Positions 1 to 43,262 of a stretch of DNA of 43,262 nt are shown piece by piece. The notes below the pieces were generated by a model. The model saw only the letters and a list, made by a program, of their open reading frames with translations. It had not been told where the DNA came from and did not search any database. The position numbers were made by a program, and so were the translations under genes. Numbering within the stretch: position 1 is the stretch's first letter; each line of letters begins with the position of its first letter. This DNA comes from Phycisphaerae bacterium (GTDB taxonomy: Bacteria > Planctomycetota > Phycisphaerae > Phycisphaerales > SM1A02): NCBI GenBank assembly GCA_002862305.1, contig PKCS01000036.1, positions 1-43,262 of the forward strand, in the 5' to 3' direction.

Positions 1-74
1 GCCACGAACGACAGGAGCGTGAGTAACGCGATACGCTTGCGGTAGCTGTCCATCGACGAGAATGCATGAACCAT
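1..74 (-). CDS. 5' end of a leftward gene, product unknown (partial)
   Basis: Only the first 24 codons plus two bases lie inside the window; the rest runs off the left edge. The reading begins at an ATG whose complement is at 72-74, preceded on the minus strand by GGAG eight bases upstream. A second in-frame ATG lies at 51-53. The translation starts MVHAFSSMDSYRKRIALL and continues into a hydrophobic stretch, which looks like a signal peptide or first membrane segment after a basic patch. The gene is divergent from the lipoprotein gene starting at 210, with about 135 bases between them that must hold both promoters. The product cannot be identified. The call rests on the ribosome site and the plausible N-terminus only. 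Confidence 0.4.
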   Translation of the reverse strand, partial: MVHAFSSMDSYRKRIALLTLLSFV

Positions 75-209
75 CTCTTTGACTCCATCTGATCTTTGGT
101 TGTCGGTCGCCCGACGGCGACGGTGGTCACGGGTACCATCTGGGGCCCCGTCAGGAAACTGTGGCACGAGTCAACGATCGGTCCACCCTTCACGAGCAGC
201 GAACCCACG

Positions 210-2180
210 ATGACACCCTCGCGTCCCCCCCAAGTCCTACGACCCGCATCCCGCGCAGCCCTGCCCGTGCTGGCCGCCGTACTTCTCGGACTGGCCTGCG
301 GCGCCGCCCCGGGCGGCGTGGAGGACGAGCGTCCGGATATCGAGCAGGGCATCGCAGCGTGGTTCAGCGCGCGTTCGATGGTCGACGACCTGCACGTCCC
401 CCCGGCCGAGCGGAGCCGGATCGAGGTCGATGAACCGGAGTTCAGGGCGGTCAGCGTGATCATCCGGTTCCGGGGACAGATCATCGGGGTGGGTGACGCC
501 GCAGACCTCGGCAGCGAGACCCTGTACGTCGCGCTTCGGGAAGCGGTGCGCAACGCACGCCGGAGCCCCAAGGTCCGCGAGCTCCCGGTCGAGATGATCT
601 CGAGCGTGGGGCGCGGGTCCACCATCGAGCTCGAACTGGCGGGCGAACCCAGTCCGGTCCTCGGACGGACCATCGAGGACGCGGGCATGGAGATCCGACC
701 GGGAATCGACGGCCTCGCCCTTCGCCGGGACGACCAGTGGAGCTATGCCTTCCCGGGTCGGATGCAGGCCTTTGGACAGGCGGACCGGCCGACCAGGAGC
801 CTGATCCGGCTGATGCGGGAGGCGGGGCTTCCCCCCCGCTCGCCCGCGGAACTGAGGCAGGTCGAGGACATCGGCATCTACCGGTTCCAGACCCTCACCC
901 TGACCCAGGACGCCCCGGGCTCCCCCCCCCACGAATCCGTCCGCGGGGCCCGACGGGTCTTCGTGCAGTCGCCGGAGGAGGTCGCCGCCACCGCCGCCGA
1001 CCTGGCAGGCGGGTGCCTGGGGAACATCAGGGCCAGGCTCGCCAGCGACCCCGACAAGCTGGTGGGCGACGTTCCGGGGGGCGATCGACTGATCGCACTC
1101 GGCCTGTTCGGCGACTACGACTTCGTCCGCAACGAGTTCGAACCCCTGATCGCCCCCGCCAACGACCAGGCACTGGCCGCGTGGGCGATCGCCCGATACG
1201 CCCTGAAGGCCCCCGACCTCCCGAACCCCGAGCGTGAGGAGCTTGCGAGGTTCGCGATCCTCATCCTCGAGCGACTCGAGATCGTGGATTCCGTGGAGGA
1301 CCCCCCTCTCGCCTCGCCGGAGGCGGCCGCGCTGGTCACGCTCGCGAGCCTGGACCTCGAACGACTCGGTCGGGGGATCGGCATCCGCCTGCTCCTTCCC
1401 CGGATCACGGAGCAGGCCGAGACCCTGCTGGTGGAACAGGCCGGGGGGGAGGCTGGGGAGGACGAGCCGGGTTCAACCACCATGGCTCTTCGCAACCTGG
1501 CGACCAGGGCCCTCGAAGGCGCCCGGCCGGGAAGCGTCCCCAAGGAGGTCCTGGCGCAGCTTGATGAACGAACCTGGTCGATGCACGACGAGCGAAACCT
1601 CGCGGGCTCCCTCCCCTGGCTGCTCATGGCCGGATCGGCCGCGCCGGTCGGGGAGGACTCCGAGCGATGGTCGCAGGTGGTCGAGGCAGTCAATGCAATG
1701 GTGGCCGCCCAGATCGGCCACTCGGATTCCCTGGTGGCGAGTACCCCACCGGTGGAGGACCTCGTCGGCGGATTCGTGACCCGGGGATCCGCCCGGACCA
1801 CCGCCGATTCCAGCTCCCTGAGGCCGGCCTTGGCGCTTGCCATCGTGCTTCGGAGCCCCGCCGGGCCCCTCGATCCCTCGCTTCGCGATGCCTGGTCGGA
1901 GGCCACCCGGCGGTCACTGCGCTTCGTGGACCAGATCCAGGTCAATTCCGGCCAGCTGCACCGGGCCCCGGGGCCGGAACGAGCCCGGGGAGGAATCAAG
2001 CGCGCGCCCTGGAGCAACCAGATCCGGTTGAGGGACACCTCGCTGGGCCTCCTGCTCGCCACCGAGCTGCTCACGGCCCCCGAGGGCGAGCCGGGAATGG
2101 CGACAGTCGATCCGGATCCGGTCCCTCCCCCCCCGGAGGGGGACGTGGAGGGGAACCCCGGGGCCGGAGCCGACGAATAG
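210..2180 (+). CDS. Lipoprotein with divergent AMMECR1-like domain and helical C-terminal half
   Basis: A 656-residue protein when started at the ATG at 210; the open frame extends back to 96, but only this start gives a proper export signal. The N-terminus has arginines, a hydrophobic run and the lipobox LGLAC with Cys30, so it should be an outer-surface or periplasmic lipoprotein. Residues about 80-215 carry the spacing of AMMECR1-family proteins: an RGQIIGVG stretch (family LRGCIG), ALREAVRNAR, then GIDGLALRR and finally EAGLPP. The remaining about 400 residues are alpha-helical and end in a GGIK...IRLRDTSLGLLLAT segment that recalls alpha/alpha-toroid proteins. The lipobox is seen directly; the domain assignments are inferred from pattern resemblance. 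Function is unknown. It stands alone, followed by a separately promoted gene. Confidence 0.75.
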   Translation: MTPSRPPQVLRPASRAALPVLAAVLLGLACGAAPGGVEDERPDIEQGIAAWFSARSMVDDLHVPPAERSRIEVDEPEFRAVSVIIRFRGQIIGVGDAADLGSETLYVALREAVRNARRSPKVRELPVEMISSVGRGSTIELELAGEPSPVLGRTIEDAGMEIRPGIDGLALRRDDQWSYAFPGRMQAFGQADRPTRSLIRLMREAGLPPRSPAELRQVEDIGIYRFQTLTLTQDAPGSPPHESVRGARRVFVQSPEEVAATAADLAGGCLGNIRARLASDPDKLVGDVPGGDRLIALGLFGDYDFVRNEFEPLIAPANDQALAAWAIARYALKAPDLPNPEREELARFAILILERLEIVDSVEDPPLASPEAAALVTLASLDLERLGRGIGIRLLLPRITEQAETLLVEQAGGEAGEDEPGSTTMALRNLATRALEGARPGSVPKEVLAQLDERTWSMHDERNLAGSLPWLLMAGSAAPVGEDSERWSQVVEAVNAMVAAQIGHSDSLVASTPPVEDLVGGFVTRGSARTTADSSSLRPALALAIVLRSPAGPLDPSLRDAWSEATRRSLRFVDQIQVNSGQLHRAPGPERARGGIKRAPWSNQIRLRDTSLGLLLATELLTAPEGEPGMATVDPDPVPPPPEGDVEGNPGAGADE

Positions 2181-2252
2181 ACACGGGGTCACGAGCATCG
2201 AGTGGGTCCAATCGAGGCCGGATACCCGGGTCCGGGAACCTCCTCGATCCGA

Positions 2253-2258
2253 TATACT
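2253..2258 (+). promoter_or_regulatory. Probable -10 element (TATACT)
   Basis: TATACT stands out in this GC-rich stretch 34 bases before the ATG at 2293 and leaves room for a short leader with the ribosome site AGGAGA. No convincing -35 hexamer is seen 16-18 bases upstream. Confidence 0.5.
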
Positions 2259-2292
2259 CTGGACAGCCTTCCCTGACCACGAGGAGACCGTA

Positions 2293-3291
<999 letters not shown>

Positions 3292-3343
3292 CCTGACGAG
3301 CCCCGCGAACCGGGCATGACTCGAGACCAGGCAACAAAGTTCG

Positions 3344-3370
3344 GGAGCGACGCGCCACGTGCGTCGCTCC
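3344..3370 (+). terminator. Hairpin between genes, terminator-like without T tract
   Basis: Perfect 10-bp stem GGAGCGACGC / GCGTCGCTCC with a 7-base loop, 52 bases after the stop of the secreted protein and before the ribosome site of the next gene. There is no run of T after it, so it may terminate poorly, protect the 3' end, or act in the leader of the glycosyltransferase. Confidence 0.5.
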
Positions 3371-3398
3371 TGTCAATTCCGGACCGGGGGAGTCGCTG

Positions 3399-5159
3399 AT
3401 GCGTCCCACCGACCCCAGTGGATCCCGGGCCGATGGTCGGACGGACGGGAGGGTCGCGGTGGTTGTCGGCCTCTTCGCATTGATCCTGGGACTCGCGATG
3501 CTGCTGTCGAGCCTGGTGCCGAACCAGGACTGGGCACTCTGGTTCCGGCATCCGCTTCGTACCGCGGACATGGAGCGTCTCCCGGGGACCACGAACACCG
3601 GGATCCTGCTCCTGAGGGTTCTGCTGCCGGCCTGCGGGATCTGCTGGATGTTCATGGGGGGATGGATGCTGCGCCGCGGGCCGGTCGAGGACGATCCCGG
3701 ACGACCCCGGATCCTCGGGAGCAGGGTCGTGGCTGCCGGCGTCCTCGGACTGGTGGCCCTGGGACTGGCGGTGCGGGTCCCCCTGCTCAAGCAAGGCCTG
3801 TGGTACGACGAGATCGCGGCGTTCTGGTACTACGGGCAGTTCGGTCCCGGGCCGATCATCGGGAACATGTTCACGCCGGCCAACCACGTGCTCCAGACGC
3901 TCGCGAGCTGGTCGGCGATCGTCCTCAACGGCGGCACCCTCGACGAGGTGGTCCTCAGGTCCCCGGCACTGCTCCTGGGACTCCTCGCGATCTGGCCGAC
4001 GTGGGTACTCATCCGGGACTGCCTGGATGATCGATGGGCGCTCGCGGGCTGTCTCCTCCTGGTGTCCTGTCCGATCGTGGTGCTCGAGGGCACCGAAGCC
4101 AGGGGATACGCATTCATGCTCTTCTTCTCGGCGAGTGCGAGCGCCCTCCTGGACCGGTACCTCGATACCGGGAAGCGCTGGATGCTGCCCGCGTACGCCC
4201 TGTGCTGCGCACTGGGTGTCTGGAGCCACCTGGTCACCGTGGTGGTTCCCATGGGACACGCGTGCGTGCTGGTGGGGAGGCTGGCCTGCAGGCGTGGACC
4301 GGCTCGACGAACGGGACTGGGGCTGCTGATGATCCTGCTCGCTGCACTCACCACGGCGACGTTCCTTGCCCCGGTGCTCCCGGAGTTGCTCGCCACCACC
4401 GGGAGCTACCGTCGGGTGGGACTCGACCAGCCGGACCTGCTGGGCCGCGAGGGAGGCTGGATCGTGCTCGGACTGGGCGGGTCCTGGACGCTGCTGGGCG
4501 GCCTGGCGGGCCTCGCCGCGGTGCTGGTCGGGATGGCCGGGATGCCCGGGAACCGAAGGCTGCTGCGGACCGGACTGATCTGCGGTGCCCCGATCGCGGT
4601 GGCACTGGTGCTGGTGCTCATGCTGGGCACCTGGATCTATGCGCGGTTCCTGGTGCTGGGAATCCCCTTCACGATCCTCGCGGCCACCGCGGGCCTTCGG
4701 TCGGCGGGCCGGATCCACCCCGGACTCGCCGCGGTGCTGGCCGGGGGGCTGCTGACGGGCTGGGGACTCGACCTCGCCTGGAGGATGCAGGTCCCGCGAC
4801 AACCGGTGCGGGAGATCGTCGAACGGATACCGGTCGACCGCTCGCGCGTGGGCACGGTCGGGGTGGTCGACCTGCCGATCATCGTGGGCTGGTACCTCGC
4901 CGAGCCGGAACGGGTGATCGACCTCGGGCCCGGCCTGCAGGGTCTCCGGGACCGCCCTCCCCCACCGGAAGCCGAATGGCTGGTCCTCGGATACCCGAAG
5001 CGCAACCTCCCGGGCTACGTCGACACCGGGGACCCGGGCATCGGGGACGTCGATCTCGTGGATGGCTTCGTGGTGGTCGAGCACCTCGGGGGGTGGATCG
5101 ACGATGACGGCGCGATGCTCCTGCTCCGAAGGGAGCCGGCGGACGATGATCAGTCGTGA
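3399..5159 (+). CDS. Membrane glycosyltransferase, GT39/ArnT-like (GT-C fold)
   Basis: A 586-residue polytopic membrane protein with about ten or more hydrophobic segments and a soluble C-terminal part from about residue 470. After the second long hydrophobic segment it has LWYDEIAAFWYY with Asp137-Glu138, the acidic pair in the first extracytoplasmic loop that is the hallmark of GT-C enzymes using polyprenyl-phosphate sugars (PMT, ArnT, RgtA-D relatives). A later segment with GTEARGYAFMLF also fits this family. It probably transfers a sugar from a lipid carrier onto protein or envelope glycan outside the membrane; donor and acceptor cannot be read. The ATG follows a GGGGGAG ribosome site. 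Its last 10 bases overlap the 3' end of the convergent permease gene. Confidence 0.75.
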   Translation: MRPTDPSGSRADGRTDGRVAVVVGLFALILGLAMLLSSLVPNQDWALWFRHPLRTADMERLPGTTNTGILLLRVLLPACGICWMFMGGWMLRRGPVEDDPGRPRILGSRVVAAGVLGLVALGLAVRVPLLKQGLWYDEIAAFWYYGQFGPGPIIGNMFTPANHVLQTLASWSAIVLNGGTLDEVVLRSPALLLGLLAIWPTWVLIRDCLDDRWALAGCLLLVSCPIVVLEGTEARGYAFMLFFSASASALLDRYLDTGKRWMLPAYALCCALGVWSHLVTVVVPMGHACVLVGRLACRRGPARRTGLGLLMILLAALTTATFLAPVLPELLATTGSYRRVGLDQPDLLGREGGWIVLGLGGSWTLLGGLAGLAAVLVGMAGMPGNRRLLRTGLICGAPIAVALVLVLMLGTWIYARFLVLGIPFTILAATAGLRSAGRIHPGLAAVLAGGLLTGWGLDLAWRMQVPRQPVREIVERIPVDRSRVGTVGVVDLPIIVGWYLAEPERVIDLGPGLQGLRDRPPPPEAEWLVLGYPKRNLPGYVDTGDPGIGDVDLVDGFVVVEHLGGWIDDDGAMLLLRREPADDDQS

Positions 5160-6478
5160 CGAAGGGCGAAGATCGGATCCCGTCGACTGGCCACGATCGC
5201 GGGATAGATCCCGAACGCCAGGCCCACGGTGACCGCCACGAGGAACGAGACCACGATCGACCAGAGGGTGACGACGGGGTTGATCGCGATCTCCCCCTCG
5301 TAGAGGCCCTTGAAGAAGTTCAGGCTCATCAGCCAGGGGATCAACCGGCCGATGCCCACCGAGGTGACCACCCCGAAGACGATCCCGATCAGCCCCCCCA
5401 CCGCCGAGAGCGAACCCGTCTCGACCAGGAACTGGAGCACGATGTCGCTTCGGGTCGCGCCGAGGGCCCGGCGGATCCCGATCTCCCGGGTCCGCTCCGT
5501 CACCGTGGCGAGCATGATGTTCATGATCCCGATCCCCCCCACCAGGAGGCTGATGGCCGCGATGGAGATCAGCATCACGTTCCAGATGAACATCGCCCGC
5601 TTGGCGTTCTCCAGCAGTTCCCAGGGGACGATGAGCTGGTAGTCGGTGCCGGTCTTGTGGCCTACGTCGACCACCCGCTTGACCTGGTCGGCCAGCTGGA
5701 GGACCTGGTCGGTGCTGGGGGCCGCGATGTAGATCTCGGAGAGCTCGATCTCCTCCCCGCTGAAGGAACCCGATTCCCGCCGGGTCACCACGTCCCCGAA
5801 TCGCGACCTGGCCGTGGTGTAGGGGATGTGGATGTCCTTGTTGAGGTCACGATCCAGCTGCGCGGCCCCGGCACCTCCCGCGAAACCGACGGGTTCGAGC
5901 ACCCCCACCACCGTGAAGGGCACCATGTCGATGCGTATCTGGGACCCGATGGGATCGTCGAACTTGAAGAACGTCTCCGCGATGGTGTGACCGATGACCG
6001 CCACCTCGGCCTTCTGGTCGAGGTCGGATTGGAGCAGGTAGCGGCCACGCGGCTCCACCGAGAGGTTGGCGAGCTCCAGGAACTCGGGAACCGTCCCGAA
6101 GCTCTGGGAGATGATGCGTTCGGGCCCGAAGCGGACCTCCGATCCGACCGCCTTGAGCTCGACCACCGGGAGCTCCTCGTCGAAGGCCGACTTGAGCCGG
6201 AGCAGGTCCACTCGCTTCAGCCCGTAGTTGATGTAGAGGGTGCGCTTCTGCGAGGTCGACTCGCTGTAGGACGGCTTGGTGCTGCGGACGATGATGTTGG
6301 TCGCCCCGAGGGCCTCGATGTCCTGCAGGGCGGTCCGCTTGTTGCCTTCGCCGATGGAGACCACCACGATGACCGCCGCCACCCCGAGGATGATGCCGAG
6401 GCTGGTCAGCACCGAGCGCAGCTTGTGCAGCGCCAGGTTGCCGAGGCCGAGGAGGATGATCTCTAGCACGTAGGACAC
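5150..6478 (-). CDS. ABC transporter permease, MacB/FtsX family
   Basis: A 442-residue protein with the MacB layout: one N-terminal membrane segment (LRSVLTSLGIILGVAAVIVV, residues about 20-40), a large periplasmic MacB-PCD domain (about 45-285), then three C-terminal membrane segments that make up the FtsX domain (GGIGIMNIMLATVTERTREI and following). The ERTREIGIRRALGA sequence is the cytoplasmic coupling region that contacts the ATPase. Such permeases work by mechanotransmission in efflux or lipoprotein trafficking. No ATP-binding subunit or adaptor protein is next to it, so the partner must be encoded elsewhere. It converges on the glycosyltransferase gene with a 10-base overlap and diverges from the small gene at 6505. 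Confidence 0.85.
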   Translation of the reverse strand: MSYVLEIILLGLGNLALHKLRSVLTSLGIILGVAAVIVVVSIGEGNKRTALQDIEALGATNIIVRSTKPSYSESTSQKRTLYINYGLKRVDLLRLKSAFDEELPVVELKAVGSEVRFGPERIISQSFGTVPEFLELANLSVEPRGRYLLQSDLDQKAEVAVIGHTIAETFFKFDDPIGSQIRIDMVPFTVVGVLEPVGFAGGAGAAQLDRDLNKDIHIPYTTARSRFGDVVTRRESGSFSGEEIELSEIYIAAPSTDQVLQLADQVKRVVDVGHKTGTDYQLIVPWELLENAKRAMFIWNVMLISIAAISLLVGGIGIMNIMLATVTERTREIGIRRALGATRSDIVLQFLVETGSLSAVGGLIGIVFGVVTSVGIGRLIPWLMSLNFFKGLYEGEIAINPVVTLWSIVVSFLVAVTVGLAFGIYPAIVASRRDPIFALRHD

Positions 6479-6504
6479 GGCTCTGGGCTCCGGACGGGGA
6501 CTCC

Positions 6505-6843
6505 ATGATATCCTTGCCCGTGATGAAGGACACCTTCAAGATAACCCGTGAGACCGAAGGGGACGGCTGCTGGATGTTCGAGGTCGAGTGGCCGGAGCGC
6601 CCGGACACGGATCCCGAGGGCCCGCATCGGCTCAGGCTCTCCTGGGAGGACTACGACATGTGGGTCAGGGGAGGGAGCGTCGAACCCGAGGCGGTGGCTC
6701 GCGCGGTCCTCCGTTACCTGGAGTCCACCGGGGGACTGCACGAACTTCCGGGGCGGATCGACTCCTCCCACCCCCGGCGCATCGCCCCCGACGCCGACCG
6801 CCGGATCACCGCACTCATCGAGCCGGTCGCTCCCGGGGCGTGA
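6505..6843 (+). CDS. Small hypothetical protein (112 aa or 106 aa)
   Basis: A soluble acidic protein, starting either at 6505 (GGGGA five bases upstream) or at the ATG at 6523 (MKDTFKITRE). It has no signal peptide or membrane segment. The first half suggests beta strands (WMFEVEWPE, HRLRLSWEDYDMWVRGG), the second half helices (EAVARAVLRYLESTGG). The function is not recognised. It lies 26 bases from the divergent permease start and ends 28 bases before the 3' end of the convergent histidine kinase. The lack of an overlapping better frame and the plausible protein composition support it as a real gene. Confidence 0.6.
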   Translation: MISLPVMKDTFKITRETEGDGCWMFEVEWPERPDTDPEGPHRLRLSWEDYDMWVRGGSVEPEAVARAVLRYLESTGGLHELPGRIDSSHPRRIAPDADRRITALIEPVAPGA

Positions 6844-6871
6844 GCAGCCGCGTTGCCGGGGAGGGTCCGAT

Positions 6872-8347
6872 TCAGCGTGGGACCGGATCCATCAGGGGCT
6901 GGAGGTCCTCGTTCTGCCAGCGCAGGGGGATCTCCACCGAGAAGGTCGCCCCCTGGCCGGGCTCCGAGACGAGCGAGACGGTGGCCCCCAGGAGGATGGC
7001 CAGTTCCCGGCAGATCGCCAGTCCGAGCCCGGTTCCCGAATGCACCCGGGTGTGGCTTGAATCGACCTGCCGGAACTTCTCGAAGATGACGTCCTGCATG
7101 TCGTAGGGGACCCCGGGCCCCTCGTCGGTGATGCTGATGCGAACGCCACCCGAACCCCGCTGGCGGCTCACCCGGTTGGTGGAGATCACGATGGTCCCGT
7201 GCTCGGGCGAGAACCGGACGGCGTTGGAGAGGAAGTTGAAGAGGATCTGCTGCAGTTTCCCGGGATCGGTCTCCACGGAGTCCAGTCCGTCGGGGACGCG
7301 GACCTGGAGGTCGAGGTGCTTGTGCTCGGCCTGGGGCCGCATGATGGCGCAGAGCCCCTCCAGCAGGTCCGAGATGCTCGTGGGCTCGACGGAGATCTCG
7401 ACTCGTCCGGCCTCGATCTTGGCCATCTGGAGGAGCTCGTTGATCATGTCGAGGAGGTGCTTGCCGCTGAGCACGATGTTGCCGAGGTACCGAAGCTGCT
7501 TGTCCTGGTCCCGGTCCTCGCCACCGGCGAACTCCTCGAGCAGTTCGGCGAATCCGATGATGGAGTTGAGGGGCGTCTTCAGCTCGTGGCTGATGTTGGC
7601 GAGGAACTCGCTCTTGAGGCGATTGGACTCGTGCAAACCGATGTTCGCCTCGGCCAGTTCGGCGACCTTGAGGTCCAGGCTCTCGTTCATGGAGGTCAGA
7701 CGGCTCTGGGACCGGCCCACCTCGTCGAGCATCCGGTTGAGCGCGTTCGACAGCTGCTCGAAGTCGTCGCCGGTTCGGATCTTGCTTCGCGCGTCGATGT
7801 CGCCCTGCTCGACGAGTTCGGTGGTCTCGCGCAGCTCGCGCACCGGCGAGAGGATCAGCTTCGTGAGGATGAGGTAGAAGACGAGGATCGCGACGAGTCC
7901 CGCACCGATCCCCGCACCCACGATGAACACCCGGCTGGTGAGCAGCTGCCCGGCACCGAATTCCCCGGTCCAGTTGACGTAGACGACGCCGGTGAGTCGT
8001 CCGTCATCCCGCACCGCGCGCGCGTACAGGATCCGTGAACCACCGTCCGGGACGCCGGCATCCCGCTCGAGGAGTTCGTCACGACCCGGGGAGGCACGGA
8101 AGGCCTCCACTGCACGGTCGAGGAAGGGGCTCCTGGTGGCGGTCACCTGGTCGAGGGTGAGCCGCCGGACGGTTTCGGTGCCTCCCTCGAGCGTGTCCGC
8201 CGTCCTGCGTGCGATCTCCAGCTGGGCGTTCGCGACCAGCTCACTGGAACGGAACCAGGGCACCGCCAGGACCCCCGCCAGCAGGACCACGATCGCGGCT
8301 CCGAAGAGCAGCTGGCACTTGTTAGCGAGTGAAAGACCGGTTGCCAT
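6872..8347 (-). CDS. Membrane sensor histidine kinase (orphan)
   Basis: A 491-residue sensor kinase. Order: membrane segment about 11-31; periplasmic sensing region about 35-137; second membrane segment about 139-163; HAMP linker about 164-215; short coiled coil; HisKA dimerisation domain with the phospho-accepting His254 in NISHELKTPLNSIIGF; HATPase domain with N box (NFLSNAVRFSPEHG), G1 box (DEGPGVP), F box (FEKFRQV) and G2 box (GTGLGLAI). All catalytic boxes are intact. The sensor region has no recognised ligand-binding motif. There is no response regulator next to it. The start at 8347 has no Shine-Dalgarno sequence; instead a 16-base AT-rich palindrome lies three bases upstream, and a long leader with a TATAAT promoter precedes it. 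Confidence 0.92.
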   Translation of the reverse strand: MATGLSLANKCQLLFGAAIVVLLAGVLAVPWFRSSELVANAQLEIARRTADTLEGGTETVRRLTLDQVTATRSPFLDRAVEAFRASPGRDELLERDAGVPDGGSRILYARAVRDDGRLTGVVYVNWTGEFGAGQLLTSRVFIVGAGIGAGLVAILVFYLILTKLILSPVRELRETTELVEQGDIDARSKIRTGDDFEQLSNALNRMLDEVGRSQSRLTSMNESLDLKVAELAEANIGLHESNRLKSEFLANISHELKTPLNSIIGFAELLEEFAGGEDRDQDKQLRYLGNIVLSGKHLLDMINELLQMAKIEAGRVEISVEPTSISDLLEGLCAIMRPQAEHKHLDLQVRVPDGLDSVETDPGKLQQILFNFLSNAVRFSPEHGTIVISTNRVSRQRGSGGVRISITDEGPGVPYDMQDVIFEKFRQVDSSHTRVHSGTGLGLAICRELAILLGATVSLVSEPGQGATFSVEIPLRWQNEDLQPLMDPVPR

Positions 8348-8349
8348 GG

Positions 8350-8365
8350 AAAAATCCGGATTTTT
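8350..8365 (-). repeat. 16-bp perfect palindrome in front of the kinase start
   Basis: AAAAATCCGGATTTTT is self-complementary and lies two bases upstream of the kinase ATG (8345-8347). In the transcript it would occupy the place of the missing ribosome site; as DNA it could be an operator. Confidence 0.7.
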
Positions 8366-8516
8366 ATTGATCTAATGTCTGGTAAAAAACGCCTTCCGAG
8401 GCTCCTGGAGTGATCCTTAAAGCGTTGCGCGGAGTCGATTTGGACGAAATAAGGCCGTTTCGGGAGTGCTCAGGGGAAGTTTCATCATCATTGGACAATC
8501 TGGGTGTTGATGACCG
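8366..8516 (-). promoter_or_regulatory. Leader of the histidine kinase gene with a possible short uORF and T-run hairpin
   Basis: Assuming transcription from the TATAAT at 8517-8522, the kinase mRNA has a leader of about 160 bases. On the minus strand it contains a 24-codon open frame (8417-8491, starting MMMKLPLS, ending at TAA) with only a weak ribosome site, followed by a short GCCT-CGGA-AGGC hairpin and six T residues (complement of 8384-8402). This order resembles an attenuator, but the stem is only four base pairs. The layout is seen; regulation is inferred. Confidence 0.3.
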
Positions 8517-8522
8517 ATTATA
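8517..8522 (-). promoter_or_regulatory. Consensus -10 element (TATAAT) on the minus strand
   Basis: Perfect TATAAT in a GC-rich genome, oriented toward the histidine kinase. The -35 region (around 8539-8545) is purine-rich, GGAGGAA, and does not match TTGACA. Confidence 0.5.
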
Positions 8523-8526
8523 GCTT

Positions 8527-8583
8527 TGTCTTCATCTCTTCCTCCTAGGCCCTCGTCGATTAGCGTCGACGAGGGCCTTTTTT
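8527..8583 (+). ncRNA. Candidate small RNA with anti-Shine-Dalgarno tail
   Basis: The rightward terminator at 8548-8583 has no rightward gene before it, since both neighbours are on the minus strand. Upstream lies a possible promoter, TTGGAC at 8491-8496 and GATTAT at 8515-8520 with an 18-base spacer. A transcript starting near 8527 would be about 57 bases: a pyrimidine-rich single strand containing CTCTTCCTCCT, complementary to an ideal ribosome binding site, followed by the terminator stem. The terminator is seen; the promoter and the RNA are inference. Confidence 0.3.
8548..8583 (+). terminator. Strong intrinsic terminator (rightward)
   Basis: Perfect 12-bp stem GGCCCTCGTCGA / TCGACGAGGGCC, six-base loop, then six T residues. 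It is the best intrinsic terminator in the window. On the minus strand there is no T tract after the stem, so it works for rightward transcription only. Confidence 0.88.
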
Positions 8584-8613
8584 CATGCCCCCAGGGAAGG
8601 GATGCCGGGGAGA

Positions 8614-9270
8614 TCAGTCGAGGCGAACCAGGGTCATTGACTGGAAGGGACGCCCCTCGCGGGCGAACTTCCGCTCGAAGTTGGTCCCGACCAGCTCGCC
8701 GTCCCCCGCGGAAGGCGGCGGTTCGAATGCTCGCCGCTCGAACAGCCGGCGGTTCCGCTCGGCGTGTTCCTCGTACCACGACCACAGTCCGGGATGATCG
8801 GTGACCAGACGAAGCTCTCCACCGGGCACCAGTACGCGGTGCATGGACCGGAGGGTCTCGTCCTGCACGACGCGCCGCTTGTGGTGTCGCGCCTTCGGCC
8901 AGGGATCCGAGAAGTAGAGGTGGATCACGTCGACGAAGGCGGCCGGGCACCAGAACCTGATGAATTCAGTGGCGTCCGCGTGGAGCATCCTGACGTTCGT
9001 CATCCGGTGACGGCGGATCCTGTCCGCGGCGTACCGGAAGAACTCGCCGGCCCACTCGATGCCGAGGAAGTTGGTGTCGGGATGGAGGGCGGCATGCTGC
9101 ACGAGGAAGGTCCCCTTCCCGGAGCCGATCTCGAGCTCGAAGGGACGCGCCGGGTCCGTGAACCAGGATCGTGGATCCACCCCGCCCGATTCGGGATCGG
9201 GAAGGTCGGACTGGGTCAGGCCGAATCCCTCGTAGTCGAAGTCCCTGCCGCGTGAGAGTCCGAACGACAT
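8614..9270 (-). CDS. trmB: tRNA (guanine-N7-)-methyltransferase
   Basis: A 218-residue SAM-dependent enzyme that methylates N7 of G46 in the variable loop of tRNAs. Diagnostic parts are the SAM-binding LEIGSGKGTFL (about residues 48-58), the GIEW loop, RMLHADA and the family signature YFSDPWPKARHHKRR, where Asp and the basic residues hold substrate and cofactor. Length and order fit bacterial TrmB. The start at 9270 gives MSFGLSRGRDF. It is last in a leftward group rsfS-panD-trmB, 129 bases after panD, and ends just before the rightward terminator at 8548-8583. Confidence 0.95.
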   Translation of the reverse strand: MSFGLSRGRDFDYEGFGLTQSDLPDPESGGVDPRSWFTDPARPFELEIGSGKGTFLVQHAALHPDTNFLGIEWAGEFFRYAADRIRRHRMTNVRMLHADATEFIRFWCPAAFVDVIHLYFSDPWPKARHHKRRVVQDETLRSMHRVLVPGGELRLVTDHPGLWSWYEEHAERNRRLFERRAFEPPPSAGDGELVGTNFERKFAREGRPFQSMTLVRLD

Positions 9271-9399
9271 GCCGGCTCCTAGGCCCGACCCCGGGTCACG
9301 CGATGGTGACCGGTCCCGGCACGGCGTGAGGGACGAGCCTCCACCCCGTGGTGGTCGATCGACGCGGGATTGGATGCGTGACGCATGGGCATGGGATGC

Positions 9400-9771
9400 T
9401 CAACCGGGATCGTACTGGATCAGCTTCTCGACTCGATTGTCGGCATCGCAGATCACGACCCTGGGGCGGTGCGCCGAGAATTCCTGCTCGTCGAGGTGGC
9501 AGAAGCTCATGATGATCACCCGGTGACCGATCCCGGTCAGCTGGGCGGCGGCACCGTTCACCCCGATGATCCCGGACCCGGGCTCGCCCTCGAAGACGTA
9601 GGTCTCGAAACGGTTGGTGCTGTTGGCGTCCGCGACCAGGACCTTCTCGTTGACCCGGAGCCCGGTCGCGTCGAGCAGGTCGGAGTCGATGGTGATCGAG
9701 CCCGAATACTCGGGGTTGCACTGGGTCACGGTGGCCATGTGTATCTTGGCGTAGAGAGCTTCTCGCAGCAC
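9400..9771 (-). CDS. panD: Aspartate 1-decarboxylase precursor
   Basis: A 123-residue proenzyme that makes beta-alanine for pantothenate and coenzyme A. It aligns by eye with E. coli PanD over its length: MLREALYAKIHMATVTQ at the start, the self-processing site Gly24-Ser25 in EYSGSITID, where Ser25 becomes the pyruvoyl cofactor, then GSGIIGVNGAAAQ and GHRVIIMSF. Both halves expected after cleavage are complete. It lies 45 bases downstream of rsfS and is probably co-transcribed with it. The other pantothenate genes are not in the window. Confidence 0.95.
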   Translation of the reverse strand: MLREALYAKIHMATVTQCNPEYSGSITIDSDLLDATGLRVNEKVLVADANSTNRFETYVFEGEPGSGIIGVNGAAAQLTGIGHRVIIMSFCHLDEQEFSAHRPRVVICDADNRVEKLIQYDPG

Positions 9772-9816
9772 GTTCGTGATCTCCTCGATACCCGCAGGGT
9801 GCAGCGGGGGACGTCT

Positions 9817-10188
9817 TCAGTCCCAGTCGACCTTCCGACCCTCGCCCCAGAGCGTCTCTAGATCATAGTAGAGACGGTGTTCGGGCTCGAACAGGTGGAC
9901 GACGGTCTCCACGAAGTCGACGAGCACCCAGGTGGTCCCGGTGTCCCGGGTCGACTTGAAGTGCGGGGTGCCCCGCTCCTTCCCGAGGTCCTCGACGGAC
10001 TGGGCGGCGGTCTTCATCTGTCGTTCACTCGTGCCGGAGGCGATCAGGACGTAGTCGCAGACCTGGGACATGCCCCGCACGTCGAGGAGCATGACGTCCT
10101 CGCACTTGTCGTCCCGGAGGGTCCGGGCCGCCTCGATGGCGAACTCGAGGACCTCGGCTGGATCGGCGCTGGATCGTGATCGTGACAT
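9817..10188 (-). CDS. rsfS: Ribosomal silencing factor RsfS (Iojap/DUF143)
   Basis: A 123-residue protein of the Iojap family. It binds ribosomal protein uL14 on the large subunit and blocks subunit joining when nutrients are short. Recognised by DVMLLDVRGMSQVCDYVLIA, GTSERQMKTAAQSVED, and the C-terminal WVLVDFVETVVHLFEPEHR with YYDLETLW. Length and motif order are normal. It sits 77 bases after hppA with a hairpin between, and precedes panD. In many bacteria it neighbours nadD; that gene is absent here. Confidence 0.95.
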   Translation of the reverse strand: MSRSRSSADPAEVLEFAIEAARTLRDDKCEDVMLLDVRGMSQVCDYVLIASGTSERQMKTAAQSVEDLGKERGTPHFKSTRDTGTTWVLVDFVETVVHLFEPEHRLYYDLETLWGEGRKVDWD

Positions 10189-10206
10189 CTCGTCGTCCCA
10201 TGTGAA

Positions 10207-10228
10207 GGGGCGGTCCGTGGACCGCCCC
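10207..10228 (-). terminator. Hairpin between hppA and rsfS
   Basis: GGGGCGGTCC / GGACCGCCCC separated by two bases, which folds to a nine-pair stem with a four-base loop. It lies 37 bases after the hppA stop. There is no T tract on either strand, so it may be a weak terminator or an mRNA-stabilising hairpin. Confidence 0.45.
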
Positions 10229-10265
10229 TGGCTGGTTCATCCGGCGATGGCCCCGCGGGGACCGG

Positions 10266-12884
10266 TCATCCGAGCCCGAGCGCTCCGAGGACCATCGGGC
10301 TGACCTTGACGGTGAGGCCGGCGAAGACCACCGAGACGACGCTCACCAGCTTGATCAGAATGTTGAGGGCGGGGCCGGAGGTGTCCTTGAAGGGGTCACC
10401 GACGGTGTCACCGACCACCCCGGCCTTGTGGGCGTCGGATCCCTTGCCGCCGTGCTTTCCGGTCTCGATGTACTTCTTGGCGTTGTCCCAGGCTCCGCCC
10501 GCATTGGCCATGAAGATGGCCACCGCGAATCCGCAGACCAGCGCGCCGGCGAGCATGCCCATGACCCCGGCGACGCCGAGGACGACCCCCACCGCGATGG
10601 GGATCAGGACCGCCATGACCGAGGGCACCACCATCTCGCGAAGCGCCCCGGAGGTGGAGATGGTCACGCAGGAGGCGTAGTCGGGGTAGTTCTTGCCGTC
10701 CGCGGTGACCTCGAAGGGCCACTTCGTGGGATCGGCGATCTCGTCGTCGGACATCCCGTTGCTCTTGAAGGCCTTCTTCATGATCTCGAACTGGCGACGA
10801 CACTCCTGCATCATCGCGAAGGCCGCACGGCCCACCGCGTTCATGGTCATCGCGCAGAAGACGAAGACCATCATCACCCCGATGAAGAGTCCGGCGAGGA
10901 CCCTCGGGTTCATGAGCGTCACGTCGTAGTACGCCAGGACCTGGGGAAGGCTCGCCTCGGGGACCGGGGTGATCTCGACCAGCTGGGTGCCGTTGTTGAC
11001 CCCGGGGAAGCTCGCGGTCCAGGAGGTGGTACCGGGCGACCGGGTGATCGGGGCCCAGTTGTTCTGGTCGAGCTCGAGGTCGAGGATGCGCTGCACGCTG
11101 CGGTCGCTCATCAGGCCGCCCACGGTGCCGGGATCGTCCTTCGACTTGGCGATGGTGAACAGTCCCGAACCGATGTAGCGCGCGTAGCGGACCTCCTTGG
11201 AGTCCCCGACCATGTCGCCCTTGAGGGCGTCGTCGGAGGGGAAGTCGTCGTAGAAGGCGGCGGGCTGCCCGGTGACCGCCATGTCGTTCAGGTTCATCTT
11301 CACCGTGATCGCGAACGCCGCGAGGAGGGCGAGCGCGGTCAGGGCCGCGGAACCGATGGCGAAGCCCTTGCCGGTGGCGGCGGTGGTGTTGCCGAGCGAG
11401 TCGAGCATGTCGGTGCGTTCACGCACGAAGGCCGGCTGGTGCGTCATCTCCGCGTTGCCACCGGCGTTGTCGGCGATCGGTCCGTAGGCGTCGGTGGCCA
11501 GGGTGATGCCGAGGGTCGAGAGCATGCCGACCGCGGCGATGCCCACCCCGAAGACCCCGAGGAGGAAGTTCTCGTTGCCGTTGCAGAAGCTGAAGGCGAG
11601 GAGGATCGCGACGACGGTGGTCACCAGGGGGATCCAGGTCGAGCGCATGCCTTCCGCCACGCCGGCGATGATCACGGTCGCGGGACCGGTCTCGGCCTGT
11701 TCCGCGATCCGCTTGGTGGGGGCGAACTCGTAGCTGGTGAACTGTTCGGTCCCCCAGGCGATCACCAGGCCGCCAAGCAGGCCGACGGAGATGGCGATCA
11801 ACGGACGCCACCAGTCGAGCTGGATCTCCTCCGCGGCACTGGGCCCGAGCATGAACCAGAGCAGCACCGCACCGAGGGCGATGATCAATGCCGAGGAGAG
11901 CCAGACACCGGCGTGGAGGCTCTTGAGCAGCTGCGAGAAGGTCGCCCCCTCCTTCGCCTTCACGAAGAAGACGGCCAGGATGGAGCAGAGGATCCCGAGG
12001 CCGGCGAGTGCGGGAGGCACGGCGACCAGCTTGAGGGACCAGATCGCGGCGGCTTCCTCGGTCCGGCCGGCGAAGATGCCCACGCAGGCCGCGGCCGCGA
12101 GGGCCATCGCCGCGAGGATCGAACCGTAGTAGCTCTCGTAGAGGTCGGCGCCCATGCCGGCCACGTCACCCACGTTGTCGCCGACGTTGTCGGCGATGGT
12201 GGCGGGGTTCCGGGCATCGTCCTCGGGGATGCCGGCCTCGACCTTGCCGACGAGGTCCGCACCCACGTCGGCTGCCTTGGTGTAGATGCCGCCGCCGACC
12301 CTGGCGAACAGTGCCTGCAGGGAGGCGCCCATCGCGAAGGTCATGGTCACGGTGGTGATGTCGACCAGGCTGCCGAAATCGAAGATCTGGTAGAGAAGGA
12401 AGAACCAGACCGAGACGTCGAGGAGGGCGAACCCGACCACGCTGAGGCCCATCACCGCGCCCGCCCTGAAGGCGACCTTCAGGCCGCTGTCCAGCGACTT
12501 CTTGGCGGCGGCGGTGGTCCGGGCGGAGGCGTTGGTGGCGGTCTTCATTCCGAACCATCCACAGAGTCCGGAGAGCAGGCCCGCGATCGCGACCCCCAGC
12601 GGAGTCAGGATGTCCTGCAGCCCACCGAAGGCCATGGCGACCAGGACCCCGCAGAGGATCAGGAAGACGAGGATCACCTTGTTCCGCTGCTGGGCGAGGT
12701 ACGCGTAGGCGCCCTCGCGGACCGCCTGGGCGATCCTGACCATCTCGGGCTCGCCCTCGGTGTTCCGCATCAGTCCTCCATAGAAGACCAGGGCGAACAG
12801 CAGCGCGCAGATCGCGCCAAGGGGTGCGAGGAACCAGAACGGGGCGCTTTCCCAGAGATTGGGGGATTCAAGCAGGTGAAGCAT
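10266..12884 (-). CDS. hppA: Membrane-bound ion-pumping pyrophosphatase, K+-dependent type
   Basis: An 872-residue polytopic membrane enzyme that couples pyrophosphate hydrolysis to H+ or Na+ export. The substrate site is complete: GGGIYTKAADVGADLVGKVE, EDDARNPATIADNVGDNVGD (residues about 196-245), GPIADNAGGNAEM and the C-terminal GDTVGDPFKDTSGP. The segment GNTTAATGKGFAIGS has Ala where K+-independent enzymes have Lys, which marks the K+-dependent class. The pumped ion cannot be decided from this. The family is usually 660-770 residues; the extra length is mainly a loop between membrane segments at about residues 531-655 plus a shorter insertion after RRQFE. Upstream rpsU and downstream rsfS are on the same strand. 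Confidence 0.96.
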   Translation of the reverse strand: MLHLLESPNLWESAPFWFLAPLGAICALLFALVFYGGLMRNTEGEPEMVRIAQAVREGAYAYLAQQRNKVILVFLILCGVLVAMAFGGLQDILTPLGVAIAGLLSGLCGWFGMKTATNASARTTAAAKKSLDSGLKVAFRAGAVMGLSVVGFALLDVSVWFFLLYQIFDFGSLVDITTVTMTFAMGASLQALFARVGGGIYTKAADVGADLVGKVEAGIPEDDARNPATIADNVGDNVGDVAGMGADLYESYYGSILAAMALAAAACVGIFAGRTEEAAAIWSLKLVAVPPALAGLGILCSILAVFFVKAKEGATFSQLLKSLHAGVWLSSALIIALGAVLLWFMLGPSAAEEIQLDWWRPLIAISVGLLGGLVIAWGTEQFTSYEFAPTKRIAEQAETGPATVIIAGVAEGMRSTWIPLVTTVVAILLAFSFCNGNENFLLGVFGVGIAAVGMLSTLGITLATDAYGPIADNAGGNAEMTHQPAFVRERTDMLDSLGNTTAATGKGFAIGSAALTALALLAAFAITVKMNLNDMAVTGQPAAFYDDFPSDDALKGDMVGDSKEVRYARYIGSGLFTIAKSKDDPGTVGGLMSDRSVQRILDLELDQNNWAPITRSPGTTSWTASFPGVNNGTQLVEITPVPEASLPQVLAYYDVTLMNPRVLAGLFIGVMMVFVFCAMTMNAVGRAAFAMMQECRRQFEIMKKAFKSNGMSDDEIADPTKWPFEVTADGKNYPDYASCVTISTSGALREMVVPSVMAVLIPIAVGVVLGVAGVMGMLAGALVCGFAVAIFMANAGGAWDNAKKYIETGKHGGKGSDAHKAGVVGDTVGDPFKDTSGPALNILIKLVSVVSVVFAGLTVKVSPMVLGALGLG

Positions 12885-13052
12885 CGGGTCTAACCTTCTA
12901 GGGGGGAGTTTGACGGACGGGGACCTTCGGTGACGGACCTCGTTCCCGCAGGATCGTTTCGTGCAACGAGGCCCTTGAACGTGAAGTTTTCAGGTCTTTG
13001 GGGAGGCGAATCGACCCGGGGAAAGCAGAAACGGCGACTCCGGGTCCACGGT

Positions 13053-13241
13053 TCAGCGGACAACTCGGGCCACGCGGGCCGCCGACTTCCTGCTGTCCCG
13101 GCGGCGTCGCTCCGAGGGCTTCTCGTAGTACTGGCGCTTCTTGACCTCCTTGGTCAGCCCTTCCTTCTCGCACAACTTCTTGAAACGCCTGAGCATCTGT
13201 TCGACGCTTTCGCTGCCACGGGCCTTGATTCGAATCGCCAT
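13053..13241 (-). CDS. rpsU: 30S ribosomal protein bS21
   Basis: A 62-residue basic protein, MAIRIKARGSESVEQMLRRF to a C-terminus rich in Arg, typical of bS21, which sits near the mRNA exit and helps initiation. The open frame extends far upstream on paper, but the conserved N-terminus fixes the ATG at 13241, with a weak AGAAG just ahead. It has its own promoter (see 13297-13325) and is followed after 168 bases by hppA on the same strand. No clear terminator is visible between them, so read-through into hppA is possible. Confidence 0.93.
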   Translation of the reverse strand: MAIRIKARGSESVEQMLRRFKKLCEKEGLTKEVKKRQYYEKPSERRRRDSRKSAARVARVVR

Positions 13242-13296
13242 CTTCTGAAAGTCCTTGCTGCCGGGAGGCGTGAGCTCGGTAGGAGTGAAGCGGAAC

Positions 13297-13325
13297 ATTA
13301 CACTGCATCGCACCGGGGAACGCAA
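13297..13325 (-). promoter_or_regulatory. Promoter of rpsU (TTGCGT - 17 - TGTAAT)
   Basis: On the minus strand TTGCGT (13320-13325) and TGTAAT (13297-13302) are separated by 17 bases. This gives a leader of about 50 bases before the rpsU start. Confidence 0.5.
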
Positions 13326-13388
13326 CCCACCGCGGGATCCGGGACCGGCCCGGGCCCCCATGGCGAGCCGACAGGCCGGAAATACCCC

Positions 13389-14051
13389 ATGAGACTCCTT
13401 ATCGACACCTGCAACGTCCTGCACCGCACGGGGATCCTGCCACCCGACCTGGCGGGGGTGGACGAGACCGGGCTGGTGGGTCTGGTCCAGAACAGTCGCT
13501 ACCGCAATCTCAGGCTCGATTTTATGTGCGACGGTCCGGCACTGACCCCGGAAGGCCCCCGCGGCGCGGCGGCGGGCGGGCGTTGTCGCTTCTTCTTCGC
13601 CGGTCGCGACCGTTCCGCGGACTGCCTCATCATCGGGGCCATCAAGGACTCCTCGAGCCCCCGGAGGCTCCTGGTCGTCAGTTCGGACCGTACGATCCAG
13701 GTCGAGGCGCGAAAACGGCGTTCGCGGGTGCTCTGTGCGGATGACTTCCTCGCCCAGCTGGCCCACGACCACGATGCGCGGACCGGGGGGCAGGGACGGG
13801 GCGGCTCGCGTGCGGATGGACTGGGGCAGAGCACCCAGGAGTGGATGAGGGAGTTCGGGCTGGAGGACCACGGGTCGGAACCCGTTGTGGAGGAGGGGGA
13901 TGGGGACGCGGACGATGCACGCGACCCGATCCAGCATCCCCGGGAGGAGCGTCCGGAGGCGGGACCGGCTCCGGGATCGGAACCCGACGAGCGCTGGACC
14001 TGGCTGATGGAGGAGGCCGATCGACTTTGGAGAAAGCACGAGGGGCGGTAG
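13389..14051 (+). CDS. NYN-domain (YacP-like) nuclease
   Basis: A 220-residue protein whose first about 130 residues form an NYN/PIN-like fold. It opens MRLLIDTCNVLHRTG, with the first metal-binding Asp in the IDTCNV strand and the NVLHR turn typical of YacP/Rae1 relatives. Later acidic positions are in FFAGRDRSADCLI and VVSSDRTIQ, which fit the remaining metal ligands. Such proteins cut RNA; Rae1 works on ribosomes. The last 90 residues are charged, low-complexity and probably disordered, ending in a short helix. The ATG at 13389 is chosen because the conserved strand starts there; the frame runs open to 12930 but antisense to rpsU. pdxH follows after 26 bases, probably in one transcript. 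Confidence 0.8.
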   Translation: MRLLIDTCNVLHRTGILPPDLAGVDETGLVGLVQNSRYRNLRLDFMCDGPALTPEGPRGAAAGGRCRFFFAGRDRSADCLIIGAIKDSSSPRRLLVVSSDRTIQVEARKRRSRVLCADDFLAQLAHDHDARTGGQGRGGSRADGLGQSTQEWMREFGLEDHGSEPVVEEGDGDADDARDPIQHPREERPEAGPAPGSEPDERWTWLMEEADRLWRKHEGR

Positions 14052-14077
14052 GCCGGGATCGCCTACCATCGTTGACC

Positions 14078-14680
14078 ATGGACTTCGACTTCGACGCACC
14101 ACCCGACACCCCCCTCGATTCGATGCGAGCCTGGCTCCGCGACGCCGAGCGGGACACCGACCTTCCGAACCCCAACGCGATGAACCTGGCGACGGTGGAC
14201 GCGAACGGCCGACCGAGCGCCAGGATCGTGCTCCTGCGGGGACTGGACGAACGTGGCGCGAGGTTCTTCTCGAATCGCGAAAGCCGCAAGGGCGATGCGT
14301 TGAAGGCCCATGCGCACGCCGCCCTGACCTTCCACTGGGACGTCATGCTCCGGCAGCTCCGGATCGAGGGCCCCGTGGAACTGCTGGACGACGAGGCATC
14401 GGACGAGTACTGGAACCAGCGCCCGCGCGGGTCGCAGATCGCGGCCTGGGCGAGTCGACAGTCGAGGCCGGTCCCGGATCGGGAGACCTACCTCGACGCC
14501 TGCCGGGAGATGACCGATCGGTTCGAGGGCTGCGACGTCCCCCGCCCCCCCCACTGGGGCGGCTACCGGGTCGCCCTGCACCGGGTCGAGTTCTGGCAGG
14601 AGCGGGACTCCCGGATGCACGACCGCATGGTCTACGTGCGGCGGGACGATGGATGGTCGATCGAACGACTCTACCCCTGA
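14078..14680 (+). CDS. pdxH: Pyridoxamine/pyridoxine 5'-phosphate oxidase
   Basis: A 200-residue FMN enzyme that makes pyridoxal 5'-phosphate. Family hallmarks in order: NAMNLATVDANGRPSARIVLLRG, the FMN-binding SNRESRKGDAL and ALTFHW, RQLRIEGPVE, the RPRGSQIAAWAS segment, and the C-terminal PPHWGGYRV, FWQ and RMHDR followed by W..ERLYP. The last block carries the substrate-binding Arg and His. Length is close to E. coli PdxH (218). The ATG at 14078 is preferred over longer in-frame starts that overlap the nuclease gene. It is convergent with dnaE, 66 bases apart. Confidence 0.95.
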   Translation: MDFDFDAPPDTPLDSMRAWLRDAERDTDLPNPNAMNLATVDANGRPSARIVLLRGLDERGARFFSNRESRKGDALKAHAHAALTFHWDVMLRQLRIEGPVELLDDEASDEYWNQRPRGSQIAAWASRQSRPVPDRETYLDACREMTDRFEGCDVPRPPHWGGYRVALHRVEFWQERDSRMHDRMVYVRRDDGWSIERLYP

Positions 14681-14707
14681 CGCGCCTTGACGCGCCCTGA
14701 CGCGGGT
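14678..14707 (+). repeat. Three tandem copies of a 10-bp unit
   Basis: TGACGCGCCT, TGACGCGCCC and TGACGCGGGT follow each other directly, the first containing the pdxH stop codon. The function is unknown; it may be a slippage product. Confidence 0.7.
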
Positions 14708-14746
14708 CGGTGATCACGGACGGGTCCCCGGGGAATCGCCGGGAGG

Positions 14747-17700
14747 TCATCCGCTCTGGGCGTACTGCCGACGACCACGTCCGTTCCCCCGCCCCTGGCG
14801 CACCGCGGGAACGAATCCCCCGACCACCCGTACGTTCCCCATGCCGACGCGATCCTGCAGGGCCGATACCAGCTCCGGGGTGGGCACCACCCTGAACGAC
14901 CGGGTCCGCAGCGCGACGCGGTGGTCCTCGACGTCGACCAGCAACACGGTCTCGACCGAGCGGCCACGCGCGGGCGAGGCCTGCCCGGAGGCGGATTCCA
15001 GCACCTGGGCGACCTCCGTGATGGTCTCGATGCGATCCTCCGGCGTCTCGCCGGGCCGATCCCTGAACAGGACCTCGATGCGGGTCGCGAGGTGGGTCGA
15101 GGCATCGGTGATCGGGTAGGTGCACTCGATCTGGAGGTTCGGCTGCGCCCGGGCGAGGTCGACCGCCCCGGTGAACAGCAGGGTCCGATCCTTCTCGATC
15201 ATCCAGCCATACTCCTCGAAGGCCTCCGGGAACATCACGGCATCGAAGGAGCCCGACTTGTCCTCGATGGTGAGCATCGCCATCCGGTCCCCGCGCTTGG
15301 TGGTGACGGGACGGACGCGGGAGATCATCCCCGCGAGCACCGCGGCACTGCCCTGGGGCAGTTCCCCGAGTCCGGTGGCGGACGAGGTGCAGTACTCCTC
15401 GAGGATGGTGGAGTACTCGTCGAGGGGATGGCCGGAGACGTGGAAGCCGAGGGCGTCCTTCTCGTTGTTGAGGGTGGTCATGCGGTTCCAGGGCACGACG
15501 TCCTTGAGCATCGCCGCCGGCGACTCGGAATCGTCGGCGATGATCGACTCCGGGTCCCCGAAGAGCACCTCCTGGCCCGCTGCCCGGTCGCGGGCCAGCT
15601 GCTTGCCGGCGGAGACGGCTTCCGGGATGGTGGCGAGCATCGCCGCGCGATGCTCGATCCCGTGGACGCTGTCGAAGGCGCCCGCCTTGACCAGCAGCTC
15701 GATGGTCTTGCTGGTGGCGCGTCCGTGGTCCACCCGCTCGCAGAAGTCGTGCAGCGATCGATAGGGTCCGGACCGTTCCCGCTCGCCGATGATCGACCGG
15801 ATCGCATCCCGGCCGACGCCCCGGATCGCCCCGAGGCCGAATCGGATGTGACCGGTGCTGGTCGAGGGAGTCTCCTCGGGGTCGAAGACCACGGCGAAGT
15901 CGAATTCCGAGCGATTGATGTCGGGGGGCCTGACGTCGATCCCCACGTGCGGGTGTTCGGGCGTCGAGTCGGGCCACGGCACGCGGCGACAGCCCTCCAT
16001 GTAGCCGAACCAGTCCTCGACCTTCTTGGCCTGGCTCTCGTAGGTGAGCAGGGCGGCCATGTAGAACGCCGGGAAGTACGTCTTCAGGTACGCGGTCTGG
16101 TAGGCGACGATCGCGTATCCGGTCGAGTGGCTCTTGTTGAAACCGTAGCCGGCGAACTTGAGGATCAGGTCGAACAACTCGTTCGACTGGACCTCGTCGA
16201 TCCCCCGCGCCCCGGCGCCGGCGGTGAACTCCGAACGAGCGGAATCGATGACGTCGTGCTTCTTCTTGGAGATCGCCTTGATGATGGTGTACGCCTTGCG
16301 GAGGGGGATGTCACCCAGCTCGTGCAGGACCTGCATCACCTGCTCCTGGTACACCATGATCCCGCAGGTCTCCTCGGTGAGGCGATCCACGATCTCGTGG
16401 ATCCGGGGGACCTGCTGCCGGCCGTGCTTCCGGGCGACGTAGTCGGGGATCAGGTCCATGGGCCCGGGACGGAAGAGCGCGTTGGCGGCGATGAGGTCCT
16501 CGAGGCGCTCGGGGACCATGTCGATGAGCAGGCGGCGCATCCCGTCGGATTCGAACTGGAAGACCCCGTCGGTGTCGCCCCGCTGGAAGAGCCGGTACAC
16601 CCGCTCGTCGCCGAACTCGAGCCGATCGAGGTCCAGGGGGTGGGGTCGATCGTCCTGCGCTCCGTCCGCGGGGGGTTCCTGCCCGACCGCTCGCCACACC
16701 TCGTCCTCGGACAGGGCGCCCAGGATGAGCTGGCGGGCCCGCTCGATGGTCGAGAGCGTGCGCAGCCCGAGGAAGTCCATCTTCAGGAGCCCGCGGCGTT
16801 CACAGGTGGGACCGTCCCACTGGGTCACGATGTCGTCGCTGCCGGTGGCCTTGCACAGCGGGACGATGGTGTCCAGCGCCTGGGTGGCGATCACCACGCC
16901 GGCGGCGTGGATGCTGGAATGGCGCGCATGATCCTCGAGGGCACGGGCCTGTTCGATGACCCTGGACACCACGGGGCTCGCCTCGCACTCCTCGCGGATC
17001 CGGGGCTCCTTCACCAGGGCATCCTCGAAGGTGATGTTGAGTTCGTTGGGGATCAGGTTGGCGAGTCGCTGCCCCTCGGCGGGTTCGAGTCCCATCACGC
17101 GCGCGACGTCCTTGATCGCCGCCCGGGCCTTCAGGCGACCGAAGGTGATGATCTGGGCGACGTGCCCGTACTTCTGCTTGACGTGGTCGATCACCGCGGA
17201 GCGCTGGTCCTGGCACATGTCGATGTCGATGTCGGGGTACTCGGCCCGATCCGGGTCGGTGAACCGTTCGAAGAGCAGTCCGTACCGCTCGGGGCAGGCG
17301 TTGGACAGCCCCAGCACGTACCCCACCATGGTCCCCACGCCGGATCCACGGGCGTTGGTCGGGATCCCCCGCTGCCGGGACCAGTTGACGAAGTCCCAAA
17401 CGATCAGGAAGTACGCGCTGATGAACTTGTCGGCAAGGATCTTCAGTTCGCGGTCGAGCCGGGCCCGGATGTGGTCGGTGATGCCTCCGGGACCGTAGCG
17501 CCAGATCAGGCCTGCCTCGCAGAGGTCGCGAAGCGCCACGTCGCAGCTCTCCTTGAGCTGCTCGGCGGAGAGTCCCCCCGCGGCGGTCGAGTCGAAGGGC
17601 TGGAGCTCGAACCGGCTGCAGTACTCCTTGAACCATTCCGTGCGGTCTCCGGACTCGTAGACCGGGACCTTGCCGGGGTGGACCACCTTGACCACCGGGG

Positions 17701-18601
17701 CGTGGTTCTCCCCGGATCCGAGGTCGACGTCGCAGCGCTCCGCGATCCGCACGGTGTTGTCCAGGGCCTCGGGCTGGTCGGGGAACGTCTCCCGCATCTC
17801 ACCGGGGCTCTTGACGTAGAGCTCGGGCGGGTAGTGGAACCGGTTCTCGTCGGACTTGTTCTTGCCCATGCTGATGCAGCAGAGGGTGTCGTGGACGTCG
17901 TGGTCGCCGGCAAGCAGGAAGTGGGCGTCGTTGTCGGCGACCAGGGGCGCCCCGATCTCCCCGGCCAGTCGGACCAGATGGGGATTGATCGCCTCCTGCT
18001 GGGCGATGTGTCGCTGGAGCTCGACGAAGAAGCAGGGCTCGCCCCGCTCGTTGACCCCGAAGACGTCCCGGTGCCAGCGAGCCTCGGCCAGCGCGGCCTC
18101 CCAGTGCTCCTCGGTCCCGTGCCGTTCGAACAGTTCGAGGTGGTGCGCGAGCGAGGAGCCGAGGTGCCCGTTGATCGCGATGAGGCCCTCGCAGTGCGAT
18201 TCGAGCATCGACTTGTCGGTTCGCGGCTTGTAGTAGAAACCGTTGATGAACGCGTCCGAGGACAGCTTCATGAGGTTGCGCCACCCGACCATGGTCTCCG
18301 CGAGCAGCACCAGGTGGAAGCCCCCGAAGGTGGACTCGGTGCGGGTGCGTTCGGTCCTCGAGGAGGGGGCGACGTAGGCCTCGATGCCGAGGATGGGCTT
18401 GATCCCCTCCCGACGGGCGTGGTCGTGGAACTCGACCGCGGCGTGGAGGTTCCCGTGGTCGGTGATCGCCACCGCATCCATCCCGAGCTCCTTCACCCGG
18501 GCGACCAGCGCCCGGACGGTGTTGCCGCCGTCGAGCAGCGAGTACTCGCTGTGCAGGTGCAGGTGGACGAATCCTTGCTCGGGATCTGGGGACGTGGGCA
18601 T
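14747..18601 (-). CDS. dnaE: DNA polymerase III alpha subunit (DnaE1 type)
   Basis: A 1284-residue replicative polymerase. The start is set at the ATG at 18601, with AAGGAGG five bases upstream, giving MPTSPDPEQGFVHLHLHSEY; the open frame extends 120 codons further without homology. Order: PHP domain (HLHLHSEYSLLDG, AITDHGNLH), palm with the catalytic acid cluster YPDIDIDM near residue 455, HAAGVVIA in the fingers/thumb, FQFESDGM, the SHSTGYA segment, helix-hairpin-helix (GAIRGVGRDAI), and a C-terminal OB fold and tail. The family usually reads PDIDIDF; here the Phe is Met. A proofreading subunit is not encoded nearby. It is convergent with pdxH and divergent from the small membrane protein at 18747. 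Confidence 0.96.
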   Translation of the reverse strand: MPTSPDPEQGFVHLHLHSEYSLLDGGNTVRALVARVKELGMDAVAITDHGNLHAAVEFHDHARREGIKPILGIEAYVAPSSRTERTRTESTFGGFHLVLLAETMVGWRNLMKLSSDAFINGFYYKPRTDKSMLESHCEGLIAINGHLGSSLAHHLELFERHGTEEHWEAALAEARWHRDVFGVNERGEPCFFVELQRHIAQQEAINPHLVRLAGEIGAPLVADNDAHFLLAGDHDVHDTLCCISMGKNKSDENRFHYPPELYVKSPGEMRETFPDQPEALDNTVRIAERCDVDLGSGENHAPVVKVVHPGKVPVYESGDRTEWFKEYCSRFELQPFDSTAAGGLSAEQLKESCDVALRDLCEAGLIWRYGPGGITDHIRARLDRELKILADKFISAYFLIVWDFVNWSRQRGIPTNARGSGVGTMVGYVLGLSNACPERYGLLFERFTDPDRAEYPDIDIDMCQDQRSAVIDHVKQKYGHVAQIITFGRLKARAAIKDVARVMGLEPAEGQRLANLIPNELNITFEDALVKEPRIREECEASPVVSRVIEQARALEDHARHSSIHAAGVVIATQALDTIVPLCKATGSDDIVTQWDGPTCERRGLLKMDFLGLRTLSTIERARQLILGALSEDEVWRAVGQEPPADGAQDDRPHPLDLDRLEFGDERVYRLFQRGDTDGVFQFESDGMRRLLIDMVPERLEDLIAANALFRPGPMDLIPDYVARKHGRQQVPRIHEIVDRLTEETCGIMVYQEQVMQVLHELGDIPLRKAYTIIKAISKKKHDVIDSARSEFTAGAGARGIDEVQSNELFDLILKFAGYGFNKSHSTGYAIVAYQTAYLKTYFPAFYMAALLTYESQAKKVEDWFGYMEGCRRVPWPDSTPEHPHVGIDVRPPDINRSEFDFAVVFDPEETPSTSTGHIRFGLGAIRGVGRDAIRSIIGERERSGPYRSLHDFCERVDHGRATSKTIELLVKAGAFDSVHGIEHRAAMLATIPEAVSAGKQLARDRAAGQEVLFGDPESIIADDSESPAAMLKDVVPWNRMTTLNNEKDALGFHVSGHPLDEYSTILEEYCTSSATGLGELPQGSAAVLAGMISRVRPVTTKRGDRMAMLTIEDKSGSFDAVMFPEAFEEYGWMIEKDRTLLFTGAVDLARAQPNLQIECTYPITDASTHLATRIEVLFRDRPGETPEDRIETITEVAQVLESASGQASPARGRSVETVLLVDVEDHRVALRTRSFRVVPTPELVSALQDRVGMGNVRVVGGFVPAVRQGRGNGRGRRQYAQSG

Positions 18602-18746
18602 CCTGCCTCCTTCTGCACGCGCAGTACCCGATGGTACCTCCCGGAAGCCGCGTTCTGGCGGAAATACCGGGCATTGACAGCCTTTGCACCGGGACCACGC
18701 ACCACCGGGCGGGCGGGTGCGTACAGTGTCCGTCGAGGAGCCCGCC

Positions 18747-19064
18747 ATGCCACAGCCCAGAATCCAGTTCTTCACCATGGGGGCCGAGCGTTCCCGCCGG
18801 GCCTGGGGAACGGTCGGGACCATGCCGGCCTGGAAGCGGACCCTCCTGCTGATGGCGCTGGTGGTCGCCGCGGTCCCGCTGTTCGTCCTGATGCTGGTGG
18901 TCGGGCTCTTCATGCTCGCCATGGCGATCACGACCATCCTGATCGCGGTCGTGGGGAACAAGCTCGGGCTCGGGCGGGCCGGGCGGGACCGGGCGGGGGC
19001 CGCCGACCCGGGCGACCAGCTCCGGAAGAACGTCCGGGTGATCGGGGAGCACCCCCGGCGCTAG
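18747..19064 (+). CDS. Small membrane protein, unknown function
   Basis: A 105-residue protein starting at an ATG with GAGGAG six bases upstream. Residues about 30-75 form a long hydrophobic region that can make two membrane helices (LLLMALVVAAVPLFVLM, then LFMLAMAITTILIAVVG), flanked by basic residues. A short charged tail (DQLRKNVRVIGEHPRR) follows. The family is not recognised. It is divergent from dnaE and stops 12 bases before the end of the convergent aminotransferase gene. A TACAGT at 18722-18727 could be its -10 element. Confidence 0.7.
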   Translation: MPQPRIQFFTMGAERSRRAWGTVGTMPAWKRTLLLMALVVAAVPLFVLMLVVGLFMLAMAITTILIAVVGNKLGLGRAGRDRAGAADPGDQLRKNVRVIGEHPRR

Positions 19065-19076
19065 GAACGACGGCAT

Positions 19077-20021
19077 TCAGCCGGGAGCGGTGGTCGGGTC
19101 GTCGCGCGGCCCCAGGTCGTAGCAGGTCTCCTGCTCGATGATCGCGTCGAGTTCCTCGCGGAACATCCGACAGGTCGGCCCGGGACTGCCGGATCCGATG
19201 GTGGCCTGTTCCACCGAGACCACCGGCAGCACGCCCCAGCCGCTGTTGCACAGCATGACCTCGTCGGCCCCCAGCACGTCCTCGATGTCCAGCGGTCGAA
19301 GCTCGACCGGAAGCCCGTGCGACCGGGCGAGTTCGATGAGGACCTCCCGCGTGACGCCCGGGCGCACCGGGGAGGGCAGCGCGCCCTCCGGTTCCTCGCC
19401 CCGGGCGAAGGGCGAGAGGAGCCGGCCATCGCGGACCAGGAGCACGTTCGAGGTGCTGCCCCCCGCGAGGTGGTTGCTCACCGTGAACCAGAGGCATTCC
19501 GAGGCGCCGACCGCGCCCGCCTTCTGCAGGGAGAGCAGGCGCATCCAGTAGTCGATGGTCTTCTCGCCGCCGCCGGCGTCGAGCGGGGAGAGTCGGTCGT
19601 CCGCGACCACGACCCGGATGCCCTCCTCGTGAAGACGCTCGGGGGTTGGCGTGGAGGGCTGGGCGTGGATGAGGATCGTGGGGTCGGAGCGCCCCGGCTG
19701 TTCGACCCTCAGGTTCAGCGCCCCGCCGGTGACGGTGAGGCGCACCCGCGCGGAGTCCAGTCGATTGTGCGTGACCGTCTGCTGGACCGCCTCGGCCACG
19801 GCGTCCACCTGCAGGGACTCGACCATCAGCAGCTTCCGGGCGCTTCGCTCCAGCCGGGAGACGTGGGCATGGACCCGGAAGACCGAACCGTTGCGGGCGA
19901 GCATCGTCTCGAAGAGTCCCACCGCATGCTGGAACCCTGCATCGAAGGCGGAGACCCTGGCCTCGTCGACCCTGACGAAGGCGCCGTCCAACCAGGCCTC
20001 GAGGGGGCGGGCCTCGCTCAC
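19077..20021 (-). CDS. Class IV aminotransferase-like PLP enzyme
   Basis: A 314-residue member of the fold-type IV family (branched-chain aminotransferase, D-amino-acid aminotransferase, aminodeoxychorismate lyase). The N-terminus W-L-D-G-x-F and DAGFQHAVGLFETM are the first conserved blocks; the PLP-binding lysine is Lys154 in GEKTIDYWM; SNVLLVRDG and VRPGVTREVLIELA and the VMLCNSGWGVLPV block complete the set. Which of the three activities it has cannot be read from motifs. The start is a GTG at 20021 that overlaps the TGA of the upstream gene as GTGA, so the two are translationally coupled. Confidence 0.88.
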   Translation of the reverse strand: MSEARPLEAWLDGAFVRVDEARVSAFDAGFQHAVGLFETMLARNGSVFRVHAHVSRLERSARKLLMVESLQVDAVAEAVQQTVTHNRLDSARVRLTVTGGALNLRVEQPGRSDPTILIHAQPSTPTPERLHEEGIRVVVADDRLSPLDAGGGEKTIDYWMRLLSLQKAGAVGASECLWFTVSNHLAGGSTSNVLLVRDGRLLSPFARGEEPEGALPSPVRPGVTREVLIELARSHGLPVELRPLDIEDVLGADEVMLCNSGWGVLPVVSVEQATIGSGSPGPTCRMFREELDAIIEQETCYDLGPRDDPTTAPG

Positions 20022-20515
20022 CGGAGTTCCGACCCCGGGCCCGGGGACTCGGGTCCCGCTCCCCCGGCGCTGAGGGCGTCGGGTTTCGGCCCCGCCCCCA
20101 CGGTGATCAGGCGGGGGTCGACCCCGAGGCCGTCGAAGGCGAGCACCAGGTCGACGGACGGTGCGTCCTCCCAGATCAGGCGCACTCGCCAGTGCGAGCC
20201 GTCCCCGCCGGGTTCCGGCGCCGCCTCGACGGTGTAGTCGGTGGCGCCGCGGGGCCGCTTGGACAGTCGTCGGGTGAGTTCGCGGATCAGGATCTCGTGC
20301 CCCACGGAATCCCGGAGCCAGTCGGGAACCTCCGGGTTGCCGTCCCAGAGGGCGACGTTCTGGCCGAACTGCGCCGCGACCTCCCCGCGCTGGTTCTCCA
20401 GTCGACCGCTGATGAAGGCGACGGGGATCGCGACCGCGATGATCAGGATGGGCCACGCCCAGCGCCTGCGTGAGGCACGGGCGAGCGAACTGCTGCTGGA
20501 TCGCAGGGGCGGCAT
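20018..20515 (-). CDS. Membrane-anchored protein, unknown function
   Basis: A 165-residue protein with a basic N-terminus, one hydrophobic segment (AWPILIIAVAIPVAFISG, about residues 20-37) and an extracytoplasmic domain of about 110 residues with strand-like sequence (THWRV-type pattern HWRVRLIWEDA, VDLVLAFDGLG). No lipobox and no catalytic motif are seen. It overlaps the aminotransferase gene by GTGA, so expression is linked, but the two need not act together. The start is 43 bases from the divergent ABC-F start. The family is not recognised. Confidence 0.7.
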   Translation of the reverse strand: MPPLRSSSSSLARASRRRWAWPILIIAVAIPVAFISGRLENQRGEVAAQFGQNVALWDGNPEVPDWLRDSVGHEILIRELTRRLSKRPRGATDYTVEAAPEPGGDGSHWRVRLIWEDAPSVDLVLAFDGLGVDPRLITVGAGPKPDALSAGGAGPESPGPGSELR

Positions 20516-20541
20516 TCTGGAAGTCTAACACCGGGGCGCCG

Positions 20542-20547
20542 TATAAT
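20542..20547 (+). promoter_or_regulatory. Consensus -10 element (TATAAT) directly before the ABC-F gene
   Basis: Perfect TATAAT ending ten bases before the ATG at 20558. Transcription would start about three to five bases before, or at, the start codon, so the mRNA should be nearly or fully leaderless. No ribosome site and no clear -35 are seen. Confidence 0.65.
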
Positions 20548-20557
20548 CCGCACCCCG

Positions 20558-22510
20558 ATGTCATTGCTCACGATTTCCAATCTGCGGCATACCTACGGGA
20601 CCCACGTGGTTCTGGACGGGGCCACCCTCTCCATCGAGGCCGGGGAGAAGATCGGGCTGGTCGGCCGGAACGGTTCCGGGAAGACGACCCTGATGCGGGC
20701 GATCCGTGGTGACCTGGCCCCCGACTCGGGGACCGTGCAGCTGCAGAAGGGTGCCCGGGTCGGCTACCTCTCCCAGCATCCGGAGTTCGAGGAGACGGAC
20801 ACCGTGCGCCAGGCGGCCGCACGAGCCTTCGAGCGACTGGGACGGCTCCACGCGGAACTGGAACAGGTCTACGAGGAGATGGCCGGGGAGTCGGGGGCGG
20901 GGCTCGAGCGACTGCTGAAGCGCCAGGCGAGCCTGGAGACCGACATCGCCGCGGAGGGTGGCTACGCGGTGGACCACCTGATCGACGGGACCCTCCACGG
21001 GCTGGGCTTCACCGAGGCGCAGACGGGACAGGCGGTCGGGACCCTCTCGGGGGGGCAGAAGGCACGGCTCGGCCTCGCCCGCCTGCTGCTGGAGCAGCCG
21101 GACCTCCTCCTGCTCGATGAGCCCACCAACCACCTGGACATCGACGGACGCCGGTGGCTGGAGCGATTCCTCGCCGATGAGTACGCGGGCGCGGTGCTGG
21201 TGGTCAGCCACGATCGATGGCTGCTCGACCGGGTGGTCGGGCGGATCGCGGAGGTCGAACGCGGGGTCCTGCGCGAATACCCGGGCAACTACCACAGCTA
21301 CATCGAGCTCCGGCGCGAGCGAATGCTCACCGAATCGCGACGCCATGCGAAGCAGTTGGACAAGATCCGGGCCGAGGAGGCCTTCATCCGGAAGTACAAG
21401 GAAGGCCAGCGAGCCAAGCAGGCCCGGGGCCGGGCCTCCCGGCTGGAACGCTTCAAGCAGGAGCAGCTGGTCGAACGCCCCCTCGAACTCGACGTGATGA
21501 AGCTGAAGCTGCCGTCCCCGTCACGGGTCGGGGACATCATCCTCTCCGCCGAGGGCGTGGGTCAGGCGCTCGGGGGGAAGCGACTGTTCGAGGGGTTCTC
21601 GATCGACATCCGGCCCGGGGATCGGATCGGGATCATCGGTGCGAACGGGATCGGCAAGACCACCCTGATCAGGACCCTGCTCGGCGACCTCGAGCCCACC
21701 GCCGGGACGGTGCGGAGCAGCCCCCGCCTGAGCGTGGGCTGGTTCCGGCAGACCCAGTCCCACATCGACCTCTCCCTGCAGGTGTGGGAGTACCTCCAGT
21801 CGGTGATCACCTCCAACGAGGGCGATGCCCGGGCCTCCGAGCAGCAGGCCCGGGACCTCGCGGGAGCGTTCCTGTTCTCGGGACGCGAGCAGGACAAGGA
21901 ACTCGAGCTGCTTTCGGGAGGGGAGCGCGCCCGTGCGGTGCTCGCGGGGCTGGTGTCGGCCGCACACAACCTCATCGTCCTCGACGAACCGAGCAACCAC
22001 CTGGACATCCCCGCGGCCGAACGACTGGAACAGGCGCTGGTCTCCTTCGGGGACGAGAAGAAGCACGGTGGCGCCCTGGTCCTGATCAGCCACGACCGTG
22101 CCCTCCTGGAGGCGACCTGCACCCAGCTGATCGTCTTCGACGGCGGGAACCGGGTCGCACTCCACCGCGGTCGGTACAGCGACCTGCTGCGCAAGCGCGA
22201 GGAGGACGAACGACGGGAGCAGGATCGCAGGAAGCGGAAGAAGCCTGATTCGGGGAAGCGACGCTCGCGGAAGAAGCCCGGGGGGGACGGGCGCAAGCGA
22301 TCACGGATCGAGGCCCTGGACACCGCGGAGCTGGAGGCGAGGATCGAGGCGCTCGAGAAGCAGCGAGTGGAGATCGACCAGCAGCTGGCGGACCCCGACA
22401 CCTGGAACGATCGGGGGCAGTCGAGACGCCTGGAGTCGGAGCGGACCCGGGTCACGGAGGAACTCGAGCCGCTGGAGTTCGAGTGGTCGAGGCGGGCGGA
22501 GGAAGCCTGA
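20558..22510 (+). CDS. ABC-F family ATPase (Uup-like)
   Basis: A 650-residue soluble protein with two ABC ATPase domains. First: Walker A GRNGSGKTT (about 37-45), signature LSGGQ, Walker B LLLLDEPTNHLDI, H-loop SHDRW. Second: GANGIGKTT (about 363), LSGGERAR, LIVLDEPSNHLDI, SHDRA. Between them is the long basic linker (KYKEGQRAKQARGR) that in ABC-F proteins reaches the peptidyl-transferase region. After about residue 545 comes a basic stretch and an ETAELEARIEALEKQ-type coiled coil, as in the DNA-binding tail of Uup. So the best match is Uup/EttA-type translation factor; resistance is not implied. It seems to be expressed from a leaderless mRNA. Confidence 0.93.
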   Translation: MSLLTISNLRHTYGTHVVLDGATLSIEAGEKIGLVGRNGSGKTTLMRAIRGDLAPDSGTVQLQKGARVGYLSQHPEFEETDTVRQAAARAFERLGRLHAELEQVYEEMAGESGAGLERLLKRQASLETDIAAEGGYAVDHLIDGTLHGLGFTEAQTGQAVGTLSGGQKARLGLARLLLEQPDLLLLDEPTNHLDIDGRRWLERFLADEYAGAVLVVSHDRWLLDRVVGRIAEVERGVLREYPGNYHSYIELRRERMLTESRRHAKQLDKIRAEEAFIRKYKEGQRAKQARGRASRLERFKQEQLVERPLELDVMKLKLPSPSRVGDIILSAEGVGQALGGKRLFEGFSIDIRPGDRIGIIGANGIGKTTLIRTLLGDLEPTAGTVRSSPRLSVGWFRQTQSHIDLSLQVWEYLQSVITSNEGDARASEQQARDLAGAFLFSGREQDKELELLSGGERARAVLAGLVSAAHNLIVLDEPSNHLDIPAAERLEQALVSFGDEKKHGGALVLISHDRALLEATCTQLIVFDGGNRVALHRGRYSDLLRKREEDERREQDRRKRKKPDSGKRRSRKKPGGDGRKRSRIEALDTAELEARIEALEKQRVEIDQQLADPDTWNDRGQSRRLESERTRVTEELEPLEFEWSRRAEEA

Positions 22511-22524
22511 TCCGCCATGGCGGA
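22511..22524. repeat. 14-bp palindrome at the convergent gene ends
   Basis: TCCGCCATGGCGGA, perfectly self-complementary, starts right after the ABC-F stop and lies 16 bases from the stop of the anti-sigma gene. It could be a weak bidirectional terminator. Confidence 0.5.
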
Positions 22525-22539
22525 CCGGCAGGAAGCCTC

Positions 22540-23406
22540 TCAGGCGGAGATGGTGGGGTTGCAGCGGGCGACGACGTTCCCGTCGCGATCCGTGATCGAC
22601 CAGGTGGAGGAGGCGAGGGTGCTGGCCAGCCCGTCGGGCACCGCATCCATGGTGACCACGGTGGCCCAGTGGTCGATCCGGAAGGGGATCTTGTTGCGCT
22701 TGCCGTCGATCGAGTAGTCGATGAAGTAGTCACCGGGCTTCATCCCGAAGACCACCATCGAGACGGTGTTCTGCGAGCGATCGAGCTTGACGGTCATCGC
22801 GCCGTTGTTGGCGATCTCGGTGGAGAGACCGAGGACGTGCTGGTCGGCCGAGGCGAGGAGCATCGTCTCGAGGTCGACCCCGAAGCGCTCCTTGAGCTGC
22901 TCGGTCGCGAGCTGCTGGGAGGCGAGGCGGGCGGCCTCCTGCGAGTCGCGGGAGGTCCAGAACCCGGCGACCAGCGAGGCGAGCAGGCTCACCATCAACG
23001 CGAAGGACGCGGCGCGCCAGATCGAGGCGGACCGGGCGGCCTGCCGCAGCTGCAGGGTCGGGTCGGGCAGGACGGGTTGCTGGGTGCGGTCGCGGCGGCG
23101 ACGTCCGATCCTGGCCAGCGGGGCGAGGGACGCCTCGAGCCGCTCGTTCTCGCGGAGGATTCGTTCCATCACCTGTACACGAAGCTCCTCGGGAGGAGCT
23201 TCGGGTGCGTGCTTGGGATCGTCGGTGGCGAGGAGCCGGGTGACCAGCTGGGCCTGGCGCTCGCGCAGCCGGTCCTGCTCGAGGGGGGTACAGAGATCGA
23301 AGCCGCGTTCGAAGGCAGCGTGGTCCACCTCGTCGAGGAGCCCGAGGACGTCGAGGTCCGCGAGTTCGCAGAGCTCGTTGAAGGTGTGATGTCCTGAGCC
23401 GCTCAT
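22540..23406 (-). CDS. Anti-sigma factor, RskA-like
   Basis: A 288-residue protein with one membrane helix at about residues 131-150 (AASFALMVSLLASLVAGFW). The cytoplasmic part begins with HHTFNELCELADLDVLGLLD, the small helical pattern by which RskA-type anti-sigma factors grip their sigma; it lacks the HxxxCxxC zinc motif. The periplasmic part (about 155-288) matches the RskA C-terminal domain style (MVVFGMKPGDYFIDYSIDG, ASSTWSITDRDGN). It would hold the sigma factor at the membrane until released by a signal. The gene is 200 bases downstream of the ECF sigma gene on the same strand. Its partner is inferred from position. Confidence 0.8.
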   Translation of the reverse strand: MSGSGHHTFNELCELADLDVLGLLDEVDHAAFERGFDLCTPLEQDRLRERQAQLVTRLLATDDPKHAPEAPPEELRVQVMERILRENERLEASLAPLARIGRRRRDRTQQPVLPDPTLQLRQAARSASIWRAASFALMVSLLASLVAGFWTSRDSQEAARLASQQLATEQLKERFGVDLETMLLASADQHVLGLSTEIANNGAMTVKLDRSQNTVSMVVFGMKPGDYFIDYSIDGKRNKIPFRIDHWATVVTMDAVPDGLASTLASSTWSITDRDGNVVARCNPTISA

Positions 23407-23479
23407 GATCGAGACCCTTCTAGGTCCCCCCGGCGTCCCTGCGGACGCGGTTCCTGGTACGAGAGTTGGGCGTGGTGCC

Positions 23480-23552
23480 CGGCCTTCAAGGCTTCTTCCT
23501 GATGGTACGTTCGGCGTGGGGTGGCAAGGGGTTGCATGGTTTTTGAAGGCCG
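23480..23552. repeat. Long-range inverted repeat between sigma and anti-sigma genes
   Basis: CGGCCTTCAA (23480-23489) and TTGAAGGCCG (23543-23552) are exact inverted copies 53 bases apart, in the 200-base gap. It could fold in the transcript or mark an operator pair. Confidence 0.5.
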
Positions 23553-23606
23553 TGGTAAGAGGGGGGGAAATCCGGCGCGGCGCGGAGGACGATGTGGATT
23601 AGGGGA

Positions 23607-24170
23607 CTATCCGGTCGAGGAATCGGATCGGACGCGATCACGCAGGCGGTTGAGTCCGCGACTGAGGGCGCTCTTGACGGTGCCCAGGGGGGCGTCCAGC
23701 TGGACCGCGACCTCCCGGAGGGTGAACCCCTGGAGGTAGGCCCGTTCGATGACCGTCCGCTGGAGCTCGGGGAGTTCCTTGATCCGCTCCCGGAGGCTCT
23801 CGAGGGACTCGGACCTCGCCAGGACCGAGTCCGAGGTGGGCTCGGCGCCCGCCGGTGCGGCGCTCTCGTCGAGGTGGTTGGGGTCCGGTCGGGAGCTCTT
23901 GCGCCGCAGCCGGTCGATCAGGTGCCTCCGGGTGAGCAGCATCACCCAGGTGACGAGCTTGGCCCGGCGGGGGTCGTAGCGATCCGCGGTCTGCCAGAGC
24001 CGCAGGTAGATCTCCTGGACGGCGTCCTCGGCCTCGGCGTTGGAGGAAAGCACCTGCCGGGAGGCCTTGAAGACGAGCGGCGAGAACCGGTCGTAGAGCT
24101 CCTCGATGCCCGCCTCCTCTCCGGCGGCGACACGCTGCATCAGCTTGAGATCTTCTGCCTGAATCGACAC
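23607..24170 (-). CDS. ECF RNA polymerase sigma factor (SigK-like)
   Basis: A 187-residue sigma-70 family protein with only regions 2 and 4. Region 2 (about 20-90) includes LVFKASRQVLSSNAEAEDAVQ, the core-binding and -10 recognition helices with YLRLWQTADRYDP. Region 4 (about 125-180) has LPELQRTVIERAYLQGFT and the helix-turn-helix LREVAVQLDAPLGTVKSALS. A linker rich in Ala, Pro and Ser joins them. It starts at a GTG (24168-24170) with GGAG ten bases upstream. The following anti-sigma factor of RskA type supports a SigK-like regulatory pair. Targets are unknown; the AT-rich region upstream could contain its own promoter. Confidence 0.92.
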   Translation of the reverse strand: MSIQAEDLKLMQRVAAGEEAGIEELYDRFSPLVFKASRQVLSSNAEAEDAVQEIYLRLWQTADRYDPRRAKLVTWVMLLTRRHLIDRLRRKSSRPDPNHLDESAAPAGAEPTSDSVLARSESLESLRERIKELPELQRTVIERAYLQGFTLREVAVQLDAPLGTVKSALSRGLNRLRDRVRSDSSTG

Positions 24171-24440
24171 CGGGTGGGCTCCATCCGGAGGCTGGGACAG
24201 GTGGCCGAGGGGGCTGGTGGCCGCCCATGGAAGGCCTTGCGGAGCCGCTGCTTATCGGACACAGGCAGCGTAAAGTGGGCGCTCCGGGGGTTCACGGCGA
24301 ACCCTTTAAATATAGCGTCGAATTGAAGAATTGAACCGTTTTTGTGCTTTTACTTAGACAGGAAACCATCTTTCACGGAAGCTAGTAACGGTTCAGAGGA
24401 CCAGGACCACGGTGTATTGGTTATCAGTCCGAGGAACGGG
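24171..24440. promoter_or_regulatory. Divergent AT-rich control region of sigma and pilin-like genes
   Basis: Between the divergent starts lies the least GC-rich stretch of this part. It contains a hairpin GGGTTC / GAACCC (24287-24303) followed by TTTAAATATA, and two tandem copies of GAATTGAA (24319-24334). No clear -35/-10 pair could be chosen. Promoters for both genes are expected here; binding of a regulator to the tandem copies is inference. Confidence 0.4.
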
Positions 24441-25229
24441 GTGGCACTCATGAACGTCTGCAGATCTGAAAGTTCGGGCAGCCGCCCGACCCCGATCCGG
24501 GGTCGAGGGTTCAGCCTTCTCGAGCTCATGGTGGTGCTGGCAATCATCTCCATCCTCACCGCCCTCCTGTTTCCCGGGATGCGGGCGGCCCGGGACAGTG
24601 CGCACCGCCTGATGTGCGCGTCGAACATGCGTCAGCTGGGATCCGCGATGATCCTCTACGCGCACGACCACCGCGAACGGATTCCCCACAGCGAGCTCGC
24701 GCGGCGCGGGCAGATGCTCGACCGGATGTCGCTGACGGTGGACCAGGGGGTGTTCAGCCCCCGGGACGACTTCGACGGGCTCGGCCTGCTCATCCGCTTC
24801 GGCATGTACTGCGATTCCACCAAGTGCCTCTACTGCCCGAGCCACCGGGGCGAGCACCAGTACGAGACCTACGAACAGGGCCTGCAGCGTGCCCAGGGAC
24901 GGACGTTCTCCCCCGACGGGGCGCTCTTCTCGAACTACCACTACGTCGGGAACGACGGATCCGACGAGCTGCACCTGCTCTCGGACGACCGGATCCTCAT
25001 CACCGACGGCTTCCGGACCAAGGGTGACTACAACCACCGGGACGGCATGAACACCGTCCGGGGCGACTGCTCGATCCAGTGGTGGAACGACGACGAGAAC
25101 CAGTTCTACCTGGCCCTGCCGGACACCCCCCTCAACCCCACGAACCTGCAGTCCGCGATCTTCGATCAGGTCTGGAGCCTGGTCGGGGACGAGGACGAGG
25201 ACGACTCCGACACCGGCGACGGGAACTGA
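24441..25229 (+). CDS. Type IV pilin-like protein with prepilin cleavage signal
   Basis: A 262-residue protein with a class III export signal: GRG|FSLLELMVVLAIIS, cleavage by prepilin peptidase after Gly23, with the usual Glu at +5, followed by the hydrophobic pilin helix. The GTG at 24441 is the preferred start because GAGGA lies five bases upstream; the ATG at 24450 is three codons later. The mature part has CASNMRQLGSAMILYAHDH, the planctomycetal pseudopilin pattern, and the Cys pair in STKCLYCPSH. Such proteins are numerous in Planctomycetota and are thought to form pseudopili of secretion or uptake systems. No assembly gene is close, so this is a solitary copy. Its tail is acidic. Confidence 0.87.
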   Translation: MALMNVCRSESSGSRPTPIRGRGFSLLELMVVLAIISILTALLFPGMRAARDSAHRLMCASNMRQLGSAMILYAHDHRERIPHSELARRGQMLDRMSLTVDQGVFSPRDDFDGLGLLIRFGMYCDSTKCLYCPSHRGEHQYETYEQGLQRAQGRTFSPDGALFSNYHYVGNDGSDELHLLSDDRILITDGFRTKGDYNHRDGMNTVRGDCSIQWWNDDENQFYLALPDTPLNPTNLQSAIFDQVWSLVGDEDEDDSDTGDGN

Positions 25230-25285
25230 CCACGGGACCACTCGTGCCGGGGTGAACGACCTCGCCGGACCCGGCCGGGGATCGG

Positions 25286-26269
25286 TTACGGCCGAACCAC
25301 CGTCTTCTGCAGTCGATGCGTGCCGACCGGGGTCGGGAAGACCTCGTAGCGCACCCCCTCGCAGTCGGGGCCGAGCAGGACCTGGTCGAGTTGCCAGAGC
25401 GGCAGGCGGGCGGGCCAGGTCCCGTACCAGCCCACGCCCACGAGGTCGAAGGCATTTCGCATGTCCGGGAAGCAGCGCTTCAGGGCGACGCTGTTGCGGG
25501 GGACGTTGAAGTCCCCCACCACCAGGTCGGGTTCGGGGAGGTCCAGCCCCCCCACTCGGGAGGCGAACTGCCCGAACACCGCGCTCCGGAGCTTCCCGGG
25601 GTCGGAGGGGAAGTCGACGGCCCAGAGGTCGAACTCGCCGAGGGGCCGATCGATCACCACCCGGGCGACCCTCGTCCCCCCGGCGGCGAGGACCACCTGG
25701 CACTGGCGGATCGGGTGGCGGCTGACCACCAGGACCGCGAAGTTCCGCGCGACGTGGTCCCAGCCGGTTCGGTCCCGGAGGTCCTGCTCGGACCAGCGTC
25801 GCTGGCCGGGGTTGGTCACCACGATCAGCTCGGGCTCGAGCTCGAGCATGTCCTCGAGGACCCCGCTCGCCCGGGAGCGGCCCCAGTTGGAGGTGGCGTT
25901 CCAGTGGACGAGGGTCCAGTCACCGGGGCGGGCGGCCCGGGCGCGCAGGACCCCGTAGTCGACCCCGGCCACCCAACTGGCCGCGAAGAGCAGCTGCAGG
26001 CCCGCGATCCACCTCAGGACCACCCCGAACCGACCCGCGGTGACCAGGCACGTCAGCAGGGCGACCAGCAACGGGGGCAGGAGGGCGACGGCCGGCACCC
26101 AGGAGAGCCTCTGCCACCACAGGCTGCCGTCGCCGACCAGCCAGCTTGCGATGACCAGGGACGCCAGCACGGAGGTGCACAGGGTGATGCCCGCACCGAG
26201 CCAACCGGCCAGCCACGGGAACCACGAACGGCGCATCGAGCTCCGTTGGGGGGGGGTGGTTGGGCGCAT
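25286..26269 (-). CDS. Membrane protein with endonuclease/exonuclease/phosphatase-like domain, possibly inactive
   Basis: A 327-residue protein with about three N-terminal membrane helices (to about residue 105) and a soluble domain of the EEP fold. Recognised by VVGDFNVPRNSVAL (Asp253, Asn255), GVGWYGTWPARLPLWQLDQVL and a final GTHRLQ, a shape seen in YafD-like and membrane EEP proteins. The usual catalytic Glu of the LQE motif is replaced (ELIVVTNPGQ) and the final SDH motif reads GTH, lacking the Asp. The start is either the ATG at 26269 (GGAG seven bases upstream) or at 26236 (GGAG four bases upstream). It may be a non-hydrolytic relative. It is divergent from dnaK. Confidence 0.7.
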   Translation of the reverse strand: MRPTTPPQRSSMRRSWFPWLAGWLGAGITLCTSVLASLVIASWLVGDGSLWWQRLSWVPAVALLPPLLVALLTCLVTAGRFGVVLRWIAGLQLLFAASWVAGVDYGVLRARAARPGDWTLVHWNATSNWGRSRASGVLEDMLELEPELIVVTNPGQRRWSEQDLRDRTGWDHVARNFAVLVVSRHPIRQCQVVLAAGGTRVARVVIDRPLGEFDLWAVDFPSDPGKLRSAVFGQFASRVGGLDLPEPDLVVGDFNVPRNSVALKRCFPDMRNAFDLVGVGWYGTWPARLPLWQLDQVLLGPDCEGVRYEVFPTPVGTHRLQKTVVRP

Positions 26270-26492
26270 GTCCGGGCTCCGTGCCAATCTGGCAGCTTCG
26301 CGGCGTCGAATTGACTCGAAGGCATCAGGATAGGCGTTTTAGGCACCGTTGGGGCACTCCTCGCGGGGGACGGACTGGCATCGAGGTTGCGCCGTGATGA
26401 ACGGCGCGGTCGAAGGACGGCGTCACCGGCCACCCGGGAACCCGGGGCACGACCCCGCAAGCGAAGGGTGTCCGGAGGAAAGGAATCTCATC

Positions 26493-28403
26493 ATGTCTAA
26501 AATCATTGGAATTGACCTTGGAACCACCAACTCCGTCGTTGCCGTGATGGAGGGTGGCGAACCGAAGGTGATCATCAACTCGACCGGCAACCGCACGACC
26601 CCCTCGGTGGTCGGCTTCACCGACAAGGGCGACCGTCTGGTGGGCCAGCCGGCAAGGCACCAGCAGGTGACCAACCCGGAGAACACCGTCTTCTCGATCA
26701 AGCGGTTCATGGGACGGCGTCACGACGAGGTCGAGCAGGAGGAGAAGCTCGTCCCCTACCAGGTCGAGGGATCGGGCGACGACCTCGTGAAGGTCAAGGT
26801 CCGGGAGAACGTCCTCTCGGCGCCCGAGATCTCCGCGATGATCCTGCAGGACCTCAAGAAGACCGCCGAGGACTACCTCGGGGAGACGGTCGACCGCGCG
26901 GTCATCACCGTCCCCGCGTACTTCAACGACAGCCAGAGGCAGGCCACCAAGGATGCCGGCGAGATCGCCGGCCTGACCGTGGACCGCATCATCAACGAGC
27001 CCACCGCGGCGGCGCTGGCCTACGGGCTGGAGAAGAAGACCAACCAGCGGATCGCGGTCTTCGACCTCGGCGGCGGCACCTTCGACCTCTCGATCCTCGA
27101 CGTCGGTGACGGGGTCTTCGAGGTGCTGGCCACCAACGGCGACGGGCACCTCGGCGGCGACGACTTCGACCAGCGCCTCATCGACCACCTGGCCGACGAG
27201 TTCCGCAAGAGTGACGGCATCGACATCCGCAGCGATGCGATGGCCCTGCAGCGGCTGAAGGAAGCCGCGGAGAAGGCGAAGATCGAGCTCTCCCAGCAGC
27301 TGGAGACCACCGTCAACCTGCCGTTCATCACCGCGGACCAGGCCGGTCCCAAGCACCTCCAGGTCACGATCACGAGGGCCAAGTTCGACGAGCTGTGCCA
27401 GGACCTCTTCGATCGACTTCGGGTCCCGTGCGAGACCGCGCTCAAGGACGGCGGCCTCTCCCCGTCCGACATCGCCGAGGTGGTGATGGTCGGGGGTTCC
27501 ACCAGGATCCCCAAGGTCCAGGAGATCGCCCTGGACATCTTCAAGACCGACGCCCTCGACAAGAGCATCAACCCCGACGAGGTGGTCGCCATCGGTGCGG
27601 CGATCCAGGGCGGCGTGCTCCAGGGGGACGTCAAGGACGTGCTGCTGCTGGACGTGACTCCGCTCTCGCTCGGCGTCGAGACCCTGGGCGGGGTCATGAC
27701 CCGGCTCATCGAGAAGAACACGACCATCCCGACCAGCAAGAAGGAGACCTTCTCCACCGCGTCGGACAACCAGTCCTCGGTCACGATCCACGTGCTGCAG
27801 GGCGAACGGGAGTTCTCCGCGGACAACCGGTCGCTGGGCAGGTTCGACCTGACCGGCATCGCCCCCGCCCCTCGCGGGGTCCCGCAGGTGGAGGTCGAGT
27901 TCGCGATCGACGCCAACGGCATCCTCCAGGTCTCGGCCACCGACAAGGCGACCGGGAAGAGCCAGAACATCGAGATCACCGGTTCGAGCGGCCTTTCCAA
28001 GGACGAGATCGAGCAGATGAAGAACGATGCGGAGATGCACGCCGGCGAGGACAGCCAGAAGCGCGAGCTGGTCGAGATGCGCAACCAGGCCGAGCAGATG
28101 GCCTACTCCACCCGGAAGTCGCTCGAGGAGCACGGCGACAAGGTCTCGCCGGAGGTCCGAAGCGGCATCGAATCCGCGATCGGCAACCTCGAGGACAAGA
28201 TCAAGGGTGACGACAAGTCGGCCATGGAGTCCGCATTGAAGCAGCTCTCGGACGCCTCGCTCGAGCTGGGCAAGGCCGTGTACGAGGCAACCTCCGAACA
28301 GGCCGCGGCCGGGTCGCAGGACCCGACCACGGAGGAGGCCGCGGGCGCCGGGGGCGACGACGACGTGATCGACGCCGAATTCGAGGTCAAGGACGAGAAG
28401 TAA
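26493..28403 (+). CDS. dnaK: Molecular chaperone DnaK (Hsp70)
   Basis: A 636-residue Hsp70 of standard length. The ATPase domain begins [18 protein letters not shown] and includes [32 protein letters not shown] and [11 protein letters not shown]; the substrate domain has [17 protein letters not shown], followed by the lid helices and an acidic end [11 protein letters not shown] that resembles the usual conserved tail. It folds proteins with DnaJ and GrpE, neither of which is next to it. AAAGGA is the ribosome site. The 220-base upstream region shows no CIRCE element and no certain promoter. A GC-rich hairpin follows the stop. Confidence 0.98.
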
Positions 28404-28427
28404 GCTCCCGCACCTCCCGAGGATCCA

Positions 28428-28463
28428 GACACGCGCGCCCCGGTCCCGGCCGGGGCGCGTGTC
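28428..28463 (+). terminator. GC-rich hairpin after dnaK
   Basis: A 14-pair stem with a two-base bulge (5' arm 28428-28443, 3' arm 28450-28463) located 25 bases after the dnaK stop. No T run follows. It is probably the dnaK terminator or an mRNA 3' end stabiliser. Confidence 0.6.
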
Positions 28464-28545
28464 ATTGGACTCCGCAGGGCCGCGTAAATCGCATGAAAGC
28501 CCGGTATTCACGGCCGTAGACGGTCCGTGGGAGGTGGCGGGCGAA

Positions 28546-28574
28546 TTCACTGAATCAATCGTTTGCTGTACAAT
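28546..28574 (+). promoter_or_regulatory. Promoter of the enzyme I gene (TTCACT - 17 - TACAAT)
   Basis: TTCACT (28546-28551) and TACAAT (28569-28574), the latter preceded by TG, are 17 bases apart and point to the enzyme I gene starting at 28627. Confidence 0.55.
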
Positions 28575-28626
28575 GGCTGGGCTCGTGATCGGGCGGCAGT
28601 GCAGGCCGACACCGGGCGCCGACGCT

Positions 28627-30387
28627 ATGGAGACTATCCAAGGGATCCCAGTTTCTTCCGGTATCGCCATCGGACGCGCATTCGTCCTCGATGCGGTCGA
28701 ACGCTACGTGCCGGAACGGAAGATCGCCCCGGACCAGGTCGACCACGAGATCGATCGACTCTGGACCGCGATCAACGGGGCCCTCGACGAGCTCACCGAA
28801 CTGCGCACCCGGACCGAGGAGGAACTGGGCTCGGATCCCGCGAGGATCCTCGACTTCCACATCGGGGTGCTGAAGGACCCCACCCTCATGGATCCCGTGG
28901 AGGAGCGGATACGTTCCGGGAACGTGAACGCCGAACGGGCGGTGGCCGAGCGCTTCGAGCAGCTGGCCCAGCAGTTCAGGGGGATGGGCAGCAGCGTGCT
29001 CCGCCAGAAGGCGAACGACATCATCGACCTCGACCGCAGGGTCCTGGGACGATTGCTGGGGAAGAGCGACGACCGCCTCGCCGAGATCGAGGAGTCGGTG
29101 GTGCTGGTCGCCCACGAACTCACCCCGACCCAGGCCGCGACCCTCGACCGTGAGAAGATCCTCGCGATCGCCACCGACGCCGGCGGCCGGACCAGCCACA
29201 CCTCGATCATCGCGCGTGCCCTGCAGATCCCCTCGGTGGTGGGCTGCCATGCGCTCACGAACACCACCCAGGACGGCGACCGGGTCATCATCGACGGCGA
29301 GCAGGGACTGGTCAGGGTCCGACCCGACCGGGGCATGATCGACTCCTACGTCGAGAAGCAGACCGACCAGCGAGCCAGGCAGATCAAGCTGAGGGAATTC
29401 AGCGACCTCGAGTCGATCACCAGTGACGGCACGCGGATCAGCCTGCTCGGCAACATCGAGTTCCCGGAGGAGGCCCGCACCACCATCGAGAACGGGGGCG
29501 ACGGGGTCGGGCTCTACCGGACGGAGTTCCTCTGGCTCACGCGGGACCGCCCCCCCACCGAGGAGGAGCAGTTCGAGGCCTACCGGGAGGCGATGGAGCT
29601 CCTGGGCGGCCAGCCCCTCACCATCCGCACCTTCGACCTCGGGGCGGACAAGTACACCCAGCAGCAGGCCGAGGAGCCGGAGCGGAATCCGTTCCTGGGA
29701 CTGCGAAGCATCCGGTACTGCCTCCAGAACCTGCCGATGTTCAAGACCCAGCTGCGGGCGATCGTGCGGGCTTCGGCCTTCGGCCCGATGAAGATCATGT
29801 TCCCGCTGGTCTCCACGGTCATGGAGCTCCGGCAGACCAAGATGCTGCTCCGGGACGTGTGCGAGGAACTCGAGGAGGAGTCGATCCCCTACGACCGCGA
29901 CCTCGAGACCGGCATGATGGTCGAGGTTCCCAGCGCGGCGCTGATGGCGAAGGTGTTCGCGAGCGAGGTGTCGTTCTTCTCGATCGGGACCAACGACCTG
30001 ATCCAGTACACCCTGGCCGTCGACAGAGGAAACGAGCGCGTGGCCAACCTGTACACCGGGGGCCACCCAGCCGTGCTGCAGCTGATAAAGAACGTCGTCA
30101 GGGCCGCTCGACGCCGAAGCGTCGATGTGTCGATTTGTGGTGAAATCGCCGCAGAACCGATCTACACGATGTTGCTCATAGGCCTCGGTATACGTACACT
30201 TTCCTTGGTTCCCAGCCAGATACCCCTGATCAAGCGGGTCGTCAGGTCTGTGGACATCGAACGTTGTGAACGGGTTGCTCGCAAGATCAGCACGTTCGAC
30301 TCCGAGCGGCAGGTCGTCAACTGCCTCCGCGACGAGCTCAGAAAGGTAAACCCCGAGTCGCTCTCGGACTCCAGGATGGATGCCTGA
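28627..30387 (+). CDS. ptsI: PTS enzyme I (phosphoenolpyruvate-protein phosphotransferase)
   Basis: A 586-residue cytoplasmic enzyme that moves phosphate from PEP to HPr. Order: N-terminal HPr-binding helical domain (METIQGIPVSSGIAIGRAF), the phospho-His191 in GGRTSHTSIIARAL, a linker, and the PEP-binding TIM barrel with GLYRTEFLW, FDLGADK, the GTNDLIQYTLAVDR signature and the active Cys504 in SICGEIA. All catalytic parts are present and length matches the sugar-type PtsI, with no GAF domain. No HPr or enzyme II gene lies in the window. A longer start at 28573 is possible but overlaps the promoter. It may serve a regulatory PTS; this is inference. Confidence 0.94.
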   Translation: METIQGIPVSSGIAIGRAFVLDAVERYVPERKIAPDQVDHEIDRLWTAINGALDELTELRTRTEEELGSDPARILDFHIGVLKDPTLMDPVEERIRSGNVNAERAVAERFEQLAQQFRGMGSSVLRQKANDIIDLDRRVLGRLLGKSDDRLAEIEESVVLVAHELTPTQAATLDREKILAIATDAGGRTSHTSIIARALQIPSVVGCHALTNTTQDGDRVIIDGEQGLVRVRPDRGMIDSYVEKQTDQRARQIKLREFSDLESITSDGTRISLLGNIEFPEEARTTIENGGDGVGLYRTEFLWLTRDRPPTEEEQFEAYREAMELLGGQPLTIRTFDLGADKYTQQQAEEPERNPFLGLRSIRYCLQNLPMFKTQLRAIVRASAFGPMKIMFPLVSTVMELRQTKMLLRDVCEELEEESIPYDRDLETGMMVEVPSAALMAKVFASEVSFFSIGTNDLIQYTLAVDRGNERVANLYTGGHPAVLQLIKNVVRAARRRSVDVSICGEIAAEPIYTMLLIGLGIRTLSLVPSQIPLIKRVVRSVDIERCERVARKISTFDSERQVVNCLRDELRKVNPESLSDSRMDA

Positions 30388-30861
30388 TCGGACCCGACGT
30401 CGCATGACGACGGATACTCGAAGGCGCTCCCGGGAGAACCACGAACGACGAGGGCTCACACGAACACATGGCCACCCCACCCCGGGGCGGTCGAAAGGAA
30501 CAGGCCAGCCTGGACAATCAAGACCGACGTGCGACCAGTACGGGTGATGCAGGCCGGCTCGACGAGCCGACACCATGGCCCCCCCACTGGACTGCGCGCA
30601 CCGGGCCGGGTTCGAAGCGATTCGCACCCGACCCCGGATCGCCCCTCCCGGCGGCCCCCCATCGAGGCGGTACACGGGAGCCACGTCGGGCCTTGAGCAC
30701 CAGGATGGCGGGCAGATGAGCGGAATCAGCGTCAGGACCAGTGCCACCGCGATCCACGTGCACCCCGAGGGGGTTCGCACCGGATCGAGTCGTTGCATTG
30801 GACCCGAGGCCCCGATCGCTCGTGAAGCTCGCCCCGTCCGGCCGCAAGGAGCTTCAACACC
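30388..30861 (+). other. 474-nt gene-free region before the RNase E/G gene
   Basis: Every frame on both strands gives only short, low-quality readings of odd composition, so no gene is called. A hairpin CGGCTC-GAC-GAGCCG lies near 30550-30565. The ribosome site AAGGAG stands ten bases before the start at 30862. No terminator for the enzyme I gene and no convincing promoter were found. A long 5' leader for RNase E/G, as in E. coli rne where it controls the enzyme's own mRNA, is possible but is inference. Confidence 0.5.
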
Positions 30862-33800
30862 ATGTCGTCAGTCGATGTCAGCCCGAGTGATTCCCTTGAT
30901 GGATCCGAGAGCACAGGCCGGTCGCCGGAGCAGTCCGGCCCGGTAGGCGGTGCGTCGTCCGGAACGGGCGCCGCCTCGAAGAAGAGTCCAGCGAAGAGCA
31001 CGAAGAAGGCCACCGCCAAGAAGGCGGCGTCCAAGAAGGCGGTCGCCAAGAAGGCCGCCACCAAGAAGGCCGCCACCAAGAAGACCGCCGCCAAGAAGAC
31101 CACCACCAAGAAGGCCGCCACCAAGAAGACCACCACCAAGAAGGCCGCCACCAAGAAGGCCGCCACCAAGAAGACCACCACCAAGAAGGCCGCCACCAAG
31201 AAGGCCGCCACCAAGAAGGCCGCCACCAAGAAGGCCGCCACCAAGAAGGCCGCCACCAAGAAGGCCACCACCAAGAAGGCCGCCACCAAGAAGGCTGCCG
31301 GCAAGGCGGACTCGACGGAGGAAGACGGCAAGAAGAAGGGGTCGAAGAAGGACGGGGCCGGGAAGGGCAAGAAGTCCGAGGGCAAGGACGACTCGAAGGA
31401 CAAGTCCCAGAAGAAAAAGAAGAAGAACAAGTCGAAGAAGTCCTCGGAACGAAGCCGGGGCCGAAGGGGATCGCGCCGGCACGGGGACGCGCTCCCGGAG
31501 GCCGAGAGTGGACCGAGTCCCGAGAACCGGATCATGCTCGTGAACGAGGTCCCGGGCGTCGAGTGCAGGATCGCGCTCCTGGAGAACGGACGGCTCGACG
31601 AGTACTTCGTCGAACGGGCCTCCAGTGCGACGGTCGTCGGCAACATCTACAAGGCCCGGGTCACCAACATCGAACCGGCGATCCAGGCCGCCTTCGTCGA
31701 CTTCGGACTGGGGGAGTCGGGGTTCCTGCACGTCTCCGACCTGCATCCCAAGTACTTCCCGGGGGCGGACCTCAAGGAGCAGGTCGGGAAGAAGATCCCC
31801 CGCAAGCAGCGACCGCCCATCCAGGACGCCCTCAAGAAGGGACAGGAGATCCTGGTGCAGGTGCTGAAGCAGGGCATCGGCACCAAGGGGCCGACGGTCA
31901 CCAGCTACCTCTCCATCCCGGGCAGGTTGATGGTCATGATGCCGGACATGGACCGGGTCGGGGTGAGCCGCAAGGTCGCCGACGACGACGAGCGCAAGCG
32001 GATGCGGGAGATCCTGGATTCGCTGGACCTTCCCGACAACTTCGGATTCATCGTCCGGACCGCGGGCTTCGAGTCCTCGAAGATCGAGCTGAAGCGGGAC
32101 GTCGCCTACCTCAAGCGGCTCTGGGAGCAGATGGACCGGCGGATCCAGAACACCGGGGCGCCCTGCCTGCTCTACGCGGAGAGCGACCTCCTGATCCGGA
32201 CCATCCGCGACGTGCTGGACGCCAGCATCAAGACGATCGTCACCGACCACCCGGCCGCCTTCGAGCGGGCGCGGAGCTTCCTGAAGGTCTCGGGGGTCAC
32301 CGCCGGTCCCGACGTCCGCTACTACGACCGGAACCTGCCGCTCTTCAGCGCCTTCGGGGCGGAGAAGCAGATCGCGAGCCTCCACCTGCGGGAGGTCCCC
32401 CTGGTCTCGGGTGGCGCCCTGGTCATCGAACAGACCGAGGCCCTGGTGGCGATCGACGTCAACAGTGGTCGAAGTCGATCGGCCAAGGATTCGGAGACCA
32501 ACGCCTTCGAGACCAACAAGGAGGCGGTGGACGAGATCTGCCGCCAGCTCCGGCTCCGGGATCTCGGAGGGCTGATCGTCAACGACCTCATCGACATGCG
32601 GCACCAGAAGCACCGCGAGGAGATCGAGCGCCGGATCATGCGCAACCTCAAGCGTGACCGGGCCAAGTCCACCGTGCTGCCCATCAGCGAGTTCGGGATC
32701 GTCGAGATGACCCGGCAGCGAATGCGCCCGAACACCAAGAAGGCGAACTTCGACCTGTGCCCCACCTGCGAGGGGACCGGGGAGGCCCCTCGCCCGGATT
32801 CGGTGGCCGCGGACGCCCTCAGGAGGGCGGGCGTCGTCCTGGAGAACGAACAGGTCCGGCGCATCGAGCTGGTCTGCTCGAGGTCGATCGCGAACATCCT
32901 CAGCGTCGACAAGAAGAAGGAGATCGAGCTCTTCGAGGAACGCAGCAGCCGCAAGATCGACGTGCAGGTCAGCGAGAACATCCTCGAGAAGCGGGTCGAC
33001 ATCTACGCCTACGACGAGGAAGGCGCGGACGTCGAGATCAACAAGCAGGTGCGCCTGAAGGTGCCGAAGATCGCGGACCTTCCGACCGAGATCGACCCCG
33101 ACGACGCCCGGAACGCCAAGAAGTCCGGGAAGCGACGCCGGCGCCGCGGGCGGGGGAAGAACCCGCCGGCCGATGCGACCGCGATCGCGCTCTCGGGTGG
33201 ATTCGACATCGACGACGAGTTCGAGGACGAACTCGACGCCTCGCCGGACGCCACCGGGGATTCCGCCGAGGAATCGTCGGAGGAGGGATCGGAATCGGGC
33301 GGCAGGCGGAAGCGCCGACGAAGGCGGCGCGGTCGGGGCCGGCGTCGCCAGGAGCTCGAGGCGGAACAGCGCGAGCTGGAGTCGAAGTCGATCCGGATCT
33401 ACGCCCTGGCGAAGGAACTCGGCGTCACCTCCAAGGAGATCCTCGAGCGCTGCCGGGAGGCCGAGGGCTTCGACAACCTCAAGAACCACATGTCGTCCCT
33501 CGAGGGCGATCCGTTGCTCGAGGTGCGCGGCTGGTTCCGCCCCGAGGAACCCCCGGTCCCGGAGGAGGAGGCCGGTGACGGGCGCGGGGAGTCCCCGGAC
33601 GACGAGGACGGGAAGCCTCGACGCCGGCGACGCCGGCGACGAGGTCGGCGGGGACGCAATCGCGACCAGGAGGACGGTGGCTCGTCCTCCGAGGAGCGCG
33701 CGGAATCATCCGACGACCCGGGCACCGATGCGTCGGGCCGGACGTCCGACTCCCCCGACGGGGAGGACGGCGAGGATCGTCCACGGAAGCGGAGGCGCCG

Positions 33801-34107
33801 ACGGCGTGGTCGTGGGCGACGACGGTCCGAGGATTCGCCGGAGCCGGAGTCCGGATCGAACGACGAGGCCGGGACCGACCGGGAGTCCCCCGACCGGGGC
33901 GAGAAGCGACCCGGGGCCGAGGACCCCCCCCGCGAATCGGGATCCGCCGGGAAGGACGACGGAGAATCGGGGTCGACTCCGGAGACCGGCTCGAACTCGA
34001 GCTCGGGGGAACCAGCGCCGGAGGCCCCCGCGAAGCCGAAGCGACGATCACTCTACGGCGGTCGAATGCGCCGGGTCTCGAACACCGGACGCCCCGCGGA
34101 GGACTGA
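30862..34107 (+). CDS. rne: RNase E/G family endoribonuclease with repeat tail and IF2-N-like domain
   Basis: A 1081-residue RNA-processing enzyme. Residues 1-220 are low complexity: 19 five-residue units such as AATKK at 50-144, then a lysine-rich stretch, like histone H1. The catalytic core starts near 224. An S1 domain (about 254-356) has GNIYKARVTNIEPAIQAAFVDFG; the DNase I-like site has Asp532, Asn534 (AIDVNS) and Asp575 (VNDLIDM), and the Zn-link has Cys633-Cys636. The spacings 43 and 101 equal those of E. coli RNase E (D303, D346, C404). Near 842-895, IRIYALAKELGVTSKEIL matches an IF-2 N-terminal domain. The rest is Arg-rich and acidic, possibly for RNA or partner binding. Start: ATG with AAGGAG ten bases ahead. 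Confidence 0.93.
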   Translation: MSSVDVSPSDSLDGSESTGRSPEQSGPVGGASSGTGAASKKSPAKSTKKATAKKAASKKAVAKKAATKKAATKKTAAKKTTTKKAATKKTTTKKAATKKAATKKTTTKKAATKKAATKKAATKKAATKKAATKKATTKKAATKKAAGKADSTEEDGKKKGSKKDGAGKGKKSEGKDDSKDKSQKKKKKNKSKKSSERSRGRRGSRRHGDALPEAESGPSPENRIMLVNEVPGVECRIALLENGRLDEYFVERASSATVVGNIYKARVTNIEPAIQAAFVDFGLGESGFLHVSDLHPKYFPGADLKEQVGKKIPRKQRPPIQDALKKGQEILVQVLKQGIGTKGPTVTSYLSIPGRLMVMMPDMDRVGVSRKVADDDERKRMREILDSLDLPDNFGFIVRTAGFESSKIELKRDVAYLKRLWEQMDRRIQNTGAPCLLYAESDLLIRTIRDVLDASIKTIVTDHPAAFERARSFLKVSGVTAGPDVRYYDRNLPLFSAFGAEKQIASLHLREVPLVSGGALVIEQTEALVAIDVNSGRSRSAKDSETNAFETNKEAVDEICRQLRLRDLGGLIVNDLIDMRHQKHREEIERRIMRNLKRDRAKSTVLPISEFGIVEMTRQRMRPNTKKANFDLCPTCEGTGEAPRPDSVAADALRRAGVVLENEQVRRIELVCSRSIANILSVDKKKEIELFEERSSRKIDVQVSENILEKRVDIYAYDEEGADVEINKQVRLKVPKIADLPTEIDPDDARNAKKSGKRRRRRGRGKNPPADATAIALSGGFDIDDEFEDELDASPDATGDSAEESSEEGSESGGRRKRRRRRRGRGRRRQELEAEQRELESKSIRIYALAKELGVTSKEILERCREAEGFDNLKNHMSSLEGDPLLEVRGWFRPEEPPVPEEEAGDGRGESPDDEDGKPRRRRRRRRGRRGRNRDQEDGGSSSEERAESSDDPGTDASGRTSDSPDGEDGEDRPRKRRRRRRGRGRRRSEDSPEPESGSNDEAGTDRESPDRGEKRPGAEDPPRESGSAGKDDGESGSTPETGSNSSSGEPAPEAPAKPKRRSLYGGRMRRVSNTGRPAED
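31009..31293 (+). repeat. 15-bp tandem repeat inside the RNase E/G gene
   Basis: Nineteen uninterrupted units of 15 bases, close to GCCGCCACCAAGAAG, encode five residues each (AATKK, TTTKK, ATTKK and variants). Units are nearly identical at the DNA level, including the codons, which suggests recent slippage; copy number may vary between strains. Confidence 0.92.
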
Positions 34108-34144
34108 TCGAGGACATGTCCCGGACCAGCACGGAACCAAGCAC

Positions 34145-35350
34145 ATGATCCCCTATGAAGGATCCAATCCCGTGGAACGAACCGGTCGGGTGATCCTCCT
34201 GGGATCGACCGGCTCGATCGGGGTCAACACCCTCGAGGTGATCCGTCACCTGAGGGACGAGTGCGGGATCGACTACGAGGTGATCGGGCTGGCGGCGGGA
34301 CGGAACACCGAACTGCTCGCCCACCAGGCGAGGGAGTTCGGGGTCGGTCACCTGGCGATCTCCGAACCGGACGTGGCCTTCGATCCGGGAGGATCGGCCA
34401 CGCTGCTCCGTGGCCCGCAGGCGGCGACCGAGCTGGTGGAGTCCATCGCCCGTCCCGGGGACCTGGTGGTGGGCGCGATCGTGGGTTCATCGGGGGTCGA
34501 GCCGTCGCTCGCGGCATTGCGCCATGACTGCGACCTGGCCCTCGCCAACAAGGAGGCGCTGGTGGCGGCGGGCAGGCTGGTCATGGACGCGGCCGGGGCC
34601 TCCCGGGGCCGCATCATCCCCATCGACAGCGAACACAGCGCGATCTTCCAGTGCCTGCATGCGGGAGGGGGCCGGGAGGAGGTCGCGAAGCTGATCCTGA
34701 CCGCCAGCGGGGGTCCGTTCCGGACGTGGGACACCGAGCGGATGCATCGAGCGACCGTGGAGGAGGCCCTCAACCACCCCACGTGGTCGATGGGACCCAA
34801 GGTCACCGTGGACTCCGCATCCCTCATGAACAAGGCCCTCGAGCTCATCGAGGCCCACTGGCTCTTCGGGATGCCCGCGGATCGACTCGAGGCGGTGATC
34901 CACCCCCAGTCGATCGTGCACTCGTTCGTCGAGTTCCGGGATCATTCGGTCATCGCCCAGCTGTCCCCGCCGGACATGAAGCTGCCGATCCAGTACGCCC
35001 TGACCTGGCCGGACCGGACCCCGGGCTGCGCACGCCGGACCGACTTCGGGTCCTTCGGCGACCTCGAGTTCCAGCCGGTCGACCACGATCGATTCCCCGC
35101 CATCCGGACCGCCCGGGAGGTGATCGCGGCCCCGGATTCGGCGGGCGCGGTGTTCAACGCGGCGAACGAGGTCGCGGTGGAGGCGTTCCTCGACCGGCGA
35201 ATCCCCTTCGGGATGATCCTCGACTCCATCCGGACCACCCTCGAGCGATGCCCGGCGCGGGAGGTGGCCAGCCTCGAGGAGGTCTGGGCCGCCGACCGGG
35301 AGGCCCGGAAGGTCGCCGGCGAATGTCTGGCGAACGCCGCGGGAACCTGA
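34145..35350 (+). CDS. dxr: 1-deoxy-D-xylulose 5-phosphate reductoisomerase
   Basis: A 401-residue NADPH enzyme of the MEP isoprenoid pathway (DXP to MEP). NADPH-binding LLGSTGSIGVNTLEVI, then ANKEALVAAG, PIDSEHSAIFQCL (metal-binding Asp and Glu), TASGGPF, and the flexible-loop and substrate block NHPTWSMGPKVTVDSASLMN with ALELIEAHWLF. All key residues appear present and length is normal. The ATG at 34145 has GGAA upstream; it is 37 bases after the RNase E/G stop. rseP follows after 83 bases, as in many bacteria; the usual uppS and cdsA are not between or before them here. Confidence 0.96.
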   Translation: MIPYEGSNPVERTGRVILLGSTGSIGVNTLEVIRHLRDECGIDYEVIGLAAGRNTELLAHQAREFGVGHLAISEPDVAFDPGGSATLLRGPQAATELVESIARPGDLVVGAIVGSSGVEPSLAALRHDCDLALANKEALVAAGRLVMDAAGASRGRIIPIDSEHSAIFQCLHAGGGREEVAKLILTASGGPFRTWDTERMHRATVEEALNHPTWSMGPKVTVDSASLMNKALELIEAHWLFGMPADRLEAVIHPQSIVHSFVEFRDHSVIAQLSPPDMKLPIQYALTWPDRTPGCARRTDFGSFGDLEFQPVDHDRFPAIRTAREVIAAPDSAGAVFNAANEVAVEAFLDRRIPFGMILDSIRTTLERCPAREVASLEEVWAADREARKVAGECLANAAGT

Positions 35351-35433
35351 GCGGTTCGCGGCGTATCCTGTCCCCGACCGCATGACCTCATGGTGACCGA
35401 CGGGCACCAGCAACCGAGCACACGGATTCAGAC

Positions 35434-37503
35434 ATGGGCATCCTCTCGACCGGCACCAACATCCTCCTGATCATCCTGGGCTTCGGGATCCTGGTGTTCG
35501 TCCACGAACTCGGGCACTTCCTGGCCGCCAAGTGGGCGCGCATCCGGACCGAAGGCTTCTGCATCGGGTTCGGGACCGCGATCTGCTCCTACCGGATGGG
35601 CGTCGGCTTCCGGCTGGGGAGCACCGAGGCCGCGACCGTCGCCCGACTCGGCAAGCCCTCGATCAAGTGCACCACGGAGGAACTCCGGGAGGCCGGGGTG
35701 GGCGAGACCGAATACGCGCTCCGGCTGATCCCCCTCGGCGGGTACGTCAAGATGCTGGGACAGGACGACATGGATCCCGGGGCCCGCAGCAAGGACCCGC
35801 GGAGCTTCAACGCCGTCCCGATCGGGAAGCGGATGGTGGTGATCAGCGCGGGGATCGTCATGAACGTCATCACCGCGGTGGTGCTGTTCATCGCGGCGTT
35901 CCTGAGCGGCGTGCAGTTCAACGCACCGATCGTCGGGGACGTCTTCCCCGGGGAACCCGCCGCCGAGGCGGGGCTCCGGCCGGGCGACCGGATCGTGTCG
36001 GTCGACCAGGCCCCGATCAGGACGTTCTCCGACGTGGTGATCGCGGTGGCCTTCGCGGACCCCGGCGCGGAGGTCGCCTTCGAGGTCGAGTCGCCCGGGG
36101 GCGGCGAACCTCGGACGATCAGCATGCTTCCCGAGATGAATCCCCGGACCGGCCTGCTGGGCGTGGGACTGAGCCCGGCGTCGAGCACCACGCTCCTGGT
36201 CTCCGAAGGCGCCGCGGACCTCATGACCCCGAGCCTCGAGGAGGCGGGGTTGACCGCTTCCGGCATCGGTTCCGGCTGGTCGATCTCCCGCGTGGGGGAC
36301 GAGGCGGTCGGGACCTGGAGCGCCTGGGCGGAACGGATGGATTCCAGCGACGGCAGGCCGCTGCCGGTGACCTGGACCTCGCCGACGGGAACCACCACGA
36401 CGATCCCCATGGCCGGGAGTCCGCAGCTCGAGATCATGCGCTACCCCACCCCGCTGCCCGAGGGGATCCCCAACTGGGAGGCGGGACTGATCGGGTTGTG
36501 CCCGCTGGTGAACATCGAGATGGTCCTCCCCGACAGTCCGAACCGTTCCTCCCTGCAGGCGGGGGACGTGATCCTGAAGCTGGACTCGAAGTCGGGTCCG
36601 AACAGCGTGGACTTCCGAAGGATCCTCGCCGAGAACCCCGGTCGCACGCTCCAGGCCACGGTGCTGAGGGACGGCCAACGGGTGCAGACCACCCTGAGCG
36701 TGAACCAGAACGGACAGATCGGCGTGTACCCCGGCAACGCCCTCCAGCTGCCGATGATCTCCCGGACCCTGTCCGAGGTCGGGGGCGAGTCGCCCGATTC
36801 GAAGCCCCGGCCGACCCCGGTGGCGGGCCTGGACCTGCTTCCGTTGACCACCATCACCAGGGTCGGTGAGACCGAGATCAGCGACTGGACCACGCTCCGG
36901 GCGGCGCTGCAGGCGGTGGCGCGCGACGGTACCGCCGCCCCGACCGTCGAGATGGAGATCGAGAACCCCACCCGCAACCGGGAACGACAGACGGTGAAGC
37001 TGGTGCTCACCGAGGAACAGGTGAAGGCCCTCGACGAGCTGGGGTGGAACCCCCCGCTGCCCTTCAGCTTCTTCGAGCCCCTCTGGACCACCCTCTCCGC
37101 GAACGGCAACCCGCTGGTCGCGGTGCAGATGGGATTCGAGGAGACCCGAAAGACCATCATCCTCACCTACCTCACGATGTACCGGCTGGTGCAGGGGACG
37201 GTGGGCGTCGAGCAGCTGCGCGGGCCGGTGGGGATCGTCCACCTCGGCAGCCAGGTCGCGGACCGGGGAGTCATGTACCTGGTGTTCTTCCTCGCGATGA
37301 TCAGCGTGAACCTCGCGGTGCTCAACTTCCTCCCCCTGCCGATCCTCGACGGAGGGCACTTCCTCTACCTGGTGTACGAGAAGATCAAGGGCAGCCCCCC
37401 CTCGGTCGGCTTCCAGAACGGGGCGGCACTGCTCGGGCTCCTGCTGCTGGGCACGCTCTTCGTGGTGATCTCCTACTTCGACGTCATGCGGCTGCTGGGA
37501 TGA
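35434..37503 (+). CDS. rseP: RseP-family site-2 zinc metalloprotease with several PDZ domains
   Basis: A 689-residue intramembrane protease, far longer than the about 450 usual. The zinc site is His24-Glu25-x-x-His28 in VFVHELGHFLAAKW, with the third ligand Asp639 in NFLPLPILDGGHF. Between them are the second membrane segment (VIVMNVITAVVLFIAAFL-like region near 140-160) and PDZ-like domains: near 167 (EAGLRPGDRIVSVDQ), near 363 (SLQAGDVILKLD), and a weaker one near 469 (ITRVGETEISDW). Family role: cleavage of anti-sigma factors and signal peptides in the membrane, so it could act on the anti-sigma factor at 22540, which is only inference. Its TGA overlaps the next ATG. Confidence 0.93.
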   Translation: MGILSTGTNILLIILGFGILVFVHELGHFLAAKWARIRTEGFCIGFGTAICSYRMGVGFRLGSTEAATVARLGKPSIKCTTEELREAGVGETEYALRLIPLGGYVKMLGQDDMDPGARSKDPRSFNAVPIGKRMVVISAGIVMNVITAVVLFIAAFLSGVQFNAPIVGDVFPGEPAAEAGLRPGDRIVSVDQAPIRTFSDVVIAVAFADPGAEVAFEVESPGGGEPRTISMLPEMNPRTGLLGVGLSPASSTTLLVSEGAADLMTPSLEEAGLTASGIGSGWSISRVGDEAVGTWSAWAERMDSSDGRPLPVTWTSPTGTTTTIPMAGSPQLEIMRYPTPLPEGIPNWEAGLIGLCPLVNIEMVLPDSPNRSSLQAGDVILKLDSKSGPNSVDFRRILAENPGRTLQATVLRDGQRVQTTLSVNQNGQIGVYPGNALQLPMISRTLSEVGGESPDSKPRPTPVAGLDLLPLTTITRVGETEISDWTTLRAALQAVARDGTAAPTVEMEIENPTRNRERQTVKLVLTEEQVKALDELGWNPPLPFSFFEPLWTTLSANGNPLVAVQMGFEETRKTIILTYLTMYRLVQGTVGVEQLRGPVGIVHLGSQVADRGVMYLVFFLAMISVNLAVLNFLPLPILDGGHFLYLVYEKIKGSPPSVGFQNGAALLGLLLLGTLFVVISYFDVMRLLG

Positions 37504-38849
37504 ACGAGGATCCCCCCGAACCCCGAGGTTCGATGCGGGCGCGAGCGCACCTGGTCAGCGCGAGTGCGGTGGGGAACACGCTCGAGTGGTACGACTTCGC
37601 GATCTTCGGGTTCCTGACCCCCTACATCAGCCAGGCCTTCTTCCCCGAATCCGATCCCGCCGCGGGACTCCTGAAGACCTTCGGGATCTTCGCCGCGGGG
37701 TACCTGATGCGGCCGCTGGGGGCGGTGGTCTTCGGCCACGTGGGGGACCGGATCGGGCGTCGGCAGGCGCTGCTGTGCTCGGTGCTCCTGATGGCGGTCC
37801 CCACCTTCCTCCTCGGGCTCCTGCCGGGATACGACCGAATCGGGATCCTCGCCCCGATGCTGCTCGTGGTCCTCAGGTTGCTGCAGGGAATCTCGGTCGG
37901 CGGGGAATTCGCGGCGTCGATCACCTTCGTGAGCGAACTCTCCTCGGATCGGCATCGCGGCCTGGTGGGAAGCCTCACCATGTGCGGGGCGATGGCGGGA
38001 TTCATCATCGGGAGCGGCGCCTGCGAGCTGGTGACCGTGCTGTTCGGCGAGGGAGCGATGGCGAGCTGGGGGTGGCGGGTCCCGTTCCTCACCGGGATCC
38101 TCCTGGCGCTCAGCGCGCTCTGGATGCGACGGTCGCTGCCCGCGAGCAGCACCTTCCAGGAAGACCGGATGATGCACGACGCGAGCCCGCATCCCGTGGT
38201 GGACGTCCTGACGAACCAGTGGGGTCGACTGGTCCGGCTGGTGGGGATCGTGCTGATGCAGGCGGTGAGCTTCTACATGATCTTCGTGTGGCTTCCGGTG
38301 TCGTTGAACACCATCCTCAAGGCCCGGATCCCGCAGCCGCTCCTCCTCAACACCATCGGCCTGGTGGTGCTGATGGCAAGCATCATCGGGGCGGGCTGGT
38401 TGTCGGATCGGATCGGACGGAAGCCGCTGCTGGTGGGCGCGGCGCTGGTCCTGGCCGGGGTGTCCTGGCCGCTCTTCGGCCTGCTGCAGGGCGGTGGATC
38501 CGGGCCGGTGCTGGGGGTGGTGGTGGCCTTCGCCATCCTGATCGGCGCCGCCCAGGGCCCCACCCCCGCGATGATGGCGGAACTCTTCCCCACCAGGTCC
38601 CGACTCACCGGGATCGGGATCGGCTACAACGTCACCCAGGCGGTGGCGGGGGGAACCGCACCCGCCTTCTGCATCTGGTTGATCATGATGACCCACACGA
38701 ACACCGCGCCTGCGGTATACATGACGGCGGCCGCGCTGGCGGGACTGGTCGCGGCGGCGTGCCTGCAGGACCGGACCGGCCGATCCCTGGCCGATGGTGC
38801 CGGAGGCGTCACGGAGCCCGTGATCGAGGAAAGGCGGAGCGAGCGATGA
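37500..38849 (+). CDS. MFS transporter, metabolite:H+ symporter (MHS) type
   Basis: A 449-residue protein with about 12 membrane helices. The first helix region, GNTLEWYDFAIFGF, the loop GHVGDRIGRRQALL and the QGISVGGEFAAS block are typical of the MHS branch (ProP, KgtP, ShiA, citrate carriers). WLSDRIGRKPLL repeats the loop motif in the second half. Substrate may be an organic acid or osmolyte and cannot be read. It starts at the ATG at 37500 that shares ATGA with the rseP stop, and its own stop overlaps the SDR start as ATGA, so the three genes are probably co-translated. An SDR neighbour could act on the transported metabolite. Confidence 0.9.
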   Translation: MNEDPPEPRGSMRARAHLVSASAVGNTLEWYDFAIFGFLTPYISQAFFPESDPAAGLLKTFGIFAAGYLMRPLGAVVFGHVGDRIGRRQALLCSVLLMAVPTFLLGLLPGYDRIGILAPMLLVVLRLLQGISVGGEFAASITFVSELSSDRHRGLVGSLTMCGAMAGFIIGSGACELVTVLFGEGAMASWGWRVPFLTGILLALSALWMRRSLPASSTFQEDRMMHDASPHPVVDVLTNQWGRLVRLVGIVLMQAVSFYMIFVWLPVSLNTILKARIPQPLLLNTIGLVVLMASIIGAGWLSDRIGRKPLLVGAALVLAGVSWPLFGLLQGGGSGPVLGVVVAFAILIGAAQGPTPAMMAELFPTRSRLTGIGIGYNVTQAVAGGTAPAFCIWLIMMTHTNTAPAVYMTAAALAGLVAAACLQDRTGRSLADGAGGVTEPVIEERRSER

Positions 38850-39556
38850 GCACGAAGGATGAACGACCGGTGGCGCTGGTGACCGGAGGGGGTTCGGGCG
38901 TCGGGGCCAGCTGCGCGCAGCACCTCGCGAAGGCGGGCCACCGGATCGCCCTGGTGGGTCGCACCCGCACCCGCCTCGACGAGACCGACCGCCTCATCGG
39001 CACCGACAGCCAGCTCATCATCGCGGACCTGTCCCGACCCGAGGACTGCAGGAGGGTGGTGAGGGAGGTCCTTGAGGTCCAGGGGCGCGTGGACGTCCTG
39101 GTGAACAACGCGGGCTTCGCCACCCAGGCGGGGATCTCGGAGACCTCCGAGGAGCTCATGCGCACCGCACTGGACACCAACCTCCTCGGACCGATGTGCC
39201 TGATCAGCGAGCTCTGGAACCACTTCACGGAACGAGGGACCGGCTGCGTGGTCAACATCTCCTCGCTGGCGAGCTCCGATCCGTTCCCCGGGTTCCTCGC
39301 CTACGCGGCCAGCAAGAGCGGGCTGGATTCCCTGGGCCGCTCGATCATCGCGGAGCGGCCGGTGCCGGGGATCCGGGCATTCACCATCAACCTGGCCGCG
39401 GTGGAGACGGACATGCTCCGATCGATGTTCGACCATGGGGTGGTCCCGCCGGAGGCCTGCCTCCAGCCCGGGGAGGTCGCGGACTTCGTGATGGAGTGCA
39501 TCCGGGGGGCGCACGACGATCGACAGGGCGAATCGATCGTGCTGATGCGGAGCTGA
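38846..39556 (+). CDS. Short-chain dehydrogenase/reductase
   Basis: A 236-residue classical SDR. Nucleotide-binding VTGGGSGVG (TGxxxGxG), VNNAGFA, NISSLAS with the catalytic Ser, and Tyr153/Lys157 in YAASK. The tail is short, with PGIRAFTINLAAVETDM after the active site, as in small-molecule or 3-oxoacyl reductases. NADPH preference is suggested by the Arg after the second strand (VGRTRTR). The substrate is unknown. The start at 38846 overlaps the transporter stop by ATGA. It is convergent with smpB, 16 bases apart. Confidence 0.92.
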   Translation: MSTKDERPVALVTGGGSGVGASCAQHLAKAGHRIALVGRTRTRLDETDRLIGTDSQLIIADLSRPEDCRRVVREVLEVQGRVDVLVNNAGFATQAGISETSEELMRTALDTNLLGPMCLISELWNHFTERGTGCVVNISSLASSDPFPGFLAYAASKSGLDSLGRSIIAERPVPGIRAFTINLAAVETDMLRSMFDHGVVPPEACLQPGEVADFVMECIRGAHDDRQGESIVLMRS

Positions 39557-39572
39557 GGACCGGGGGACGGAT

Positions 39573-40058
39573 TCAGCGCCGGCGCGAGAGGGCCTGGTCG
39601 ATCGCACGCTGCGCATCCCGCTTGGCGATGTCCGCGCGCTTGTCGCCCTTGCGCTTGCCCACCCCGACCCCGACCAGGAGCTTCGCCCGCCCCCGGACGA
39701 AGTAGATCTTGAGGGGAACCAGGGTGGCCCCCTTGGATCCGACCAGTCGGGTGAACTTCACGATCTCGCGCTTGTGCGCGAGGAGTCGCCGGGTGCGGAT
39801 CGGGTCGTGCTGCCGGTGCATCCCCGCCGGGGGGTACTCGGCGATGTGGACCCCGTGGAGCGTCAGCGAGGGAGGGTCCTCCTCCGCCCGGATCCACCCC
39901 TCGGCCAGGCTCACCTGGGCGTCGCGCACCGACTTGATCTCGGTCCCGCGCAGCTGGATGCCGCACTCCAGGGTCTCCCCGATCGAGTAGTCGTGCCGGG
40001 CCTTCCGGTTCTCGATGACCGGCTCGACGGAGGACTGTGTTCGCTTGCGTGCGCTCAT
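39573..40058 (-). CDS. smpB: SsrA-binding protein SmpB
   Basis: A 161-residue tmRNA partner that rescues stalled ribosomes. The ATG at 40058 gives MSARKRTQSSVEPVIENRKA; the open frame beyond that includes the tRNA gene and is not real. Conserved blocks: NRKARHDYSIGETLECGIQLRGTEIKSVR with its lysine/arginine pair, AEYPPAGMHRQHDP, KIYFVRGRAKLLVGVG and a basic, partly helical tail GKRKGDKR. It lies 32 bases after the hairpin downstream of tRNA-Leu; the two may share a transcript. The tmRNA gene (ssrA) is not in the window. Confidence 0.96.
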   Translation of the reverse strand: MSARKRTQSSVEPVIENRKARHDYSIGETLECGIQLRGTEIKSVRDAQVSLAEGWIRAEEDPPSLTLHGVHIAEYPPAGMHRQHDPIRTRRLLAHKREIVKFTRLVGSKGATLVPLKIYFVRGRAKLLVGVGVGKRKGDKRADIAKRDAQRAIDQALSRRR

Positions 40059-40090
40059 GGTGGAGGGACCGGGGTGGGCCGGGCCGAGAA

Positions 40091-40117
40091 GACGCCCGGC
40101 GCGGGGCGCCGGGCGTC
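40091..40117 (-). terminator. Hairpin after tRNA-Leu (minus strand)
   Basis: A 12-bp perfect stem GACGCCCGGCGC / GCGCCGGGCGTC with a three-base loop, 15 bases beyond the tRNA 3' end; on the minus strand TTCTC follows. It could end the tRNA transcript or separate it from smpB. Confidence 0.6.
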
Positions 40118-40132
40118 GATCTCGTTTGCTGA

Positions 40133-40218
40133 TGCCCAGGAGAGGGCTCGAACCTCCACGGGATTTTACTCCCACCAGCACCTCAAGCTGGCGCGTCTGC
40201 CAATTCCGCCACCTGGGC
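40133..40218 (-). tRNA. trnL: tRNA-Leu (anticodon GAG)
   Basis: An 86-base type II tRNA. The acceptor arms GCCCAGG and CCTGGGC pair fully and the discriminator base is A. The anticodon arm CCAGC-TTGAGGT-GCTGG has GAG at positions 34-36, reading CUC and CUU. The long variable arm GGGAGTAAAATCCC is typical of tRNA-Leu, and the T arm has GGTTCGAGCCC. The 3' CCA is not encoded (TCA follows the A), so it must be added enzymatically. Confidence 0.95.
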
Positions 40219-40284
40219 TGCGAGCTGCAAATGGTAGCAAAACGGTCGCAATCTGCCGCCTTCCACGGGTAGGATCCTCCAAGG

Positions 40285-40974
40285 ATGACCCAGGAACCCA
40301 GTTTGCGCATCAACGAGATCTTCCACTCGATCCAGGGGGAATCCACCTGGACGGGTCTTCCGTGCGTCTTCGTGCGCCTGAGCGGGTGCCCGCTCAGGTG
40401 CACCTACTGCGACACGGAGTACGCCTTCAGGGAAGGCTCCAGGGAGCCCGTGGACGGGATCCTGGCCCGGGTGCTGGGGATCGACTGCACCCTCGTGGAG
40501 CTGACCGGCGGGGAGCCGCTGGCCCAGAAGCCGGTCTTCGGGCTGATGCAGTCCCTCTGCGAGGCGGGGCGCACCGTGCTGGTGGAGACCTCGAACGCGG
40601 TGGACATCACCCCGTGCGACCCCCGGGTGATCCGGATCCTCGACCTCAAGACCCCGGGTTCGGGCCAGGTCGAGCGAAACCGGATGGAGAACCTCGAGGA
40701 CCTCCGGCCCCACGACGAGATCAAGTTCGTGATCACCGACCGGGCCGACTACGAATGGGCGAAGCGACGGATCGAGGACCACCGGCTCGCGGAGCGATGC
40801 CATGCGATCCTGATGTCCCCGTCCTTCGAGCAGGCCGAGGGGCTCGAGATCGCGGGGTGCCGGGCACTCGAACCACGTCGGCTGGTCGAATGGATGCTCG
40901 AGGACGGACTGCCCGCGAGGATGCAGCTCCAGATGCACAAGTTCATCTGGGACCCCTCCACGCGAGGGGTCTGA
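40285..40974 (+). CDS. queE: 7-carboxy-7-deazaguanine synthase (radical SAM)
   Basis: A 229-residue radical SAM enzyme of the queuosine/7-deazaguanine pathway. The first block INEIFHSIQGES and GLPCVFVRLSGC precede the iron-sulfur motif Cys35-x3-Cys39-x2-Cys42 (GCPLRCTYCDTEYAF). The SAM-binding TGGEPL follows and the C-terminus HKFIWDP fits QueE (its LH(K)xxW type ending). The enzyme turns carboxy-tetrahydropterin into CDG. Other que genes are not here. The ATG at 40285 has AGGA eight bases upstream. It is convergent with the DUF429 gene, four bases apart. Confidence 0.95.
   Translation: MTQEPSLRINEIFHSIQGESTWTGLPCVFVRLSGCPLRCTYCDTEYAFREGSREPVDGILARVLGIDCTLVELTGGEPLAQKPVFGLMQSLCEAGRTVLVETSNAVDITPCDPRVIRILDLKTPGSGQVERNRMENLEDLRPHDEIKFVITDRADYEWAKRRIEDHRLAERCHAILMSPSFEQAEGLEIAGCRALEPRRLVEWMLEDGLPARMQLQMHKFIWDPSTRGV
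40951..40971. terminator. Hairpin at the 3' end of queE
   Basis: Seven-pair stem GACCCCT / AGGGGTC with a seven-base loop in the last codons of queE, between convergent genes. There is no T tract, so the role as terminator is weak. Confidence 0.35.
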
Positions 40975-40978
40975 CCCG

Positions 40979-41728
40979 TCACCAGATCCAGCCCTCCACC
41001 AGGGCCTCCCGGGGAACCGGTTCATGGACGGGTGGGAGCAGCAGGATCGCGGCGTCGAGCACGTCCCCCTGCGGATCCGCCTCCGCCTGCCGCACGTGGT
41101 CCTCGGAGAGTTCGAGCCCGTGCTCCGCGAGGACGCCGCACAGCGCACGGCGACGCTCCGCGTTGGCGGGCTCACGGCCCTTGTAACCCCGGGGGGACTC
41201 CCCGATCCGATGGAGCACGGAGGCGGGGCAGGCCTCGGCCACGACCACCGGGCAACGGGTGGGGTGCATCGGCGCGAGGTGGATCCCCTCCTCGACCAGG
41301 GGGAGCATGAGCTCGCAGACCGCGGTCCAGGTCTGCTTGAAGACCCTCAGGTTCATCGGGGCCAGCGGGGCCCGGGCGGCGCGGTCGCAGGTGCGCTTGC
41401 GTTCCTTTCGATCCACCGCCCGGAGTGCTCGACGCCACTCCCGCGGATCCTCGAACCCCCGCATCCACGTCGCCATGCTCAGCCAGTCCGGTGGCACCCC
41501 GTGGGCGTCCAGGACCGACTCGGGCAGGCTCAAGGGCGCGTCCACCCGCCAGAGGTGGGGTGTGCCGTCCTCGCACGAGGTCCGGATCAGCTGGAGGAGG
41601 TCCTGGCGGCCGGCGCCGCGCCGCAGGTCGATCCCGCCCCGCGAGTCGCGGGTGGCGACGACGATCTTCGGTCCCCCCCCACCACTGGCGCCGGAGAAGT
41701 CGACTCCATGGACCACGGGGTCGGTCAC
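40979..41728 (-). CDS. DUF429 family protein
   Basis: A 249-residue soluble protein. It starts VTDPVVHGVDFSGASGGGGP, the opening strand GVDFSGA typical of DUF429, a family predicted to have an RNase H-like fold; the DAPLSLPE stretch and the final DPQGDVLDAAILLL also fit, the aspartates being possible metal ligands. The activity is not known. It starts with GTG at 41728, which shares GTGA with the stop of the FmdB-like gene. The C-terminus ends four bases from queE on the other strand. Confidence 0.75.
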   Translation of the reverse strand: MTDPVVHGVDFSGASGGGGPKIVVATRDSRGGIDLRRGAGRQDLLQLIRTSCEDGTPHLWRVDAPLSLPESVLDAHGVPPDWLSMATWMRGFEDPREWRRALRAVDRKERKRTCDRAARAPLAPMNLRVFKQTWTAVCELMLPLVEEGIHLAPMHPTRCPVVVAEACPASVLHRIGESPRGYKGREPANAERRRALCGVLAEHGLELSEDHVRQAEADPQGDVLDAAILLLPPVHEPVPREALVEGWIW

Positions 41729-41955
41729 TGGTCCCGGCAGCTTCCCGCGGCCAGTCCGCAGGGGCAGCAACCCGGGGCGGCGGCCGGGGGAGCCGGGACG
41801 CCCGAGGTACGCCCGACCCCGAAGACGCTGTGCCGGCGGACGAAGGATCGGTCCCCGCCCGTGGGATCCTCGACGGGATCGTCGGCCCGGCTCATCGGCC
41901 TGAGGAGGGTCAGGACCTCGCCGTCCTCGACGCATTCGTATTCGTATTGGGGCAT
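41725..41955 (-). CDS. FmdB-like small protein with reduced zinc ribbon
   Basis: A 76-residue protein that opens MPQYEYECVEDGEVLT, clearly like the FmdB/zinc-ribbon family (MPxYEYxCxxCG). Only the first cysteine remains, since the CxxCG position reads CVEDG. A second cluster, GCCPCG...SC, lies at the C-terminus, as in some FmdB proteins, so metal binding may differ. AAGGTGG is the ribosome site seven bases before the ATG at 41955, inside the end of the transporter gene, with a 46-base overlap. Its stop overlaps the next gene by GTGA. The role is unknown. Confidence 0.7.
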   Translation of the reverse strand: MPQYEYECVEDGEVLTLLRPMSRADDPVEDPTGGDRSFVRRHSVFGVGRTSGVPAPPAAAPGCCPCGLAAGSCRDQ

Positions 41956-43262
41956 GACTGGTCCACCTTCCCGGGTTCCTCGCCGGAAGATTCCTCATCG
42001 TAGGAGCTCGAGGGCGGATCGATCAAGGCACCCGGTCGGGGCCTGGTGACCCTCGAGGGCAGCGGGCTGATCGGCTGCCGCGAGGCACGCTCGAACTGGG
42101 GGCCCGGTCGGGGCATGGCCGCGTCCTCCCGGACCAGCCTCCACAGGAAGCCCGCGTTCCAGGCGAGGTAGAACAGGACCACGCCCAGCACCCCCCAGGT
42201 GGTGACCTCCCCGACCACGGCGGTGAGGATGAAGCCGACCGAGACCCCGGCGAGGTGGCCACCCTGGCCGATCGCCTGGATCCCACCGACGGCATCGACC
42301 TCGATCTGGTCGGTCCGGCGCCCGGTCCCCAGCACCAGCGAGGTGGGGAGCAGGATCATCGCCCCCAGCGCCATCAGGAGGGTTCCGATCAGGAGCACCG
42401 AGAGGATCCCCTCCGAAAGCACCACCAGCGAGAGGCCCAGCCCCTGCAGCGGTACGCCGATCAGCCGACCGGGGACGCCGCCGATCCGATCGATCAGGAT
42501 GCCCGAGGCGTAGCCACCCATCGCGCAGGCGAGCAGCGGGGCGCCGAGGACGATGCCGATGACCGTCGGTGAGGCGTCCATGGTGGCGACCAGCAGCAGG
42601 GGCAGGCTGACCGTGACCATGCCGGGGATCATCCGGTCGCTGGCGGCGAAGGCACCCCCGAAGATGATTCGACGGTCGAAGACCCGCGTGGTCCGGGCCT
42701 GCCGGGCGGCGACGTGCAGGGCGGGCAGGCCGAAGGCGGCCAGGGCCAGCAGCAGCGAGATCGCCGCGGACAAGGGGAAGACGATCAAGGGATAGGAAGC
42801 CGCCAGCAGCCCACCGCCCACCAGGCCGGCCGCAAGTCCGCAGAAGATCGCGGAACCCGAGGCACCGAACCCCCGTCCGGTTCCCCGGGCGTGGGAGGCG
42901 ACGACGGTGGTCAGGGTCACGAGGGTCAACAGATCCGCTCCCCCCTGGAGCCCTCGGAGCAGCAGCAGCAGCTCCCAGGAGACGGGAAGGGCCATCAGGG
43001 CGATCGCAAACGCCTGCACCAGGGCCGCGACCGCGAAGACCCGCCTGGGCGAGCTGTCCCGGACCCGGCGGATCAGGGGGACCGCAAGGAGGGCCCCCAG
43101 GAGGGCGGCCACGGCGAAGAGCTGGACCTCGGCATCCGATTTCTGGAATCGCTCGCCCACCAGCGAGGCCAGGCCCGCGTAGGGGAGGACGTCGGGAATC
43201 GCGGCCACGACCAGCAGTCCGAGGGCCCAGCGACGGATTCCGTCGCGACCGAGCCCCGGACG
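41910..43262 (-). CDS. MFS transporter (5' end outside the window)
   Basis: At least 450 codons; the frame stays open to the right edge with RRWALGLLVVAAIPDVLPY, the first membrane helix, so the true start lies beyond. About 12 membrane helices follow in two halves. FDRRIIFGGAFAASDRMIPG and GILIDRIGGVPGRLIG mark the middle and the second-half loop. The substrate is unknown; no drug-efflux signature is distinctive. The tail of about 60 residues is polar and probably cytoplasmic. Its last 46 bases overlap the FmdB-like gene in another frame. A GTG at 43208 is in frame but would cut into the first helix. Confidence 0.85.
   Translation of the reverse strand, partial: RPGLGRDGIRRWALGLLVVAAIPDVLPYAGLASLVGERFQKSDAEVQLFAVAALLGALLAVPLIRRVRDSSPRRVFAVAALVQAFAIALMALPVSWELLLLLRGLQGGADLLTLVTLTTVVASHARGTGRGFGASGSAIFCGLAAGLVGGGLLAASYPLIVFPLSAAISLLLALAAFGLPALHVAARQARTTRVFDRRIIFGGAFAASDRMIPGMVTVSLPLLLVATMDASPTVIGIVLGAPLLACAMGGYASGILIDRIGGVPGRLIGVPLQGLGLSLVVLSEGILSVLLIGTLLMALGAMILLPTSLVLGTGRRTDQIEVDAVGGIQAIGQGGHLAGVSVGFILTAVVGEVTTWGVLGVVLFYLAWNAGFLWRLVREDAAMPRPGPQFERASRQPISPLPSRVTRPRPGALIDPPSSSYDEESSGEEPGKVDQSCPNTNTNASRTARS

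Follow-up and report, generated by a model that had tools for sequence, protein, structure and literature searches.

A predicted scaffold-type RNase E of the Planctomycetota with an IF2 N1-like module in its charged tail

The closest described counterparts of the protein analyzed here are other RNase E enzymes. RNase E of Caulobacter and Sinorhizobium, the scaffold of BR-bodies, is built like the planctomycete protein, with a core followed by a charge-patched tail, which in those bacteria is disordered, and the charge-block pattern has been linked to phase separation of the C. crescentus enzyme (PMC12691583). The available part of their description makes no mention of IF2_N, whereas the planctomycete tail carries this domain. 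For E. coli RNase E, the PNPase site has been placed at residues 1021-1061 of its own tail, and in the same 2011 review a table gives lengths of 509-588 aa for RNase E/G of Planctomycetes and marks them as being without degradosome potential (PMC3071783). A precedent for IF2_N on RNase E was found in Tsukamurella tyrosinosolvens (WP_068742543.1, reached via tblastn of plasmid records; residues 20-66, 32.4 bits, above the gathering score), whose RefSeq name is 'translation initiation factor IF-2 N-terminal domain-containing protein'. Both proteins share an RNase E/G core, Arg-rich charged extensions and a single IF2_N, which precedes the core in Tsukamurella whereas it follows the core in the planctomycete; no IF2_N match was obtained in RNase E of Nonomuraea, from the same phylum as Tsukamurella. 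From position and patchiness, the two fusions are likely, if unproved, to be independent. Open-licence literature yielded nothing on RNase E joined with an IF2 N-terminal domain in one protein nor on RNase E in Phycisphaer- taxa, and no RNase E with a histone-like head appeared among the matches listed from these papers; IF2 and RNase E are handled as separate proteins in the available part of PMC11838494. An earlier note, made from the letters of this DNA, had asked whether the architecture could be an already described variant: the Tsukamurella protein answers to this with IF2_N at the other end, whereas a published account was not found in that literature. What is known already is thus IF2_N on RNase E in Actinomycetota, at the N-terminus, and the case presented here is its tail position in a predicted scaffold-type RNase E of Planctomycetota.

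The window, i.e., the whole stretch of 43,262 nucleotides analyzed, corresponds to contig C15 of the host genome (2.67 Mb, 103 contigs, 96.57% complete). On its forward strand, to which all features given below belong, positions 30862-34107 encode an RNase E/G of 1081 aa (ATG at 30862, stop at 34107), with AAGGAG at 30846-30851, ten bases ahead of the ATG; this gene gave the sole match to PF10150 (RNase_E_G) in the genome. The protein displayed an S1 domain (31636-31869, residues 259-336, above the Pfam cut-off), the catalytic domain (31912-32724, residues 351-621, with RTAG at 399, D532, and D575), and the zinc-link CPTC motif (C633) together with the RNase_E_G_Thio small domain (32758-33003, residues 633-714, above the Pfam cut-off). 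Predicted catalytic aspartates D532 and D575 and zinc-link C633 were spaced by +43 and +101, and we take them to correspond to D303, D346, and C404 of E. coli RNase E; both this core spacing and the coordinates of the gene had been read correctly in the earlier note. The score for PF10150 was 305.5 bits (cut-off 25.5) and the NCBIfam subfamily model TIGR00757 was passed with 456.5 bits (cut-off 325.95), whereas the cut-offs of the equivalogs for ribonuclease E (NF008074, 364.5 bits vs. 908) and ribonuclease G (NF008689, 343.9 bits vs. 594) were missed; "RNase E" is used here for the long build of the protein and not for the NF008074 equivalog. By TIGR00757 and PF10150 the protein is a member of RNase E/G, and endoribonuclease activity is predicted for it. 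Its best solved relative was E. coli RNase E (2bx2, E 4.7e-98), to which the catalytic half aligns (residues 223-696); since the match ends at residue 696, the planctomycete tail lies outside this alignment. Upstream neighbors matched Hsp70 and a PEP-utilising enzyme in Pfam, and on the same strand, 3' of RNase E, DXP reductoisomerase (33173-35350) is followed by an M50 protease with PDZ domains (35434-37503). A PNPase gene was found in the genome search.

Behind the core, where the earlier note had read a domain resembling the N-terminus of IF-2, a profile search with IF2_N (PF04760) gave 28.6 bits against a gathering score of 25.3 at residues 843-882 (33388-33507), within a module resembling IF2 N1 at 33385-33537 (residues ~842-892). 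The lack of a match above threshold, which the earlier note had named as refuting its reading, did not occur. The same module reached 33.0 bits in the whole-genome search, and in the sibling P0002 IF2_N scored 25.2 bits, slightly below the gathering score. A sequence search of PDB with the 80-residue module region ranked IF2 first, weakly (E 0.054). The structure model of the module, obtained from two sequences, was poor (pLDDT 69.8, helices only), and Foldseek found no confident PDB match for it (best E 7.5). A chance match was rejected because the module is present in 19 of 23 relatives, and we regard the predicted module as genuine.

These relatives belong to a set of 41 genomes, 40 of which presented one RNase E/G match each, the remaining genome (G001) being dropped for lack of a match. 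The 40 comprised 24 genomes of the window's family, 23 of them with readable tails (G017, cut by a contig end, was left out of the IF2_N count), and 16 genomes representing five further families of the order. When Pfam was combined with a profile made from the RNase E modules themselves, the module was found in the RNase E tail of 19 of the 23 readable genomes, spanning 16 genera (G000, G002, G003, G004, G006, G007, G008, G010, G011, G012, G014, G015, G016, G018, G019, G021, G022, G023, and G024). With Pfam alone, 15 of the 19 modules were above the cut-off (one of these, G007, only together with its neighbors in the frame) and 4 below; the weak matches of G008, G011, G015, and G018 were counted because they scored 32 to 52 bits with the family profile, for which 12 of the 19 positives had been used. 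The module of G015, cut by a contig end, was counted as present (32.0 bits) and left out of the domain tree. At E ≤1, the Pfam search for IF2_N gave matches in each of the 14 control genomes, which included archaea, and in 10 genomes the match was above the cut-off. The contig search for related loci returned a single locus (L031), which lies on the same contig as that of G003 (NHEC01000017.1; same genus) and is not independent.

According to the module profile, the module was absent from all 16 genomes of the five other families of the order. Within the window's family it was absent in G013, and G005, G009, and G020 presented at most remnant-like stretches in their tails, unrecognized as IF2_N by Pfam and scoring 2.2, 4.5, and -1.5 bits or less, respectively, with the module profile. 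In the tree of RNase E cores, a branch with SH-aLRT 98 separates the family from the other sequences; within the family, G013 diverges first (SH-aLRT 81), and G005, G009, and G020 group together (SH-aLRT 92). The simplest history, still unproven, would be one gain after the divergence of G013 followed by decay in one clade. The module is dispensable, since it is unrecognizable in these three genomes and absent in G013. Farther away, the module was not found in any of 40 additional long-frame RNase E proteins taken from other families within the phylum; this is a weak test because, among 33 of those 40, tails longer than 100 residues occurred in only five, all from family f28. In a sample of 147 genomes of the phylum, for which listings of IF2_N and RNase E matches were compared by eye, contig by contig, the only IF2_N in an RNase E frame among the matches listed (to E ~2.6e-7) was that of the window itself, and weaker modules may escape at this level.

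In order to place the module among IF2_N domains, the two copies (N1 and N2) were taken from the IF2 proteins of 12 genomes. All 18 modules tested scored better with N1 than with N2, the medians being 66.5 to 129 and 18 to 36.5, respectively, most of them retain the N1-type NHMS stretch, and N2 separated at 100/98 on the domain tree; an origin from N2 was thus rejected. The tree rested on 61 columns and left 19 of its 40 inner forks open, and a branch separating the modules from everything else was present in 0% of 200 bootstrap trees, one separating N1 in 57%, so that single and multiple captures are indistinguishable on this tree. In the two closest pairs of genomes the module was better conserved than the tail behind it: 83% identity and dN/dS 0.09 vs. 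40% and 0.28 in G000/G003, and 89% and 0.07 vs. 48% and 0.15 in G002/G004. Constraint was laxer in G000/G010 (63% identity, dN/dS 0.34) and G008/G011 (63%, 0.27), and in G023/G024 the module (54%, 0.53) was conserved no better than the preceding tail segment (57%); several dS values of these pair comparisons were high or saturated.

The tail in which the module is embedded has ~370-380 residues in the window, 45% of them charged, with Arg-rich and acidic blocks. Four Arg/Lys runs of at least 5 residues (residues 757-762, 815-823, 920-927, and 975-982) lie between acidic stretches at 33130-33807. Twelve alternating charge blocks were counted in this tail (z 7.8 vs. shuffles), and all 40 tails examined in the order were blockier in charge than their shuffles (z 3.9 to 10.5; two tails cut). 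The number of alternating blocks per tail varied from 2 to 17, with only 2 in two genomes of family f4 (G027 and G035) and 3 in G007. Across the 40 RNase E genes of the order, uncut charged tails measured 156 to 483 residues and uncut open frames 684-1247 aa; because four relatives of the same class have only 508-596 aa, this order seems to have acquired the scaffold tail on its own. A long charged tail of this kind qualifies the protein as a scaffold-type RNase E, with predicted partner binding, and its alternating charge patches are of the BR-body type, for which condensate formation is possible.

Two short motifs were found in the tail. The first, PADATAIALSGGF (33166-33204, residues 769-781), has an ADA-type core (ADATAIAL in the window) that recurred in 21 of 24 tails of the window's family and, with the loosest pattern, in one match in the 16 genomes outside it; no Pfam family was found at this place. 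The second, KRRSLYGGRMRRV (34039-34077, residues 1060-1072), lies near the C-terminus and contains R-x-L-Y, whose conservation extends to three of the order's families. After G015 and G017 were left out, R-x-L-Y occurred in the last 60 residues of all 22 complete tails of the window's family, 15 of them with R-x-L-Y-G, as compared with a mean of 0.069 and a maximum of 2 of 22 in shuffles. Families f2 and f4 had it as well (8 of 8 tails), families f3, f5, and f6 did not (0 of 8); L-Y alone gave the same counts (shuffle mean 0.57, maximum 3). The KRRSLYGGRMRRV region is a candidate partner-docking site.

All these features taken together led us to favor, with a probability of about 0.5, a scaffold-type RNase E whose tail would organize a degradosome and whose IF2-derived module would probably dock ribosomes. 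The tail would hold an RNA-degradation assembly, possibly a condensate similar to BR-bodies, and the module would link this assembly to the 30S subunit or else to the binding target of IF2 N1; in this way, cleavage of mRNA or rRNA precursors would take place on ribosomes or in their vicinity. A partner, with PNPase as one candidate, would dock at the C-terminal motif. According to PMC4611024, the N-terminal region of IF2 strongly anchors the factor to 30S and is dispensable for its basic functions, and because of this dispensability the binding target of N1 is uncertain. The coupling to ribosomes suggested by the earlier note is a reasonable inference, as the IF2_N call was correct, the module is kept in most of the family and the IF2 N-region anchors 30S.

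The alternative that survives best, possible but less probable, is a condensate scaffold without ribosome docking, in which IF2_N would be a small folded knob binding another degradosome member or itself. The charge blocks fit this alternative, as they are found in the 40 tails of the order with module or without it, and so does R-x-L-Y, which reaches 8/8 in f2 and f4, families lacking the module; the retention of NHMS by most modules and the proximity of 18 of 18 to N1 would be odd if IF2-type binding had been dropped.

At the other end of the protein, a basic head rich in Lys, Ala, and Thr extends over residues 38-200 (30973-31461; 163 aa with 63 Lys, 37 Ala, and 26 Thr; net charge +55). Its repeats come from a 15-bp tandem array at 30999-31299 (CACCAAGAAGGCCGC, 20.1 copies, 89% matches), which encodes Lys-Lys pentamers of the TKKAA-like type. 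The earlier note had described this head as a repeat region of about 220 residues resembling histone H1; its basic, repetitive nature stands, whereas its length has to be reduced to an array of ~100 residues inside a basic region of ~163. As to the likeness, the Lys-rich pentamers are there, and the match to Pfam HC2 (PF07382, cut-off 40) is borderline, with 37.3 bits in hmmscan and 41.4 in the genome search; NCBIfam histone H1-like models gave 41.0 bits against 80 and 12.9 against 135. Chlamydial Hc2 (HctB), a protein of variable length, has similar Lys-rich pentamers and reportedly surpasses Hc1 in the strength of its RNA binding (PMC2848022); in contrast to Hc2, the planctomycete repeats form part of an RNase and stem from a DNA repeat of 15 bp. 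We consider the resemblance compositional and borderline, with homology unproven. Given the borderline score and the distribution of the head, we rejected the view that its homology to Hc2 is demonstrated: with a criterion of Lys fraction ≥0.35 in 60 residues, a Lys-rich head was found in only 6 of 24 genomes of the window's family (G000, G002, G003, G004, G006, and G010), the others having heads of other types (6) or heads of <60 residues as cut here (12). The domain order of the window is therefore that of most of the family for the tail module (19/23) and of a minority for the Lys-rich head (6/24).

Weakly similar repeats appeared in the sigma factors HrdB/SigA (PDB search, E 0.0016 to 0.21), so that this Lys-rich repeat type is recurrent. 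In family f28 of the same phylum (L136, L137, L138, L139, L141, and L148), the C-terminal end of RNase E consists of Lys/Ala/Pro-rich repeats, and histone-like low-complexity ends thus recur at either terminus of RNase E. A separate observation concerns family f55, in which the RNase_E_G profile matched as two separate pieces of one frame in four genomes (L169, L170, and L174 are three of the four); this suggests an insertion in the catalytic domain.

Where the family has it, the head would most likely raise the affinity for RNA or DNA in a nonspecific way. That it acts as a functional histone-like tether placing RNase E on DNA or polyphosphate is doubtful: its Lys pentamers are Hc2-like and, according to PMC12345225, polyphosphate is bound by Lys-rich regions of RNase R and YihI, whereas the head is restricted to 6 of the 24 genomes, its repeat type recurs with weak similarity in HrdB/SigA and Hc2 binds RNA as well (PMC2848022). 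The coupling to the nucleoid also put forward by the earlier note is weak, the head being the product of a DNA repeat, present in a minority of genomes and only borderline Hc2-like, and Hc2 itself being reported to bind RNA with greater strength than Hc1. Still more improbable is that head and tail additions are mostly neutral, the repeats having grown by slippage and the inserted domain decaying, neither of them with a specific role. In favor of this stand the 15-bp array, the unrecognizable module in G005, G009, and G020, its absence in G013, and the dN/dS of 0.53 in G023/G024; against it stand retention of the module in 19 of 23 genomes and 16 genera, low dN/dS in the two closest pairs, and R-x-L-Y in 22/22 complete tails of the family (shuffles: mean 0.069, maximum 2).

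Returning to the ribosome-docking scaffold, we counted in its favor a module that is kept, N1-like and constrained in the closest pairs, the charge blocks, the PNPase gene and the 30S anchoring of IF2; counted against it were the module being unrecognizable or absent in some genomes, the dispensability of the IF2 N-region, the laxer pairs, the domain tree without a clade of modules, the poor structure model, the weak first rank of IF2 in PDB and the few-block tails of G027, G035, and G007. A bolder version, which we hold to be unlikely, would make the RNase E module a decoy of the 30S anchor of IF2, such that the degradosome competes with IF2 or replaces it and decides whether an mRNA starts translation or is destroyed; taken with the actinobacterial case at the opposite end of the protein, IF2-N would then be a recurrent switch between translation and decay.

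Judged from these comparisons, most of one family has added an IF2 N1-like domain to RNase E, in a phylum once tabulated with the bare enzyme (PMC3071783, table). The conserved C-terminal motif points to a candidate partner site. Were RNase E indeed docked on ribosomes by the module, this would offer a genetic handle on the link between translation initiation and RNA decay in bacteria.
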